The translations under genes were made by a program, and so were the position numbers. A model generated the notes under the pieces. It saw only the letters and a program-made list of their open reading frames with translations, was not told the DNA's origin and ran no database searches. Shown here piece after piece: positions 1 through 64,000 of a DNA stretch of 64,000 nucleotides. This DNA is from Butyricimonas faecalis (GTDB lineage Bacteria > Bacteroidota > Bacteroidia > Bacteroidales > Marinifilaceae). The DNA is taken from contig NZ_CP032819.1 in the NCBI RefSeq assembly GCF_003991565.1, forward strand, positions 4,774,001 to 4,838,000, written 5' to 3'. How positions within the stretch are numbered: position 1 is the stretch's first letter; each line of letters begins with the position of its first letter.

Positions 1-219
1 TTCTTTCGAGATAATAAGGTTATGTGCATGAGGAAGGGTGTCATTTCTTCCCAAAAGACAGCTTTTACGTGCTGTACCTGTTTAAGGATGGGACGTGGAG
101 CGCATGGACAAAATGTTAGGCCTGTTTCAACAGGTTAGTGCGCGAAGCGTATCCAAATCATTCGTGATAGCTATTATTATAAACCCATCGCGAGGATTCA
201 GATTTCACAAATTATATAT
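1..219 (+). promoter_or_regulatory. Leader region of the polysaccharide locus
   Basis: No convincing gene is present. A 63-codon open frame from position 95 has no recognisable features and overlaps the next gene. The stretch probably holds the untranslated leader on which UpxY-type antiterminators act. A compact hairpin is visible at 121-134 (CCTGTT, loop TC, AACAGG). I see no invertible-promoter repeats, but the window begins too close to exclude them upstream. Confidence 0.35.
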
Positions 220-744
220 ATGTCAGAGGGTACGAGAGTATTGCATTGGTATGCGGCGTACACTAGAATCAATCAGGAATTAACGGTTAAAAAAAGGCTG
301 GATGGCTTGAAGATAGAGAATTATCTGGCCATGCGTGAGGAGGTGCGTGAAACTTCTTCCGGGAGGAAAAACATGCGAGTAATCTTGATCCCTCATTTGA
401 TTTTTATACGGACGGATCAAATAACAGCTTTCTCGTTACTGAATGAACATGGTTTGAATGTCGTTTACCTGAAAGATTTAGAAACTCGTCATTTGCTGAT
501 AGTTCCCGATAAGCAAATGCGTGATTTCATGTTCTTGCTTGACTTTTCAGATTCCACCGTGGAGGTGATTAATGAAGAGTTAAAGCGGGGAGATCGAGTT
601 CGAGTAATTAAAGGTCCATTGATCGGGCTTGAGGGAGAATTGCTTCGTATAAAGGGGCATAAACGCGTAATAGTACGTCTGGAAGGGGTTGTTTCTGTGG
701 CAACGTCTTACATTCCGGGATCATTCCTAGAAAAAATTAATTAG
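220..744 (+). CDS. UpxY-family NusG-like transcription antiterminator
   Basis: This 174-residue protein is a specialised NusG paralogue of the kind that heads Bacteroidales capsule operons and lets RNA polymerase read through the long locus. The N-terminal NGN domain begins with HWYAAYTRINQE near residue 10 and contains the LIPHLIFIRT strand, as in RfaH and UpxY. A C-terminal KOW domain follows at about residues 125-155 (GDRVRVIKGPLIGLEGEL). The length matches UpxY proteins. It is the first gene of the locus and is followed within 12 bases by an unknown gene in the position usually held by upxZ. Family role is established; action on this particular leader is inferred. Confidence 0.9.
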   Translation: MSEGTRVLHWYAAYTRINQELTVKKRLDGLKIENYLAMREEVRETSSGRKNMRVILIPHLIFIRTDQITAFSLLNEHGLNVVYLKDLETRHLLIVPDKQMRDFMFLLDFSDSTVEVINEELKRGDRVRVIKGPLIGLEGELLRIKGHKRVIVRLEGVVSVATSYIPGSFLEKIN

Positions 745-755
745 AGATAGTGGCG

Positions 756-1454
756 ATGAATCTTAATGATTTGTACAAGAAAGTATCGGCCATCCCGATC
801 GGGGATTTTCCCCCGTCCGCGTTGTCCGGTTTACTACACGGGTATATCTCAGTTTATTCTATCGTGCGAGTAAACCCGTGGTTGGAAGAAGTGTATGGTA
901 GCCAGTGGAATATCCATGAACGGATACGGGAAATAGCGGGAGAATTAGCCGATTTGATAAAAGATCCATCTGTGACATTGGAAGATCGGGTGGGATATGT
1001 AGCCGATCTGATGGAAGCCTATTTGACCTATTCCGATATGGATTTTTTGGACATCGCGTTGGATGCGGCTTACGAGATTATATCCCCAAAGGGGGATGGA
1101 GAGATCGTGTTGTCTTGTCGGGTTCCGGAGATGTGTAGGTTGCTGTGTAGTTGTTATTATTTCACGGGGGAGGAGAGGTGCATGGGATTGGCAAAGGAGA
1201 TCGTGATGGGGTTGGAGTATCGTGCTGAGTTGAAGCTTGATGATTTGGAGAAAAAGAATGTATGGAGGTGGTATCGGGCTGTGGAATTTTATGAGAATAC
1301 AATTGGAGGTAAAGGGAAGAATAACCGCTTAGGATGTATAAATTTTTTGGGGGACAACCTTTTAGCGGGAGTAACAACAAAAGAGCAAAATATGAATGTC
1401 ATTTCCTTGTGCTTTGATTGGTTAGCAACGAAAGAATATATTAATTTAAAATAA
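756..1454 (+). CDS. Unknown protein in the UpxZ position
   Basis: This 232-residue protein is not one I recognise. It appears largely helical, soluble and without a signal peptide, with acidic helices such as LADLIKDPSVTLEDRVGYV and a cysteine-rich middle (CRVPEMCRLLCSCYY). It lies between the UpxY-like antiterminator and wecC. In Bacteroides fragilis that slot belongs to UpxZ, a trans-inhibitor of competing UpxY proteins, but this protein is longer and I see no clear sequence match. A GTG two codons upstream (750) is an alternative start; I chose the ATG. The role is inferred from position only. Confidence 0.6.
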   Translation: MNLNDLYKKVSAIPIGDFPPSALSGLLHGYISVYSIVRVNPWLEEVYGSQWNIHERIREIAGELADLIKDPSVTLEDRVGYVADLMEAYLTYSDMDFLDIALDAAYEIISPKGDGEIVLSCRVPEMCRLLCSCYYFTGEERCMGLAKEIVMGLEYRAELKLDDLEKKNVWRWYRAVEFYENTIGGKGKNNRLGCINFLGDNLLAGVTTKEQNMNVISLCFDWLATKEYINLK

Positions 1455-1457
1455 TTT

Positions 1458-2663
1458 ATGAAAGCTTGTTTTATGGGGCTAGGCTATATCGGTCTGCCGA
1501 CTGCCATTATTGCCGCGAAACACGGGATAGAAGTTACCGGGGTTGATATAAACCCGAGCGTGGTAGAATTGACAAACCGGGGGAAATTGCATATCGTGGA
1601 GCCGGGAATGGAAGAGTACTTGCAAGAGGTGGTAAAAAATGGACAATTGAAGGCTTCCCTGAAGCCGGAGGTTTGCGAGGCTTATTTCATGGTTGTCCCG
1701 ACCCCTTTTAAAGGGAATCACGAACCCGATATTTCTTACGTGGAAGCGGCCACCCGTTCCGTGTTGCCCTTGTTGAAAGCGGGAGACCTGTACGTGATAG
1801 AATCCACCTCGCCGATTGGAACAACGGAGAAAATGCGGGATTTGATTTACGGAGAACGTCCGGAATTGAGAGATAAAATATATATCGCTTATTGCCCGGA
1901 ACGCGTGTTACCGGGAAACGTGATCTATGAGCTCGTGCATAATGACCGGGTGATCGGGGGGATGGATGAAAAGTCGACGGACAAGGCCATCGAGTTCTAC
2001 TCCCGATTTGTTCAAGGGACGTTACACCGGACGCACGCACGCACGGCAGAAATGTGTAAATTGACGGAAAACTCTTCGAGAGACGTGCAGATCGCGTTCG
2101 CGAACGAGCTATCCTTGATTTGTGACAAGGCGGGGATTAACGTGTGGGAATTGATTAGCCTGGCCAATAAACATCCCCGGGTGAATATCCTTCAACCCGG
2201 TTGTGGCGTGGGAGGTCACTGTATAGCGGTTGATCCCTATTTTATCACGGCGGATTTTCCGATGGAGTCCAAGATCATCGCTGACGCCCGGGAGATCAAC
2301 AATTACAAGGCGTTCTGGTGCGCGGAGAAAGTGCAGAACGAGATGTTGAAATTTGAATTACAACATCATCGCAAGCCCGTGATCGCCATGATGGGACTGG
2401 CCTTTAAACCGAATATCGATGATTTGCGGGAGTCCCCGGCAAAGTATATCACGACCAAGGTCATGCAATCTTGTGGCAACGCGGATATTCTTGTCGTCGA
2501 GCCTAACGTGCAAGAACATAAAGTGTTTAAATTAACGGGTTACCGGGAAGCTTACGAGCGGGCGGATATCGTGGTGATGCTGGTGGCTCATGATGAATTC
2601 AAGACCTTGCCGTGGACGGACCGGAAGGTGATCCTTGATTTTTGTGGTATTTACAAGAAATAA
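1458..2663 (+). CDS. wecC: UDP-N-acetyl-D-mannosamine dehydrogenase
   Basis: Oxidises UDP-ManNAc to UDP-ManNAcA with two NAD+, supplying an acidic sugar for surface polysaccharide. The 401-residue length is typical. The N-terminal Rossmann motif GLGYIGLP occupies residues 7-14. The middle domain carries KLTENSSRDVQIAFANELS. The catalytic cysteine is C255 in the motif PGCGVGGHCIAVDP. The C-terminal UDP-binding domain contains GLAFKPNIDDLRESP. It starts 3 bases after the preceding gene and is followed 6 bases later by wecB, its pathway partner. The WecC subgroup is favoured over UDP-glucose dehydrogenase because of the neighbouring epimerase. Confidence 0.93.
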   Translation: MKACFMGLGYIGLPTAIIAAKHGIEVTGVDINPSVVELTNRGKLHIVEPGMEEYLQEVVKNGQLKASLKPEVCEAYFMVVPTPFKGNHEPDISYVEAATRSVLPLLKAGDLYVIESTSPIGTTEKMRDLIYGERPELRDKIYIAYCPERVLPGNVIYELVHNDRVIGGMDEKSTDKAIEFYSRFVQGTLHRTHARTAEMCKLTENSSRDVQIAFANELSLICDKAGINVWELISLANKHPRVNILQPGCGVGGHCIAVDPYFITADFPMESKIIADAREINNYKAFWCAEKVQNEMLKFELQHHRKPVIAMMGLAFKPNIDDLRESPAKYITTKVMQSCGNADILVVEPNVQEHKVFKLTGYREAYERADIVVMLVAHDEFKTLPWTDRKVILDFCGIYKK

Positions 2664-2669
2664 ATTGTT

Positions 2670-3823
2670 TTGATGAAAAAAGTAATGCTAGTTTTTGGAA
2701 CCCGTCCGGAAGCGATAAAAATGGCTCCCCTGGTGAAGGAGTTTCAAAAGTACCCCGAACAATTCCAGACCATCGTTTGTGTGACCGGGCAGCACCGGGA
2801 GATGCTGGATCAAGTGCTTCGTATATTCGATATCGAGCCCGATTACGACTTGAATATCATGAAGCAAGGGCAGGACCTGTACGACGTGACCACGCGGGTT
2901 TTAACCGGAACGCGTGACGTGTTGAAGGAGGTGAAACCCGATCTGGTTCTGGTACATGGCGATACAACGACTTCAATGGCAGCAGCCCTGGCGGCCTTTT
3001 ACCAGCAAATCCCGGTAGGACACGTGGAGGCCGGTTTGCGAACGCGTAATATTTACAGTCCCTGGCCTGAAGAGATGAATCGTCAGGTAACGGGGCGTAT
3101 CGCGACGTATCATTTCGCCCCGACACCTTTAAGTCGTCAAAATTTGCTGGATGAGGGCGTGCGTGATGAAAAGATTATTGTAACGGGCAACACGGTTATC
3201 GATGCCCTTTACATGGTGGTTGACCGGATAAAGAACGATAAAACGTTGGATTTTGCCCTGAACCGTTCCCTGGTAAAGGCGGGGTATGACGTGGGGCGTT
3301 TGGATGGCGGCAAGAAACTGGTGTTGATAACCGGGCATAGGCGGGAAAATTTCGGGGATGGATTCATTAACATGTGTCAAGCGATAAAGACCTTGTCCGG
3401 GAAATACCCGGGGTGGATTTCGTTTACCCGATGCACTTGAACCCGAACGTGCGAAAGCCTATACACGAGGTGTTCGGTGAAGATTTGTCGGGGTTGAAAA
3501 ATATGTTTTTCATCGAGCCGTTGGAATACCTGTCTTTTGTTTACCTGATGGAGAAGTCTACGATCGTGTTAACTGATAGCGGTGGAATACAAGAAGAAGC
3601 CCCGGGATTGGGGAAACCTGTATTGGTGATGCGTGACACGACGGAGCGTCCGGAAGCATTGGGGGCAGGGACGGTGAAATTGGTGGGTACGGATTTTGAC
3701 AGGATTGTGGGGGAGGTTTCTCGTTTGTTAGATGATCCAGATTACTATGGGATGATGAGTGAAGCGGTGAATCCTTATGGGAATGGGAAGGCGTGTGGGA
3801 GGATTTTAAATTATCTGAGATAA
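2670..3823 (+). pseudogene. wecB: UDP-GlcNAc 2-epimerase, frameshifted
   Basis: This gene would interconvert UDP-GlcNAc and UDP-ManNAc, feeding WecC. The first frame (2670-3440) encodes the N-terminal domain with [29 protein letters not shown] and [10 protein letters not shown]. The C-terminal domain with [30 protein letters not shown] and [10 protein letters not shown] continues in another frame up to 3823. The two parts join without gap or overlap if one G is added to the G4 run at 3410-3413, which restores Y-P-G-V-D-F. The repaired product would be 384 residues, the normal length. As written, translation ends early at 3440 and the substrate site is incomplete. It could be a real mutation or a sequencing error. 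Confidence 0.9.
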
Positions 3824-3826
3824 AAT

Positions 3827-3857
3827 ATTGAATATTCAATTATTATCCCTATTTTTG
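3827..3857 (+). promoter_or_regulatory. Promoter and possible operator of the Panacea module
   Basis: A Bacteroidota-type -7 element TATTTTTG lies at 3850-3857, 24 bases before the ATG of the Panacea gene. A -33-like ATTG at 3827-3830 has the normal 19-base spacing. The perfect 14-base palindrome ATTGAATATTCAAT (3827-3840) covers the -33 box and part of the spacer, where an autorepressor would be expected to bind. Regulation is inferred. Confidence 0.5.
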
Positions 3858-3880
3858 AAATAATATTTAATAAATAATCC

Positions 3881-4429
3881 ATGAATAATGTTCAAATGGT
3901 AAATATAGAGGATTTCACCAAATATATAGGGTTATCTTTGCATTCTAAAGGATTTTCCGTAAGTCCGCTTAAATTGCAAAAGCTTCTATATTATACACAA
4001 GCATGGCACATGGTGTTCTTTGGAAGAGAAAACACATTATTTGTTAATGTCCCTCAAGCATGGGTGAATGGTCCTGTTTATCCAGTGATTTATGATGCGT
4101 ATAAGGACAAAGTGTCTGGCATGTGTGAACATTTGAATATATCTGATTTTGAAGAGAAGGATGTTTGTGTCGGTTTTAAAGTTGCATCTGAGAAATTGGG
4201 TTTGACGGAACAACAAATTAATTTGATAGAATCCGTTATAAACTTGTATGGTTCAAAAACTCAGAATCAATTAATTCTTTTTACTCATTCTGAGCAACCT
4301 TGGGCAGAAAAACGGGAAGGATTTCGGCCTTATGAGAAATCTACGATTGAACTTTCTTTGGATACGATGTATTCGTATTACAAAGAGAGGCATGACAGAA
4401 ATCGTAAACAGAAAAATGATGGGAATTGA
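3881..4429 (+). CDS. Panacea-domain (DUF4065) antitoxin-like protein
   Basis: This 182-residue protein has the Panacea/SocA-like domain over most of its length: SPLKLQKLLYYTQAWHM near residue 27, then WVNGPVYPVIYDAYK, and a helical part with LTEQQINLIESVINLYG. The domain is known as an antitoxin scaffold that neutralises diverse toxins and is also found in phage GepA proteins. It has its own promoter-like element and overlaps by 38 bases the start of a downstream frame that looks like a broken toxin gene. It is an insertion among capsule genes and is probably unrelated to polysaccharide synthesis. Confidence 0.85.
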   Translation: MNNVQMVNIEDFTKYIGLSLHSKGFSVSPLKLQKLLYYTQAWHMVFFGRENTLFVNVPQAWVNGPVYPVIYDAYKDKVSGMCEHLNISDFEEKDVCVGFKVASEKLGLTEQQINLIESVINLYGSKTQNQLILFTHSEQPWAEKREGFRPYEKSTIELSLDTMYSYYKERHDRNRKQKNDGN

Positions 4430-4915
4430 TCTTTCAGAGGAGGATTTGTACGATAATTAGATTATAAAATATCTAATGAAGATTTATGTATTTCTCAGAA
4501 TGTACCTATTGTCGTGAGTTATGATTTGGTCGATCTTGATAAGACTCCATATCATTTTTTGCAAGAATTTACCCTTCGGGACACGCAGTCGTATTTTCGT
4601 TTGATGCAAAATATATCTGTTTCTACTATAAATGACTTTTTGGATAATAGAGAAAGAAAATTGCATTTTTTCCGTACAGATATTAGGGGAAATTTGAAAA
4701 AGGAGTTATCTAAGATATCGCCTAAAGCGATTGAGGTAAATCCATTAATTTTTCATTTTGCGCTTTACACGGATGAGAAAGTTGTTGCGAACAGAAATAA
4801 AAATACTCGTGCCCCGAGAATCTATTTTATGTTAGGAAAAAATGGTGTGATTTATATTCTGTTTTTTGATCCTTATCATGAGATTAATCCGATACAGGGA
4901 ATCAATCACAAATGA
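4392..4915 (+). pseudogene. Putative Panacea-linked toxin, frameshifted
   Basis: A frame opens at ATG 4392 inside the end of the Panacea gene (MTEIVNRKMMGIDLSEEDL) and stops at 4458. A second frame carries on directly from there to 4915 (YKISNEDLCISQNVPIVVS onward). Adding one T at 4457-4458 fuses them into one 174-residue protein ending in the conserved-looking RAPRIYFMLGKNGVIYILFF plus DPYHEINP. I do not know the toxic activity. As written only a GTG start at 4514 could give the 133-residue C-terminal part. Loss of the toxin while the antitoxin stays intact is the usual order of decay, so the frameshift may be real. Confidence 0.6.
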
Positions 4916-5141
4916 CGTTAATATAATTTAGCTGAATGGTTGGTTTGACTTGTTGTGGTATAATGTAAGGTCATCTAGTACTTCAGTAGTGATGACGGGG
5001 GAAAACGTTATTTTTCTACTGCATCGTGATCACGTTGTTGATGAGAAAATATTTGCTTGGTTTTCTTGGGGGACTTCTCCGAGGATTTTTTTAACATTGG
5101 TCTTATATGATGAAGTTTTCTTCAGAAATAATAAAAATTTA

Positions 5142-6488
5142 ATGAATAGACGAAAAGTAATAGATTGTTTACCTTCTTTTCTTCGCAAACTATATGATAG
5201 GATACTCTTGTCTGATATAGGAAGTCGTATGGCTCGTGGTGCTTTTTGGACTTTTTGTGGCACTGTCTTGGGAAAATTCTTTGTATTAATAGCAGGTATT
5301 GTAGTTGCTAATATTTTAGGTAAGGAACAATATGGAGAATTAGGTTTAGTTCGTTCTACTATTAATATGTTTGTCATATTTGGTGCGGCGGGTTTGGGGA
5401 TTACGGCAACGAAATATATTGCAGAATTTAGGAATACTGATAAGAAAAAGGTTGCTTCAATATACATACTTACCAATGGTTTTGCTTTAGTAACTGGATT
5501 CTTGGCTATGTTGGGAGTATTATTAGCTGCTCCATATTTGGCAAATAAAACATTAAATGCTCCTCATTTAGTAGAGGAGATTCGTTTTGGAGCGGTATTA
5601 CTATTTATTTCAGTAGTAAATAGTGCACAATTAGGAACATTATCTGGATTTGAAGATTTTCGTTCGTCTGCTCTTACTACTTTTTTTTCGTCCATGGCAG
5701 AATTTATTTTTATGATAGTTGGAGCATATTTTTACGGCGTTATGGGGGCTTTGTTGGGATATGGAGTAGGATATGTTGTGGTGACGGCATTATATTTTGT
5801 TTTTATTCGAAGAAATATGCTTCATTATGGAATATGTATGGATTACAGAGCAGTTCGAGCAAAGGATATTACTGTATTATATAATTTTAGTATTCCCGCT
5901 GCTTTTTCTTCATTATTAGTTGGTCCTGTATTTTGGATTGTGCGTACAATGCTAGCAAATACTTCAGATGGTTATGGTGAGTTAGGAATATACGAGGCTG
6001 CAGATCAATGGAAAGTAGTAATTTTGTTTGTACCATCTGCTATTAGTGGAATATTATTACCTATATTGACTAATACATTGAGTGAGGGTAATAATAAATC
6101 GTATTGGAAAGTATTGAAATACAATATTTACTTGAATGCTGGCTTAACTTTTGTTTTGGCATTGATTGTTTCGTTGTGTGCCTCATTTATTATGCAAATG
6201 TATGGCGAAGGATTTGACGATGTTTGGACGTTAATAATTATTTCTTTTTCTACGATATTTACATCAGTAGCTTCTGTTGTAGGAATTGTTATTGCAAGTT
6301 ACGGAAAGATGTGGATAGGATTTGGATTTAATTTGTTGTGGGCGGTGTTATTTATTTTATTTGCGGATATATTGTTGTCTTATGGATTTGGTGCAATAGG
6401 AGTTGCATGGGCTTTGTTATTTGCATATATGTTACATTGTGCATTTATGATAGTATATTTATTAATTAAAATGAAATATGATTCCTAA
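5142..6488 (+). CDS. wzx: Wzx-type polysaccharide flippase
   Basis: An integral membrane protein of 448 residues that should flip lipid-linked repeat units across the inner membrane. It has about 12-14 hydrophobic segments and the family-typical N-terminal pattern GAFWTFCGTVLGKFFVLIA and VANILGKEQYGELGLVRST. I start at ATG 5142. An in-frame start at 4950 would add 64 polar residues unlike any flippase N-terminus. The last 11 bases overlap the next gene, implying translational coupling. Base composition is much more AT-rich than wecC, as is common for the strain-variable core of such loci. Confidence 0.88.
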   Translation: MNRRKVIDCLPSFLRKLYDRILLSDIGSRMARGAFWTFCGTVLGKFFVLIAGIVVANILGKEQYGELGLVRSTINMFVIFGAAGLGITATKYIAEFRNTDKKKVASIYILTNGFALVTGFLAMLGVLLAAPYLANKTLNAPHLVEEIRFGAVLLFISVVNSAQLGTLSGFEDFRSSALTTFFSSMAEFIFMIVGAYFYGVMGALLGYGVGYVVVTALYFVFIRRNMLHYGICMDYRAVRAKDITVLYNFSIPAAFSSLLVGPVFWIVRTMLANTSDGYGELGIYEAADQWKVVILFVPSAISGILLPILTNTLSEGNNKSYWKVLKYNIYLNAGLTFVLALIVSLCASFIMQMYGEGFDDVWTLIIISFSTIFTSVASVVGIVIASYGKMWIGFGFNLLWAVLFILFADILLSYGFGAIGVAWALLFAYMLHCAFMIVYLLIKMKYDS

Positions 6489-7188
6489 AGTTATTCATTA
6501 TTGTTGGTTTGGTAAAGGTAAAATGCCTGACTTGGCATTAAAGTGTTTAGAGTCTTGGAAAAAGTATTGTCCAGATTATGTTATCAAAGAATGGAATGAA
6601 GATAATTTTGACTTGGATTTATATCCATATGCAAGAGAAGCATATGATAACAGAAAGTTTGCTTTTGTAACAGACGTGGTACGTTTGTATGCGTTATATC
6701 ATGAAGGTGGAATTTATATGGATACAGATGTTGAATTAGTTAATTCCATTGATAAGTTTTTGCATCATACAGCATTTTCTGGATTTGAAAGTGAAAAAAA
6801 TGTTCCTACTGGGATAATGGCTAGTGTAAAAGGTGGAACTTGGGTACAAGAAAATTTAGATGTTTATACCAATCGGAAATTTGTAAATTCTGATGGAACA
6901 TTAGACTTAACAACGAATGTGTATTTAATTACAAATTACATGTTAATTCATGGTTTAATTCCTAATAATACTTATCAAGATTTTCCTAATCTTATAACAA
7001 TATATCCGAAAGAATTTTTTTGTCCTAAATCTACTCGAGGAGAAAAGGAGTATTTTACAAAGAATACATGTGCTATACATCATTTTGCTGGGAGTTGGTT
7101 AAGTCATTCGGAACAGCGTAAGCGTAGGATTAAAAAGTTGATACCCGTGCAGATACTTAAGTGTTTACATATATTATCCCGTAGATAA
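6478..7188 (+). CDS. GT32-type glycosyltransferase with DxD motif
   Basis: A 236-residue cytoplasmic glycosyltransferase of the Gly_transf_sug / capsular polysaccharide synthesis family. It opens with MIPKVIHYCWFGKGKMPD, typical of OCH1-like GT32 enzymes. The metal and nucleotide-sugar binding DxD is D82-T-D84 in GGIYMDTDVE. A second family block is TGIMASVKGG. It begins inside the last codons of the flippase gene. It should add one sugar of the repeat unit; the donor and acceptor cannot be told from the sequence. Confidence 0.88.
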   Translation: MIPKVIHYCWFGKGKMPDLALKCLESWKKYCPDYVIKEWNEDNFDLDLYPYAREAYDNRKFAFVTDVVRLYALYHEGGIYMDTDVELVNSIDKFLHHTAFSGFESEKNVPTGIMASVKGGTWVQENLDVYTNRKFVNSDGTLDLTTNVYLITNYMLIHGLIPNNTYQDFPNLITIYPKEFFCPKSTRGEKEYFTKNTCAIHHFAGSWLSHSEQRKRRIKKLIPVQILKCLHILSRR

Positions 7189-7199
7189 GCTATCTGTAT

Positions 7200-8534
7200 A
7201 TGAGAATCTTTTTATTTATTAGTATATTATTAATTTCAGGATTAGCATTTTATACTAACACTATAGATATAATCTTTCCGTGGGGATTCTTTTTATTTAT
7301 TTTAAGAGTAGTTTATCGTAATCAATTAGATTATAGAAAAGTAGCATTTGTATCTTATTTGTATCTTTCGATAATGGGAGTGTTAGCATATGTGTCATAT
7401 ATTTTATTTGCTAGTTTGAGTTTTGCCCCATTTGTAGATGATGGATATTATTATTATAACATTCAGACGATTTGGAGTGGAAATATTAATAACGATATTA
7501 ATTATACTCTGTATGAATTTGTTGTAGCTATTGTTTATGCACCATTATTACTTGTTTTTAAAAATATAGAACATTATATGTTATTACCTTTTAATTGGTT
7601 TTTAGGAACTATTTTTGTAACAGAATCTATTCGATTTGCTTGGAAAATTGTTCCTATTAAAAATTCAAAAAAGGTATTTTGTTCTTTTTTTATACTATTG
7701 AATTATTCGTGTGTTGATGCTTTTGTTCATCTGTATAGGGATTCGTTGATGTTAATATTTTATGTGATTTCATTATCTTTTATTTTGAAAAAGCAATATG
7801 TCAAAGGTATCATGGCTTCGTTATTAACCTCACTTGTGAGAGGTGCGAATGGAATGTTGGCATTATTATATTTATTGTTTAATATGATTCCATTTTTTTT
7901 TTCAAATAGAAGACGTATGATAATATTAGTTTGTGGAACGTTACTATTGTTTCCATATGTAATTAATAGAATTGATTATAATAAATTGGGACGAATATCT
8001 AGTAATGATCAATCTTCAGTTACAATTAAAAGTAGAATAGAGAATATGAAAAATGGAGAAGGGGCTGGTGGTGTTTTAAATTTATTGAGAAGTTCAAATC
8101 CTGTTATGAATTTTGTAGCATTGCCTGTGTATATGATATCTCCATTGAAAGTTCGTAATGCTATTAATATTTCCGAATATAAAACTTATAATCAGAATGT
8201 AAAAACAATTTTTAGATTGAAAATAGAGAGTTTATGGGAATTTATACATGTTATTTTTTATTCGTGTTTTTCTGTAAGTTTATTTTGTGGCATTTATTAT
8301 TGGTTAAAAAATTCCGATAAGAACACTTTGATGCTATTTTTTTTATTTTTCATTTCATTAGCTTTGATTACATTTATTTCGATGCAAACAAGACATAAGA
8401 TTATTTTCATTATGTTTTTTCCTGTGTTGTATAATTATTTTTATAAATATAAAAGTTTGCGATCTGTTTTTTTGTCGAAAATAATGTCATATGTGTTTAT
8501 TGTATTATTGTTGGTTTATAATATATTAATGTGA
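7200..8534 (+). CDS. Putative Wzy-type O-antigen/capsule polymerase
   Basis: A very hydrophobic 444-residue protein with about 11-12 predicted membrane segments and two larger loops. One loop includes DDGYYYYNIQTIWSGN near residue 80, and the other lies around residues 255-300. Wzy proteins are poorly conserved, so the call rests on size, topology, a YRDSLMLIFYVISL segment similar in style to EpsG/Wzy polymerases, and position between the flippase and transferases. It would join repeat units on the periplasmic side. A GT-C type membrane transferase is the main alternative. Confidence 0.6.
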   Translation: MRIFLFISILLISGLAFYTNTIDIIFPWGFFLFILRVVYRNQLDYRKVAFVSYLYLSIMGVLAYVSYILFASLSFAPFVDDGYYYYNIQTIWSGNINNDINYTLYEFVVAIVYAPLLLVFKNIEHYMLLPFNWFLGTIFVTESIRFAWKIVPIKNSKKVFCSFFILLNYSCVDAFVHLYRDSLMLIFYVISLSFILKKQYVKGIMASLLTSLVRGANGMLALLYLLFNMIPFFFSNRRRMIILVCGTLLLFPYVINRIDYNKLGRISSNDQSSVTIKSRIENMKNGEGAGGVLNLLRSSNPVMNFVALPVYMISPLKVRNAINISEYKTYNQNVKTIFRLKIESLWEFIHVIFYSCFSVSLFCGIYYWLKNSDKNTLMLFFLFFISLALITFISMQTRHKIIFIMFFPVLYNYFYKYKSLRSVFLSKIMSYVFIVLLLVYNILM

Positions 8535-8633
8535 GGTAAAAGAATGAACAAGAAATTTTATTGATTTATGATGTGAGGATATTTTTTATAATTTAATATT
8601 TGTTTTTTTAGTACGTCTTTAAATTTGAATATA

Positions 8634-9155
8634 ATGATAAATAGATTGTTGTCATTGTTGTATTTGTTGTTTTGTAAAGTATTATTTTGTATTAATCATA
8701 GGTGGTATATGAAAATGTATATACCATATCTTAAATGGAGGGGAACACGTATACATGGAACTCCAAGATATATAGGAGTACATGTTAAGTTTGACAATTA
8801 TCATTTGATTGAAATTGGTAACAATACTACAATTTCTGATGATTGTCATTTATTGACACATGATTATAGTATTACTAATGTAATGCGTGCTATTGGTATA
8901 GAATTTTCTAAAGATATTGCTTTGGTTAGGGATATTAGAATTGGAAACAATGTTTTTATAGGAAAGAAGTCTATAATTATGCCAAATGCAAGAATAGGTA
9001 ATAATTGCATAATTGGAGCAGGATCTGTAATAAGAGGTATTGTGCCAGATAATACTGTTTTTGGGGGAAATCCGGCACAGTGTTTTAGTTCTGTTGAAGA
9101 GCTTGCAAAAAAATGGATGATATATATTGAAAATAATCAAATTCGAAAAGACTAA
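8634..9155 (+). CDS. Hexapeptide-repeat acyltransferase
   Basis: A 173-residue O- or N-acyltransferase of the left-handed beta-helix class (WbbJ/Maa-like), likely acetylating a capsule sugar with acetyl-CoA. The hexapeptide ladder is clear: LIEIGNNTTISDDCHL, then IRIGNNVFIGKKSIIMP, ARIGNNCIIGAGSVI and the closing VFGGNPAQ. The histidine in LLTHDYS is at the usual catalytic place. The N-terminal 25 residues are hydrophobic. I prefer ATG 8634 to a TTG at 8625. The stop codon overlaps the next ATG in TAATG. Confidence 0.87.
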   Translation: MINRLLSLLYLLFCKVLFCINHRWYMKMYIPYLKWRGTRIHGTPRYIGVHVKFDNYHLIEIGNNTTISDDCHLLTHDYSITNVMRAIGIEFSKDIALVRDIRIGNNVFIGKKSIIMPNARIGNNCIIGAGSVIRGIVPDNTVFGGNPAQCFSSVEELAKKWMIYIENNQIRKD

Positions 9156-10273
9156 TGTATGTATTAATTAATACTTCAAACCTTAAAGTTGGAGGAGGTA
9201 TACAAGTTGCAGATTCATTAATTCATTGTCTTTTTATGTATAGACAGCATAATTTTGTAATAGTCTTATCTCCTGCTTTGTCGTATTTGGATGTAATTAT
9301 TGATGGTTTTGATAATTGCACATCAGTAATTTATTCTATTCAACAAAATATACAGGGAGTTTTCTGGGGAAAAAATATTTTTTTGGATAATGTCGTGGAA
9401 AAATATAATGTTGATGTTGTATTTACTGTTTTTGGACCATCGTTGTGGAGACCGAAAGTAAAACATATTTGTGGCTTTGCTCGACCACAATTAATATATT
9501 CAAATTCTCCTTTCTTTCAAAAGATGAATTGGGTTAAAAGAATATATTCCAAAATACGAGAAAATATGAAATTATATAATTTCAAAATCACATCAGATTG
9601 GTTAATAACAGAAAGTAATGATGTGAGAGACAAACTTTCATTGTTATTAAAGAATAAGCAAATTTATACGGTTACTAATTATTATAATCAAATTTTTGAT
9701 TGTAAGGAAAAGTGGAAAGATTTCAATATTAAAAAATTTGATGGAATTACATTATTAACAATATCAGCTAATCATCCACATAAAAACCTTCAGATTATAC
9801 CAAAGGTTTTAGATTATATAGATGAATATAATATACCTCTTAATTTACGATTTGTTGTTACATTGTCTTGTAATGAAATGCAACTTAAAGAAAAATATAA
9901 AGATCGAATTTTGTTGATAGGGAAAGTTGATATAAATACTTGTCCTTCATTATATGATAAAGCTGATATTATGTTTTTGCCAACGTTGTTAGAGTGTTTT
10001 TCTGCATCGTATCCAGAAGCAATGAAAATGGGGAAACCCATTTTAACGAGTGATTTGTCCTTTGCACATTCATTGTGTGGGGATGCTGCTCTGTATTTTG
10101 ATCCTTTATCTCCACAATCGATAGTTGAAGCGATACAAAGAATAAATGTTGATAAAATTTTAGTAAGTGTTCTTATAGAAAATGGTCGAAAACAATTACA
10201 TGTTTATGATAATGCAGAACAAAGATGTGATAAGATTATTAAGTTGTTGGAGAAAATTTATTGCAATAAATAA
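9155..10273 (+). CDS. GT4 family glycosyltransferase
   Basis: A 372-residue GT-B fold transferase. The N-terminal domain has the glycine-rich NTSNLKVGGGIQVADSLI at residues 6-23. The C-terminal domain has TISANHPHKN and the nucleotide-sugar binding block ECFSASYPEAMKMGKPIL followed by DAALYFDPLS, the EX7E-like signature of family 4. Both ends overlap neighbours by one base (TAATG). It would add one sugar to the lipid-linked repeat. It is the last strongly AT-rich gene before the composition returns to normal. Confidence 0.87.
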   Translation: MYVLINTSNLKVGGGIQVADSLIHCLFMYRQHNFVIVLSPALSYLDVIIDGFDNCTSVIYSIQQNIQGVFWGKNIFLDNVVEKYNVDVVFTVFGPSLWRPKVKHICGFARPQLIYSNSPFFQKMNWVKRIYSKIRENMKLYNFKITSDWLITESNDVRDKLSLLLKNKQIYTVTNYYNQIFDCKEKWKDFNIKKFDGITLLTISANHPHKNLQIIPKVLDYIDEYNIPLNLRFVVTLSCNEMQLKEKYKDRILLIGKVDINTCPSLYDKADIMFLPTLLECFSASYPEAMKMGKPILTSDLSFAHSLCGDAALYFDPLSPQSIVEAIQRINVDKILVSVLIENGRKQLHVYDNAEQRCDKIIKLLEKIYCNK

Positions 10274-12392
10274 TGAAACAAATTATACAAGACCTTAAGT
10301 CAGGAGCAACAATTTTGGAGGAAGTTCCGGTTCCGCAGGTAAAGGCGGGGTACGTCTTGATTCAAACAACTCGAACCTTGGTTTCGTTGGGAACGGAGCG
10401 GATGTTGGTGGAATTTGGGAAGGCGAATTTGATTGATAAGGCACGGCAGCAACCGGATAAGGTGAAACAGGTGTTGGATAAGATCAAGACGGATGGATTG
10501 CAACCAACCTTGGAAGCTGTGTTTAATAAACTGGGACAACCGCTTCCATTAGGATATTGTAACGTGGGGAAAGTGATGGCTGTGGGAAGAGGGGTGACGG
10601 AATTTGTGGTGGGAGATCGGGTGGCTTCCAATGGAAATCATGCGGAGTATGTTTGTATCCCCAAGAATTTGGTAGCTAAGATACCGGAGAATGTGACGGA
10701 TGAAGAGGCTACGTTTACGGTGATTGGTTCTATCGGTTTGCAAGGGATTCGTTTGTTGAATCCTCAACTGGGGGAATGCGTTGTGGTGGTTGGATTGGGA
10801 TTGATCGGATTGGTTGCGGCAGAGTTACTCAAGGCAAATGGTTGTAAGGTGATCGGGGTGGATTTCGATCAACAGAAGGTGGATATTGCAAAAAATAAAG
10901 GTATATATGCGATTAACCCTAAAAATGGGATTGATCCGGTGAAATATGTAGAAGAGGTAACCGGAGGCGTTGGTGCGGATGGAGTACTTATTACGGCTTC
11001 AGCTAAGGGGGATGAGGTAATTCATCAAGCATGCTTGATGTCTCGCAAGAGAGGTCGAGTGGTGTTGGTGGGGGTGATCGGGTTAAATATGAGAAGAGAT
11101 GATTTTTATAAGAAAGAATTATCTTTTCAAGTATCCTGTTCATACGGTGCTGGAAGATATGATGAAGAGTATGAAAATAAAGGCCATGATTACCCGTTAG
11201 CCTACGTGCGATGGACGGAAAAGAGAAATTTTGAAACGATACTTAGTGCAATATCATCCAAGATGTTGGATGTACAACCGCTGATCACGGAAGAGGTGGA
11301 ACTGGTCAATTACGCGGAAATCTATGGAGATATGCGTAAACATGGATCGATAGCTTCGATCTTAAAATTTCCGGTTGATTCAACGATAGAGAGAGTTGTT
11401 CCCGTTGGAGAGAATCGTACGATGGTAGGAAGTGGTAAATTAGGAATTATTGGTGCTGGGAATTTTGCCTCTGCAACAATTATCCCTGCTTTGAAAAAAG
11501 TAAATGCTCCCATAAAATACATTGCCAGTGCACAAGGATTGACGGCGAAAGTTTTAGCCAAGAAAGCCCAAGCAGAGAATGCGACTTCTGATTATCGTGT
11601 TATGTTGGACGATCCGGAAATCAATATGGTAATTATTACAACAAGGCATAATTTGCATGCTTCGATGGTGATGGAAGCTTTGGAGGCGGGTAAGAGTGTT
11701 TTTGTTGAAAAACCGCTTTGTTTGAACGAGGAGGAATTACAAAATATAGAAAATGCGTACATGAAGGTAAGCGACAAAATAACGCTGACTGTTGGTTTCA
11801 ATCGTCGTTTTCTCCGTTTGCTGTAAAAATGAAAGCATTGGTCGGTGGTGGACCCAAAAATATCGTGGCGACAATGAATGCCGGATATATTCCACCGGAA
11901 GCGTGGGTGCAGGACATGGAAGTGGGAGGAGGACGTGTCATAGGTGAAGCTTGTCATTTTATTGATTTGTGTTCTTTCCTTGCAGATAGTAAGGTTGTAG
12001 CCGTATGTATGAATGCCTTGGGTGAGAATCCACAAGAGAACACGGATAATGTTTCGATTTTGTTGAAATATGAAAATGGAACGAATGCCGTGATTAATTA
12101 TTTCGCTAATGGGTCGAAATCTTACGTGAAAGAGCGGGTTGAGGTTTTCTCGCAAGAAAAGGTGTTGGTGTTGGATAATTGGAGGAAACTGGAAGGGTTT
12201 GGCGTGAAAGGATTTTCAAAAATGACGGGGACGATGGATAAAGGACATAAACGTCAATTTGCTTTATTGAATGAGCGGCTGCAGAAAGGAGGAGAGGCGC
12301 TAATTCCATTTGAAAGTATTGTAAATACAACTCGTGCTTCTTTTGCTTGTATCGAAAGTTTGAAGAAAAAGGCTTGGGTTGAAGTTAGATAA
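10273..12392 (+). pseudogene. Bi-domain oxidoreductase (MDR plus Gfo/Idh/MocA), frameshifted
   Basis: The N-terminal half (to about residue 370) is a zinc-type medium-chain dehydrogenase-like domain with VVVVGLGLIGLVAAELLKAN. The C-terminal half starts near residue 388 with a Gfo/Idh/MocA Rossmann domain (KLGIIGAGNFASATIIPAL) and EKPLCLNEEEL. The first frame stops at 11826 just after VGFNRRF; the rest of the Gfo/Idh domain (SPFAVKMKALVGG onward) is in another frame to 12392. One extra T in the T4 run at 11808-11811 restores a 706-residue protein, the usual size of this family. Such enzymes sit beside heparinase-like genes in surface-polysaccharide loci. The substrate is unknown. Confidence 0.88.
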
Positions 12393-12418
12393 TTTTGTCG
12401 AATTGTTCTTTGAAATAA

Positions 12419-13981
12419 ATGTCAATTTTCAGCAAGGTGGATGTGCTATGGAATACGGTTAAATACTTGAAACCGATTCAATGGCGTTATCGTGCTAAGT
12501 TGTGGTGTCAACGATTCTTTCCACAATGTTTGCAAGCATTAGATACGACTCCTGGTAGGCAGATTTTGAATTTTGTTCCGTCAATCCCGAATGAAATCAC
12601 CTATTTAGGTGACAATGCTTTTCAGTTCCTAAACTTGCAAAAATCTTTTGGAAAGCAAGTGAATTGGGAATTTGTTGAATATGGAAGATTGTGGGGATAT
12701 AATTTGAATTATTTTGAGTTCTTGAATCAAAAAGGTATGAACGTAGAGGATGGGAGAAAATTGATTCGAGATTTCATGCAACATCTTCCGAAAGCCAGCA
12801 TGGGAATGGAACCTTATCCATTGTCATTAAGGTCTATAAATTGGATTCGTTTTTTGTCGTGTAATAGTATAAACGATGTTGATATTGATGCTGTTTTATA
12901 CGCTCAATTGAAGTTGTTAATCCATAAACTTGAATATCATTTGTTGGGAAACCATTTATTGGAAAATGGTTTTGCTTTGTTATTCGGAGCCTATTATTTT
13001 AATGATCATGCTTTCTATAAGAAGGCAAAAACAATATTAAGACCGGAGTTACAGGAACAAGTGTTGGGTGATGGAGGGCATTTTGAGAGGAGTCCAATGT
13101 ATCATTGTATCATGTTGTATCGGGTATTGGATTGCTATAATTTGGTACATAATAGTGCTTTGTTCGGGAACGAATTGGAAGATATTCTGAAAGAGAAGGC
13201 AGAAGCTATGTTGGGGTGGTTGGAAGAAGTTGTTTATAGTGATGGGCGAATTCCACTGTTGAATGATGCAGCTGTGGGAGTAGCTCCAGTCGCCAAGGAT
13301 TTAATTGAATATGCTCAACGATTGGGGATCTTTTGTGATAAAAAAGTGAGATTAAAAGAGTCTGGGTATCGGAAGATTCGATGGGAGAAGTTCGAATTAT
13401 TTATTGATGTCGGGGAAGTCGGACCGGATTATCAGCCGGGGCATGCGCATGCGGATACATTTAGTTTTGAATTATATATCAATGGACGACCTGTCATTGT
13501 TGATACCGGAACCTCCACGTACGTGGTAAATAATACTCGTTTTTATGAAAGAAGTACAGCAGCTCACAATACCGTGGTTGTGTGCGGACAAAATTCCAGT
13601 CAGGTTTGGGCGGCACATCGAGTGGCTCGACGGGCAAGGGTTCAAGTCTTTTGTGATGAAGAAGAACGTATTGTTGCCGTGCATGATGGTTATAAACGTT
13701 TGGGGTGTTTGCATACCCGCAAAGTGGAAAAGGTGGGGAAATATATCCGAATTACTGATGAAGTTGATCGTGAAGGGACGGCTTATTTGCATTTCATGCC
13801 TAAAGAGAATGTCGTTTTAGATGGAAATCGGCTTCTCGGATCGGATTATTGTATAGAGTTCGATGGGGCACGTGAGATTGAACCGTTTACGTCTATGTAC
13901 TCCCCTGAATTTAATAAAAGAGAAGAACGACGGAGTTTTCGAATTTCTTTTGACAGGAGGCTAGAGACTATTATACAATGA
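12419..13981 (+). CDS. Heparinase II/III-like protein of a polysaccharide locus
   Basis: A 520-residue protein with an N-terminal alpha-helical barrel (PLSLRSINWIRFL, LGNHLLENGFALLFGAYYF, GDGGHFERSPMYHC) and a C-terminal beta-sandwich heparinase II/III domain (GPDYQPGHAHADTFSFEL, DTGTSTY, RSTAAHNTV). H-A-H-A-D and the RSTAAHNT histidine match the catalytic region of PL12/PL15-type lyases. There is no signal peptide, so it probably acts in the cytoplasm or as part of assembly and not as a secreted degradative lyase. It is paired with the bi-domain oxidoreductase upstream and a GT4 that overlaps its last 4 bases. Confidence 0.85.
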   Translation: MSIFSKVDVLWNTVKYLKPIQWRYRAKLWCQRFFPQCLQALDTTPGRQILNFVPSIPNEITYLGDNAFQFLNLQKSFGKQVNWEFVEYGRLWGYNLNYFEFLNQKGMNVEDGRKLIRDFMQHLPKASMGMEPYPLSLRSINWIRFLSCNSINDVDIDAVLYAQLKLLIHKLEYHLLGNHLLENGFALLFGAYYFNDHAFYKKAKTILRPELQEQVLGDGGHFERSPMYHCIMLYRVLDCYNLVHNSALFGNELEDILKEKAEAMLGWLEEVVYSDGRIPLLNDAAVGVAPVAKDLIEYAQRLGIFCDKKVRLKESGYRKIRWEKFELFIDVGEVGPDYQPGHAHADTFSFELYINGRPVIVDTGTSTYVVNNTRFYERSTAAHNTVVVCGQNSSQVWAAHRVARRARVQVFCDEEERIVAVHDGYKRLGCLHTRKVEKVGKYIRITDEVDREGTAYLHFMPKENVVLDGNRLLGSDYCIEFDGAREIEPFTSMYSPEFNKREERRSFRISFDRRLETIIQ

Positions 13982-15144
13982 AAATTTTATTCTTGACTTT
14001 TTATTTTGAACCGGACCTTTGTGCCGGGTCATTTCGTAATACGCCGCTATTTCGGGAGTTATTACAACAGATGGATGAAAAAGATTGGATTCATGTGATT
14101 ACGACGCAGCCGAATCGTTATCACTCTTTTCATGTTGAGGGGCAAGCAAGGGAAATAAGTGATAATTATAGGATAGATCGGATTCGTGTACCGGAGCATA
14201 AGAGTGGTTTTATCGATCAAGTTCGTTCTTTTCGGGTGTTTTATAACGAGGCTCTGCGCTTGGCGGGTAAAGAGCGTTATGATTTGGTATATGCTTCTTC
14301 TTCAAGATTGTTCACTGCTTTTTTAGGCAGAAGAATCGCGGGAAAACAGAGAATTCCTTTGTATTTGGATATACGTGATATTTTTGTTGATACGATAAAG
14401 GATGTATTCAAAAAGAGGAAGATGATCCGCATTCCGGCCGGGATCTGTTTTGGATGGATTGAACGGTATACATTTGCGGGGGCAAAGCATATTAATTTGG
14501 TGTCGGAAGGATTTAAAACATATTTTGAAAAATATAGAAAGTCTGTTTATTCCTATTTTACGAATGGGATTGATGATATTTTTCTTGATGTTCCGAAGTC
14601 TACCCGGCAAGTTTCAGGGGTGAAGATAATTACTTATGCCGGAAATATTGGAAGTGGACAGGGATTGGAAAAAGTGATTCCCATGGCGGCGCAGAAATTG
14701 GGAGATCGCTATTTTTTTCGGATTATCGGGGATGGGGGGATGAAAGCGTTGTTGAAGGACAAGCTTGAAGAATTGGGGGTTCATAATGTGGAATTATTGA
14801 ATCCGGTGTCAAGAGAAAAGTTGATAGGGTATTATAATGATTCTGATTTCTTACTTTTACATTTGAATGACTTGGAGGCATTTAAGAAAGTGCTTCCGTC
14901 GAAATTGTTTGAATATGCGGCATTTGATAAACCTATTGTAGCGGGGGTTGGCGGTTATGCCAGCCAATTTATTCAGGAGAATTTAAGCAATTATATATTG
15001 TTTGCACCTACCGATGTTGAGAGTATGGTAGAACAAATATTGAAATTTGATGGCGGGGGAGAAAAGCAGGGTGATTTTGTTAAAAGGTTTGCCCGAAAAA
15101 ATATAATGAAAGAAATGGCACGCTCTATTCTTGAGTGTCGTTAG
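13978..15144 (+). CDS. GT4 family glycosyltransferase (WbuB-like)
   Basis: A 388-residue GT-B transferase starting KILFLTFYFEPDLCAGS, typical of the WbuB/colanic-acid group. Further signatures are YASSSRLFTAFLG, YAGNIGSGQGLEKVI and LPSKLFEYAAFDKPIVAG. Its ATG overlaps the stop of the heparinase-like gene (ATGA), indicating coupled translation. In related loci this transferase, the following epimerase and the final WecA-like transferase form a conserved 3' block, so it probably adds the second sugar to the undecaprenyl-linked primer. The exact sugar is not deducible. Confidence 0.88.
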   Translation: MKILFLTFYFEPDLCAGSFRNTPLFRELLQQMDEKDWIHVITTQPNRYHSFHVEGQAREISDNYRIDRIRVPEHKSGFIDQVRSFRVFYNEALRLAGKERYDLVYASSSRLFTAFLGRRIAGKQRIPLYLDIRDIFVDTIKDVFKKRKMIRIPAGICFGWIERYTFAGAKHINLVSEGFKTYFEKYRKSVYSYFTNGIDDIFLDVPKSTRQVSGVKIITYAGNIGSGQGLEKVIPMAAQKLGDRYFFRIIGDGGMKALLKDKLEELGVHNVELLNPVSREKLIGYYNDSDFLLLHLNDLEAFKKVLPSKLFEYAAFDKPIVAGVGGYASQFIQENLSNYILFAPTDVESMVEQILKFDGGGEKQGDFVKRFARKNIMKEMARSILECR

Positions 15145-15163
15145 TTTTATTTGGTGTATATTT

Positions 15164-16123
15164 ATGAATATTCTTATTACAGGAATCCACGGTTTCGTGG
15201 GTTCTAATCTTGTGTTGTCTTTGAAAGATCGGCATGTTCTTTATGGGTTGGATATTGTTATCCCGGAAAAAGAGGGGGTGGTGAGGACATATTCGTGGGA
15301 AGAGCTGGAAGAAGTGGAAGGGATTGATGCGATTGTACATTTAGCAGGGAAAGCACATGATACGAAAAATGAGACCTTGGCGGAGACGTATTTTACGATA
15401 AACACGGGATTGACGCGGAAGGTTTTTGATTATTTCTTGAAATCTTCGGCGAAGAAGTTTATCTTTTTCAGTTCGGTGAAAGCGGTAGCGGATTTCGTGG
15501 TGGGGGATAAGTTGACGGAGGAGGTGATCCCGACACCGAAGGGACCTTACGGGGAGAGTAAGATTGCAGCGGAGAATTACATCCTTGAACAATTGAAAAT
15601 AGGAGATGGAGAATTGAAGATGCAGGGGAAGCAGGTATATATTTTGCGGCCTTGCATGATTCATGGGCCGGGGAATAAGGGGAATTTGAATTTGTTGTAT
15701 AGTGTGGTGAAGAAAGGGTTACCATGGCCGTTGGGTGATTTTGAAAACAGAAGGTCGTTTACCTCGGTGGATAACCTTTGTTACGTGGTGAACGGGTTGC
15801 TTGAAAAGGAGGTTGCGTCGGGAATTTATCACATGGCGGATGACGAGGCGTTGTCGACGAACGAGTTGATCCGGGAAATGTGTGAGGTGATGGGAAAGAA
15901 GGCACATATTTGGCGGATGAATAAAGGGTTGATGAAGGAGTGTGCGGGATTGGGAACGTTGTTACATTTACCGTTGAATTTGGAGCGGTTGAAGAAATTG
16001 ACGGAGAATTACGTGGTTTCGAATGAGAAGATCAAGCGGGCTTTAGGGATTGAACGGATGCCGGTGACGGCGATGGAGGGGTTGAGGAAGACGATAAGAT
16101 CGTTTACTGATTGTAAATTTTAA
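15164..16123 (+). CDS. NAD-dependent sugar-nucleotide epimerase/dehydratase
   Basis: A 319-residue extended short-chain dehydrogenase. The NAD-binding motif TGIHGFVGSNL is at residues 6-16. The catalytic pair is Y129-x3-K133 in GPYGESKIAAEN, with the serine in FFSSVKAV. The C-terminal part has RRSFTSVDNLCYVV as in WbpV/GalE-like C4 epimerases. I use ATG 15164; an in-frame TTG at 15131 would overlap the previous gene. With the WecA-like transferase after it, the likely product is a UDP-HexNAc for the first sugar. UDP-GlcNAc 4-epimerase is the best guess, not certain. Confidence 0.85.
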   Translation: MNILITGIHGFVGSNLVLSLKDRHVLYGLDIVIPEKEGVVRTYSWEELEEVEGIDAIVHLAGKAHDTKNETLAETYFTINTGLTRKVFDYFLKSSAKKFIFFSSVKAVADFVVGDKLTEEVIPTPKGPYGESKIAAENYILEQLKIGDGELKMQGKQVYILRPCMIHGPGNKGNLNLLYSVVKKGLPWPLGDFENRRSFTSVDNLCYVVNGLLEKEVASGIYHMADDEALSTNELIREMCEVMGKKAHIWRMNKGLMKECAGLGTLLHLPLNLERLKKLTENYVVSNEKIKRALGIERMPVTAMEGLRKTIRSFTDCKF

Positions 16124-16210
16124 ATTGAGTGATTATAAGTAACCGCTGGATAATTGGAGATTATTTGTTCCAAACGTTCGAGTAAGTATACTTGATGTAG
16201 AAAAAAATCT

Positions 16211-16218
16211 TATATTTG
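16211..16218 (+). promoter_or_regulatory. -7 element before the ParE-type module
   Basis: TATATTTG fits the TAnnTTTG Bacteroidota -7 box and lies 22 bases before the probable antitoxin ATG at 16240. A good -33 box is not seen at the normal distance (a CTTG is 16 bases upstream), so the match is only moderate. Confidence 0.4.
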
Positions 16219-16239
16219 TAGTAATAAATACTCAATAGG

Positions 16240-16487
16240 ATGGAAACGATGAATTTGGATTCAATGCGGGGGATATATTCAAAGAGTTGATGACTTTGGA
16301 TAAAAATAATTTGTTATATGCTTATATATTAACTTTAACAAAGAGGAAGGAAACTGTAGAGGTGACCTTGTTGGAAGAAATGTTAGATGCTAATGCCGAG
16401 TATGCTTTAAAAGCTCACGAGAGAGGAGACGTTTACACAACTGAAGACGTGAGAAATTATATAGAAGAACAGCTTGGATGGAGATAA
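16240..16487 (+). pseudogene. ParE-module antitoxin, apparently frameshifted near its start
   Basis: From 16290 an ATG opens an uninterrupted frame of 65 residues ending NYIEEQLGWR, an acidic small protein typical of antitoxins. The same frame is open back to 16239 and reads DEFGFNAGDIFKEL, but has no start there. An ATG at 16240 is one base out of phase. One extra A in AAA 16244-16246 would give M-E-N-D-E-F-G-F-N-A-G and an 82-residue protein. The gene overlaps the toxin remnant by 10 bases. A shorter product from TTG 16287 or ATG 16290 may still be made. Confidence 0.5.
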
Positions 16488-16713
16488 TTTGGACGAAAAA
16501 AGCAATAGAAAGTTTTAAGGAATTGCGAAATCCATTGTTAGGGAAGGAGTATGAGTCTAGTAATCTTTTAAAATATGAATTTCGGTTCTTTGTAATTAAT
16601 AAACAAACTAAAGTTTTTATTTTATTCAAGGTGAGTTTGTTTATATCGTGTTGGTGTTTGATGTTCGTCAGGATATTCGAAGAATTCATGAGATGTTATC
16701 TTCTATAAAATAA
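16478..16713 (+). pseudogene. ParE/RelE-like toxin remnant
   Basis: The start MEIIWTKKAIESF and the later NPLLGKEYESSNLLKYEFR are typical of ParE/RelE toxins of Bacteroidales. The usual 25-30 residue helical stretch between these parts is missing (ESFKELRNPLL), so there is an internal deletion. A second lesion follows: the final strand FYFIQGEFVYIVLVFDVRQD and RRIHEMLSSIK are in a different frame, restored by one extra T in the T5 run at 16614-16618. The repaired product would be only 78 residues, against about 95-100 normally. It is almost certainly inactive. Confidence 0.65.
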
Positions 16714-16758
16714 GTTTCCCTGTTTCTTTAATAGATTAAAATTGGAGTTTTAGTTTCC

Positions 16759-17718
16759 ATGTTGTATTATTTCGTGGTATTTGTGGTGCTACTTGGGGTG
16801 GAGTTGCTCTATTTTCGGGTGGCGAACTATTTTAATATTATTGATAAACCGAACGAGAGAAGTTCTCACTCGAGGATCACGTTGCGGGGAGGAGGAATTG
16901 TGTTTTACGTGGGAGCGTTGGTTTATTTCGTTATTAGTGGGTTTAGTTTTCCATGGTTTATGTTGGGGTTGACGTTGATTGCAGGGGTGAGTTTTGTGGA
17001 TGATGTGCGTTCCGTGACGCAACGGGTGGGGTTGGTGGTACATTTTATGGCGATGCTATTGATGTTTTACCAGTGGGGAATGTTGGCATTGCCGTGGTGG
17101 TACGTGGTGGTGGCTTTGGTGGTTTGTACGGGGATCATTAATGCTTATAATTTCATGGATGGGATTAATGGGATCACGGAAGGGTACAGTTTGATCGTGT
17201 TGGGAGGCTTGGCATACGTGAATGAATGGGTTATTCCTTTTGTTGACGAGAGGATGATTTACACGATGATGGTAGCGGTACTGGTGTTCGGTGTGTTTAA
17301 TTTTCGGCGGAAGGCGAAATGTTTTGCCGGGGATGTGGGGGCGGTGAGTATTGCTTTCGTGATTTTGTTTTTACTGGGGCGGCTGATTTTGAAGACAGGG
17401 GATTGGAGTTATATTGTATTTTTGGCGGTTTACGGGGTGGATAGTGTGCTGACAATCGTGCATCGGTTGATGTTACACGAGAATATCGGGTTACCGCATC
17501 GGAAGCACATGTACCAATTGATGGCGAATGAGTTGAAGATTTCTCACGTGGTCGTGTCTTTGTTGTATATGGTGGTACAAGCCGTGATTGTGGCGATTTA
17601 TCTGGCTATGCCGGGAATGCACGATCTCTGCTTCGGGGGAAGCGTTATTGTGTTGGGTGTCGGGTACGTGTTGTTCATGAGAAAGTATTTCAAGTTACAC
17701 TTGGCAAGGATGAATTAA
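16759..17718 (+). CDS. WecA/WbpL-type glycosyl-1-phosphate transferase
   Basis: A 319-residue polytopic membrane protein of the MraY/WecA family. It transfers a HexNAc-1-phosphate from UDP-sugar to undecaprenyl phosphate and so starts repeat-unit synthesis. Diagnostic motifs are all present: IDKPNERSSHSRITLRGGG, VDDVRS, the metal-binding NFMDGINGI, the FAGDVGAVSIAF block and the HRKHMYQL loop. About 10-11 membrane segments are visible. It is the last gene of the polysaccharide locus, the usual place for this enzyme in Bacteroidales, and is separated from the epimerase by the ParE-type remnant. Confidence 0.92.
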   Translation: MLYYFVVFVVLLGVELLYFRVANYFNIIDKPNERSSHSRITLRGGGIVFYVGALVYFVISGFSFPWFMLGLTLIAGVSFVDDVRSVTQRVGLVVHFMAMLLMFYQWGMLALPWWYVVVALVVCTGIINAYNFMDGINGITEGYSLIVLGGLAYVNEWVIPFVDERMIYTMMVAVLVFGVFNFRRKAKCFAGDVGAVSIAFVILFLLGRLILKTGDWSYIVFLAVYGVDSVLTIVHRLMLHENIGLPHRKHMYQLMANELKISHVVVSLLYMVVQAVIVAIYLAMPGMHDLCFGGSVIVLGVGYVLFMRKYFKLHLARMN

Positions 17719-17791
17719 CGTGTAAAAAAGGATATATTTTGTATTTAATTGTAGTATCATTTGCTATTTTGTTGTATTTGTGGCAAAAAGT

Positions 17792-17822
17792 CTTGCTTTT
17801 TATCTTTTAATCTCTAACTTTG
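17792..17822 (+). promoter_or_regulatory. Promoter of the HU-like gene
   Basis: A -7 element TAACTTTG lies at 17815-17822 with a -33-like CTTG at 17792-17795, a 19-base spacing. It is 72 bases before the HU-like ATG. Confidence 0.5.
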
Positions 17823-17893
17823 TTAGGAATAAATGTTGAACAAAGGTTAGTAGGTATTTACATCATGAAGAAAAATCATTTTATAAATTAGAT

Positions 17894-18181
17894 ATGGACA
17901 AGAGAAAAATAGTTAGAATTGTAGCCCAAAGAAATGGTATGTCACAAAGAGATGTGGCAATGGTATTCGATGAAATCTTCAGAGTGATGTTAGAAGGATT
18001 GAAAGAAGAAGGGCATGTGGGCGTGTCGGGCTTTGGATCTTTCAACGTGAAGAAATGTGCTGTTCGGCATCGATATGTGCTTTCAACCCAAAAAGTTGTT
18101 TTATATCCGGAAAGCAGAAAAGTTACTTTTAAAGTTGCTAAACAATTTAAGCTTTGGGTGGATGGAGTGATCAAAGAGTGA
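17894..18181 (+). CDS. HU-family DNA-binding protein
   Basis: A 95-residue HU/IHF-fold protein. The dimerisation helices run through MSQRDVAMVFDEIFRVMLEGL and the loop after them is GHVGVSGFGSFNVKKC, the HU signature. The following beta-arm is YVLSTQKVVLYPESRKVTFKV. It is more diverged than the main housekeeping HU and lacks the usual RNPxTG arm tip, which suggests an accessory nucleoid protein. HU-like genes often flank capsule loci in Bacteroidales. Single gene, ended by the hairpin at 18227. Confidence 0.85.
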   Translation: MDKRKIVRIVAQRNGMSQRDVAMVFDEIFRVMLEGLKEEGHVGVSGFGSFNVKKCAVRHRYVLSTQKVVLYPESRKVTFKVAKQFKLWVDGVIKE

Positions 18182-18226
18182 GAGAAAATTTGAGCTTGTT
18201 AATTGGTGAAAACTTGTATGAATGAG

Positions 18227-18262
18227 AAAACGTCCGGAAATTACTCCCGGACGTTTTTCTTT
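18227..18262. terminator. Bidirectional intrinsic terminator
   Basis: An 11-bp stem, AAAACGTCCGG (18227-18237) with CCGGACGTTTT (18247-18257), encloses a 9-base loop and has T-rich sequence on the + side and the complementary A-run on the other. It lies between the convergent HU-like and M16 genes and should stop transcription in both directions. Confidence 0.85.
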
Positions 18263-18284
18263 TATTATAAATTGCAACCTGATC

Positions 18285-21101
18285 TTATTTTGATTTCGGT
18301 TTGAAGATCATATCAACAACATCGGCACCCTTGAATAATTTCTGGGTAAATTTCTTCACGTCTTTCGTTGTGATCTTGTCGATAATATTATCGAAGTTTT
18401 TCGGATCGGTGATATCCACTCCGCGAAGATAATAAGTTTGAATTGCACTCATCCAATAGGCATTGTGAGGTTTGCTTTGTTCGCGATTTTTCTTCAGAAT
18501 AGTAATTACCTTGTCGATTTCTTCTTGAGTCGGACCTTCTTTCATTAATTTGTCGATTTCAGCATAGATTAATGATTTCAAGTGTTCGGCCTTATCCGGA
18601 TCGCAATCAAAATTCATGGTCATGCTGTAGCTTTCATACGGTTCTTTAGAAGAGCCTGCCTGAACGCTTACACCATAGGTTCCACCTTCTTTTTCACGAA
18701 TGTTGGTCAAGTACCTTTGATCCAAAACTCCTCGTAAGATATTCAAGCAAATATTGTTGTGGATGCTTGTTTTCATTTCTTTGGAGAAGTTGGTGATAAC
18801 GGTTGATTTCGGAGTTGTTAACTCTAATTCGATAACTTTTTCCGTTCTTCCTTTCGGTCCTCTTACTTTCCGGTCGATCCAGTTTTCTTTCCGGTTATAA
18901 GATTTTACTGATCCCAAGTATTTTTCAACGAGCGGTTTAACCGTTTCTGCATCGATATTACCTACGATGAAGAACGTAAAGTCGCTGATGTCTTTAATAC
19001 GGTCACGATAAATCTCTTCGATTTGTTCGATGCTGACTTTATCTAAGAATTCTTTTCCAAATGATAATGTTCTCGGGCTATAATTGCTCATGATTCTGCT
19101 TACAGAGTCTTGCATGATCTTTTGAGGATTATTGCCTGAATTCTCGATGGCAGCATAGTTACGTTGCATCATGGTTTGATGAACTTCTTTGTCAAAACGA
19201 GGTTTCTCGAAACGTAAGTAAATCAATTGCATCAAAGTTTCGAAATCCTTCGGGGTAGATGCTCCGCCAACGGATTCAGAAAGTCCACTGATGCTAACAC
19301 CGGCCTGTGCTTGTTTACCTGTCAGTAATTTTCTTAAGGTAATAGCGTCATAATCTCCCAAACCGTAAGCTCCGATAAATTGATCGGTAACCATAGCTGA
19401 AGCCAGTTTGTCTACATCATACAATGAGGTACCACCTTTACTGTAGGAAGCTACCTGTACTTGATCTTTTTCGTAATCTGCTTTACGGAATACAACCTTT
19501 GCCCCGTTTTCCAATACCCATTCTTCTGCATCGAATTGCGGTAATTTCTTGGTAGAGATGATCTTGGAACCTTTCAAGTCTTCCGTGATCAAGGCTGCTT
19601 CTGCAGACTGATCTTTGTAGGGCTCTAAGTTTGCATTTTCCACTTTATCCATGATGGCAATAGCCTCTTCTTTCGTGATGTGTTTAACACCTTCAGACGG
19701 GCCTTGTACCACGATAACCATATTTTTCCGGTTAAGGTATTGCTTAGCTAAAGCTGAAACTTCCTCTACGGTAATGGTGGGGATAACGCTTTTTGCAAAA
19801 TTGTAATAATAATCAAAGTCTACGATCGGTTCCCCTTCCAGGAAGTTAGATTGCATTTCGCTGATGTAGTCTTCTGAAGTTGTTTTGTCTTTTTGTTTGT
19901 TAGCGGATTCTAAGCCTACTAACATGTTGGTTTTTGCTCTTTCAAGCTCACCTTCCGTGAAACCGAATTTTTTTACTCGTTCATTTTCACGATAAATAGC
20001 TTCCAATGCTTCTGCCTCTTCATTGGGCTTTGCCGTGGTTGAAATAAAATAGGTGTTCCAACCTCTTACGATACCGCCACCGAATCCTGCTTTTGCAGAG
20101 ATGAAGGGAGGATTACCTTTCTGAAGTAATTCAGAAACACGTTGTCCCAACATGGTGTTGTAGAAAGATTGAAGAATACCGTTTTTCATGTATTGGTGAT
20201 TCTTTTCTTCCTTGGTCGGAGCCGGATATTTAATGTATACGTTAACAGTAGATTGAGTTAACTCTTTGTCGGTTGCACATACGTAGTAAATTTCATCATG
20301 CGGGTTCACCGTGAAATTTTCTCTCTTGGCCGGGTTTACCGGAGTAGGGATTTTGGAGAAAAGTTCTTTTACTTTTTTCTCCATCTGGTCAACATCAAAA
20401 TCTCCGACAACGGCAATGGCTTGCAAGTCCGGACGATACCATTTGTGATAGTAATCACGGAGAGTCTGGTATTTGAAATTCTTGATGATGTTCAAATCTC
20501 CGATAACGTCTCTTTCGGCATATTTAGAATCTTTCAATAATACCGGCATGATTTGATTGCGAACACGGAAACCGGCGTTTCTTCTGGTTCTCCATTCTTC
20601 GGAGATAACCCCTCTTTCGCCATCGATTTCGTCATCAACTAATAAAAGGTAGTGTGACCAATCGTGAAGTACAAGTAAACAAGTATCCAACAAGTCGGGA
20701 TTGGTTGTGGGAACCTCACTGATGTTGTAAACCGTTTCGTCTTGTGCCGTGTAAGCATTTACATTTCTTCCGAATTCAACACCATGTTTTTCCAACATAT
20801 TGGTGATACCTTTTCTTCCCGGGAAATGCTTGGTCCCGTTGAAAGCCATGTGTTCCAAGAAGTGAGCCAAACCATTCTGGTCGTCATTTTCCAAAATTGC
20901 TCCTACATTTTGAATGATGTAGAAACTTGCTCGTTCTTTGGGTTCCGCGTTATGGCGGATGTAATAGGTCAATCCATTAGCTAATTTCCCGATGCGAATG
21001 TTCGGATCCATGGGAAGTGGTGCTTTCATGTCATACTGGGCAAACAGGCTGGTGCTGATCAATGCCAATAAAGCACACACAAGTAATAATTTTTTTGCCA
21101 T
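18285..21101 (-). CDS. M16 family zinc metallopeptidase (insulinase/pitrilysin type)
   Basis: A 938-residue exported protease. The N-terminal signal peptide is MAKKLLLVCALLALISTSLF ending at AQ. The inverted zinc motif HxxEH is H80-F-L-E83-H84, with the following NAYTAQDETVYNIS block. Two catalytic-type half domains are followed by two inactive ones, the long M16 layout found in many Bacteroidota periplasmic proteases. It probably degrades peptides in the periplasm. It stands alone on the - strand between convergent and divergent neighbours. Confidence 0.93.
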   Translation of the reverse strand: MAKKLLLVCALLALISTSLFAQYDMKAPLPMDPNIRIGKLANGLTYYIRHNAEPKERASFYIIQNVGAILENDDQNGLAHFLEHMAFNGTKHFPGRKGITNMLEKHGVEFGRNVNAYTAQDETVYNISEVPTTNPDLLDTCLLVLHDWSHYLLLVDDEIDGERGVISEEWRTRRNAGFRVRNQIMPVLLKDSKYAERDVIGDLNIIKNFKYQTLRDYYHKWYRPDLQAIAVVGDFDVDQMEKKVKELFSKIPTPVNPAKRENFTVNPHDEIYYVCATDKELTQSTVNVYIKYPAPTKEEKNHQYMKNGILQSFYNTMLGQRVSELLQKGNPPFISAKAGFGGGIVRGWNTYFISTTAKPNEEAEALEAIYRENERVKKFGFTEGELERAKTNMLVGLESANKQKDKTTSEDYISEMQSNFLEGEPIVDFDYYYNFAKSVIPTITVEEVSALAKQYLNRKNMVIVVQGPSEGVKHITKEEAIAIMDKVENANLEPYKDQSAEAALITEDLKGSKIISTKKLPQFDAEEWVLENGAKVVFRKADYEKDQVQVASYSKGGTSLYDVDKLASAMVTDQFIGAYGLGDYDAITLRKLLTGKQAQAGVSISGLSESVGGASTPKDFETLMQLIYLRFEKPRFDKEVHQTMMQRNYAAIENSGNNPQKIMQDSVSRIMSNYSPRTLSFGKEFLDKVSIEQIEEIYRDRIKDISDFTFFIVGNIDAETVKPLVEKYLGSVKSYNRKENWIDRKVRGPKGRTEKVIELELTTPKSTVITNFSKEMKTSIHNNICLNILRGVLDQRYLTNIREKEGGTYGVSVQAGSSKEPYESYSMTMNFDCDPDKAEHLKSLIYAEIDKLMKEGPTQEEIDKVITILKKNREQSKPHNAYWMSAIQTYYLRGVDITDPKNFDNIIDKITTKDVKKFTQKLFKGADVVDMIFKPKSK

Positions 21102-21135
21102 ACGAATTATTTTAATGTTTTAATGTTTGTGTCTG

Positions 21136-21143
21136 CAAATATA
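21136..21143 (-). promoter_or_regulatory. -7 element of the M16 gene
   Basis: On the - strand this reads TATATTTG, a perfect TAnnTTTG box, 34 bases before the start codon at 21101. No clear -33 box is seen. Confidence 0.5.
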
Positions 21144-21319
21144 GTAAAGTGTAAGTAATTTTGTTCTGATACGTTAATTCTTTAACGTTAATTTAGGGGT
21201 TAAGTGTGAAAATAGGGAAAAACAGAAGGGTTTTTAGGTTATTTAGGACGATTCGTTGTTAATGGGGTTTAACTTATCCGGTCGTTTATCGTATATGCCT
21301 GTAAAACTTTGGGAAAGAT

Positions 21320-22558
21320 ATGATGCTGTTAAAAATAGATATAAACAAATGGTTCTCTTGGTTGAATTTGGGGATTAAGGATTCTTCCACGGCCTCGGCA
21401 GTAGAGGTATTATTGCAGGTCGTGGTGATTTGTCTGGTTGCTTTTTTGTTCACATTCTTTCTACGCAAGGGAGTCACCCGGATCATCGGGGGAATCGTGC
21501 GTCGTACGAAAACCCAATGGGATGATATTTTTTTCGAGGAGCGTGTTTTTCAAAAAATATTCAACCTGATACCACCTATATTTATAGATTTCGCTTTTAA
21601 AATCGTGTATGGGAAGTGGCAACACATCGAACTTTTTCATCGGTTTATCGTGGCCTGGATACTCGTGGTGGCAGGTTTCGTGATCGTTGCCGTACTGGAC
21701 GCGATAAACCGGATTTACGATTCGTACCCGATAGCGAAAGATCGTCCGATAAGAGTTTTCGTGCAGGTGATTAAAATTTTCGTGATTTCAGCTATCATCA
21801 TTACAATCGTCAGCGAGTTTATTGGGGAGTCCCCTCGTAATTTGCTGGTCGGACTAGGAGCATTTGCGGCGGTTTTAATGTTGATATTCAAGGATGCGAT
21901 ATTAGGTTTTGTAGCCGGGGTGCAGTTGTTGGCCAATCAGATGGTGCGCATCGGGGACTGGATTGTGATGCCGAGTAATAATGCTAACGGGACGGTGCTG
22001 GAGATTAACTTGTATACCGTGAAAGTACAGAACTGGGATATGACCATCACGACGATCCCCACGTATCAGCTAGTGTCCGATTCTTTTACAAACTGGCGGG
22101 GAATGGAGGAAGCTGCCGGGCGTCGAATCATGCGCTATATTAATATAGATATGCTTTCCGTTCATTTCCTTTCGGACGAGGAAATCGATACTTTGCGGAA
22201 ATCGATTGTCTTGAAAGGATACATTGAAGATATGTTGCCGAAATTGAACGAGCAAAATGAAGGAAAATCTGACGTGTTGGATGAGAAAAGATTGACTAAT
22301 TTAGGCGTGTTCCGGCAATATGCGGTACGAAAACTGGAAACCAACCCGGATTTAAATATGAATATGACCTACATGGTCCGGCAATTACAACCGACAGCGA
22401 CAGGTATTCCTTTGGAAGTATATTGTTTTTCCCGAAAACAGGAATGGGTGGCGTACGAAAAAGTACAATCCGACATATTCGATCATCTGTTAGCCGTGAT
22501 TCCTTATTTTAATTTACGGATTTATCAATACCCGGAGATAATCAAAACCACGAGTTAA
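21320..22558 (+). CDS. MscS-family mechanosensitive channel (YbdG-like)
   Basis: A 412-residue inner-membrane channel that should open under membrane tension. It has about five membrane helices: residues 28-48, one near 85-95, 105-125, 145-165 and the pore-lining one near 175-200 (LLVGLGAFAAVLMLIFKD). The MscS beta domain follows with GDWIVMPSNNANGTVLEIN and TTIPTYQLVSDSFTNW. The tryptophan-rich FTNWRGMEEAAGRR and the large C-terminal domain match the YbdG/MscM branch. It is transcribed divergently from the M16 gene. Confidence 0.9.
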   Translation: MMLLKIDINKWFSWLNLGIKDSSTASAVEVLLQVVVICLVAFLFTFFLRKGVTRIIGGIVRRTKTQWDDIFFEERVFQKIFNLIPPIFIDFAFKIVYGKWQHIELFHRFIVAWILVVAGFVIVAVLDAINRIYDSYPIAKDRPIRVFVQVIKIFVISAIIITIVSEFIGESPRNLLVGLGAFAAVLMLIFKDAILGFVAGVQLLANQMVRIGDWIVMPSNNANGTVLEINLYTVKVQNWDMTITTIPTYQLVSDSFTNWRGMEEAAGRRIMRYINIDMLSVHFLSDEEIDTLRKSIVLKGYIEDMLPKLNEQNEGKSDVLDEKRLTNLGVFRQYAVRKLETNPDLNMNMTYMVRQLQPTATGIPLEVYCFSRKQEWVAYEKVQSDIFDHLLAVIPYFNLRIYQYPEIIKTTS

Positions 22559-22665
22559 TTTTTACCGCTAACCCATGTTTTTTCCATTGTTACGATAAAG
22601 TTTATGAATCCTCCGGCTGGGAAAGTTGGATTTTTATACTATTTTTGGAGGCTAAAAATAATGGG

Positions 22666-23532
22666 ATGAGCAGTAAAAAACGAAAATATTGGAATAAACT
22701 GAGGAATCGTTATAAGCTGACAATATTTAACGAGTCCACTTACGAGGAGGTTATGCACTTTCGCCTTTCTCCGTTGCACGTTCTCACGGCATTAAGTACA
22801 TTGGCCGTTGTCTTGATTACATTGACTATCATGTTGATTGCTTTCACGAATTTGAGGGAGTTTATCCCGGGCTATCCAAGTCAACATTTGAGACGTCAGA
22901 TCACGCAAAACGCTTTACGGGTTGATTCTTTATTAAATGAAGTTCAGAAGAAAGATCGTTTTCTTCATTCCATACAAACTATTTTGGGAGACGAAGAACT
23001 GGATACGACGAGCTTTGTGTCCATGCAGCAGCAGGCGAAGGTGACTTATGACACTTCTATGTTAGGAATGTCGGAAGAAGAAGCCGGTTTTCGGGAACTT
23101 GTAGAGAAAGAAGAAAGATATAATTTAACCTTGGGGCACGTCAGTTCTTCCGATGATGATTTTTATCATTTTTTCTCGCCATTAAACGGGGTGGTAACCA
23201 ATCATTTTGATGAAACAACTCGTCATTACGGGGTGGATTTGGTAGCCAAACAAAATTCGAATGTTTTGTCCGTGCTGGATGGTGTGGTTATTTTCACGGA
23301 TTGGACCATCAAGACAGGTTACGTGATTCAAGTACAGCATAATGGAAATCTGGTTTCAGTATATAAGCATAATTCGGTGTTGTTGAAAAAGCAGGGAGAT
23401 TTTGTCCGTGCGGGAGAGGCGATTGCCGTGTTGGGAAACACGGGCGAGGAAACAACCGGGCCGCATTTGCACTTTGAGTTGTGGCAGGCGGGAAAAGCAT
23501 TGAATCCGGAAACGTTCATTAAATTTAAATGA
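22666..23532 (+). CDS. M23 (LytM-type) peptidase with N-terminal membrane anchor
   Basis: A 288-residue envelope protein. A cytoplasmic basic N-terminus is followed by a membrane helix at about residues 45-68 (LSTLAVVLITLTIMLIAF), a periplasmic coiled region and a LytM domain from about residue 165. Zinc ligands are visible in THYGVDL and in the C-terminal HLHFELW; the GNTGEETTGPHLHFE block is diagnostic. It may cut peptidoglycan cross-links or activate an amidase. I chose ATG 22666; a TTG at 22645 lies in frame and the only GGAGG sits between them. The next gene, dxr, starts 33 bases on. Confidence 0.88.
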   Translation: MSSKKRKYWNKLRNRYKLTIFNESTYEEVMHFRLSPLHVLTALSTLAVVLITLTIMLIAFTNLREFIPGYPSQHLRRQITQNALRVDSLLNEVQKKDRFLHSIQTILGDEELDTTSFVSMQQQAKVTYDTSMLGMSEEEAGFRELVEKEERYNLTLGHVSSSDDDFYHFFSPLNGVVTNHFDETTRHYGVDLVAKQNSNVLSVLDGVVIFTDWTIKTGYVIQVQHNGNLVSVYKHNSVLLKKQGDFVRAGEAIAVLGNTGEETTGPHLHFELWQAGKALNPETFIKFK

Positions 23533-23565
23533 TTCGCGAATAGAGGTTTTGGAGATTGTTTTGAA

Positions 23566-24726
23566 ATGAAGAATATAGCAATATTGGGATCTACCGGGTC
23601 TATCGGAACGCAGACCTTGCAAGTGATTGACGCTAATCCGGGACGGTTTAATGTAGAGGTCCTCACGGCAAATAATCAGGTGGAATTACTGGCACGGCAG
23701 GCTCGAAAATTCAAGCCTAACATGGTCGTGATCGGGAATGAAGCGAAGTATTCCGAGTTAACGGAGTTATTGAAGGATGAGGACATAAAAGTATATGCCG
23801 GAAGTGAGGCTATTGCTCAAGTCGTGCAAACCTCCACGATCGATGTGGTAGTTACGGCCATGGTCGGGTATAGCGGCTTGTTGCCCACGATCAACGCGAT
23901 CAAGGCAGGCAAGACAATCGCTTTGGCCAACAAGGAAACTTTGGTTGTCGCCGGAGATTTGATTAATCGACTGGTTGAAGAATACAAGGTGGCGATATTA
24001 CCCGTGGATTCCGAGCACTCGGCTATATTCCAGTGTTTAGTGGGTGAGCATAACAATCCGGTGGAGAAAATATTATTAACGGCATCCGGAGGACCTTTCC
24101 GGGGACGGGATTATGAATATTTGAAGTCGGTGACAGCGGCACAGGCATTAAAACATCCGAACTGGAGCATGGGGGCGAAGGTTACCATTGACTCCGCGTC
24201 GATGATGAACAAGGGGTTCGAGGCCATCGAGGCAAAATGGTTGTTTGGGGTAAAACCTTCGCAAATAGAAGTGTTAGTACATCCGCAATCTGTTGTTCAT
24301 TCGATGGTCCAGTTTCAAGATGGGAATATAAAAGCACAGTTAGGAGTTCCGGATATGCGTTTGCCGATCCAGTACGCCCTGACTTACCCGGAACGGGTAC
24401 ATTCGGGAATACCGCGTTTGGATTTTGGTATCTATTCCGACCTCACGTTTGAAAAACCGGACATAAAAACTTTCCGGAATTTGGGATTGGCTTACGAAGC
24501 CATGAACCGTGGAGGAAATGCTCCTTGTGTGTTAAATGCGGCCAATGAAATTATGGTAACGGCTTTCTTGAAAGACGAAATCTCTTTCACGGCCATGTCG
24601 GACGTGATTGAACGAACGATGGAAAAAGCGAGTTATATTGCCCGACCTACCTTGGAAGATTATATCGCTTCTGATCAGGAAGGTCGACGAATAGCAAAAG
24701 AAGAATTTCTCAATCTAAAATCATAA
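23566..24726 (+). CDS. dxr: 1-deoxy-D-xylulose 5-phosphate reductoisomerase
   Basis: Catalyses the NADPH-dependent conversion of DXP to 2-C-methyl-erythritol 4-phosphate, the committed step of the MEP isoprenoid pathway. The 386-residue length is standard. The NADPH motif ILGSTGSIGTQTL begins at residue 5. Other family blocks are ANKETLVVAGDL, PVDSEHSAIFQCL, LTASGGPFRGRD and HPNWSMGAKVTIDSASMMNK. Its final codons (NLKS) are built from the first copy of the short repeat that fills the gap to rseP, so the natural C-terminus may have been altered by that repeat. Confidence 0.96.
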   Translation: MKNIAILGSTGSIGTQTLQVIDANPGRFNVEVLTANNQVELLARQARKFKPNMVVIGNEAKYSELTELLKDEDIKVYAGSEAIAQVVQTSTIDVVVTAMVGYSGLLPTINAIKAGKTIALANKETLVVAGDLINRLVEEYKVAILPVDSEHSAIFQCLVGEHNNPVEKILLTASGGPFRGRDYEYLKSVTAAQALKHPNWSMGAKVTIDSASMMNKGFEAIEAKWLFGVKPSQIEVLVHPQSVVHSMVQFQDGNIKAQLGVPDMRLPIQYALTYPERVHSGIPRLDFGIYSDLTFEKPDIKTFRNLGLAYEAMNRGGNAPCVLNAANEIMVTAFLKDEISFTAMSDVIERTMEKASYIARPTLEDYIASDQEGRRIAKEEFLNLKS

Positions 24727-24766
24727 ATCTAAAATCATAAATCTAAAATCATAAATCTAAAATCAC
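24712..24766 (+). repeat. 14-bp tandem repeat at the dxr-rseP junction
   Basis: About 3.8 copies of the unit AATCTAAAATCATA run from the last dxr codons to 4 bases before the rseP start. The same 18-base string AATCTAAAATCATAAATC recurs at 33010-33027 before the RND permease gene. Confidence 0.9.
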
Positions 24767-24769
24767 TAT

Positions 24770-26104
24770 ATGGATGTATTAGTAAAGATATTACAGTTTT
24801 TGTTGAGCCTTTCGATTCTGGTTATGTTGCACGAGTTGGGGCATTTCGTGGCGGCAAAAATATTTAAAGTACGGGTGGAGAAATTCTTTATTTTCTTTAA
24901 TCCGTGGTTTTCCCTGTTTCGTTTTAAAAAGGGAGAAACCGAGTACGGGATGGGATGGTTGCCTCTTGGAGGATACGTGAAAATTGCGGGCATGATTGAT
25001 GAATCGATGGATTTGGAGCAAATGAAAGAACCGGCAAAACCTTACGAGTTTCGATCCAAACCGGCTTGGCAAAGATTGATCATCATGATTGGCGGGGTGC
25101 TCGTCAATTTTATTCTGGCATTCTTTATTTACATCATGATTCTTTACGCGTGGGGAGAACAATATTTGCCGACAGAGAACGCGAAATATGGTGTCGCATG
25201 CGATTCCTTACTGCTTAATGCCGGATTGCGAAACGGGGATATGATACTCTCTTTGGATAATAAAAAAGTAGAGAATTTCTTTGAAATTCCAGGATATATC
25301 TTGATGGAGAACCCGAAGACCATACAGGTTATGAGGGACGGGCAAAAGATGAATATAAATCTCCCTTCTACATTGATCGGAGAGATGTTATCCTATTCTT
25401 CGAAAGGGTTTAAGCGGATAGCTTTGCTGACTCCCCGTTATAAATATGACGGTTCGATACAGAAATTTGCCCAAGAATCACCTGCCCGCAATGCCGGAAT
25501 GTTGGAAGAAGACCGGGTGCTGGAAATAGACGGGCATTCATTTACGTTCTATGACGAGTACCTTGACTTAATTCGTTCACACCAGGACAGTATATTGAAT
25601 GTGAAAGTTTTACGCGGAAGTGACACGCTTTCCATCCCCATCGCTTTGGGAAGTGGTAAAGTGATCGGAGTGTACCCGAACGTGATAAACGATTTCGAGT
25701 ATGCCGTGAAAGAATATTCATTTTTTGGGGCTATACCCGCGGGAATTAACATGGGATTTGATTGGATTAAATCCTATCTGAAACAATTCAAATTATTTAA
25801 AAATCCGGAAGCTTTCAGATCCGTGGGGGGATTTATTTCCATCGGGAACATATTCCCCGGCGAGTGGGATTGGCGGGCTTTTTGGGAATTAACGGCCATG
25901 CTGTCCATTATCCTTGGTGTCATGAACCTTTTGCCTATTCCGGCATTGGACGGGGGGCATGTGATGTTCCTGCTCTACGAGGTAATTACACGTCGTAAGC
26001 CCAACGAGAAATTTATGGAGAACGCGCAGATCGGGGGAATGTTCTTCTTGCTATTCCTGCTTCTTTTTGCGAATATTAATGATATATTGAAATTATTTAT
26101 TTAG
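24770..26104 (+). CDS. rseP: RseP site-2 intramembrane metalloprotease
   Basis: A 444-residue inner-membrane protease that cleaves membrane-anchored anti-sigma factors within the bilayer. The zinc site H21-E-L-G-H25 lies in the first helix, followed by GMGWLPLGGYVKIAGM. Two PDZ-type segments occupy roughly residues 140-300. The third ligand motif PALDGGHVMF is in the third helix near residue 395. The context is of interest because the window contains three FecR-type anti-sigma genes, and related FecR proteins are processed by RseP homologues in other bacteria. Whether this protease acts on them is inference. Confidence 0.93.
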   Translation: MDVLVKILQFLLSLSILVMLHELGHFVAAKIFKVRVEKFFIFFNPWFSLFRFKKGETEYGMGWLPLGGYVKIAGMIDESMDLEQMKEPAKPYEFRSKPAWQRLIIMIGGVLVNFILAFFIYIMILYAWGEQYLPTENAKYGVACDSLLLNAGLRNGDMILSLDNKKVENFFEIPGYILMENPKTIQVMRDGQKMNINLPSTLIGEMLSYSSKGFKRIALLTPRYKYDGSIQKFAQESPARNAGMLEEDRVLEIDGHSFTFYDEYLDLIRSHQDSILNVKVLRGSDTLSIPIALGSGKVIGVYPNVINDFEYAVKEYSFFGAIPAGINMGFDWIKSYLKQFKLFKNPEAFRSVGGFISIGNIFPGEWDWRAFWELTAMLSIILGVMNLLPIPALDGGHVMFLLYEVITRRKPNEKFMENAQIGGMFFLLFLLLFANINDILKLFI

Positions 26105-26115
26105 TGACTACGGTT

Positions 26116-26472
26116 ATGAGTGAAATGGTTGAACAATTCCGTGCATATCGGGCTAAAATGAACGAGAAAATATTGGCTGCTGATAATAAAGTGATCAAGC
26201 GTATTTATAATTTGGATACCAATACTTATATGGATGGAGCCTTGTCCGCGAAAGTGAAAGAGATGTTGGGTTTGGCTACCTCCATGGTGTTACGATGTGA
26301 CGATTGTATCAAATATCATTTGGAAAAATGCCATCAGTATGGGGTGACTACTGAAGAATTGTTTGAAGTGTTTTCTGTTGCCAACCTCGTGGGAGGGACG
26401 ATAGTCATTCCTCATACGAGACGAGCAGTGGAATATTGGGAGGAATTGCAGGGAATGTCAAACAACGATTAG
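26116..26472 (+). CDS. Carboxymuconolactone decarboxylase / AhpD-like protein
   Basis: A 118-residue all-helical protein of the CMD family. The conserved redox motif C-x2-C with a following histidine is present as LRCDDCIKYHLEKCHQYG, preceded by KEMLGLATSMV. Members without a dedicated substrate are thought to be AhpD-like thiol oxidoreductases. I use ATG 26116; a GTG at 26104 would overlap the rseP stop. It is directly downstream of rseP and probably cotranscribed. Confidence 0.85.
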   Translation: MSEMVEQFRAYRAKMNEKILAADNKVIKRIYNLDTNTYMDGALSAKVKEMLGLATSMVLRCDDCIKYHLEKCHQYGVTTEELFEVFSVANLVGGTIVIPHTRRAVEYWEELQGMSNND

Positions 26473-26520
26473 TTTGTACAGAATCAAGTCAAGATGAAAC
26501 AATTTTTTAAATAAATTTTA

Positions 26521-26528
26521 TACCTTTG
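26521..26528 (+). promoter_or_regulatory. -7 element of the hybrid kinase gene
   Basis: TACCTTTG matches TAnnTTTG and is 31 bases before the ATG at 26559. The -33 region is only a T-run. Confidence 0.45.
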
Positions 26529-26558
26529 TATTTAAATCGTGTATAAAGGGGAAATTTC

Positions 26559-29500
26559 ATGTTGACGAAATATTTTTTGCAAATAGGTTTACTGCTTATT
26601 ATTTGTTTTTGTCGCATATCCTTTGCAGCGGCCAGTGTCGATGATCGAGGGTATGTATTAATCCTCAATTCTTATGCCGAATCGGATGTGTGGGCCAACC
26701 ATGTCATTGACAGCATAAGAATGGATCGTTCGATAAAGGAGGATATTTGTGTAGAAGCGCTGAATGTGCTTTTAGAAAATCGAGTGCCGGAAGTTCAAGA
26801 AAGGGTGAATTATATTCTGGAAAAATACGATTCCTTACCGGTGTGTGTTGTCGTGTTGGGGAGTAGTGGCTGGGCAATTTTTGAAAATTTGTTTAAAGGT
26901 GTGTGGAAAGAGGTTCCCGTTATTCTTTGTGTGCGGGAAGATTATATCAGTCCGTTGGATGTAATCTTGAAAAAAGAGGAGATTGATTCGCATGAAATCA
27001 TACCTCTTCGGGAAAAACTGAAAGGCATGAATGTTGCTCTTGTTGAGTGTCCCGTTTATATCCGGGAGACGATTGATGAGATGAAACATTTGCTTCCGGA
27101 AATGAAAAAAGTGGTTCTGATTTCCGATGGCCTTTACGAAAGTGCACAGGTCCGGAAGAAGATGCGGCATGTGTGTCAGGAATATTTTCCGGAATTGGAA
27201 GTCTCTTACTTTACAGAAGGCCGAATGACCATGGATCAAATGTTGGACTCTATTTATTCGTCTGATATAAATCAAGTGGGATTACTTTATTTCTCGTGGG
27301 TACAACGGGAAAAGATTGCCAATAACAAATATTTGTCGGCGAATAACCATAAAGCCATCAGTTATTTTGACAATCATCCGATCTTTGCCTTGGAGGATAT
27401 TGGGATTCATGACGGGGATATGGCTGGAGGATATTTCTATTTGGGTAGAGATTTGGCTCATACGGTTGCGCAAACTTTACGAGATATACGAAACGGGAAA
27501 GAGGTTAAGGAAATTCCTGTGCAAATGGCGGGTAAGCCGGGTTATTACCTCTCTTATCCGATTTTGCAGAAGGCGGGAATTCCAACATCCTTGTACCCGG
27601 ATAATGCTGTTTATTTATTGGCTCCCGAGGGATTTTGGGAACGAGCACGTTATATGGTATTCGCAATTGCGGTTTTACTCGTTATCACGTATTTGTTGTG
27701 GGGGCAGGTGCGGTTAATGAAAAAAGAGAGGATATCGAGAGAACGTGAGTTGCAGTTGCTTCAAAAATACAAAACGCTTTTTACGAATATGCCGCTTGCC
27801 TATATAAAGCATCGGTTGTGTTATAATGCCCAAGGAGAAGTCGTGGATTATCTGGTTGAACAGGTGAACCCGATGTTTGAGAAATGTTTTGCCAAGGCAG
27901 AGGTGGTTGTGGGTAGAAAAGGCAGCGAGTTATCTGGGAATAAATACAGAGAGTATACTCTCTTGTACAAGAAAATGTTTGCAGAAAAAAAGTCGTTTAC
28001 TTTTGAATATTATTATAATAAGACACAAAAATACTACGAGGTGATAAATATCGCGTCCATGGAAAAAGACATGGTCGATATTTTCTGTGTGGATGTTACC
28101 GATTTGCGAAAAACGAAATCCATGTTGGAGTCAGTGAACTATAAATTGGCCATGGCTCTTGACGTGGCAAATATCACCCCTTGGCGTTGGGATTTAGAGA
28201 AACATACGGTATTGTGTGACGTGAATCGTCCGATTGAACTAAAACACTGTGTTGATAATGAGGATGCTTTAGCGATTCCCGAAGAACAATATTTTTCAAG
28301 GATACACAAGGACGACCGGAAACGGGTGGAAGCAGCTTACGCGGCTTTAATAGCGGGGAAAGTAGACAAAATTAGAGAAGAATACCGGGTGTTGGATAAA
28401 AATGAACATCATTATGCTTACGAATGGGTAGAGGCTCAAGCTACCGTGGATCAGCGGGATGAAAACGGAAAGCCCCTATCTTTGGTCGGATCTTCAGTTG
28501 TCATTACAGCTCGGAAACAGATGGAATTGGACTTGCGCGAGGCGAAAGAACACGCGGAAGAATCCAACCGGTTGAAGTCGGCCTTTCTTGCCAACATGAG
28601 TCATGAAATTCGTACCCCGTTGAATGCTATTGTCGGATTCTCCAATATATTGGCATCAACGGAAACTGAAGAAGAAAAACGAGAATACATTAATATTATC
28701 GAGAACAATAACACATTGCTGTTGAAATTAATCAGTGATATTCTTGATCTTTCCAAAATAGAGGCCGGTTCGATGGAGTTTGTCTATTCGGAATTTGACT
28801 TGAATGCCCTGATGCGGGAATTGGAACAAACCTCTTGTTTGCGACTGCCTTCTGCCTCGGTGGAAATTAAATTTGATGAATGTCTTCCGGAATGTTGTAT
28901 CCGTTCCGAGAAAAACCGCTTGACACAAGTAATTACCAATTTGCTCAATAACGCGATAAAATTCACGAAAGAAGGAATGATTCGTTTCGGTTATCATCTT
29001 TTGGAAAAAGATTCTCTTTATTTTTACGTGTCCGACACGGGGTGCGGTATCGATGCGGATAAAAAAGATGCCGTGTTCGAACGGTTCGTGAAGTTGAACA
29101 ATTTTATACAGGGAACAGGGCTTGGCTTGCCTATCAGCAAGACCATCGTGGAACGAATGGGCGGTAAAATCGGGGTGGAATCGAAAATAGGGCAGGGAAC
29201 AACTTTTTGGTTTACGATTCCTTATGTAGCGGTGAAATTGCATGGCCAAGAAATGAAGGAAAAAAAGATCGTTCAGCAAGTAGTCGAAAAAAATAAACTC
29301 AAGATACTGATAGCTGAAGATAATCCGAGTAATTATATGCTCTTCGAATCGATCTTGAAAAAGGATTATCAGTTAATACACGCGTGGAATGGTCGGGAAG
29401 CGGTTGAATTGTTTAGGGAACACGCTCCCCATTTGGTTGTGATGGATATAAATATGCCGGAGTTGAATGGTTTTCAAGCTGTGCAGGAAATCCGTAAAAT

Positions 29501-29666
29501 TTCCGGAACGGTTCCCGTGATTGCGGTTACAGCTTATGCTTATGCTTCCGATGAAGAGAAAATCATGGCTAGTGGCTTTGACGCGTACACGGCAAAACCG
29601 ATCAATGCAAATTTATTGAAGAGCAAAATTAAGACTTTGTTGGAAAAACACCTTATTCTCTTCTGA
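26559..29666 (+). CDS. Hybrid sensor histidine kinase / response regulator
   Basis: A 1035-residue one-protein two-component system. A signal anchor at residues 5-24 leads into a periplasmic domain (about 30-355) resembling an ABC-type sugar-binding fold ([34 protein letters not shown]). A membrane helix follows at about 365-385, then two PAS-like domains (400-660). The HisKA phospho-acceptor is H682 in [17 protein letters not shown]. The HATPase has the N box near 790 and DTGCGID and [14 protein letters not shown]-terminal receiver carries D963 in [11 protein letters not shown]. There is no DNA-binding domain, so output must pass to another protein. The ligand is unknown. Confidence 0.92.
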
Positions 29667-30682
29667 TGATGTCCCTGAAAACCTGTATAGGGGCATTCCT
29701 ATTGTGCATCTCCGGTGTTTTACATGCCCAGACGGGTGTGCGGGAACGAGTCGTGTTCTATAACACGGAAAATTTGTTTGACACGCGAAACGACACGCTG
29801 ACGGCAGATGATGACTTTACTCCCCGGGGAAAACAACATTGGAACCGGGAACGTTATACCCGGAAATTACTCCATATCTCGAAAGTTTTAGATAACCTCG
29901 GGGAGGGGAAGTTCCCGTTGCTTATCGGGTTGTGCGAGGTGGAGAATCGGGACGTTGTTGCTGACTTGGCAAACAAAACGGTGTTGGCGGATGCTAATTA
30001 TGGTATTGTACATGCCGACTCTCCCGATGCGCGAGGAATAGATGTCGCTTTGCTCTATCGAAAAGACTCGTTCCGGTTATCGCGTAATGCTTTCTTCCCG
30101 GTCCATTTGAAAAATGGGGAGACTACCCGGGATATACTTTATTGCGAGGGAATATGGGGCTGCGAGGATACACTCCATATTTTTGTTTGTCATTTCCCTT
30201 CCATGCGGGGCGGGGAAGCGAAAAGTGAATGGAAGCGGGTAGAAGCGGCTTCCGTGGTGAAACAGAAAGTGGATTCCATACAGGGTATTTGCTCTCGGGC
30301 GATGATTTTAATCATGGGCGATTTGAACGGGCGAGCGAATACTCTTGCGCAAAAGATCTTGAAAATTCAAAATCCGGAATCCGGAGCCATTCAGTCCGAA
30401 AACTTATACAACACCGGGTATTACTTATTGGGGAAACCCTACGGCAGCTATCGTTACAAGGGAGAGTGGCAGACACTAGATCATATCATTGTTTCCGGAA
30501 ACTTGTTGAACGGGAAAGCTAACTTGCAGTCATCTCGAAGAATGGGCATATACGATGCGGATTTTCTACTTGAAGAAGAACGAGGTGCTTTCGGTGTTCG
30601 TCCGAAACCGACCTATAGAGGGCCTCGTTACGTGGGAGGGTATAGCGATCATCTCCCGGTTTTTATTGATTTAGAGAAATAA
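29666..30682 (+). CDS. Exported endonuclease/exonuclease/phosphatase-fold hydrolase
   Basis: A 338-residue protein with a signal peptide ([20 protein letters not shown], cleavage near AQ). The EEP fold is clear: FYNTENLFDTRND at the metal site, GLCEVENRDVV with the catalytic glutamate, VCHFPSMRGGE, IMGDLNGRAN with Asp and Asn, and the final GGYSDHLPVFIDL with the Ser-Asp-His triad. Family members cut DNA, RNA or phospholipids. Bacteroidota proteins of this type are exported, and the substrate is unknown. Its ATG overlaps the kinase stop codon. Confidence 0.88.
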   Translation: MMSLKTCIGAFLLCISGVLHAQTGVRERVVFYNTENLFDTRNDTLTADDDFTPRGKQHWNRERYTRKLLHISKVLDNLGEGKFPLLIGLCEVENRDVVADLANKTVLADANYGIVHADSPDARGIDVALLYRKDSFRLSRNAFFPVHLKNGETTRDILYCEGIWGCEDTLHIFVCHFPSMRGGEAKSEWKRVEAASVVKQKVDSIQGICSRAMILIMGDLNGRANTLAQKILKIQNPESGAIQSENLYNTGYYLLGKPYGSYRYKGEWQTLDHIIVSGNLLNGKANLQSSRRMGIYDADFLLEEERGAFGVRPKPTYRGPRYVGGYSDHLPVFIDLEK

Positions 30683-30705
30683 TGGCTTTTTTCGAAATAA
30701 AAGAT

Positions 30706-30713
30706 TACTTTTG
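30706..30713 (+). promoter_or_regulatory. -7 element upstream of corA
   Basis: TACTTTTG fits TAnnTTTG and lies 105 bases before the corA start, implying a leader of about 100 bases. The leader contains a possible 8-codon frame starting at 30737 (MDDYHQQY). Confidence 0.45.
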
Positions 30714-30818
30714 TTGCAAAATTCATAGAACAAGATATGGACGACTATCATCAACAGTATTAATCTGAATAGGGGTTCACGATAAATGCCTCTATTCATA
30801 AATTGAAGGAGGATTATT

Positions 30819-31745
30819 ATGAGAACTTTCCTAAGGGGTAAAGTAGGGTTCGTAGAAAAGAAAGTATGGGAACCGAATTGCTGGATTAATGTTGTTTCAC
30901 CCTCTCAGGACGATCTTCGTTACCTGATCGACGAAATGGGTGTTCCGGAAGCTTTTATTGATGACATCGAGGACGTGGACGAGCGTTCTCGTTTGGAAGT
31001 GGAGGACGGATGGACGCTAATGATTTTGCGTATCCCTTTTAAATCCGTGGATACAAGCATTCCATTCATCACGGTACCTTTAGGGATTATCGAGAAAGAA
31101 GATAAGTTTGTGACCGTGTGCTATTACCAGACAGAAATGATTCCCGATTTCATTAATTACGTGATTCGTAAGAATTTGGAAATCGCGAACAACTGGGATC
31201 TTGTTTTTCGTTTATTCCTTTCCGCTTCCGTGTGGTACTTGAAATACCTGAAACAAATCAATACACAGATGCACATGGCGGAAGTGGAATTGGAACGTTC
31301 CATCCGGAATGAAGAATTACAACGGTTGCTGAAAATCGAGAAATCATTGGTGTTCTTTATCACCTCTCTGCGTGGAAACGACAATTTATTGATCAAAATG
31401 AAGACCTTGAAAGTGCAGCGGCAATTCTTCGACGAGGACTTGGTGGAGGATGTGGAAATCGAACTGCGGCAGGCGCAGGATTCTGCCCGAATTTATAGTG
31501 ATATATTAAGCGGTACAATGGATGCCTACGCTTCGGTGATCTCCAACAACCTGAACATCGTGATGAAACGGATGACATCCATCTCGATCATATTGATGCT
31601 ACCGACCTTGATTGCCAGCCTGTACGGGATGAATGTGCCGAACTCCTTGGAGGAAAACCCTTATGGATTTTTGATCGTGATCATTATATCGATACTTTTT
31701 TCCGTGTTCGGCTTCATCGTGTTCAAATGGCGGCACTGGTTTTAA
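30819..31745 (+). CDS. corA: CorA magnesium/cobalt transporter
   Basis: A 308-residue CorA-family channel. A cytoplasmic domain of about 245 residues includes the long stalk helix, followed by two C-terminal membrane helices. The selectivity signature Y-G-M-N is present (G270-M271-N272 in LYGMNVPNSLEENPYGF). The protein ends with a basic KWRHWF. GGAGG at 30808-30812 is one of the few plausible Shine-Dalgarno sequences in the window. It would take up Mg2+ (or Co2+/Ni2+) driven by membrane potential. Single gene. Confidence 0.93.
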   Translation: MRTFLRGKVGFVEKKVWEPNCWINVVSPSQDDLRYLIDEMGVPEAFIDDIEDVDERSRLEVEDGWTLMILRIPFKSVDTSIPFITVPLGIIEKEDKFVTVCYYQTEMIPDFINYVIRKNLEIANNWDLVFRLFLSASVWYLKYLKQINTQMHMAEVELERSIRNEELQRLLKIEKSLVFFITSLRGNDNLLIKMKTLKVQRQFFDEDLVEDVEIELRQAQDSARIYSDILSGTMDAYASVISNNLNIVMKRMTSISIILMLPTLIASLYGMNVPNSLEENPYGFLIVIIISILFSVFGFIVFKWRHWF

Positions 31746-31896
31746 ATTAAAAATCGGAAGCATCTCGTTATTTTAACAAACTCTTAACGCTTTGTTGATA
31801 AACTTTTGGGGATATTTGATGTCATAACAATAGTGTTGTGAATACTTGTCTAAGCACTGCTAAAAACAGGGATTTTTGTATGTAATGAATTAAAAT

Positions 31897-32973
31897 ATGA
31901 ACAAAAGTTTAAAGAGAGTTTTACAAATTGGAATTCCGGTTGTGATCGTGGGGGCAATCGTGATTCCTCGTTTGGATTTTTTTTCAAATAAAGATGCGTC
32001 AACCCCGACAACGGCTCCCCAGGCAGCCAACCGGGGTGCTTTGCCGGTAACGGGGATGGTGGCTTCCATGTCAACATCCGGTAACGGAATTCCCGTAACG
32101 GGAGTATTGGTGGCAAACGAGGAGGTCGAATTGGTTTCGGAAACAGCCGGTAAAGTGGTGAAGATCGCTTTTGAGGAGGGAGCATTGGTGAAAAAAGGAA
32201 CCTTGTTGGTAAAGGTCGACGATTCGGATTTGCAAGCCCAACTCGCTCGTGCCGAATTCCAAAAAGAATTATTGGCAGCCAAACTGGAAAGACAACGGAT
32301 ATTATTGAAACGGGAATCCATCAGCGTGGAAGAATTCCAGCAGTTGGAAACCGAATACAATATGAACCTGGCAGATATTGAATTGCTGAAGGTTAGAATT
32401 GCTCGTACGGAAATCCGGGCTCCTTTCGACGGACGAATGGGATTCCGCTTCGTGAGCGAGGGCAGTTACTTGCAATCGAGTACCAAGGTGTCATCGATCG
32501 TGGATAACTCTTATCTGAAAATCGAATTCTCTATTCCTGAAAAATATATTGATCTGCCTTTGGTGGGTAGAAAACTTACCTTCCAGCCCAGCGGTATGGA
32601 ATATCAGATCGAGGCAGAAGTATATGCCGTGGATCCGCAGGCAGATGTCGCGACACATACGATAACCTTGCGGGCTCGCTACCGGAACACGAAAAATCTG
32701 GTAGCCGGAATGTTCGTGAAAGGGGAGTTGATGACGGCCGAGAATCTGAAATACATACTCGTTCCGACAGAGGCTGTCGTGCCGGAGATGGACGGAAAAC
32801 GCCTGTGGATTGTGAAAAACAAAAAGGCAACCAGCGTACCCGTGCAAACCGACAGTCGGAATTCCCAATTCGTGGAAGTTACTTCCGGCATACAGGTGGG
32901 CGACACCGTCTTAACGGGCGGTTTGATGCAATTGCGCGAAGGGATGATCGTGAATGTCAAGCTGAACAAATAG
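31897..32973 (+). CDS. RND efflux periplasmic adaptor (membrane fusion protein)
   Basis: A 358-residue HlyD/AcrA-type adaptor. The N-terminal membrane anchor is at residues 8-26 (VLQIGIPVVIVGAIVIP). The lipoyl half-motifs are SETAGKVVKIAFEEGALVKK and TEIRAPFDGRMGFRFVSEG, separated by a short helical hairpin (about residues 105-160). A beta-barrel and a membrane-proximal domain follow (LVPTEAVVPEMDGKRLWIV). There is no lipobox. It connects the RND permease downstream to the outer-membrane channel encoded third in the operon. Confidence 0.92.
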   Translation: MNKSLKRVLQIGIPVVIVGAIVIPRLDFFSNKDASTPTTAPQAANRGALPVTGMVASMSTSGNGIPVTGVLVANEEVELVSETAGKVVKIAFEEGALVKKGTLLVKVDDSDLQAQLARAEFQKELLAAKLERQRILLKRESISVEEFQQLETEYNMNLADIELLKVRIARTEIRAPFDGRMGFRFVSEGSYLQSSTKVSSIVDNSYLKIEFSIPEKYIDLPLVGRKLTFQPSGMEYQIEAEVYAVDPQADVATHTITLRARYRNTKNLVAGMFVKGELMTAENLKYILVPTEAVVPEMDGKRLWIVKNKKATSVPVQTDSRNSQFVEVTSGIQVGDTVLTGGLMQLREGMIVNVKLNK

Positions 32974-33009
32974 AGAAAATTTAGAGTTTAGAATGGGAAT
33001 AATATCTAA

Positions 33010-33027
33010 AATCTAAAATCATAAATC
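33010..33027 (+). repeat. Second copy of the dxr-rseP repeat string
   Basis: The 18 bases AATCTAAAATCATAAATC are identical to 24712-24729. They lie in the 71-base gap between the adaptor and permease genes and are preceded by a partial unit (ATCTAAA at 33004). Confidence 0.85.
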
Positions 33028-33044
33028 CAAAATTAATCAATGGT

Positions 33045-36000
33045 ATGAGTTTATCTTCAACCTGTATAAAGCGTCCTGTGCTGGCAACCGTGCTCAACTT
33101 ACTTTTGGTCATTGTCGGTTCCATCGGATTGCTATATTTAGGCGTGCGTGACTACCCCAGCGTGGACCCCCCGGTAATATCCGTATCTACCTCCTTCGTG
33201 GGTGCCAATGCCGATGTTATCGAAACACAGATTACCGAACCCTTGGAATCGGCCATTAACGGTATACAGGGAATCCGTTCATTAAGTAGCACGAGTCGTG
33301 ACGGGCAGAGTCGGATCACGATAGAATTTGAATTAAGCGTGGATTTGGAAACGGCGGCTAATGACGTTCGGGACAAAGTTTCCGGAACATTGCGCCGCTT
33401 ACCCCAGGATATAGATCCCCCCACCGTGTACAAGGCAGACGCGGATGCCCAGCCTATTTTTGCCGTTTCTTTGCGTAGTGGCCAACGTTCGTTGATTGAT
33501 TTGAGCGGGTATGCCGAACGCTACTATAAAGAACGTTTACAGACAATACCCGGTGTGAGTAGCGTGGACATTTGGGGTGAAAAACGCTATTCCGTGCGCT
33601 TGCGTATGGATCCGGCTTTACTGGCGGCACATCGTTTGACCCCGATGGACGTGCAGTCTGCCGTTGAAAAAGAAAATATCGAATTACCTTCCGGAAGAGT
33701 GGAAGGAGATAATACGGAGTTGACAATTCGTACCTTGGGACGCTTGATGTCCATCGAAGATTTCAACAATTTGGTAATATCGAGAGAGGGATCGAAAATT
33801 GTCCGTTTTAAAGATATCGGTGTGGCCGAGGTGGACGCCGAAAATACCCGAAGCATTGCCAAACGCAACGGCCTTCCCATGGTGATGTGTGCATTGATTC
33901 CCCAACCGGGTGCAAACTACATTGATATTGCCGACCGGGCCTATCTCGTGATGAAGGATTTGGAAAAAGACCTGCCCGAAGATATTGATGCCACGATCGC
34001 CTTCGATAACACGGTATTTATCCGGAGCTCCATCAACGAGGTAGAGGACACGATTCTCGAAGCCTTCCTTTTGGTTGTCTTGATCATCTTCCTTTTCTTG
34101 CGGAGTTGGCGGACGACGTTAATCCCCGTTCTGGCTATTCCCGTGTCATTGATCGCCTCGTTCTTTATCATGTACGTGGCCGGATTCACCATCAACATCC
34201 TGACCTTGTTGGCTGTCGTCTTAGCCATCGGTTTGGTGGTGGATGATGCCATCGTGGTCATGGAAAACATTTTCACGAAAATAGAACAGGGAATGACTCC
34301 TTTGCAGGCGGGATTCAAGGGATCGAACGAGATCTTTTTTGCCGTTATCGCGACAACCGTCGTGCTGGTAGCGGTGTTCTTCCCGATCGTCTTCTTGGAA
34401 GGAACCACGGGACGTTTGTTCCGAGAGTTTAGCGTGGTCATTGCCGGAGCCGTGGTCGTTTCCTCTTTCGTGGCATTGACATTTACACCGATGATCTCCA
34501 CGAAACTGTTGACCCGCCGAGCCACCCAAAACTGGTTCTACCGGAAAACAGAACCTTTCTTTGAGGGGATGAACCGGGTGTACCGTCGTTGGTTACAACA
34601 ATTCTTGAAAGTCCGTTATTGGTCAATTATTATACTTGGAGTTACCGGGGTTGCCATTTATTTCTTGTGGTTACTAATCCCTTCGGAAATGGCTCCTTTG
34701 GAGGACCGCTCCAACATCCGGTTAAACTCGGTAGCCCCGGAAGGTGCTACTTACGAGTACATGGCTCGTTACGCGGATGAAATCTCCAATTTCGTGGAAC
34801 AAACCGTGCCGGAACAAGAAAAAGTGATCCAATTCATCGGGGGAGGACAAACGAACCGGGCAAGCATGCAATTGTGGTTGGTGGATGCCGACAAGCGACA
34901 ACGTACCCAGCAGGAAATTGCCGATGAATTAGCCATACAAGTGCGTCAGTTTACGGGAGGCCGTACCTTGGTTTCCCAACAACAGACCTTTGGTGGCCGA
35001 CGGGGAGGACTTCCGGTGGAATACGTTATTCAAGCGAAAAACTTGGACGACTTGAAGGCCATCTTACCCGTTTTCATGGATGAGGTGAACAAGAGTTCGC
35101 TATTCTCCGCGTCTGATTTGAACTTGAAATTCACGAAACCGGAGCTGACCATCAATATTGACCGGGACAAGGCTGCCAGCATGGGAGTTTCCGTGCAGGA
35201 CATCGCCCGAACACTTCAGTTGACCATGAGTGAGCAACGGGTGGGCTATTACATCATGAATGGCAAACAGTACCAGATACTTTCCCAGCTGGAGCGTCAG
35301 GATCGAAACAAACCGAGCGACTTGAAAGGGATATACGTGCGGAACAACAACGGTGACCTGATTCATCTGGATAACCTGATTACAACGACCGAAAGTTCCA
35401 TGCCGCCGCAATTGTATCGTTATGACCGATTCGTGTCGGCAACCGTTTCTGCCGGGTTGGCAAAAGGCGTAACCCTTTCTCAAGGATTGGAGGAGATGGA
35501 TCGCATTGCCAACGAGGTATTGAGCGATGACTTTAAGACCACGTTATCGGGAACCTCCAAGGACTTCGTGGAAAGTTCTTCCAGTTTGATGTTTGCCTTC
35601 ATGTTGGCGTTGGTATTCATTTACTTGGTACTTGCCGCGCAGTTCGAGAGTTTCCGCGACCCGTTGATCATCATGTTGACCGTCCCCTTGGCGTTGATCG
35701 GGGCCATGGTCGCCTTGTGGTACTTCGGGCAGACCATGAACATTTTCAGCCAGATCGGTATCATCATGTTGGTCGGATTGGTTTCAAAGAACGGAATCTT
35801 GATCGTGGAATTCGCCAACCAGCGTAAACTGGCCGGCTTGTCCATGCGTGAGGCGATCGAGGATTCCGCCGTGTCTCGTTTGCGTCCGATCCTGATGACG
35901 AGTTTGTCAACCGTGTTAGGAATTCTCCCGATGGCGATGGCCACGGGTGCGGGTTCCGAGAGTCGTGTCGCCATGGGTATCGCGGTGGTTGGGGGAATGG

Positions 36001-36095
36001 TTTGTTCCACCCTGTTAACCCTCTTCGTGATCCCGGCTATTTATACTTACCTTTCATCGAATAAAGTGAAAGTCATTGAAGAAATAGAAGATTGA
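33045..36095 (+). CDS. RND efflux permease (HAE1 family)
   Basis: A 1016-residue inner-membrane proton-driven exporter of the AcrB type. The N-terminal helix follows SSTCIKRPVLATVLN. Two large periplasmic loops (about residues 35-330 and 550-860) alternate with 12 membrane helices. The proton-relay aspartate pair of helix 4 is present in AIGLVVDDAIVVMENIF. GTSKDFVESSSSLMFAF and GLVSKNGILIVEFANQ are typical of the second half. It pumps drugs or envelope compounds out together with the adjacent adaptor and TolC-like channel. The substrate cannot be deduced. Confidence 0.95.
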   Translation: MSLSSTCIKRPVLATVLNLLLVIVGSIGLLYLGVRDYPSVDPPVISVSTSFVGANADVIETQITEPLESAINGIQGIRSLSSTSRDGQSRITIEFELSVDLETAANDVRDKVSGTLRRLPQDIDPPTVYKADADAQPIFAVSLRSGQRSLIDLSGYAERYYKERLQTIPGVSSVDIWGEKRYSVRLRMDPALLAAHRLTPMDVQSAVEKENIELPSGRVEGDNTELTIRTLGRLMSIEDFNNLVISREGSKIVRFKDIGVAEVDAENTRSIAKRNGLPMVMCALIPQPGANYIDIADRAYLVMKDLEKDLPEDIDATIAFDNTVFIRSSINEVEDTILEAFLLVVLIIFLFLRSWRTTLIPVLAIPVSLIASFFIMYVAGFTINILTLLAVVLAIGLVVDDAIVVMENIFTKIEQGMTPLQAGFKGSNEIFFAVIATTVVLVAVFFPIVFLEGTTGRLFREFSVVIAGAVVVSSFVALTFTPMISTKLLTRRATQNWFYRKTEPFFEGMNRVYRRWLQQFLKVRYWSIIILGVTGVAIYFLWLLIPSEMAPLEDRSNIRLNSVAPEGATYEYMARYADEISNFVEQTVPEQEKVIQFIGGGQTNRASMQLWLVDADKRQRTQQEIADELAIQVRQFTGGRTLVSQQQTFGGRRGGLPVEYVIQAKNLDDLKAILPVFMDEVNKSSLFSASDLNLKFTKPELTINIDRDKAASMGVSVQDIARTLQLTMSEQRVGYYIMNGKQYQILSQLERQDRNKPSDLKGIYVRNNNGDLIHLDNLITTTESSMPPQLYRYDRFVSATVSAGLAKGVTLSQGLEEMDRIANEVLSDDFKTTLSGTSKDFVESSSSLMFAFMLALVFIYLVLAAQFESFRDPLIIMLTVPLALIGAMVALWYFGQTMNIFSQIGIIMLVGLVSKNGILIVEFANQRKLAGLSMREAIEDSAVSRLRPILMTSLSTVLGILPMAMATGAGSESRVAMGIAVVGGMVCSTLLTLFVIPAIYTYLSSNKVKVIEEIED

Positions 36096-36133
36096 GCGAA
36101 TGGATACATTTGCAAGTAGAATAAAGAATAACT

Positions 36134-37483
36134 ATGAAAAAACAGAATTTGCGATCTATAAAATGGATAGGGAAAGTGACCGTTTTGTTGTTCATTTTCA
36201 ATTTTCAATTTTCAATTTTCAATGGTTACGCGCAGTGCGTAAGCCTGGACGAATGCTTGGAAAAAGCGTTGGAATCAAACTTTTCCATTAAAATCATCCA
36301 GAACGAAGCCCGTATGGATAAAAATAATTTGAATTATTCCACATTCCTACCGACACTGGAAGCTACGGCAAAACAGACACAGACCCGGAATGACGCGAAG
36401 ACGGAAAATAGCGCGGGAGAGGTGAATAAAATGTCGGATGTAAAGACGGATAACTACTCGGCGGGAGTTGCTTTAAACTGGCGGATATTTGACGGGTTGG
36501 AGATGTTCACCACCCATGAAAAACAGAAAGAGTTACTGGCAATGGGAGAACTTGCCGTACGCCAGGCCGTGGAAAACTTGATCTTGAACGTGAGTGCCGC
36601 CTATTACAACGTGCTGGTGCAACACCATAAATTGATGGCCAACCGTCACTCCCTGGCACTCTCGAATGAACGTTACGATGAGGCCAAAGTGCGTCACCAG
36701 ATCGGAAATAGATCCGGACTGGAAGCCCAACAGGCAAAAATTGATTTGAACACGGACAGTTCGACCTATGTGCGGCAGAAAGAGGCTTTAAAGAGTGCCT
36801 ACATCACGTTGAATAAATTGATGAATACGGATCTGCAAATGGTAAATTACGTGCAGGATACGATCTTGTTGGGACCGCAATTGACGTTGAGCACCTTGGA
36901 GCAAAAAACGCTGGAAGGAAATACCGCTTTATTAATGGCCAGGAAAGATCAGAAAATCTCCGCCTTGGATTTGAAAAATGCCCGTGCCGTGTTGTTCCCG
37001 ACACTGGATTTCAATTCCGGGTACAACTATAACAAGACGAACACACCCTCTTCCAGCACCACGTTGAACCGTTCAAACGGTTTTTACTGGGGATTCTCGT
37101 TAAACGTTCCTATTTTCAGCCGTTTGCAGAATCGGACAAAGATCAAGAATGCCAAACTGGAATTGGAAAATACCGAACTTTCCTATCAAGAGGCCGAGAA
37201 AGAAACCTTGGGAGATTTGGCGTTGATGTATAATTCCTATGAAAACAACCTGTTGATGGTAAACTTCGAGATAGAAAGCGCTAGCGTGGCCGAGGCCAAC
37301 CTGGACGCGGCTTTAGAAAAATACAAGATCGGGTCGCTTTCCGGAATCGAGTTCCGGGAATTTCAACGCAGTTACATCGATGCCGTTGACCGGAAATTAT
37401 CGGCTATCTATCAGGCAAAAGTTTCCGAATTATCCTTACTGCTACTTAGCGGGGATATTCGAGGTTCTTTCGCGGCGGAGTAA
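36134..37483 (+). CDS. TolC-family outer-membrane efflux channel
   Basis: A 449-residue outer-membrane factor completing the tripartite pump. A basic N-terminus and hydrophobic signal segment (residues 14-33) end near NGYAQ. The mature part shows the duplicated coiled-coil layout of TolC, with SLDECLEKALESNFSIKI at the start of repeat one and a second repeat beginning near residue 235. The C-terminal coil includes NLDAALEKYKIGSLSGIEF. The signal-peptide codons contain four copies of a 7-bp repeat, which makes this gene a candidate for frame switching. It starts 38 bases after the permease. Confidence 0.92.
   Translation: MKKQNLRSIKWIGKVTVLLFIFNFQFSIFNGYAQCVSLDECLEKALESNFSIKIIQNEARMDKNNLNYSTFLPTLEATAKQTQTRNDAKTENSAGEVNKMSDVKTDNYSAGVALNWRIFDGLEMFTTHEKQKELLAMGELAVRQAVENLILNVSAAYYNVLVQHHKLMANRHSLALSNERYDEAKVRHQIGNRSGLEAQQAKIDLNTDSSTYVRQKEALKSAYITLNKLMNTDLQMVNYVQDTILLGPQLTLSTLEQKTLEGNTALLMARKDQKISALDLKNARAVLFPTLDFNSGYNYNKTNTPSSSTTLNRSNGFYWGFSLNVPIFSRLQNRTKIKNAKLELENTELSYQEAEKETLGDLALMYNSYENNLLMVNFEIESASVAEANLDAALEKYKIGSLSGIEFREFQRSYIDAVDRKLSAIYQAKVSELSLLLLSGDIRGSFAAE
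36194..36221 (+). repeat. Four copies of ATTTTCA inside the signal-peptide codons
   Basis: Four perfect tandem 7-bp units lie in codons 21-30 of the TolC-like gene. Because 7 is not a multiple of 3, gain or loss of one unit would shift the reading frame right after the hydrophobic core of the signal peptide. Confidence 0.9.
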
Positions 37484-37497
37484 TTTGTTTATCATTG

Positions 37498-37528
37498 TTT
37501 GTCGTTTTCAATAAAAAGTTTACTTTTG
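37498..37528 (+). promoter_or_regulatory. Promoter of the first ECF sigma gene
   Basis: TTTG at 37498-37501 and TACTTTTG at 37521-37528, 19 bases apart, form a textbook Bacteroidota housekeeping promoter. The start codon is 25 bases downstream. Confidence 0.7.
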
Positions 37529-37553
37529 CATAGACGGAGATCGTGTCAGTTAC

Positions 37554-38114
37554 ATGCATATCATGATAGAAAATGACTTAAATAGTGATTCTTTCGAAAG
37601 TTTGTTTAAATCCCATTTCAAGGATCTGGTGGGATATGTATGTAGCTACGTGAACGATGAAGAGGTGTCCAAGGACATCGTGCATGATGTTTTCCTCGTG
37701 GTACTGAAAAATGAAAAGAATCTGGATACCTCTTATTCCTTGAAATCTTACCTGTTCACCTTATCGAAGAATTACGCCTTGAATTACTTGAAACACTTGC
37801 GTGTCGTGGCGATGAACGAACGGGAAGTTGTTGAAGCGTTGCAGAATGCCGACGAAGAGTTGGATAATTACGAACAACGCATGGCCCGCTTGAACGAAAA
37901 ACTCGACGAATTGCCCGAGAAACAACGAGAAGTGCTGATAAAATGCTTTGTTGAAGGCCGAACGTACAAAGACGTGGCTGACGAGATGGGCATTAGTGTA
38001 AATTCGGTAAAGACGCATATCTCCCGGGGATTGAAATTCTTACGAAACGAGTTGAAGGAAGAAATGGTGATGTTGTTCCTGTTGAAGCGAGAGGGGAATA
38101 TGGACATGAACTGA
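37554..38114 (+). CDS. FecI-type ECF sigma factor (module 1)
   Basis: A 186-residue ECF sigma factor. Region 2 spans about residues 20-85 (FKDLVGYVCSYVNDEEVSKD, then SLKSYLFTLSKNYALNYLKH). Region 4 spans about 120-175 (LDELPEKQREVLIKCFVEG, then VADEMGISVNSVKTHISRG), the helix-turn-helix that reads the -35 box. An ATG three codons in (37563) is an alternative start. It should drive the SusC/SusD operon downstream. Unusually, its presumed FecR partner starts 446 bases later behind an intrinsic terminator, so sigma and anti-sigma genes are probably transcribed separately. Confidence 0.9.
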   Translation: MHIMIENDLNSDSFESLFKSHFKDLVGYVCSYVNDEEVSKDIVHDVFLVVLKNEKNLDTSYSLKSYLFTLSKNYALNYLKHLRVVAMNEREVVEALQNADEELDNYEQRMARLNEKLDELPEKQREVLIKCFVEGRTYKDVADEMGISVNSVKTHISRGLKFLRNELKEEMVMLFLLKREGNMDMN

Positions 38115-38187
38115 CCGCGGAGGTTATCGAGAAAATAATGAAAAAATATAAGTAGGGAAATTCTTTTTGTTTCCCGGAATAATTTAG

Positions 38188-38219
38188 AAACAGGACTTTT
38201 TTAGAGTTCTGTTTTTTTG
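38188..38219 (+). terminator. Intrinsic terminator after the first sigma gene
   Basis: A 10-bp stem pairs AAACAGGACT (38188-38197) with AGTTCTGTTT (38205-38214) with one G-T pair and a 7-base loop, and is followed by a T-run. Confidence 0.85.
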
Positions 38220-38560
38220 TTAGTTACTTATATATAGCGGTTTATAACGTTGTCAAAAACAAGTGTTACATATAATAAAAATTATAGTTTTATATCTATC
38301 ATATTTATAAGATAATGTCCATTTTATAGTATTCTTAAATCAATATATCATAACCTATTATAATTAGAGTTGAATAGGAGATAAATGGGAGTTGAATGGG
38401 AGATGGTATAATATAATTACGAAAAAAGAATGATAAAAATTTATCTTATGAGTAAGATTACCCATGTAACTTCAATTATTTTGGGATAAATAAAAAAATA
38501 TTCAATTATTTTGTCACCCATTTGGGGAGACTTGTTGTGTTAGTATAAAGAATAGCAAAA
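38220..38560 (+). promoter_or_regulatory. AT-rich control region upstream of fecR (module 1)
   Basis: No gene is seen. Two direct repeats stand out. GAGTTGAATRGGAGAT occurs at 38367-38382 and 38389-38404, a 22-base period. TTCAATTATTTTG occurs at 38471-38483 and 38501-38513, a 30-base period. This is where the promoter of the FecR-SusC-SusD operon, probably read by the ECF sigma, should lie. Confidence 0.45.
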
Positions 38561-39718
38561 ATGGATTATAGAGACGACGATATAGAATTTGCCAATAGGT
38601 TGCTTACTCGACGAGAAGAGTTGGATGACGAGGAGGTGACAGCCTGGTTGAAAGAGAAAGATCATGTTGAGTTATTGGAAGAGATTGCGGCCATCCGACA
38701 AAAGTTAACAGAAGGCGAGAGCCAGATAAATGACGAGGATGAATACCGGCGTTTAGAGGAAAATATCTATGACCAGAAGAGTCGTCGAATGACGTTGCGT
38801 TGGTCGATCGCGGCTTCTATTATCTTATTGGTCGGTCTATTCGTGGGACGTACGATAAATGACGTCCGGGATATGCATGAGGAACAACTTTTGACGAAGA
38901 GCGTGATGCAACCCGGGACCTCGAAAGCGATCTTGATGATGGCTAACGGGGAAAAGGTGGTGTTGGATCAGGAGCAAAAATTGGATATCCAGTTGAATGA
39001 ACGGGTGCGGGTGGCTTCCAGTGGGCAAGGGATCGTGTACGAGGGAAATGGAAAAGGAGAGGTAAAGGAGGAGTATAATAAATTGGTGACACCGACCGGG
39101 GGAGAGTATTTTCTCACGTTGTCGGACGGAACCCGGGTATTTTTGAATGCAGCTTCCGAGTTGAAGTATCCGGTAGAATTTGTTGGCGGGAAACGGGTGG
39201 TTGATTTAGATGGAGAGGCTTATTTTGAGGTGCGTAAAGATAGCCTGCGTCCTTTCATCGTTCGGGTGAACGGGGCAGAGGTAACCGTGTTGGGAACATC
39301 GTTTAACGTGAATACTTATGGGGATGACGGGCTGATTTACACGACGCTGGTGAACGGATCTGTTCGGATTCTCTCGGAGAAGAACGGGCAAGAGGAAGTG
39401 TTGACTCCGGGAATGCAAGGGGTGATGAATATACAAACGGGACAGTTGACCGTGAGGGAGGTTGATGTGGAGTCTTACGTGACTTGGCGTGAAGGACGGT
39501 TCGTGTTTCGGACGATGACGTTGGATTTGATCATGCGTCAGTTACAACGTTGGTATGATTTTGAGGTGTTCTATCAAAATCCGGAATTGAAGGAGTACGA
39601 GTTCCGGGGAGTGATCAAGCGGGATATGGATTTGGATAAAGTGTTGTCCGTGATCAAGGCAACGACAAATGTCGATTTTGAGGTAAAAGGAAAAGTGATA
39701 ACCATTATAAAACGTTAG
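38561..39718 (+). CDS. FecR-type anti-sigma factor (module 1)
   Basis: A 385-residue inner-membrane regulator. The cytoplasmic N-terminus (1-80) binds the sigma factor. One membrane helix lies at about residues 87-103 (WSIAASIILLVGLFVG). The periplasmic FecR domain contains TPTGGEYFLTLSDGTRVFLN, LDGEAYFEVRKD, FIVRVNGAEVTVLGTSFNVN and the DUF4974 part RQLQRWYDFEVFY. It would pass a signal from the SusC-type transporter's N-terminal domain to the sigma factor. It is separated from the susC start by 82 bases containing a hairpin. Confidence 0.92.
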   Translation: MDYRDDDIEFANRLLTRREELDDEEVTAWLKEKDHVELLEEIAAIRQKLTEGESQINDEDEYRRLEENIYDQKSRRMTLRWSIAASIILLVGLFVGRTINDVRDMHEEQLLTKSVMQPGTSKAILMMANGEKVVLDQEQKLDIQLNERVRVASSGQGIVYEGNGKGEVKEEYNKLVTPTGGEYFLTLSDGTRVFLNAASELKYPVEFVGGKRVVDLDGEAYFEVRKDSLRPFIVRVNGAEVTVLGTSFNVNTYGDDGLIYTTLVNGSVRILSEKNGQEEVLTPGMQGVMNIQTGQLTVREVDVESYVTWREGRFVFRTMTLDLIMRQLQRWYDFEVFYQNPELKEYEFRGVIKRDMDLDKVLSVIKATTNVDFEVKGKVITIIKR

Positions 39719-39727
39719 GAAAGAAAA

Positions 39728-39755
39728 ACGGGGATTGCCGCTAACAATTCCCCGT
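39728..39755 (+). ncRNA. fecR-susC intergenic hairpin (copy 1)
   Basis: ACGGGGA (39728-39734) pairs with TCCCCGT (39749-39755). Inside it TTG pairs with CAA around the loop CCGCTAA, leaving one bulged T. It begins 10 bases after the fecR stop. Copy 2 (52147-52172) has a different stem but the same core TTGC..TAACAA. No T-run follows, so it is not a standard terminator. Confidence 0.6.
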
Positions 39756-39800
39756 GTTATTCTCCGAAGAGAATTCAAGTATTAATTCAATTACAAAGTT

Positions 39801-42800
39801 ATGAAAAAAAAACGAAGTGTGTGCATGAATAGCACATTCAGGAAACTTTTTAACCTATTCCGAGTGATGAAGATAGTGATTTTATTCATGCTGATAGGAC
39901 TGACGCACCTTTCGGCAGAGGTTCGAAGTCAGAATGCATCAGTTAGTTTGAAATTAAAAGACGCTACTGTCGAGCAGGTGATTTTGGAAGTCGAAAAGCA
40001 GTTAAAACAGGACTTCTTTTTTAGCAAAAAAGAGGTGGACGTGACGAGAAAGATTTCCGTGAATCTGAATCAGGCAACGTTGGGTGAACTTGTACAGGTT
40101 ATTTTTGGAGAGGGATTCGGTTATCGACTGGTGGATAATTTGATCGTGATTACCCCGAAAGCAGCTGTTGCCAAGGAGGAAGAGAAAACCGTTCTGATGA
40201 AGGGACAAGTGGTGGATAAAGGCGGGTCTCCTTTACCGGGTGTAACCATTCTTATCGAGGGTACTACCGTGGGGTGTGCCACGGATGTGGATGGAAAGTT
40301 TAGTTTGCCTTTACCGAAAGAGTTGAAAGATGTGGTGGTGGTTTTCCGTTTCGTGGGAATGGTGACGCAAAAGGTGAAGTTGGCTGATATTAAGGATAAA
40401 GAAGTTTTGGCCGGAAAGAAGGATTTGAAGGTGGTGATGGAGGAGCAGACGGAAAGTCTGGAGGATGTGGTGGTGACGGGTATTTTTACTCGTAAGAAGG
40501 AGGGGTTTACGGGGTCGGCGACACAAGTTTCAGGAGAAGAGCTAAAACGTATGACATCGGGTAACGTGCTAAAAGCATTACAAATGCTGGATCCGGGGTT
40601 TAAAATGAATACGAGTAATCTGACGGGGTCGAATCCGAATGCGATCCCTGATTTTCAGATGCGTGGCCAGGCAAGTATAGGTAATTACCAGAGTGATGAC
40701 GTGGTTGTGTTGCGTGGGGATGTAAATACTCGTCCGAATCAACCATTGTTTGTGTTGGATGGCGTGATTGGCGTGGATGCAACTACGATCATGGATCTTG
40801 ATCCGGAACAAGTGGAGTCAATTACATTATTGAAGGATGCCGCTGCTACGGTTATTTATGGCTCGGAGGCTGCTAATGGGGTGGTGGTCGTGGAGACAAA
40901 AGCTCCGTTACCGGGAAAATTGCGCTTCACGTATAATGGAAATTATGAATTGGAATGGCCGGATTTGAGCGTTTATGATATGATGAATGCGGAAGAGAAG
41001 TTACGGATTGAGGAAATGGCAGGATATTATTCTAATAAAGATGATTTGGGATTAATGAATTATTACAATAATCTTCGACAAGAGGTAATGCGGGGTGTGA
41101 ATACTTATTGGCTGGCCGAACCCGTAAAGACTGCTTTTTCTCATCGGCATGGATTGACCGTGGAAGGGGGAGATCGTACGTTACGCTATAAAATTTATTT
41201 GGGAGCAAAGTGGGCACCCGGTATTATGAAAAAGACGGATTTAAATACTAAAACAGGAAAGATAGATTTGAATTATCGTAATAATAAAATTTTGATTAAT
41301 AATCAATTGACCGTGGATTATTCAGATGGTACCAGGGTTTCTCCTTATGGAAGTTTCCAAGATTATACGAAAATAAATTCTTATTATCGTAAGACTGATG
41401 AGAACGGAAATATCAAGCAAGTGTTGGATGATCATAGTATTGGAGATAATTATGATTATGTTGCTTATTATGGTACCCCAACTTTAAATCCTTTGTGGAA
41501 TACGCAGTTTAATTCAAAGAATGAAAGTCGAAATTTTGAACTTCGGGAGGCTTTAAAAGTGGAGTACTTACCATTTGAAAATTTCCGTTTAAGTTTGGAT
41601 TTCACATTAACCCGGAAGGATGGAACAGTAGAGGTGTTTAACTCTGCTCAGCATAATGATTTCTTTCTTGAGGATGATCCGGCTAAAAAAGGCTTATATG
41701 AATGGAGTAAAACAGAGGGGACTCAATATAGATTAAGTTTGTCTGGTGCGTACACTAAAGGGTTGGGGGATCATTTGTTGACCGCTTATCTACGATATAG
41801 TGTTAATGAAAATTCAACAAAATCGACAACATTGTCTATGATGGGATTCCCGAATGATAAGTTGAGTGAAGTGTATATGGGAACTCAATACAAGAATACC
41901 TCGGGAAGTGAGAGTGTCGCTCGATCCTTGGCTTTCGTAATGACTTTGAATTATGCTTATAAACAACGTTATGCTTTTGATTACAGTATGAGTGTCAATG
42001 CATCTTCAGAGTTTGGGAAAAATAACCGTTATGCCCCGTTTTGGTCTGCTGGAGTACGTTGGAATGCGGAGAAAGAGCCTTTTATTAATAACTTAGGTAT
42101 TTTTGATGAATTGGTGGTAAGGGGAACATACGGTATTACAGGTTCTCAAGGATTTGCACCTTATCAATCTTTGCAGATGTACACGTATTCTAATTTGATG
42201 AAAACTTATAAAAGTTCGGATGTGGTAGGAGCGGAAATATATGGATTGGGTAATCCAGATTTGAAGTGGCAACAGACAGAAAATTATAATGCATCGCTGG
42301 ATTTTACCATGTTCAATAACATGCTGAGCGCAAGATTTGAGTACTACGAGAAATATACAAAAAATACGTTGTTAGATTATACGATGGCTCCGTCAGTAGG
42401 ATTCCCTACAATGAAAGAGAATCTTGGAAGAATTTCTAATAAAGGATATGATGTGACGTTACGTTTAATGCCGTATAGCGATCCTGCGAGGCAGGCATAC
42501 TGGAACGTGATTTTTACCGGTTCTCATAATAAATCACGGATAGAGGAAATTTCTAATGCTTTGAAGGTGATGAACGAGAAGCAAATGGAAATTGCTGACG
42601 AGATTGAAGATCCATATGTTACTAGATTAGAAGATAAACGTAAAAAACGTCCTTTACCCCGTTATGAAAACGGTTATTCACAGACCACAATTTGGGTAGT
42701 TCGTTCCATGGGTATCGATCCTCAAACAGGACGAGAGGTTTTTTTAACCCGAGACGGACAATTGACTAATTTGTATTCTTCGGCAGATCAAGTTCCTGTT

Positions 42801-43280
42801 GGAGATACAGAACCTAAATTTCAAGGTTCCGTTTCAACGACTTTTACCTATAAAGGGTTTAGTTTAACACTTGCAGGGCAATATCATTGGGGCGGACAGA
42901 CTTTTAACCAGACATTGATTGATAAGGTGGAAAATGCCAACTTAAGAATGAATGCGGACCGAAGGGCTTTGTATAGTCGCTGGAAACAAGCTGGAGATCA
43001 GGTGTTTTTTAAGGCAATAGACGGAAATGTAGCAAAGATGGATACCAAGGAGAGTTCACGTTTCGTGATGGATGATAATGAGTTTTATTTTTCAACTATA
43101 AATTTATCTTACCGGTTGGATGGGCAAAAATGTGATTGGCTGAAACGAATAGGAATTGGTGCGGCAACAATTGGTGTGTATATGGAAGATATTTGTCGAT
43201 TCTCGTCTATTAAGATGGAACGAGGGATTGATTATCCTTTCTCTCGACAAATGTCTATGTCGTTGAATGTAACTTTTTAA
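39801..43280 (+). CDS. SusC/RagA-type TonB-dependent transporter (module 1)
   Basis: A 1159-residue outer-membrane transporter. A long basic N-terminus and signal segment end near SAEVRS. An STN secretin/TonB domain at about residues 50-115 (LKLKDATVEQVILEVEKQL) couples it to FecR. A carboxypeptidase-regulatory-like domain follows (about 130-215, GQVVDKGGSPLPGVTILIEG). The plug has DPEQVESITLLKDAAATVIY and GSEAANGVVVVETK. The 22-strand barrel ends in the aromatic-terminated RQMSMSLNVTF. The STN domain marks it as a transducing transporter. Its substrate is unknown. It forms a pedal-bin pair with the SusD 11 bases downstream. Confidence 0.94.
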   Translation: MKKKRSVCMNSTFRKLFNLFRVMKIVILFMLIGLTHLSAEVRSQNASVSLKLKDATVEQVILEVEKQLKQDFFFSKKEVDVTRKISVNLNQATLGELVQVIFGEGFGYRLVDNLIVITPKAAVAKEEEKTVLMKGQVVDKGGSPLPGVTILIEGTTVGCATDVDGKFSLPLPKELKDVVVVFRFVGMVTQKVKLADIKDKEVLAGKKDLKVVMEEQTESLEDVVVTGIFTRKKEGFTGSATQVSGEELKRMTSGNVLKALQMLDPGFKMNTSNLTGSNPNAIPDFQMRGQASIGNYQSDDVVVLRGDVNTRPNQPLFVLDGVIGVDATTIMDLDPEQVESITLLKDAAATVIYGSEAANGVVVVETKAPLPGKLRFTYNGNYELEWPDLSVYDMMNAEEKLRIEEMAGYYSNKDDLGLMNYYNNLRQEVMRGVNTYWLAEPVKTAFSHRHGLTVEGGDRTLRYKIYLGAKWAPGIMKKTDLNTKTGKIDLNYRNNKILINNQLTVDYSDGTRVSPYGSFQDYTKINSYYRKTDENGNIKQVLDDHSIGDNYDYVAYYGTPTLNPLWNTQFNSKNESRNFELREALKVEYLPFENFRLSLDFTLTRKDGTVEVFNSAQHNDFFLEDDPAKKGLYEWSKTEGTQYRLSLSGAYTKGLGDHLLTAYLRYSVNENSTKSTTLSMMGFPNDKLSEVYMGTQYKNTSGSESVARSLAFVMTLNYAYKQRYAFDYSMSVNASSEFGKNNRYAPFWSAGVRWNAEKEPFINNLGIFDELVVRGTYGITGSQGFAPYQSLQMYTYSNLMKTYKSSDVVGAEIYGLGNPDLKWQQTENYNASLDFTMFNNMLSARFEYYEKYTKNTLLDYTMAPSVGFPTMKENLGRISNKGYDVTLRLMPYSDPARQAYWNVIFTGSHNKSRIEEISNALKVMNEKQMEIADEIEDPYVTRLEDKRKKRPLPRYENGYSQTTIWVVRSMGIDPQTGREVFLTRDGQLTNLYSSADQVPVGDTEPKFQGSVSTTFTYKGFSLTLAGQYHWGGQTFNQTLIDKVENANLRMNADRRALYSRWKQAGDQVFFKAIDGNVAKMDTKESSRFVMDDNEFYFSTINLSYRLDGQKCDWLKRIGIGAATIGVYMEDICRFSSIKMERGIDYPFSRQMSMSLNVTF

Positions 43281-43291
43281 ATTGGTGAACT

Positions 43292-44692
43292 ATGAAAAAG
43301 TATATAGTTAGCATTTGTTTAGGAATGTTCTTGTTTTCCTCTTGTTCTAATTGGTTGGATGTAAAGCCGAAGACGACGGTGGAAGAAGAAGAGGTTTTTA
43401 GTCGAGAATTAGGTTTTAAAGAAGCTCTAACCGGAGTGTATATAAAGATGGCATCCACTGATCTGTATGCCAGAAATTTGAGTTATGGTTTCTTGGATAT
43501 ATTGGGACAACGTTACCAGATTAATGCGGTGGCGAATTATGAGAATCCTTTGTGGTATACTTTCCCATCTACATACACGGAAAGTTATACGGAAACGATT
43601 TGGGCGAAGATGTACAACGTGATTGCTAATTTAAATAATTTGTTGTATTACTGTGATAAAAACAAAAACGTGTTTACCACGGAACATTATTACGAAATAA
43701 TTAAAGGAGAGGCATTGGGCTTGAGAGCGTTTTTGCATTTTGATTTGTTACGGATGTTTGGGCCGATATATAAAGATAACCCAATGGCAAAACGAATTGC
43801 TTATCGAACAGAGTTTAACCAGGTGCCAAAGGAAATGCACTCTTCTGACGTGGTGGTGGATAGTATTATTACTGATTTGAAAAGAGCTGAAATTTTATTG
43901 ACAAATACGGATCCGTTGAATTTTGAATTCCCAAAAACAGAAGATGGGGATAGAGGTACTGGGAAAGATGGTTTTTTGGAGTATCGTCACAAACGGATGA
44001 ATTTGTACGCGGTGAAAGCTATGTTGGCGAGAGTCTATTTGTATGCGGGAAATAAGGTGGAAGCGGCTAATTATGCGAATCAAGTTATTGGAGAGAAATA
44101 TTTCGATCTTATTGGGGAGGCAACGGATGTTTTACGTTCCAAAGAGATCGTGTTCTCTGTTTACGTGGATAAGTTTGATCAGCAAGTGACAGATATAACG
44201 AATGGTTCTTCTTATTGTATCGTTAAGGAAAGTTTCTTGAATGAAATGTTTGATGTGGCTAATGATGGAACAAATGATTTGAGAATCAGAGAGGGTGTTG
44301 GATTTGATTATGGAACTAACGGAATCAAAATGCGGAAATATAAGCAAGAAAATTTGTGGGCATCTACGGAAGGGACGGTTGTTTTAATACGTTTATCCGA
44401 AATGTATTACATTTTGGCAGAATGTGCGGCAACTCCGGGCGAAGCAGCTGAATTTTTGAATAAAGTACGGAGTGTACGCGGGATTGATCCTGTTGTTTGC
44501 ACGGAAGCTAACAAATTGGATGAGATTGAAAAAGAGTACCGCAAGGAATTTTACGGGGAAGGACAATTGTTTTTCTTCTATAAACGTCATGCTTATACGA
44601 CATTTCTACATTGTCCCGTGAACCAAATGACAGAAAGTAATTACATGTTCTCTTGGCCGGATAATGAAACTTTATTTGGTAAAACAAATTGA
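43292..44692 (+). CDS. SusD/RagB-type lipoprotein (module 1)
   Basis: A 466-residue surface lipoprotein acting as the lid and substrate receptor of the preceding SusC transporter. The lipobox ends at C18 (FLFSSCSNWLDVKPKTTVEE). TPR-like helices include KGEALGLRAFLHFDLLRMFG and AMLARVYLYAGNKVEAANYA. The C-terminal RagB part carries IRLSEMYYILAECAATPG and YRKEFYGEGQLFFFYKRH. Length and spacing are typical. Confidence 0.94.
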   Translation: MKKYIVSICLGMFLFSSCSNWLDVKPKTTVEEEEVFSRELGFKEALTGVYIKMASTDLYARNLSYGFLDILGQRYQINAVANYENPLWYTFPSTYTESYTETIWAKMYNVIANLNNLLYYCDKNKNVFTTEHYYEIIKGEALGLRAFLHFDLLRMFGPIYKDNPMAKRIAYRTEFNQVPKEMHSSDVVVDSIITDLKRAEILLTNTDPLNFEFPKTEDGDRGTGKDGFLEYRHKRMNLYAVKAMLARVYLYAGNKVEAANYANQVIGEKYFDLIGEATDVLRSKEIVFSVYVDKFDQQVTDITNGSSYCIVKESFLNEMFDVANDGTNDLRIREGVGFDYGTNGIKMRKYKQENLWASTEGTVVLIRLSEMYYILAECAATPGEAAEFLNKVRSVRGIDPVVCTEANKLDEIEKEYRKEFYGEGQLFFFYKRHAYTTFLHCPVNQMTESNYMFSWPDNETLFGKTN

Positions 44693-44733
44693 GATGTTGT
44701 GAATATTGTGTTTACTGATAAAATAAAAGATGT

Positions 44734-45522
44734 ATGAAAAATTTGGTAATTACATTACAGGTATTGATCACGTTCCTTTTTCTTCAAAGTTGTGAAAAAT
44801 ACGAGATGGTGCAATATGGAGATGGAAACGAGATTAATTTTATGGCTGATTATTATTTAGGTAAAGATAAGAAACCGTATTGGGTAGATGAAACAGAATA
44901 TTTGCATTATGAGACTAATTTCGGGATTAATCCTCTTGGAGATTCCTTGTTGTTAGATACTCTTCTCGTGGGGGTAAAAATAAGTGGAGTTCCCACCGCC
45001 TACCCTAGAAAGGTCGTGTTTGCTACGAAAAAACTTGGAGATAATACATTGGAAATAGTATGTCCGGAGGAGTATTATGTTCCGGCAGATACAGGGGTTG
45101 CCGTGTTTAAAGTTTTGATAAAGCGTCCGGAAAAAAGGAATACGGAATATTCTGCATATCTGACTTTTGATTACGAGAAGTCGGATTTTAAAGCGGGTAC
45201 TGTCGAAAGACAAACTTTTGAATTAAAAGCGGAAAATTCTGTGAGTTTGGAATTATGGGGATCTTCTCAAGAAGAATGGGATGGATATTACGTGATGTTT
45301 TTTGGAGATTATAGTGAAACGAAAGCTCGTTATTTAATTACGAAATACGGAGGTACTGTATTGAATGAATGGACGATGACAAATAAATTTTATGATGTTC
45401 TTTACTCGAATGGCTTCTATTTAGATTTTGAAGAGTATAAAGCAGATCCTAATAATGCGCCTTTGATAGATGAAAATACTGGTGAATGGATCGAGATTCC
45501 TGATATTTCAGAATTACTTTAA
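44734..45522 (+). CDS. DUF4843 lipoprotein
   Basis: A 262-residue lipoprotein with lipobox cysteine C20 (LFLQSCEKYEMVQY). The sequence matches the DUF4843 type: a beta-rich domain with DSLLLDTLLVGVKISGVPTA and VPADTGVAVFKVLIKRPEK. Proteins of this kind follow SusC/SusD genes in Bacteroidota and are probably surface-exposed accessory binding proteins. The exact function is unknown. It is the third gene of the operon, between SusD and a PKD-like lipoprotein. Confidence 0.85.
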   Translation: MKNLVITLQVLITFLFLQSCEKYEMVQYGDGNEINFMADYYLGKDKKPYWVDETEYLHYETNFGINPLGDSLLLDTLLVGVKISGVPTAYPRKVVFATKKLGDNTLEIVCPEEYYVPADTGVAVFKVLIKRPEKRNTEYSAYLTFDYEKSDFKAGTVERQTFELKAENSVSLELWGSSQEEWDGYYVMFFGDYSETKARYLITKYGGTVLNEWTMTNKFYDVLYSNGFYLDFEEYKADPNNAPLIDENTGEWIEIPDISELL

Positions 45523-45534
45523 AAATAAGAAATT

Positions 45535-47169
45535 ATGAGAAGATTAATTTATATACTGGTTTTGTTACTATTTGTTTCTTGTTATGATGACAAAGGAAAT
45601 TATGATTATGAGGATATTAATACGGTAGCAGTTGAATTGGATGAGTTGTATTCGGTACGTTTAGATAAGGATACGACGCTTACAATCGTTCCTCGATTGT
45701 CACAATTTTTGCAAAAAGATGATAAAAATTTGAGTTATGTTTGGTTATATTCTACCATAAATCATAATTTCTATGGTTTGGCAAGTCGTGAAGGGTTTGA
45801 CACGGTGAGTATAGAACCTAATTTGCGTTTTCATATAGATCCGGAAGAGAAAAATTTGAAATACGAGCATTTTTTTCGTTTGAATGTATATGATGAGATA
45901 ACGGGAATTGAATATCCGGTGAACACGACAATCAAGTTGATTAAACCATACGATGGAACTTGGATGGTTTTGCATAGTAAAAACGGACATACAGAGTTGG
46001 GGTCTATTGAATATATTGGTGCTAATATCGTGGTGAATGAAGATGCATATTACAAAGAATCAGGTAAGCGGTTAGAGGGGAAACCACTCTGTTTGGGGCA
46101 ATATACAACGTCAGTTAAATATTATGGAACCGGGAGTGGATGGAATATGTTTTACGTGTTTACCGATGTTGCGAGAGAGGCTGGAGTTTATTGTCAATGG
46201 AAAAAATTTGAGAAAAAGGATAGTTTGTCCCGAATGGTTGCCCCGATGGCTCAAGCTGGTTTTGATTTCCAGCATGTGGAGATGATGGATGGTGATGGTA
46301 GTGCCAGTGCTCTTTTGTTGTCTAATGGTGTTTTGTATCAAATTCCACGGGCTGGTAAAGTGTATAAACCGGGTAGTGGGTTGACTGGAGAGGTAAAGAT
46401 TACTTTGGCAACTAAAGTTATGAATAATGCTTTGTTGTATGATGAGGCTGGGCATCGTTTTGCTTTTTATTATAATAAAAGTGATGGGTTAGGAGTGAAG
46501 AAATATGATCCATTGTACTTTAATGAGGGGGAGGAAAATAGTGATTTAATTCAATCTATTCCAGTGCGAGATGGTAATGCTACGGGAGTTGATCCCAACA
46601 AGTTATCCCCGGATCAAAAAGTGTTGTATGTAGGAACTGGGTATCAGTTTGATCAAGGTTGGACAAGTACATATGCTTATGGCTTGGCTAAAAGTAATGA
46701 CAAGTGTTTCGTTTATGAATTTAATCCGAGAGGTTTTACCTATTCCGATTATGTTTCTTTTAATGCTTATTATCAGATTGATTTACCTAAAGGATTAGAT
46801 GAAAATGCTTGTTTTGCTTCAACTCCACCTTATAGTGGTATTATTTTTTACGCTTCTGGTAATACTGTTTATCGTTTAGACTTTAAGCAAGCAGGAGGAA
46901 AAGCTACCGCTATTTATACTCATTCGGGAGGAAAAGCAACAAAGATGAAATTTGCTAAAAGAAAGGCTCCCGGAGAAGGTGTGTTCGCTGCTTATGAATT
47001 TGATTTACAACGTAGCTTGGGAGTTTCTTTTGATATGGGAAATGGTAAGAGTGATTTTGTTATATTGAATTTGTCCTCAACTGGTAGCGTTGGGGCTAAT
47101 AGTGCAACTTATCCGGCAACCCAAGTATATTCTGATTTTGGAGAAGTAACTGATTTTGTGTTCATTTAA
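45535..47169 (+). CDS. PKD-like family lipoprotein
   Basis: A 544-residue lipoprotein (lipobox cysteine C16 in LLFVSCYDDKGNYDYEDIN). The beginning matches the PKD_2-like family found next to DUF4843 and SusCD genes: two immunoglobulin-like segments (LTIVPRLSQFLQKDDKNLSY and the following domain) then a larger beta-propeller-like C-terminal part with GTWMVLHSKNGHTELGSIEY. It is likely a surface substrate-binding component of the module 1 transporter. The stop codon is 10 bases before the next ATG. Confidence 0.82.
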   Translation: MRRLIYILVLLLFVSCYDDKGNYDYEDINTVAVELDELYSVRLDKDTTLTIVPRLSQFLQKDDKNLSYVWLYSTINHNFYGLASREGFDTVSIEPNLRFHIDPEEKNLKYEHFFRLNVYDEITGIEYPVNTTIKLIKPYDGTWMVLHSKNGHTELGSIEYIGANIVVNEDAYYKESGKRLEGKPLCLGQYTTSVKYYGTGSGWNMFYVFTDVAREAGVYCQWKKFEKKDSLSRMVAPMAQAGFDFQHVEMMDGDGSASALLLSNGVLYQIPRAGKVYKPGSGLTGEVKITLATKVMNNALLYDEAGHRFAFYYNKSDGLGVKKYDPLYFNEGEENSDLIQSIPVRDGNATGVDPNKLSPDQKVLYVGTGYQFDQGWTSTYAYGLAKSNDKCFVYEFNPRGFTYSDYVSFNAYYQIDLPKGLDENACFASTPPYSGIIFYASGNTVYRLDFKQAGGKATAIYTHSGGKATKMKFAKRKAPGEGVFAAYEFDLQRSLGVSFDMGNGKSDFVILNLSSTGSVGANSATYPATQVYSDFGEVTDFVFI

Positions 47170-47179
47170 AAATATTAAA

Positions 47180-48346
47180 ATGAAGTGGATCATGATTATA
47201 TGGGGCTTGGTGTCATTGATTGGATGTCAGAACAAGCCAGAAGGATTCGTGATAAAAGGAGTTTTTCAAGGTGCTCCAGAAAATGAATGGGTGTATTTAA
47301 TGAATGTGGAGCAGACGGTTTATTATGATAGTGTGCAGTTGAAAAAAGAGCGTTTCGAATTTAAAGGAAAAGTGGATTACCCAGAATTACGTTGTATTAC
47401 TTATTTTAAAGATCCTTCACAACGGATTTATGGATGGGATAAGATCATGGTATTACCAATATATGTTGAAAATTCTGATATTCGGATTTCTTTACCTTTT
47501 GCAGAATTACCTTCGAAATCGGAGAAAAGAATACCGAGTAACTTACGAGTAGAAGGTTCTCATTCTCATGATTTATATGCGAAATATAAAGAACGGGTGA
47601 CGCCTTTTGTTGTAAAAAATGATAGTTTATTTGATGCTTACCGTCGTGTTTACTATTATAAAAAAGGGACGGAAGATGATGTATTCCGTTGTGTGAAGGG
47701 AATGGATGCAACGCATGATAGTGTTTTTGCTGTGGGGGTTGAGTTTATTCGGCAATACCAAGAGTTTCCAATAGCTTTGTATGTGGCAAAAAATTTACGA
47801 GTAAGAGCTTATGATAGAGAAAAAGCAAAAGAGGTAGCTGGGCTTTTACCGGAAAGCGTGAAAGCGACCACAGAGGGACAACAAGCTGTGAAAGCTTTAT
47901 TGGAACAGCCACTTTATGTGGGGGATGTTTTGCCTGATTTTGATGTGTTGAATGTGGATTTGCAGACAGTAAAATTGTCAACGCTATTGAAAAAAGGACA
48001 TTATACGTTGGTGGAATTGTGGGCATCTTGGTGTGGGCCTTGTCGGGCAGATATACCTCATTTGAAAGAGACTTATCATCGTTATCATGAGCAAGGTTTT
48101 GAAATGGTTAGTATTTCTATTGATGATGATATGGAGGCGTGGCAGAAAGCTGTAAAAGAGGAAAGAATGCCTTGGACTCAGGTTTGTGGAGCAAATGGGA
48201 AAAGTTATAAGAAAGAATGTATGAATTTGTTCGGTGTTAGAGGTGTACCTTCATGTGTGTTGATTGATAAGGAGGGAAGGGTGATTAGTACGAACGCCCG
48301 TGGAGGATGGTTGAATGAGAAGTTGGCCACATTATTTAAGGAATAA
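47180..48346 (+). CDS. TlpA-like thioredoxin lipoprotein with DUF4369
   Basis: A 388-residue protein with lipobox cysteine C16 (LVSLIGCQNKPEG), a DUF4369-like N-terminal domain (FVIKGVFQGAPENEWVYLMN) and a C-terminal thioredoxin fold. The active site is C285-G-P-C288 in LWASWCGPCRADIPHLKE. Such proteins reduce disulfides or handle redox-active ligands at the cell envelope. I use ATG 47180; an in-frame GTG at 47156 lies inside the previous gene. Its C-terminal part (VLIDKEGRVISTNARGGWL) closely resembles the gene remnant at 49732. Confidence 0.88.
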   Translation: MKWIMIIWGLVSLIGCQNKPEGFVIKGVFQGAPENEWVYLMNVEQTVYYDSVQLKKERFEFKGKVDYPELRCITYFKDPSQRIYGWDKIMVLPIYVENSDIRISLPFAELPSKSEKRIPSNLRVEGSHSHDLYAKYKERVTPFVVKNDSLFDAYRRVYYYKKGTEDDVFRCVKGMDATHDSVFAVGVEFIRQYQEFPIALYVAKNLRVRAYDREKAKEVAGLLPESVKATTEGQQAVKALLEQPLYVGDVLPDFDVLNVDLQTVKLSTLLKKGHYTLVELWASWCGPCRADIPHLKETYHRYHEQGFEMVSISIDDDMEAWQKAVKEERMPWTQVCGANGKSYKKECMNLFGVRGVPSCVLIDKEGRVISTNARGGWLNEKLATLFKE

Positions 48347-48373
48347 AAATCGGTTTTATAAAATTTGTATTGT

Positions 48374-49720
48374 ATGAAAAATGTATTGTTTATGTTTTTA
48401 TTCGTGGTTGGGGTTACTAGCTACGGATTTGGAAAGAATGTGCGGTTACATGGTTCTTTAAAAGAGTTTGGTACCAATGTGGTTTCCATGGATTTTGATG
48501 GAGCTGCGGGGGAAATTTCCAAGGAGTGGAGTCAGAAGATCACGGTGAATAAAGATGGTAGTTTTGAGTTTTCTTTTGACTTAAAAAAGCCGGGATATTA
48601 TTCGGTGGGAAGGAATACATTGTACTTGACCCCGGGGGATGATATGGAGGTGAATTTGGGAACTTCTCAGCCGCAAAGTTGGTTTAAGGGGCAAGGTGCT
48701 GACGTGAATACTTATTTGAAAGGACGTTTATTCCCGAAAGCGGGTTCGTTTTTGGAGGCCGGTCGGAACGTGAAAGGCAGTTTCGAAGAGACGAAAAAAT
48801 ATATTGACGATCGGGCCGCTCAACGGGAGAAAGAATTGAAAGCATTGCCGAATGCAAGCAAGGAATTTGTGGAATTGGAAATGATGAGGATTAAGGCTGA
48901 TGTAGCAAATAGTTATATGGCATATTTATGGTATTCTGATCTTTTGAAAGATTGTAAGACACGGGAAGAGGGAGAAAAAATTGCAAATGAGTTTAATAAG
49001 TCCATTCGGGAATACATTAATCCCTTATTAAAAGAGATTTCTGCCAAGGATAAGTATTTGGAGGTGGCCGTGGTGAGAGATGTGTTGTTGAGTTGCTATG
49101 ATATGGATGCTTCTATATTTGATTTCCCGAAGTCTCAACGGTTGACGGAATTAAATGATGCTTACGTGACCGGGGAGCGTATGGATGAAGAGATGACGAA
49201 ATCTCTTTATGATGAATTGTATGCTTTTGGTTCTAAGTTGAAAAATGCAGATTTTAAACAAGCTTTTTTAGGGAGGTTGGAGAAACGGGCAAAATTAATG
49301 GAGGGGCGTCCTGCAATTGATTTTGTGGTTGTGAATATGGATGGGAAGAAAGGTAAGCTGAGTGATTATAAAGGTAAAGTTCTATTCGTGGATTTTTGGG
49401 CAACGTGGTGCATGCCTTGTTTGGGAGAGATGCCTTATTTTAACGAGTTGAGTAAGCAGTTCCCGAATATTCAATTCGTTGGTATTTCTTTAGATGATAA
49501 CACGGAGGTGTGGTTGAATAAATTGAAAGGAGATGCCGATCATGGGAAGGTGTTGGAGTTGTTTTCTACTGATCCGTTGGTACGGACGGGATGGGATATC
49601 ACTGGAATTCCTCGTTTCTTGTTGATCGATAAAGATTTCAATATTATATCGGCTTCGGCTCCTCGTCCATCTGAAAAAGATGTGATTGTTCCTCTTTTGG
49701 AAAAGTATAATAAGAAATAA
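48374..49720 (+). CDS. TlpA-like thioredoxin-fold protein
   Basis: A 448-residue exported protein with a signal peptide at residues 1-17 (FMFLFVVGVTSYGFG). A beta-rich N-terminal domain and a helical middle (about 120-270) precede the thioredoxin domain, whose active site is C346-M-P-C349 in FWATWCMPCLGEMPYF. The CMPC spacer differs from the CGPC of its neighbour, which implies a different redox potential or partner. ATG 48374 is preferred over TTG 48365. It is the last intact gene of module 1. Confidence 0.87.
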   Translation: MKNVLFMFLFVVGVTSYGFGKNVRLHGSLKEFGTNVVSMDFDGAAGEISKEWSQKITVNKDGSFEFSFDLKKPGYYSVGRNTLYLTPGDDMEVNLGTSQPQSWFKGQGADVNTYLKGRLFPKAGSFLEAGRNVKGSFEETKKYIDDRAAQREKELKALPNASKEFVELEMMRIKADVANSYMAYLWYSDLLKDCKTREEGEKIANEFNKSIREYINPLLKEISAKDKYLEVAVVRDVLLSCYDMDASIFDFPKSQRLTELNDAYVTGERMDEEMTKSLYDELYAFGSKLKNADFKQAFLGRLEKRAKLMEGRPAIDFVVVNMDGKKGKLSDYKGKVLFVDFWATWCMPCLGEMPYFNELSKQFPNIQFVGISLDDNTEVWLNKLKGDADHGKVLELFSTDPLVRTGWDITGIPRFLLIDKDFNIISASAPRPSEKDVIVPLLEKYNKK

Positions 49721-49731
49721 ATTGTGATTTC

Positions 49732-49818
49732 CTGATCGATCCTCAAGGTAAGATTATCTTGACCAATGCTCGCGGGGGATGGTTGGATACGAAGTTGATA
49801 GAGTTGTTTGACAAGTAA
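49732..49818 (+). pseudogene. C-terminal remnant of a third TlpA-like gene
   Basis: Twenty-eight codons read LIDPQGKIILTNARGGWLDT and end KLIELFDK before a stop. This closely matches the last residues of the TlpA gene at 47180 (LIDKEGRVISTNARGGWLNE). There is no start and no thioredoxin domain. It begins 11 bases after the stop of the 448-residue TlpA gene, as if a paralogue had been lost by recombination leaving only its tail. Confidence 0.8.
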
Positions 49819-49844
49819 CGAATTGTGTTTGAATGAATGTTTAT

Positions 49845-49877
49845 AGAGGTTATCCTGTTGGGGGTAGCCTCTTTTTT
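49845..49877 (+). terminator. Intrinsic terminator ending module 1
   Basis: AGAGGTTATCC (49845-49855) pairs with GGGGTAGCCTCT (49861-49872) using G-T pairs, followed by a T-run. It lies just after the TlpA tail, at the end of the SusCD operon. Confidence 0.75.
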
Positions 49878-49929
49878 ATTAAATGTTTTCGAGGTTATTG
49901 CATAACACGATAAATATTTATATTCTGCA

Positions 49930-49989
49930 AAATCTTATTTATTTACGTTAGCACAGAATTATGCATTGAATTATTTGAGGCATTGTTAG
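49930..49989 (+). pseudogene. Fragment of an ECF sigma factor gene
   Basis: Nineteen codons read KSYLFTLAQNYALNYLRHC before TAG. The intact module 1 sigma has KSYLFTLSKNYALNYLKH at the corresponding place in region 2. Nothing else of the gene remains nearby, so this is a decayed relic of a fourth sigma gene. Confidence 0.75.
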
Positions 49990-50033
49990 GGAAGTGTTGT
50001 ACAATCAATAAGATTGGATATATTTACATGGCA

Positions 50034-50088
50034 TTGAACATTTTTGTTCTGTTGATTGAACATTTTGTTGTAACAAGATTGAACATTT
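50034..50088 (+). repeat. Three spaced TTGAACATTT repeats
   Basis: TTGAACATTT occurs at 50034, 50056 and 50079, spaced 22 and 23 bases apart (about two helical turns), immediately before the relic ATPase gene. The array looks like an operator. Confidence 0.7.
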
Positions 50089-50094
50089 AATAAA

Positions 50095-50274
50095 ATGGAA
50101 TATAAAAGAGCCCAGTTTGAGGGAATTCTAGATCGTATTAATGAACCTCGTGATGATGTTGTTGGAGTGACGGCCAATTGGCTTGTTGAAGTTTGGGAAA
50201 CTCAGCGAATGAAGATGGTTGTAAGAGGCGAGTTGAATCTGCGATTTTTAAAAACATTTCGGGCTATATTGTAA
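50095..50274 (+). pseudogene. Relic of an AAA ATPase (AAA_14/DUF4143 type)
   Basis: A 59-codon frame starts MEYKRAQFEGILDRINEPR, which is the characteristic beginning of the AAA_14/DUF4143 ATP-binding proteins common in Bacteroidales. The Walker A segment that should follow at once (normally GPRQVGKT) is missing and unrelated residues (DDVVGVTANWLVEVWE) come next. This suggests an internal deletion of about a kilobase. It is probably not functional, although a short peptide could be made. Confidence 0.6.
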
Positions 50275-50318
50275 ATATGCGTTATTTTTCTTAAAATTGC
50301 AAAATTTTAGAAGAGAAT

Positions 50319-50903
50319 ATGCATCTTTTTGATGATCATAACGTATTGTTGAAGGCCTTGCAAAAAGGAGAGGAGAAGGCTTTTGAGTATATTTTTAATC
50401 ATTACTATGATGGTTTGTTGAATTATGCGGGACGTATTGTTGGGGAGACGGAGTTGGCGAATGATCTTGTGCAAGAGACGTTTTGTAAGTTATACGAGGG
50501 GCATGCAGATTTAAATATTCACTTATCAATAAAATCTTATCTTTATAAATCGGTTTACAATAGTTGTTTGAATGAGCTAAAGCATCGGAAGGTGGTTAAT
50601 AATTATGTAGATCGGGAGATGTTGAATTTTTATTTTTCCGAGATAATACAGACTCCGGAAGCGGAATTGGCGTTGTTGGACGAGGATATAAATAATGCTT
50701 TACAGGAGGCAATAGATAAGTTACCGGAGCGTTGTCGTGAGATTTTTGTGTTGAGTAAGATGGATGAAATGTCCAATAAAGAGATTGCAGAACATTTAAA
50801 TATATCGGTGAAAACAGTTGAAATTCAAATGACTAAAGCGCTTTCTCGTTTGCGAATGGAGTTGGAATGGTTACTTTGTGTTATTTTTATTACAAATTTT
50901 TAG
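50319..50903 (+). CDS. FecI-type ECF sigma factor (module 2)
   Basis: A 194-residue ECF sigma factor with region 2 at about residues 22-85 (FNHYYDGLLNYAGRIVGETE, DLVQETFCKLYEGH, IKSYLYKSVYNSCLNELKH) and region 4 at about 125-180 (IDKLPERCREIFVLSKMDE, then IAEHLNISVKTVEIQMTKA). It is followed by its FecR partner after 57 bases, the normal arrangement. It likely activates the SusC/SusD genes of module 2 once FecR signals that substrate is bound. Confidence 0.92.
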   Translation: MHLFDDHNVLLKALQKGEEKAFEYIFNHYYDGLLNYAGRIVGETELANDLVQETFCKLYEGHADLNIHLSIKSYLYKSVYNSCLNELKHRKVVNNYVDREMLNFYFSEIIQTPEAELALLDEDINNALQEAIDKLPERCREIFVLSKMDEMSNKEIAEHLNISVKTVEIQMTKALSRLRMELEWLLCVIFITNF

Positions 50904-50960
50904 ATTTAGGATAGGGGTTATCGTTTTATGAGTTGTCATAGGAGTATAAAGTAGAAAGGT

Positions 50961-52139
50961 ATGACAAACGAATTCGATGAATTAATATGGCGGGTTTTGG
51001 ACGGGAAGGCTTCTTCCGAGGAGATTTGTCGTGTAAAGGAATGGGTGCAAAATGACGAGCATAAACGCCATTTTAAGCAATTGCAAAAGTTTTGGAATGT
51101 GGTAAACGGACCGCACGTTTCATTCGAGCGAAAACAGAAGGAATTGATTCGTTTCCAGGATTTTATGCGGAAACATTCTCAGAAAAAAGAAAGAACGTTT
51201 GTTGGTAAGAAATGGTATAGAAATGCTGCAGTTTGGTTAATTCCGATTTTGTCGGCAGCGTTTGGGGTGTGGCATGAATTTTCAAGAGAGTATGCGTCAC
51301 CTTTTTTGGCAGAAACGGGAGAGTTGGTATCTCCGGGGATGCCTCAAGCGGTATTGACAATTTCAGGGGGAGATACGATCGTTTTGCAACCGAATCGAGC
51401 CGTGGATATTCAATTGGCCGGACAAGTGCGTGTTGTGGGGTCCGGTGAAAGTATTGTTTACGAGTTGGATGAGGGCGAAAGTCCAAGGGTAGAACGGTAT
51501 AACACGCTGGCCACTCCGGTGGGAGGGGAGTATCAGGTGGAGTTGTCTGATGGTTCAAAAGTGTGGTTGAATTCATTGACGAAGTTGCGTTACCCGGAGG
51601 TGTTCAAAGAGGATTGTCGAGAGGTTTATTTGACCGGAGAGGCTTATTTTGAGGTGAAGCATGATGCCGAACGTCCATTTGTTGTGGTGGTGGATGGTAT
51701 GAAGGTTGCGGTTTATGGAACGCGTTTTAATGTGAATACGTATCATGCGGGTGTTGTACAAACGGTACTTGTTGATGGAAAGGTCGGAGTACAGGTGGAT
51801 GCAACGGGAAAAGAGATTGTGTTGCATCCTAATGAGATGGCTACCTATTCGGAGGAGTCGCAACAGGTGAATGTGAAGGCGATTGTCCCGTATGTATATA
51901 CGGCATGGAAGGATGGGAAATTTGTATTTGATGAGGAACCGGTGGAAGAGATCATGAAGCGTTTGAGTCGTTGGTATGGTATAAAGGTCGTGTATAAGAA
52001 TGAACAAGTGAAAGAACAGTTGTTTACAGGGATTATCACCCGGTACGCGGAGGTGAAGGATGTGTTGCATTTGATTGAAGAGACGGCTCTTGTGCATTTT
52101 TATTTGAATGGAAATGTTGTAACCGTGAGTACGGATTAA
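50961..52139 (+). CDS. FecR-type anti-sigma factor (module 2)
   Basis: A 392-residue regulator with a cytoplasmic sigma-binding N-terminus (LIWRVLDGKASSEEICRVKE) and one membrane segment at about residues 88-100 (AAVWLIPILSAAFGVW). The periplasmic FecR and DUF4974 domains include TPVGGEYQVELSDGSKVWLN, LTGEAYFEVKHDAERPFVVV, VYGTRFNVNTY and KRLSRWYGIKVVY. It holds or releases the sigma factor according to the state of the SusC transducer. It resembles the module 1 FecR but is clearly diverged. Confidence 0.92.
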   Translation: MTNEFDELIWRVLDGKASSEEICRVKEWVQNDEHKRHFKQLQKFWNVVNGPHVSFERKQKELIRFQDFMRKHSQKKERTFVGKKWYRNAAVWLIPILSAAFGVWHEFSREYASPFLAETGELVSPGMPQAVLTISGGDTIVLQPNRAVDIQLAGQVRVVGSGESIVYELDEGESPRVERYNTLATPVGGEYQVELSDGSKVWLNSLTKLRYPEVFKEDCREVYLTGEAYFEVKHDAERPFVVVVDGMKVAVYGTRFNVNTYHAGVVQTVLVDGKVGVQVDATGKEIVLHPNEMATYSEESQQVNVKAIVPYVYTAWKDGKFVFDEEPVEEIMKRLSRWYGIKVVYKNEQVKEQLFTGIITRYAEVKDVLHLIEETALVHFYLNGNVVTVSTD

Positions 52140-52146
52140 AATGAAA

Positions 52147-52172
52147 CCGAGAGTTGCGGTAACAACCCTCGG
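52147..52172 (+). ncRNA. fecR-susC intergenic hairpin (copy 2)
   Basis: CCGAG (52147-52151) pairs with CTCGG (52168-52172). After an A-C mismatch GTTG pairs with CAAC around the loop CGGTAA. It starts 8 bases after the fecR stop. Compared with copy 1 at 39728 the outer stem bases differ but pairing is kept, and the core TTGC..TAACAA is shared. Confidence 0.6.
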
Positions 52173-52221
52173 CTATGGATTTGATGTTGCTGCATCAAAA
52201 TGTTAAACTAATTACAAAGTT

Positions 52222-55200
52222 ATGAAAAAAAATCGAGATGTGATTTTCTTTAGGGATTTTTTGTTTCTAAAAGAAAAATGGAAATGTGTCGTAAGGTGTT
52301 GTGTATTATTGTTTTGTCTTTTACCTTCGACAGTGGTTGTGGCTCAACATCAGAAAGTGACGATTGATGTGAAAGATGTTGGGGTGCAAGAGGTGTTTAG
52401 ATCTATTAACGAGCAAACCGGGTTGGATTTCGTGTATGGAGCTTTGCAGTTGCGAGAATTGGGAACAGTGACTCTTCACTTGAAGGATGTTACGGTGGAA
52501 AAGGTTTTATCTGAATTGTTTACCGGGACACCGTTTGAATACAAATTTGAGATGAAGTCAATTGTTATCAAGAAGAGGGAGGAGAAGCAGGTTGTGAAGA
52601 ACGTAGTTCTAAGTGGTGTGGTGACGGATGAACGAGGAAATCCATTACCTGGAGTAACGGTATCCGTGAAAAAACTTAGTTTTGGTACCGCCACGGATAA
52701 GGATGGAAAGTATAAATTGTCTGTCCCCAAGGTGGATGATAAGTTGGTTATTGTATTTTCTTTTATCGGTATGGAAACTGTAGAAGTGAAGTATACCGGT
52801 AAGGACGTGATTAACGTGGAGATGAAAGAGAATGTTGCAGAGTTGGAGGAGGTGTTGGTGCAGACAGGGTATCAGACCATTGATCCGAGAAAGAATACGA
52901 GTGCTGTTACCACGATTAAGGCGGAAGATATTATAACACCGGGTTTACAGACGATCGATCAGATGTTGGAAGGATATGTCCCGGGGATGGTTTTTATGCA
53001 AAATACAGGACAGATTGGAGCTGCTCCGCGTTTGCGTGTTCGGGGAACTTCCACGGTATTGGGATCGCAGGAACCGTTGTGGGTAATTGATGGTATTGTG
53101 CAAGAGAATCCAGTGAATGTGGATCCTTCGCAGATTAATGATTTGGATTTTGTGAATTTATTGGGAAATGCGATATCCGGGTTGAATCCGGAGGATATAG
53201 AACAGATTGACGTGTTGAAAGATGCTTCGGCAACAGCGATTTACGGGGCTCGGGCCGGTAATGGTGTTATCGTGATCACGACGAAAAAAGGAAAGGCTGG
53301 GCCTCCCACGTTATCTTATTCGGTTTCTGGAACTTACACTCGTCGTCCCTATTATACGGATAGAGCGGTAAACGTGATGAACAGTATGGAGAGAATTGAT
53401 TTTTCCAGGGAGTTGATTGCCAAGCAAACCGTGTATCCGACGATTCAAACTTGGGTGGGGTATGAAGGTGCGATTAGAAAATATTATGCCGGTGAAATTT
53501 CTTTTGATGAATTTCAAAAGGAGGTTGGGTATTACGAACGGGTAAATACGGATTGGTTTGATTTATTGATGCAAAATTCATTCTCTCATAAGCATACGTT
53601 GAGTCTTTCCGGTGGTACGGATAAAACAAAGTACTATGCTTCGGTGGGATATAGTGATATGAAAGGAGCGATGCGAAGAGAGAAAAATAAATTGTATTCG
53701 GTTAGTCTGAAAGTGGATGTTACCCATAAGCGTTTTGATATGCATTTTGATTTGAAGGGAAATGTGGGAGAAAAGAGATATACACCTTCGGATGTAGGAG
53801 TTACGGAGTATGCTTACAATACAACAAGGGCTCTTCCTGCTTACACGGAAAGCGGTGATTATTGGTATTATGCTCGAATCGGGGGAGAGGTGACCAGTTA
53901 TTACCAGTTGTTTAATATCTTGAATGAAGTGGAGAATAGCACGCAAGATATCGATTCTCACGGGATGACTTTTACGGGAACGTTGGGTTATCGAATTTTC
54001 GAACCGTTGAAATTTGCCATGACGCTTTCTTATTCACTGGATGACACGCAACAGGATATTTGGCATGGGGAGGATTCTTATTACTGCCGGAAATTGAAAT
54101 CGACACAACCGGACGGAAAAGAAAATTTATCGTATAATAAATTGCCCGTGGGGGGAGAATTGCAAGAGAAGCATACGAGAAGGAATGCTTACACGTTACG
54201 AGGGCAATTGAATTTTAATAAGTATTTGGATGCTGATCAAGATCATTTGATTGTGGCCGCTTTAGGAGGTGAAATGTCTTCTAATAAGTATAAGGGATTG
54301 GAACAGACGTACCGCGGCTTCTTGAAAGATAGAGGACTTCAAATGGCCGAGATTGACCTGAAGACTTATATCGGGTATGCGAGTTGGTTGCAAACGGCAG
54401 AAGCGAAAGGAATTCGCTCGGATCAATTAACCAACATGATCTCCGGTTATTTTACGGTGTCATACAGTTACAAGGATTACGGTACGTTGAATTTTAATAC
54501 ACGTGTGGATGCTTCGAATAAATTCGGTTCTCGGGCAAACGATAAGTTCTTACCGATATGGTCTGTGTCCGGTAGATTGAATTTGAAGGAGTCGTTCTTG
54601 GCAGGTGTGAGAGGTGTGAACACGTTGGCCTTGAGAGCTTCTTTCGGTTATCAGGGAAATATGCTGGACTCTGAAACCGTGGAGACCATAATAAAACGCG
54701 GCACGCATAATCAATATTTTAACGAGTATGCTTCGTCTATTTATAAATTCCCGAATCCTTTATTGAAATGGGAGAAAATTTCCAGTGTAAATACAACGTT
54801 GGATTTTGCTTTCTTTAAGAATAAGATTAGAGGTTCTGTTTCTTATTATTATAAGAAAACCAGAGATGCTTTTTTGAACAAGAGAATCTCGGAGATAAAC
54901 GGAATAACGGCTTACGTGGTGAATAAAGGTACGTTGACAAATCGGGGACTTGAGCTTGCATTAAACTTTACACCGATTAATACATTTGGCGGTGGTTCTA
55001 AAGACGGGTTCCGCTGGAATTTTGATCCGCAGTTCGGTCAGGTTATTAATAAGTTAATTAATAAGGCTATAAATAGTGGCAAAAATCAGAGTTTACGCGA
55101 CGAGGATAACATTACTTATTCCGATTATTTAAACGGAAAAGTGGAGGTTGTCGGTCGCCCGTTGAATAGTTTTTTCTCTTATCGTTTTGCGGGATTGGAT

Positions 55201-55944
55201 TCGAAGGACGGACGTCCCATGTTTAGCGGTACTGAGGTTAACTACACGGTGAATGGCGAAGAGGTTTTGGATGAAGCGGGAAAGGTGATCAAGAATAAAG
55301 ATCGTTATGCGAATATGACGAAAGAGCAGGTGTTTCTTGAAGTGATGGATTATTCCGGTTGTAGAGTGCCTAAATTGCAGGGAGGTGTTCGAAATACATT
55401 CTCTTACAGGGGATTTACGCTAGCTGTAAATTTAAGTTATAGTATTGGTTCAAAGATCCGCTTGTTGAAGATGTATCCTAACGTTGCCGCTGAAAATGGA
55501 ACGTTGGCTCCCCAACCGATGGAAAATGTACGTCGGGAATTTTTGAAACGTTGGAAGAATCCGGGAGATGAATTGTACACGAATGTTCCTGGAATCATAT
55601 CGGATGCTGAATTTGTGAAATCTTTAACGAGTGGTTGGTGGCGTAAGGAAACGTATTCGTTTGGTACGAATATTTGGCAAATGTATGACTACTCGGATGT
55701 TCGTGTCGTGAGTGGAAATTATCTGAAGATTCAATCGCTGTCTTTACGTTATAACATACCATCAAAATGGTGTAACCGATTCTTTTTGAAGAGTGCTTAC
55801 ATGAGTTTCTCCGGAACGAATTTGTATACACTCAGTGCTAAAGCATTGAAGGGGCAGGATCCTTCCACGCAAACGGGAAGTTCAACAAAGATTGCACAAT
55901 CAGTACGCCCCACGTATTCGTTTAGTTTGAATGTGACTTTTTAA
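52222..55944 (+). CDS. SusC/RagA-type TonB-dependent transporter (module 2)
   Basis: A 1240-residue outer-membrane transporter. The signal segment ends near VVVAQH. An STN domain at about residues 45-115 (VTIDVKDVGVQEVFRSINEQ) is followed by a carboxypeptidase-like domain (GVVTDERGNPLPGVTVSVKK), the plug (GLNPEDIEQIDVLKDASATA, then IYGARAGNGVIVITTKKGK) and the barrel ending RPTYSFSLNVTF. Its leader and first codons (AATTACAAAGTT then ATG and an A-run) are nearly identical to those of module 1. The substrate is unknown. Confidence 0.94.
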   Translation: MKKNRDVIFFRDFLFLKEKWKCVVRCCVLLFCLLPSTVVVAQHQKVTIDVKDVGVQEVFRSINEQTGLDFVYGALQLRELGTVTLHLKDVTVEKVLSELFTGTPFEYKFEMKSIVIKKREEKQVVKNVVLSGVVTDERGNPLPGVTVSVKKLSFGTATDKDGKYKLSVPKVDDKLVIVFSFIGMETVEVKYTGKDVINVEMKENVAELEEVLVQTGYQTIDPRKNTSAVTTIKAEDIITPGLQTIDQMLEGYVPGMVFMQNTGQIGAAPRLRVRGTSTVLGSQEPLWVIDGIVQENPVNVDPSQINDLDFVNLLGNAISGLNPEDIEQIDVLKDASATAIYGARAGNGVIVITTKKGKAGPPTLSYSVSGTYTRRPYYTDRAVNVMNSMERIDFSRELIAKQTVYPTIQTWVGYEGAIRKYYAGEISFDEFQKEVGYYERVNTDWFDLLMQNSFSHKHTLSLSGGTDKTKYYASVGYSDMKGAMRREKNKLYSVSLKVDVTHKRFDMHFDLKGNVGEKRYTPSDVGVTEYAYNTTRALPAYTESGDYWYYARIGGEVTSYYQLFNILNEVENSTQDIDSHGMTFTGTLGYRIFEPLKFAMTLSYSLDDTQQDIWHGEDSYYCRKLKSTQPDGKENLSYNKLPVGGELQEKHTRRNAYTLRGQLNFNKYLDADQDHLIVAALGGEMSSNKYKGLEQTYRGFLKDRGLQMAEIDLKTYIGYASWLQTAEAKGIRSDQLTNMISGYFTVSYSYKDYGTLNFNTRVDASNKFGSRANDKFLPIWSVSGRLNLKESFLAGVRGVNTLALRASFGYQGNMLDSETVETIIKRGTHNQYFNEYASSIYKFPNPLLKWEKISSVNTTLDFAFFKNKIRGSVSYYYKKTRDAFLNKRISEINGITAYVVNKGTLTNRGLELALNFTPINTFGGGSKDGFRWNFDPQFGQVINKLINKAINSGKNQSLRDEDNITYSDYLNGKVEVVGRPLNSFFSYRFAGLDSKDGRPMFSGTEVNYTVNGEEVLDEAGKVIKNKDRYANMTKEQVFLEVMDYSGCRVPKLQGGVRNTFSYRGFTLAVNLSYSIGSKIRLLKMYPNVAAENGTLAPQPMENVRREFLKRWKNPGDELYTNVPGIISDAEFVKSLTSGWWRKETYSFGTNIWQMYDYSDVRVVSGNYLKIQSLSLRYNIPSKWCNRFFLKSAYMSFSGTNLYTLSAKALKGQDPSTQTGSSTKIAQSVRPTYSFSLNVTF

Positions 55945-55956
55945 TCGAGTAGGGTT

Positions 55957-57426
55957 ATGAGAAAGATTATTTATATTTTATCGTTATGTTTTTGGGGAAG
56001 TTTGTTCCCTGCCTGTAGCGGTTTTCTGGAAGAGTATTCGCAAGATTTAACTTATATACGAACGGTCGATGATTTGAACGAGCTACTGGTTGGCGGTGGT
56101 TATTTTTCGAGTGCTTCGGATGTATTGCCGATGTTGCATGTGATGGATGATGACACGGAATATGAGCGAAAAGCGACAACGGTAGGGTATTGGGGATTTC
56201 ATTATTGGCTGGCCAACCCGTTTGTGTCGGGAGCGGGAGTAGAACAAAAGGATGGGATTTGGTCGTCGTTTTATAAATATTTGGCAGTGATCAATGTGAT
56301 TCTGAATAAAGCGGACGATTTTGCTTCGGAAGGCGATGCGTATCGGAAAGTGAAGGGGGAGTCTTATTTTTTGCGGGGAATGGATTATTTCTACTTGGTC
56401 AATTTATACGCGAAACCGTATAAAGCGGAAACTGCGGCAAATGAGCCGGGAGTTCCATTGAAGTTGACGGAGTATGTGGAAGATAAACATTATGAGCGGG
56501 CTACTGTGGCAGAGGTGTATGCTTCGGTTGTTTCTGATTTGGAAAATGCCATTACCTATTTGAATGGAACAAGGCAGATAACAAAAAGAAGGGCTAATGT
56601 CGATGCCGCACGGGCAATGCTGGGGCGAGTGTATTTGTATATGGGCGGGGAAGAAAATTGGAAAAAGTGTAATGCTTTGTGTGACTCTATTTTGCAAAGT
56701 GGTCGTTATGAATTGTATGATATAAAGGAACATACCCCTAAAAAGGATTTTATATTTTTGGATTCACCGGAAACCATATTCACGCAAGGTAAGAATAGTG
56801 CCAGACGTACCATATTTATGGGACAGCCGAGTGTGGCAGCTTATACGTTGTCACAAGATTTATTGGGAAGTTATGATGCAAATGTTGATTTGAGGTATTC
56901 CCATTGGTTTAATAGTGTTAAGAATGTGGGGTGGGTGTGGTTGAAGTATTCAGTTCTTACCGCTAGTCCCGCTTCCGAGGTTTCAAGCGAATTTTTGCTT
57001 CGATTGCCGGAGGTATATTTGAATAAAGCGGAAGCTTTGATTATGTTGGGACGCACGGAGGAGGCGATAGACGTGTTGAGGACGTTACGGGAAAAACGTT
57101 TGGCAGCAGAAACTACCGATGTGATTCCTACCAGTCAGGAGGATTTAGTGCAATTTGTTCGTTTGGAGCGGCGTTTGGAGTTGTGTGGAGAGGGACATCG
57201 TTGGTTTGATTTGCGGCGTTATGCTGTTCATCCGACTTTCCCTGAAGAGAAGGAAATCATACATGAATCTGTAAAAAATGGGACAAAAATAGGATATTAT
57301 AGACTTGCCCCTTATTCTGAAAACAGTAATAATTGGGTGTGGCCGATACCGGAGGATGCGGTTATATTTAATGACGGAGCGTTGGTTGCAAATGAAAGAG
57401 ATGGAGCTCCATTGGTTGAATATTAA
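55957..57426 (+). CDS. SusD/RagB-type lipoprotein (module 2)
   Basis: A 489-residue surface lipoprotein with lipobox cysteine C20 (GSLFPACSGFLEEYSQD). SusD helical repeats include KVKGESYFLRGMDYFYLVNL and ARAMLGRVYLYMGGEE. The C-terminal part contains LLRLPEVYLNKAEALIMLG and the typical ERRLELCGEGHRWFDLRRY. It forms the lid of the SusC transporter encoded 12 bases upstream. Confidence 0.94.
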   Translation: MRKIIYILSLCFWGSLFPACSGFLEEYSQDLTYIRTVDDLNELLVGGGYFSSASDVLPMLHVMDDDTEYERKATTVGYWGFHYWLANPFVSGAGVEQKDGIWSSFYKYLAVINVILNKADDFASEGDAYRKVKGESYFLRGMDYFYLVNLYAKPYKAETAANEPGVPLKLTEYVEDKHYERATVAEVYASVVSDLENAITYLNGTRQITKRRANVDAARAMLGRVYLYMGGEENWKKCNALCDSILQSGRYELYDIKEHTPKKDFIFLDSPETIFTQGKNSARRTIFMGQPSVAAYTLSQDLLGSYDANVDLRYSHWFNSVKNVGWVWLKYSVLTASPASEVSSEFLLRLPEVYLNKAEALIMLGRTEEAIDVLRTLREKRLAAETTDVIPTSQEDLVQFVRLERRLELCGEGHRWFDLRRYAVHPTFPEEKEIIHESVKNGTKIGYYRLAPYSENSNNWVWPIPEDAVIFNDGALVANERDGAPLVEY

Positions 57427-57436
57427 AAAAAGAGAA

Positions 57437-58348
57437 ATGAGAAAAGTTATATTTATATGGATGTTGTGTTGCGGGCTGGTGGCCTGTAATCGGGAAGATA
57501 AGGAAACTCATGCTTCTTTTAAGGATATGGAATGGTTTGTGGTAGAGGATAGTGATGATGAGTTGGATCATTTAATTTACGAATTTTATGTATCAACCGG
57601 GATTCCTCTTTTTTATACGGATACGATTAGGAGTCGTACCGAGATAAATGAATGGGGACGAGAATACACGCTTTATCAAATTTTGAATCCCAATTACATG
57701 ATTGAGGGAATGGCTAATTTGTGGACATTCAAAAAATCGGAGGATCGGGAAAAATTGAAAAAAGGTGTAGAATTCTTTCGAGATCAAGTGTATCCGAAAC
57801 TTCCGGAAGGTTATCGCTCTCCCTGTTATCTTTTAGTGGACAAATTGTATCAAAAAGAGTTTTATCAAGACGAGGTGGGAGCTCGAAAGGGATTGAATAC
57901 GACGGTGATCGGTAAAATTTCTGAAATGGACGAAATGTCGGAGGAAGATCAGAAACGCTTGGCTTGGGAGGTTGTTGCAGAGGAGTTGTATGATACTATC
58001 AGTGTTAATTACGAGAAGGAGTTAGATGCGTTTTTCCAAGTTAGTTTCTTGTTGTGCAATAAAAAAGATGTCTATTCGGATCTAATTACCAAATTCAAAA
58101 ATAATATTCCTAATTACAAGGCGGCAGTGCATGGTTCGGCAACGGATCCTCGGGAAGCAGGCTTTTTGCGTTGGTGGCAGAGTAATTGGTATACACCCGA
58201 GTACAAGGATGATGTGTGTGGTTATCTGATAGAAGTCCTGTTGGGTGATGATGATGGATTTGCGACAAGAAATGCTGGATTCAGCGGTTGTCTGAAGAAA
58301 TATGATATGATGAAGGATATCGCTATCGAATTAGGGCTTAGAAATTGA
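57437..58348 (+). CDS. Lipoprotein resembling a zinc metallopeptidase without its HExxH site
   Basis: A 303-residue lipoprotein with lipobox cysteine C17 (CCGLVACNREDKE). Its size, its place after SusC/SusD and its general layout (WGREYTLYQILNPNYM, FFRDQVYPKLPEGYRSPCYL, the Trp-rich GFLRWWQSNWYTPEYKDDVC) recall the putative zinc-binding metallopeptidases of SusCD loci. Where those have an HHEFAH-like helix this protein reads LAWEVVAEELYDT (W177-E183), with no histidine. If the relationship is right, it is a non-catalytic binding protein. ATG 57437 is chosen because the in-frame extension to 57305 lies within susD. Confidence 0.6.
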   Translation: MRKVIFIWMLCCGLVACNREDKETHASFKDMEWFVVEDSDDELDHLIYEFYVSTGIPLFYTDTIRSRTEINEWGREYTLYQILNPNYMIEGMANLWTFKKSEDREKLKKGVEFFRDQVYPKLPEGYRSPCYLLVDKLYQKEFYQDEVGARKGLNTTVIGKISEMDEMSEEDQKRLAWEVVAEELYDTISVNYEKELDAFFQVSFLLCNKKDVYSDLITKFKNNIPNYKAAVHGSATDPREAGFLRWWQSNWYTPEYKDDVCGYLIEVLLGDDDGFATRNAGFSGCLKKYDMMKDIAIELGLRN

Positions 58349-58387
58349 TTTTTAGAAAGAGAGAATTTTTAATGAAGGTAAGGATTG

Positions 58388-58405
58388 TCGGGAATTTTTT
58401 CCCGA
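58388..58405 (+). other. Hairpin between the module 2 lipoprotein and the ABC genes
   Basis: TCGGGAA (58388-58394) and TTCCCGA (58399-58405) form a 7-bp stem with a TTTT loop. Flanking arms near GGTAAGGAT and CTTATCCTT are also nearly complementary. There is no terminal T-run, so it may be a processing or attenuation element, not a strong terminator. Confidence 0.45.
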
Positions 58406-58451
58406 TAGTACTTATCCTTGGAATATATTATGTTGTATGTAAGTGAATTGT

Positions 58452-59378
58452 ATGAAAAATCCAATTGTAAAAGTAGAGCATTTATCTCATCGTTATGCGG
58501 TTCAGTGGGCGATAGAAGATATTAATTTTGAGATTGAAGCAGGAGGCATCGTGGGATTGTTGGGATCTAATGGTGCAGGTAAGTCAACGACCATGAATAT
58601 TATTTGTGGGGTGTTAAACCAAACACGCGGAGAGGTGTATATAGATGGGGTTAATTTGAGAGAACATCCCGTGGAAGCAAAAAAGAATATAGGTTTTTTA
58701 CCTCAAAAACCACCGATTTATCCAGATTTAACGGTAGAGGAATATTTACGATTTTGTGCAGACCTTCGGTTTGTGGAGGATATACCGTCGGCAGTGAACA
58801 AGGCCATGTCTCGTTGTGGTATCACGCATTTCAAGGATCGTTTGATTCGGAATTTATCGGGAGGGTATCAACAACGCGTAGGTATAGCACAAGCTATCGT
58901 ACACGATCCTAAATTTGTTATATTGGATGAGCCTACGAATGGTTTGGATCCGAACCAAATCATGGAGGTTCGCAATTTGATTCGAGAGATTGCGTTGGAT
59001 CGTACGGTGTTACTTTCCACTCATATATTGTCAGAAGTTCAAGCTACTTGTCGAGATATCATGATGATTGAGTGCGGACATGTCGTTTTTTCAGGATCCG
59101 TGGATGATTTTGATAATTATATTAAGCCCAACACGCTTTTCGTTTGTTTTGAGCGTCCCCCTCTGGAAGATGAGTTATTGACTATAGAGGGTATTTTCAA
59201 GGTACAAAAAATAAATGAAAGGAACTATCGTTTGTGGTTTAGTGGAGGACGAGATGTGGCTAAAGATATCGTGAAGTGTAGTGTGAATAAAGGATGGGAA
59301 TTGGAAGAAATCCACTTTGAGAAGAGTTCTTTGGATGCCGTGTTCGCAAAATTATCAAATAAAGAGATTCGTGAATAA
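58452..59378 (+). CDS. ABC transporter ATP-binding protein (GldA-like)
   Basis: A 308-residue ATPase. Walker A is GSNGAGKST at residues 38-46, the Q-loop follows in FLPQKPPIYPDLTVEEYL, the signature is NLSGGYQQRVGIAQAIVHDP, and Walker B is FVILDEPTNGLDP with the H-loop LLSTHILSEVQATC. The C-terminal extension matches the GldA/CcmA-like group that pairs with ABC-2 permeases. The partner permease, fused to a GldG-like part, is encoded 11 bases downstream. The exported substrate is unknown. Similarity to gliding-motility proteins does not imply gliding. ATG 58452 is preferred over GTG 58443. Confidence 0.9.
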   Translation: MKNPIVKVEHLSHRYAVQWAIEDINFEIEAGGIVGLLGSNGAGKSTTMNIICGVLNQTRGEVYIDGVNLREHPVEAKKNIGFLPQKPPIYPDLTVEEYLRFCADLRFVEDIPSAVNKAMSRCGITHFKDRLIRNLSGGYQQRVGIAQAIVHDPKFVILDEPTNGLDPNQIMEVRNLIREIALDRTVLLSTHILSEVQATCRDIMMIECGHVVFSGSVDDFDNYIKPNTLFVCFERPPLEDELLTIEGIFKVQKINERNYRLWFSGGRDVAKDIVKCSVNKGWELEEIHFEKSSLDAVFAKLSNKEIRE

Positions 59379-59389
59379 TTAAACGTGGA

Positions 59390-61687
59390 ATGATGAAAAC
59401 AATATATAAAATCGCAAAATTAGAATTATCTAACCTCTTTTACTCTCCGATAGCGTGGTTTATTCTGATTATATTTATGTTGCAGATGGGAATCAATTTC
59501 GGGGAGACAATGGGGTCATACGGACGTTTGAATGAGTTGGGACGCCCGTTTGCAAGCTTGACCTCAAAAATATATTATGGTGGGATGATGAGTTTGTTAC
59601 GTGGTGTGGCGAGTTCGCTTTACTTGTATATACCGTTGTTAACGATGGGTTTGTTAAGTCAGGAGTTTAGTCGCGGTTCCGTGAAATTACTTTATTCTGC
59701 ACCCATTACCAGTTGGCAGATTGTACTGGGTAAGTACCTCGGAATTATGATCTATGGGTTTATCTTGATGCTTGTGCTGGGCGTGTATGTTTGCATCGGT
59801 TGGTGTGTTATTGAGAATTTTGATTGGCGACCGGTCTTGATTGGAGTTTTGGGATTGTATTTGTTACTGGGGGCTTACGCTGCCATCGGACTTTTTATGT
59901 CGTCTTTGACATCTTATCAGATTATTGCGGCATTAGGAACTTTTGTGGTATTCGCCCTTTTGAGTTTTGTTGGAAATATTGGTCAAGACATCGAGTTTGT
60001 AAGAGAAATTACCTATTGGCTCTCTTTGAACGGCCGGGGCGGTACGTTTTTGAAAGGAATGATTTGTAGCGAAGATGTGCTGTATTTTGTGATTGTGATT
60101 GCAATGTTCCTTTCTTTCTGTTTCTTGAAACTTCAATTAGGGCGAGCTCGTTATTCGGGGATGTCTAAAATGTTGCGTTATGGCGGAGTGTTTATGATTG
60201 CGATGCTTGCGGGATATGTGACGTCACGTCCTATGTTGAAAGCTTATTACGATGGAACTTATACGAAAGCAAACACAATTTCAGAAGCAAGCCAGGATAT
60301 AGTAAAGCGTTTGGATGGTGGGATGACGATCACATCTTACGTGAATCTTTTAGATAACGTTTATTCTTTTTCTCAAAGAGGAGTGCTCAATGACATTGCT
60401 TTTTTTGAGAAATACGTTCGGTTTAAACCGGATATTAAGATGAAATATGTGTTCTATTACGACGAGGTGGATAATCCAAAACTCGATAAAATGTATCCAG
60501 GATTGAGCGTGGAAGAGAAGGCAAAGAAGGTTGCAAAAGCAGCTAATTTGAAGTTGGATAATTATTTGACTCCGGAACAAATTCGAGAAAAGATAGATCT
60601 TTCGGATGAGGGTAATCACTTTGTTCGAATTTTGGAAAGGGATAATGGACAGACGGCTCGATTACGAATATTTAATGATATGCAGAAGCATCCTTCGGAA
60701 ACAGAAATTTCTGCAACGTTAAAACGGATGGTGATGAAGTTACCTAAAGTCGGCTTTTTGAAAGGTCATGGGGAACGTTCCATTGTCGGCTCCAAAAATC
60801 GGGATTATTCATTATTTGCTTACGGTAGATATTTCAGACATTCTTTGTTAAATCAAGGATTTGATGTAACAGAGTCTGTTTTGCAACCTGGAAAAGATAA
60901 TTTGGAAGATATTGATATTTTGGTGATTTCAGATCCCATGGAAGCTTTTGAAGATTGGGAATTGAAGCAATTGTCTGATTATATCGATAGCGGGAAAAAT
61001 TTGATAATCGCCGGAGAGCCTAAGCGTGGTGAGTATTTATCGCCTTTGCTTGAAAAGTTTGGAGTATGTTTTATCCCGGGAACGTTGGTGCAACCGATAG
61101 AAGAGTTTCCTGCAGATTTGTTAGTTGTTCGTTCCACTTTGGCCGGCGCTAAATTGAGTCGCATTAATGCTGGATGGCGGCGATCTGTTTTTACCATGCC
61201 GGGAGCAATGGGTATTGATTCTGTGGCAGACAAGGGATTTCAGATGATACCGTTGTTGGTTTCTAGAGATTCCGGTTGTTGGAATGAATTGGAAACTACG
61301 GATTTTGTAAATGAAATCGTGAAATTGAATCCGACGATCGGGGAAAGAGAAACTCAGATGGTGACGGCAATGGCTCTTAAGAGAGAACAAAATGGACGAG
61401 ATCAACGTGTGTTGGTGTTAGGCGATGCCGATTGTATTAGCATGGGAGAGCTTTCTGCGGCTCGAAGAGGAATCAGAGCTTCCAATTTTTCGTTGATTCG
61501 AGGCATGTTTTGTTGGTTGTCTTATGAAGAATTGCCGGTGGATATCGGACATCCGAAAGCAATAGATAACGATTTGTATCTAGGAACAACTTCTGGATTA
61601 TGGGTAAAAGTATTTGTGAAGTGGATACTTCCATTGGTTGTATTTTTGTTTGGAGTTATTTTGCTTCTGCGTAGGCAACGTAAATAA
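59390..61687 (+). CDS. ABC-2 permease fused to a GldG-like domain (GldF-GldG type)
   Basis: A 765-residue membrane protein. Residues 1-250 form an ABC-2 type permease with six helices (IAKLELSNLFYSPIAWFILI, then LLSQEFSRGSVKLLYSAPIT). A seventh helix near 265-280 leads into a large extracytoplasmic GldG-like domain (about 285-735) with VGFLKGHGERSIVG, DILVISDPMEAFEDWELKQL and VLVLGDADCISMGEL. A final helix at about 740-758 ends in RRQRK. In Flavobacterium GldF and GldG are separate proteins; here they are joined. It works with the ATPase just upstream. Confidence 0.88.
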   Translation: MMKTIYKIAKLELSNLFYSPIAWFILIIFMLQMGINFGETMGSYGRLNELGRPFASLTSKIYYGGMMSLLRGVASSLYLYIPLLTMGLLSQEFSRGSVKLLYSAPITSWQIVLGKYLGIMIYGFILMLVLGVYVCIGWCVIENFDWRPVLIGVLGLYLLLGAYAAIGLFMSSLTSYQIIAALGTFVVFALLSFVGNIGQDIEFVREITYWLSLNGRGGTFLKGMICSEDVLYFVIVIAMFLSFCFLKLQLGRARYSGMSKMLRYGGVFMIAMLAGYVTSRPMLKAYYDGTYTKANTISEASQDIVKRLDGGMTITSYVNLLDNVYSFSQRGVLNDIAFFEKYVRFKPDIKMKYVFYYDEVDNPKLDKMYPGLSVEEKAKKVAKAANLKLDNYLTPEQIREKIDLSDEGNHFVRILERDNGQTARLRIFNDMQKHPSETEISATLKRMVMKLPKVGFLKGHGERSIVGSKNRDYSLFAYGRYFRHSLLNQGFDVTESVLQPGKDNLEDIDILVISDPMEAFEDWELKQLSDYIDSGKNLIIAGEPKRGEYLSPLLEKFGVCFIPGTLVQPIEEFPADLLVVRSTLAGAKLSRINAGWRRSVFTMPGAMGIDSVADKGFQMIPLLVSRDSGCWNELETTDFVNEIVKLNPTIGERETQMVTAMALKREQNGRDQRVLVLGDADCISMGELSAARRGIRASNFSLIRGMFCWLSYEELPVDIGHPKAIDNDLYLGTTSGLWVKVFVKWILPLVVFLFGVILLLRRQRK

Positions 61688-61739
61688 AGGATGAATATTA
61701 GTTAACGTGAGTCCGATATAACTTAAAACAGTATAAGTT

Positions 61740-61783
61740 GCCTGTCATTGAATAAATTTACATCAATGGCAGGCTTCTTTTTG
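61740..61783 (+). terminator. Intrinsic terminator after the ABC genes
   Basis: A 12-bp stem pairs GCCTGTCATTGA (61740-61751) with TCAATGGCAGGC (61763-61774) with one G-T pair and an 11-base loop, and is followed by TTCTTTTT. Confidence 0.9.
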
Positions 61784-61795
61784 TGAAAATATTTT

Positions 61796-61803
61796 TATAT
61801 TTG
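61796..61803 (+). promoter_or_regulatory. -7 element of the structured RNA candidate
   Basis: TATATTTG is a perfect TAnnTTTG box. Transcription from it should begin about 5-7 bases downstream, at 61808-61810, which is where the outer stem of the RNA candidate starts. A TTTG at 61780-61783 is too close to serve as the -33 box. Confidence 0.5.
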
Positions 61804-61807
61804 TGAT

Positions 61808-61958
61808 GTCTAACATAACGCAACGGTGGGGAAACCTGCCACAATGTAGCAGGCATTTTTTATGCTTGCTATCTCCATATGGCGGTTCCGTACCCCCGTG
61901 TGGAGTGTTAATGTACCCACAGCCGTTGCGGTGTTAGACAGCGGGACAGGCGGAACCG
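61808..61958 (+). ncRNA. Structured RNA candidate with three stems and a possible pseudoknot
   Basis: The outer stem pairs GTCTAAC (61808-61814) with GTTAGAC (61933-61939), CGCAACGG (61819-61826) with CCGTTGCG (61923-61930), and TGGG with CCCA (61916-61919). Inside are a hairpin CCTGC/GCAGG (61835-61853), directly followed by a T6 run, and a hairpin of about 12 pairs starting CTCCATATGG (61873-61882) and closing with CCGTGTGGAG (to 61905). The apical CGGTTCCG (61883-61890) is perfectly complementary to CGGAACCG (61951-61958), allowing a pseudoknot. A promoter box sits at the right distance. It may belong to a known Bacteroidales RNA family; I cannot check this. The open frame through it is not a convincing protein. 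Confidence 0.6.
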
Positions 61959-62190
61959 TTTCTTTTCGTCCTAATCTTGAAACTAAAAGACGTATGAGGG
62001 GAAATCGTAATATAAAGTTTTGTGATATAAAAAGACAAAGGTTGGATAGAAGCGAGTGTTTTCGAGGTGATATATGAAAAATGGCGATAAGTGTAGGTCT
62101 GTTTGAATTATTTTATATTTTTGAAGATCAGTAAACGAGCGTTTAATGTATTTTGAAATGACATAGCATTTAAGACGTAAGAAGTTGGAT
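61959..62190 (+). other. Region between the RNA candidate and the third sigma gene
   Basis: No gene is supported. A -7-like TATTTTTG at 62116-62123 lies 67 bases before the sigma start codon and may be its promoter, but no -33 box is at the correct distance. Confidence 0.35.
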
Positions 62191-62769
62191 ATGAGTTTAA
62201 ATGAAGATCAGTCGTATATTTCGGGGTTACGGAAGCGAGATACCCAAACTTATGAGGTCGTATTTAAAAAATACTATCAGCCACTTGTTATGTTTGTCAT
62301 GCGTCATGTTGGAAATGAGGATGTAGCGAAAGATATTGTACAAGATATTTTCTTTAAATTATTTGAAGGTAGTCGTTCTCTTCCTGATGATTTTCTGTTG
62401 AAATCATGGTTTTATAGGGTTGCTCGTAATGCAGCGGTAGATTATCTTCGTCATCTGCAAGTGGAGGATAAGTACAAGTTTTTGATGGCAGAAGCGATGA
62501 TTAGTATCTCGGATATAGATGAAGAGATTGATGAGCAAGTGTATGCTAAAGTGAATTTAGCTATAGAAAGTTTACCGGAACAATGCAGGTTGATTATTAA
62601 GTTGAATGTATTGGAAGGGAAAAAGTATCAAGAGATTGCAGAAGAATTAGGAATCACGGTTAACACGATTCGTACGCAGGTGTCCAGGGGATATAAAAAA
62701 TTGCGAGATATTCTCTCGGGAGTGGTTGATTCTTCTGTTTTGTTTTTCATATTTTTGAAAAATAGATAG
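62191..62769 (+). CDS. FecI-type ECF sigma factor (module 3)
   Basis: A 192-residue ECF sigma factor. Region 2 lies at about residues 20-85 (FKKYYQPLVMFVMRHVGNED, AKDIVQDIFFKLFEGS, LLKSWFYRVARNAAVDYLRH). Region 4 lies at about 125-180 (IESLPEQCRLIIKLNVLEGK, then IAEELGITVNTIRTQVSRG). ATG 62191 is preferred to TTG 62185. The FecR partner follows after 225 bases. It probably controls a SusC/SusD operon beyond the window. Confidence 0.92.
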   Translation: MSLNEDQSYISGLRKRDTQTYEVVFKKYYQPLVMFVMRHVGNEDVAKDIVQDIFFKLFEGSRSLPDDFLLKSWFYRVARNAAVDYLRHLQVEDKYKFLMAEAMISISDIDEEIDEQVYAKVNLAIESLPEQCRLIIKLNVLEGKKYQEIAEELGITVNTIRTQVSRGYKKLRDILSGVVDSSVLFFIFLKNR

Positions 62770-62994
62770 CAGATTCGTTCATGTTATTTGGTCTATTTAC
62801 AGGCTATTCAATTTGATTTTGTTTTGAAATTTATGGTGTATTCGTGTGATACCAGTTAAACTTGTTTATAAATACAATACGGTATAAATCAGGTGTTTCA
62901 AAAAATGTTTTTTATTTTTTAGTAAAAAGGTTGAAATCCTTGTCGCACAAAATAAACGACTGCTCGTTATAGGTGTGTTTTTAAGGCAGAAATT
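62770..62994 (+). other. Gap between sigma and fecR (module 3)
   Basis: AT-rich with no gene. A GC-richer block near 62941-62972 (TGTCGCACAAAATAAACGAC, then TGCTCGTTATAGG) stands out just before fecR and may be an ECF-dependent promoter. Confidence 0.3.
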
Positions 62995-64000
62995 ATGAAA
63001 GATAAAACAATACCGGCTAGATTGATTTACCGAAAGATTGAGGGAAGGCTTTCTGCGGTGGAGGAGGAACGTTTTGAAACATGGCTAAAGGAGGGACGGG
63101 AGCATCGGGAATACTACGAGCGGATGCGGAGTATGTATCAGCAAGAGAATATACAGGAGGTTGCGATAGGGAAAATTCAGGATGCATGGGAGATGTTTGA
63201 AAAACGTGTACAAGGACGGTTGCGCATGAAGAGAAAACGGTATTGGATGTGGGGTGTGAGTGTTGCTGCATCCGTTGTGGTTGTATTTTGTTTGATAATA
63301 TATTACCACTCCGATACGGGACAGGATGTAAATATTGCCGTACAGAATATCGTGCCGGGGCAGTACAATGCTATTTTGGAAATGGCAGACGGGGCCACGT
63401 ATCATTTGGGAGGGCACCAAGGCTCTTTGCAAGAGAAAACGGGGAGGCAGATAAAGATTGATACGTCGCTGGTGAGTTATCTGCCTGTGGATGATAAGCA
63501 GGAAACTCCTAAAGAGATTGTGTACAACAAATTGAGCATACCGAGAGGGGGAGAGTACCGGATTGAGTTGGAAGATGGAACAAAAATATGGATGAATTCG
63601 GAATCTCGTTTACGGTATCCAGTTGCTTTTTTTAATGATACACGTGAAGTGTATTTAGAGGGAGAGGCTTATTTTGAGGTGCAACGGGATGCGAATAGAC
63701 CCTTTATTGTTCATGCCGGGGAGCAAAAAGTGACCGTATTGGGAACGAGTTTTGGTATTAGCTGTTATGCCAGCGAGGTAAATGATTACACAACGTTGGT
63801 TTCAGGAAAAGTAAAAGTTGATTTTGAGCGAGGGAAACAAAGTTTTGTTTTGGAACCGGGAATGCAGGTTGCATATGATAAAAAGAGTGGTATTGCCACG
63901 GAGAGAAAAGTGGACGTTGCGGAATTCGTAGCTTGGAAAAATGGGAAATATGTATTTAAACAGAAGCGTTTGGAGGATATTTTGTCCACCCTGTCCAGGT
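62995..64000 (+). CDS. FecR-type anti-sigma factor (module 3), cut by the window end
   Basis: The first 335 codons are open with no stop, so the gene runs off the window. The N-terminus (ARLIYRKIEGRLSAVEEERF) binds the sigma. A membrane helix at about residues 82-101 (WMWGVSVAASVVVVFCLII) is followed by the periplasmic FecR domain with IPRGGEYRIELEDGTKIWMN, LEGEAYFEVQRDANRPFIVH and VTVLGTSFGISCYASEV. The DUF4974 segment begins near the edge (LVDI-like EDILSTLSR). Length so far and motif order match the two complete FecR proteins in the window. Confidence 0.9.
   Translation, partial: MKDKTIPARLIYRKIEGRLSAVEEERFETWLKEGREHREYYERMRSMYQQENIQEVAIGKIQDAWEMFEKRVQGRLRMKRKRYWMWGVSVAASVVVVFCLIIYYHSDTGQDVNIAVQNIVPGQYNAILEMADGATYHLGGHQGSLQEKTGRQIKIDTSLVSYLPVDDKQETPKEIVYNKLSIPRGGEYRIELEDGTKIWMNSESRLRYPVAFFNDTREVYLEGEAYFEVQRDANRPFIVHAGEQKVTVLGTSFGISCYASEVNDYTTLVSGKVKVDFERGKQSFVLEPGMQVAYDKKSGIATERKVDVAEFVAWKNGKYVFKQKRLEDILSTLSR

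Follow-up and report, generated by a model that had tools for sequence, protein, structure and literature searches.

Riboswitch and attenuator leaders are 5' leader RNAs that combine a conserved core with mutually exclusive helices, a strand at the start codon, and a hairpin followed by a U-run. SymE/SymR is a type I toxin-antitoxin system in which the RNA is complementary to the start of SymE. In Bacteroides, FopS and GibS are multicopy RNAs, with sequence also reported from a phage, that act at the start codons of SusC-type mRNAs; FopS is trans-acting and has a single-stranded 5' seed and one terminator hairpin (available text of PMC11697453). Flavo-1 and other Bacteroidetes candidate motifs are computationally identified structured RNAs, some of which are beside phage genes (available text of PMC9723704 and PMC8040213).

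The RNA described here lies in a window of 64,000 nucleotides from Butyricimonas faecalis, this window being the whole stretch of DNA that was analysed (NZ_CP032819.1, positions 4,774,001 to 4,838,000). Judged by comparison of its copies, the family to which it belongs is probably a bistable start-codon switch, a promoter-linked leader RNA of Bacteroidota phages and of other, probably mobile, DNA. An earlier reading of the sequence alone, here called the sequence-only reading, had suggested that it may be a known Bacteroidales motif. This was not borne out, as Rfam 15 gave no match at the gathering score across the whole window and a best E of 3.9 at a relaxed threshold, which excludes a known Rfam family. 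Among the open-licence PMC papers found by searching, no title or abstract describes the RNA, although an unnamed entry among the 3161 candidates of PMC8040213 could correspond to it, and the available portions of PMC11697453, PMC8040213, PMC9723704, PMC10367356 and PMC7366714 contain no description of it. The family, which occurs in genomes, prophages and phages of Bacteroidota, has apparently not been described before.

The window copy and its relatives

The structured RNA at 61796-61970 is real. It is approximately 165 nt long, with a GC content of 0.52 and its own promoter box, and all of the features described below are on the forward (+) strand. The predicted folding energy of the segment 61806-61965 is -70.2 kcal/mol, whereas shuffled sequences give -47.2±4.1 (z -5.67), and 0 of 200 shuffles are as good. 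That the RNA is beyond chance is evident from the further copies in the genome, with their compensatory changes, and from the covariance-model matches in other Bacteroidota.

The covariance model R1 was built from 25 copies, the window copy itself among them, and contains the helices P1, P3 and P6. The window copy matches R1 along the whole length of the model (61803-61965) with 181.7 bits. It has the promoter box, P1, T1, P3, PAB, P6 and a weak P7, and it has no P1' third strand, the best score for this being 12.0. At the position usual for the controlled (cargo) gene there is a 27-codon ORF (MRGNRNIKFCDIKRQRLDRSECFRGDI, 61994-62077), starting at +29 from the model end at 61965, which is probably a remnant. 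No SymE-like toxin gene is present at the window copy. With fold I kept, P1' absent and only the 27-codon ORF behind it, the window copy is, on these sequence features, a free-standing relic or small RNA.

Behind the RNA are a sigma-70-type gene and a FecR gene, both recognised by Pfam, and the sequence-only reading had placed the RNA before the third sigma/FecR module. The closest sigma genes, in genomes G001 and G004, are 88% and 86% identical to that of the window, and their upstream stretches resemble the window from 62056 (G001) and 62031 (G004) onward. Neither locus has the RNA, by R1 search and by locus comparison, and a separate TAnnTTTG-type box is present at 62116-62123, between the window RNA and the sigma gene. 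An ancestral place of the RNA in the sigma/FecR module is therefore rejected, and the window copy is an orphan that precedes the module by chance. Further upstream, behind an ABC-type gene, there is a terminator-like inverted repeat with a T-run (GCCTGTCATTGA..TCAATGGCAGGC, 61740-61783), which is found twice more in the same genome (G000:C1:3487916 and 4444073), away from RNA copies.

A BLAST search of the genome returned 10 matches, of which 7 are RNA copies (that of the window and 6 others, one of them truncated at the 5' end). Two of the remaining matches cover only the upstream terminator-like repeat (query 1-43) and one is a weak fragment. The copies vary at paired positions with the pairing kept. 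R1 matches 8 places in the same genome, from 181.7 down to 30.8 bits. Behind related copies in the genus, a gene encoding a TonB-receptor plug domain follows after approximately 360-460 nt, the distance having been measured at 6 of 8 loci and 3 of the proteins scanned with Pfam. At several loci (L011, L012, L018, L019, L022) a further conserved hairpin-like stretch is present between the RNA and the TonB-receptor gene, and in several of them it lies around GTATTCTATGCCTGAGAAACGTTGAATA.

Counting the B. faecalis genome each time, R1 matches were found in 14 of 56 genomes of the bacterial family, 16 of 393 in the order sample and 3 of 395 in the phylum sample; searches of more than 40 genomes used stricter filters, by which weak matches may be missed. 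A DNA pattern identified 11 stretches of viral contigs, all 11 with an R1 match, and 44 stretches of genomes, every one with a match. The hosts of the latter include Alistipes, Parabacteroides, Bacteroides xylanisolvens XB1A, Odoribacter, Tannerella, Flavobacterium, Terrimonas and a Chitinophagaceae bacterium. With two looser patterns, 42 and 35 viral stretches were found, and 43 of the 45 new loci have an R1 match, the two without being L186 and L191. One stricter pattern gave 0 matches on viral contigs. In a phage collection, 11 records match at the DNA level, 10 Porphyromonas gingivalis phages and Bacteroides phage BS-TP3, and R1 confirmed the RNA in all 3 of the phage records examined. In BS-TP3 it precedes a 69-codon ORF beside the integrase gene. 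One Parabacteroides distasonis plasmid record carries the RNA too. This patchy distribution fits mobile DNA.

Some loci (L157, L151 and L154, in the order-level genomes G163 and G407) have neighbouring RNA copies, of which the well-preserved ones have their own guide and a small ORF, and some of these ORFs resemble partial duplications of one another.

Conserved helices and their alternatives

The architecture was derived from consensus folding of 25 copies and from later pair counts. For the latter, a first set of 91 copies was assembled from 75 of 108 R1 matches, overlapping loci and repeats having been dropped by hand, and 16 copies from the genus and family; 87 of these are unique. In the control, guides or strands were exchanged (swapped) among copies, with kinship considered only in the within-group swaps for P1 and P1'. 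Two off-target 70-base regions scored no higher than their swaps (961.5 against 948±17 and 960 against 950±18, 87 copies).

In the window copy, the TAnnTTTG promoter box (TATATTTG, 61796-61803) can be seen in the sequence and has the consensus given in the available text of PMC7366714. It is followed by the 5' strand of P1 (TGTCTAACAT, 61807-61816), whose partner is the guide, the 3' strand of P1 (GTGTTAGACA, 61931-61940). P1 covaries across the family, scoring 1747 against 927±26 for swaps in the 87 unique copies. A box of this type is found in 76 of the 87, 71 at the identical offset from P1 and 5 within one base, and the pattern finds none in the other 11; the proposed tie between box and outer stem therefore holds. 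Within P1, a helix P1b is formed by CGCAACGG (61819-61826) and CCGTTGCG (61923-61930), based on the predicted fold and the sequence.

The box, the outer stem, the CCTGC/GCAGG hairpin with its T6, and the 8-base complement between 61883-61890 and 61951-61958 are all where the sequence-only reading had placed them. The last of these, which it took for a pseudoknot, is part of PAB. PAB is a long imperfect helix in which CGGUUCCG and CCCGU pair with GCGGG and CGGAACCG. In the window copy, PAB-a joins CGGTTCCG (61883-61890) to the 3' strand at 61951-61958, and PAB-b joins CCCGT (61895-61899) to GCGGG (61941-61945). PAB scores 1837 against 1347±29 for swaps (87 unique copies). On 89 distinct rows aligned by R1, 95.4% of PAB cells are paired against 85.6±0.5 in shuffles, and 95 cells have double changes against 20±3.8, with 0 of 500 shuffles as high. 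PAB is absent from R1, so this alignment was not fitted to it. PAB-b is 99.5% paired and mainly invariant. Since P1 and PAB interleave, the whole RNA is a large pseudoknot. The covariation in homologues leaves the sequence-only reading unrefuted on this point.

The P6 hairpin (61899-61921, TGTGG-A-GTG-TTAATG-TAC-CCACA) covaries as RNA, as PAB does, and its loop, at 61908-61913 in the window copy, is UUAAUG in 76 of the 87 unique copies. P1, P3 and P6 are built into R1, and the pair counts for P6, made on alignment A5, which is fitted to it, lean toward the model. A long inner hairpin (P5) starting at 61873 had also been noticed. It is present in the predicted fold of the window copy, but as a conserved helix it is rejected, as 66.3% of its cells are paired against 65.9±0.7 in shuffles. 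It shares bases with P6.

Between P1b and PAB there are four strands that form a chain of helices, with P2 made of strands 1 and 2, T1 of strands 2 and 3 followed by a U-run, and P3 of strands 3 and 4 with that U-run in its loop. In the window copy, strand 1 (GGTGGG, 61825-61830) overlaps the top of P1b and pairs, with G-U, to strand 2 (CCTGCC, 61835-61840), which is either the 3' side of P2 or the 5' side of T1. Strand 3 (TAGCAGGCA, 61847-61855) is either the 3' side of T1, by its GCAGG, or the 5' side of P3. The T1 halves themselves are CCTGC at 61835-61839 and GCAGG at 61849-61853. After T1 comes the U6 run (T6 in the DNA, 61856-61861), and strand 4 (TGCTTGCTA, 61863-61871) is the 3' side of P3.

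A U-run of at least 4 is present in this region in 74 of the 87 unique copies, and the 13 without one were skipped. With the longest U-run as anchor, T1 scores 1078 against 898.5±21 and P3 scores 1167.5 against 925±25. P2 scores 838 against 728±17.5 with the first U-run as anchor only, in the same number of copies, and is weak on alignment A4. The first U-run is sometimes not the main one; repeating the tests with the longest run altered the choice in 7 of 74 copies and made the excesses slightly smaller. On A4, a smaller alignment, T1 has no double changes. A terminator scanner run over 61650-62250 gave no site, its loop limit being 8 and the T1 loop 9. The excesses of T1, P3 and P2 over swaps make strands 1-4 a chain of alternatives, as in an attenuator. 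Comparison supports the sequence-only reading on the conserved, terminator-like inner hairpin with its U-run and on the logic of a switch in general. Alternative pairing partners are present, among them a competing hairpin, P3.

A third strand at the start codon and the genes behind it

As a whole, that reading was supported in part; it missed the cargo genes, the occurrence in phages and a third strand that lies at the downstream start codon. A guide such as GTGNNNNNCA is complementary both to the 5' end of the RNA (TGNNNNNCAT) and to a second copy of it at the cargo start (TGNNNNNCAC), a pairing here called P1'. The idea arose from reading the first set by eye, ahead of testing. In its 87 unique copies P1' scores 1389.5 against 982.5±23 for swaps. 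The second set was formed from 54 matches minus 10 (8 duplicates and 2 without downstream sequence); it is partly related to the first, and 6 of its 44 copies are from loci fetched before the test (L159 with three, L160, L162 and L164). It gives 772.5 against 510.5±17.6, with an off-target region at 459 against 468.5±12.8. When swaps are confined to similar RNAs (15 groups with 90 copies in all), P1' still scores 1642 against 1236±35, and common descent therefore does not account for the excess.

At least 7 contiguous P1' pairs are found in 78 of 131 copies, against 11.8±3.1 by swapping with a maximum of 20. Such a strong P1' is present in 42 of the 87 copies of the first set and 36 of the 44 of the second. 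Among the 77 copies with an ORF, P1' begins at the T of the ATG in 32 and 6-12 nt before the ATG in 34. Where all 10 bases match, P1 ends in T (75 of 82) and P1' in C (25 of 30), so that P1' has a G-C pair where P1 has G-U. Three tandem copies in P. gingivalis phage023a have three guides, each tracked by its own P1 and P1'; the P1' of tandem copy 1 includes one G-U pair. At four loci (L115, L101, L123 and L136) the start codon is often in the loop of a possible TCTG/CAGA stem (TCTGTAATGNNNNNNACAGA).

The same repeats could in principle belong to a mobile or recombination element acting as DNA, the guide and the two direct repeats being target-site sequences rather than strands of RNA helices. 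P1 and P1' do flank the unit as direct repeats, and the copies are scattered and phage-carried. Yet the repeat is bound in position to the start codon and locked to the promoter box, P6 and PAB show the covariation of RNA helices, and 53 of the 131 copies have no strong P1'. This explanation is considered highly improbable. A group I intron was rejected by reasoning, because the two partners pair with the same bases of the guide and because the unit has a promoter of its own.

The 3' strand of PAB also has an alternative partner downstream, P7, with a U-run in its loop. P7 scores 1285 against 1079.5±22 (87 copies) and is weak or absent in several cargo classes. In the window copy PAB-a overlaps the 5' side of the competing P7, whose weak 3' strand, TTTCGTC, lies with the U-rich run at 61959-61970 (P7 score 14.0). 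By predicted duplex energy P1' is the stabler helix in only 37 of 78 copies, and with nested minimum-energy folding 69 of the 78 have the guide in P1, 4 have it in P1' and 5 in neither. As the energies do not favour P1', either fold I is the resting state or some factor has to tip the balance.

Within the downstream stretch covered, an ATG is present in 74 of the 75 copies placed; measured from the model end, the first ATG falls within +4 to +54 in 69 of the 74, and within +24 to +32 in 36. Of the open frames, 66 have at least 50 codons. When 65 distinct cargo proteins of 50 residues or more are compared, the largest clusters comprise 10 SymE-like proteins and two of 9 and 4 helical proteins of no assigned function, with further clusters of 7 having a TSAHET-type motif and 5 Bro-N-type antirepressors; these labels derive from the scanned members and from reading. 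Pfam recognised SymE (PF08845) in 2 scanned proteins (4e-14 and 3e-12), Bro-N with ANT in one, and Rha and KilA-N in two genes behind an RNA copy on contig 8 of G004. The cargo is not one family, and the RNA is thus a leader common to unrelated genes, several of them of phage.

Some cargo was characterised further. The protein at L109 has 112 homologues, nearly all unnamed and two called 'hypothetical protein'; its AlphaFold2 model is helical with a mean pLDDT of 77.1 and has no PDB match at E<=0.001. The first ORFs at L084, L086, L092, L135 and L143 share an N-terminal GTSAHETG motif. At L046, L047, L048 and L050 the RNA is found with a conserved two-gene operon (approximately 165 and 345 codons) in the same place in several genomes, adjoining genes that by eye resemble pyrG and yidC. 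Neither gene has a family above the cut-off in Pfam, PADLOC, NCBIfam or PHROG.

The cargo bears on whether the RNA is a metabolite riboswitch, in which a small molecule would bind the conserved core (CCCCCGUG, ACGGGA and the loop UUAAUG), stabilise fold I and free the start codon. The high conservation of these residues beside a variable, compensating expression platform would suit such a role. However, among the Pfam-scanned cargo, many of which have no family, no metabolic gene was recognised, those recognised being phage regulators and SymE-like proteins, and the distribution is patchy. A riboswitch is considered decidedly unlikely.

It is also possible, if rather unlikely, that the RNA is a small antisense RNA acting in trans. 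It would end at the U-run after PAB, and its guide would repress the downstream mRNA, made by read-through or from another promoter, at the start codon, as in type I toxin-antitoxin systems. A U-rich run does follow the 3' strand of PAB in most copies shown, SymE-like proteins are among the cargo, and the differing guides of tandem copies would limit cross-talk. In addition, Butyricimonas copies persist without P1' and with P1 kept: all 10 of the Butyricimonas-type copies checked have no strong P1', 10 contiguous P1 pairs and differing guides. Against this, the first ATG is so close that a separate promoter would have little space, in the free RNA the guide is engaged in P1, the majority of cargo clusters do not resemble SymE, and the terminator scan gave no site at the window copy. 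The Butyricimonas-type copies do indicate that P1' is not the sole function of the RNA, and this suggests that fold I may have some use of its own.

A probable start-codon switch compared with known systems

Comparison of the copies establishes the helices, the complementarity among three strands and its placement at the start codon, the distribution and the cargo. These are read most simply as a switch acting on translation, which may include a transcriptional checkpoint. Transcription would begin at P1. In fold I, P1 and the interleaved PAB would form the large pseudoknot, together with the hairpins P3 and P6, and the start codon would be open. In most mobile copies the guide could also pair, as P1', with approximately 10 nt that cover or just precede the cargo start codon, and the 3' strand of PAB could often take its second partner downstream in P7. 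Fold II would consist of P7 and P1', closing the start codon or the bases that immediately precede it and so blocking translation. The two folds would be mutually exclusive at two strands and would exchange with one another. T1 with its U6, which is terminator-like and would compete with P3, may add the transcriptional checkpoint, with termination at T1 and at the final U-run. Either fold I would be the resting, open state and a factor would close the gene, or the guide would be released by a partner or when the 5' end is lost.

More tentatively, and with somewhat less than even confidence, the family may be a new phage-borne class of regulatory RNA whose own ten leading bases imitate the start-codon region of the controlled gene, the two competing for one variable guide. 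Each cargo gene would then have a private switch, reused by phages for antirepressors, SymE-like proteins and other cargo, and the freed guide might act in trans. A leader RNA common to phages and prophages of Bacteroidota, strongly backed by comparison and without an Rfam match, would provide a handle on how Bacteroidota phages of the gut, mouth and aquatic environments control small regulatory or host-acting genes. R1 locates these small cargo genes, most of which are nameless, and the three-strand design of guide, 5' end and start codon makes clear predictions that can be tested.

For Flavo-1 and the other candidate motifs, the available text of PMC9723704 and PMC8040213 contains no account of an architecture like that of this family, and the window has no Rfam match at the gathering score. 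Like FopS and GibS, as far as these are described in the available text of PMC11697453, it is multicopy in Bacteroidota, linked to phages and complementary to start codons. Unlike FopS, its 5' strand is paired in P1, with covariation, it has a large pseudoknot, and the guide is inside P1. SymE-like cargo and an RNA complementary to the cargo start are shared with SymE/SymR, from which the family differs in that its RNA precedes the cargo on the same strand, in cis, and is common to many unrelated cargo genes. The likeness to riboswitch and attenuator leaders extends to the conserved core, the alternative helices, the start-codon strand and the hairpin with a U-run. It differs from riboswitch leaders in having no recognised metabolic cargo or known ligand, and in that its one variable guide has two matched partners, the 5' end of the RNA and the start codon.
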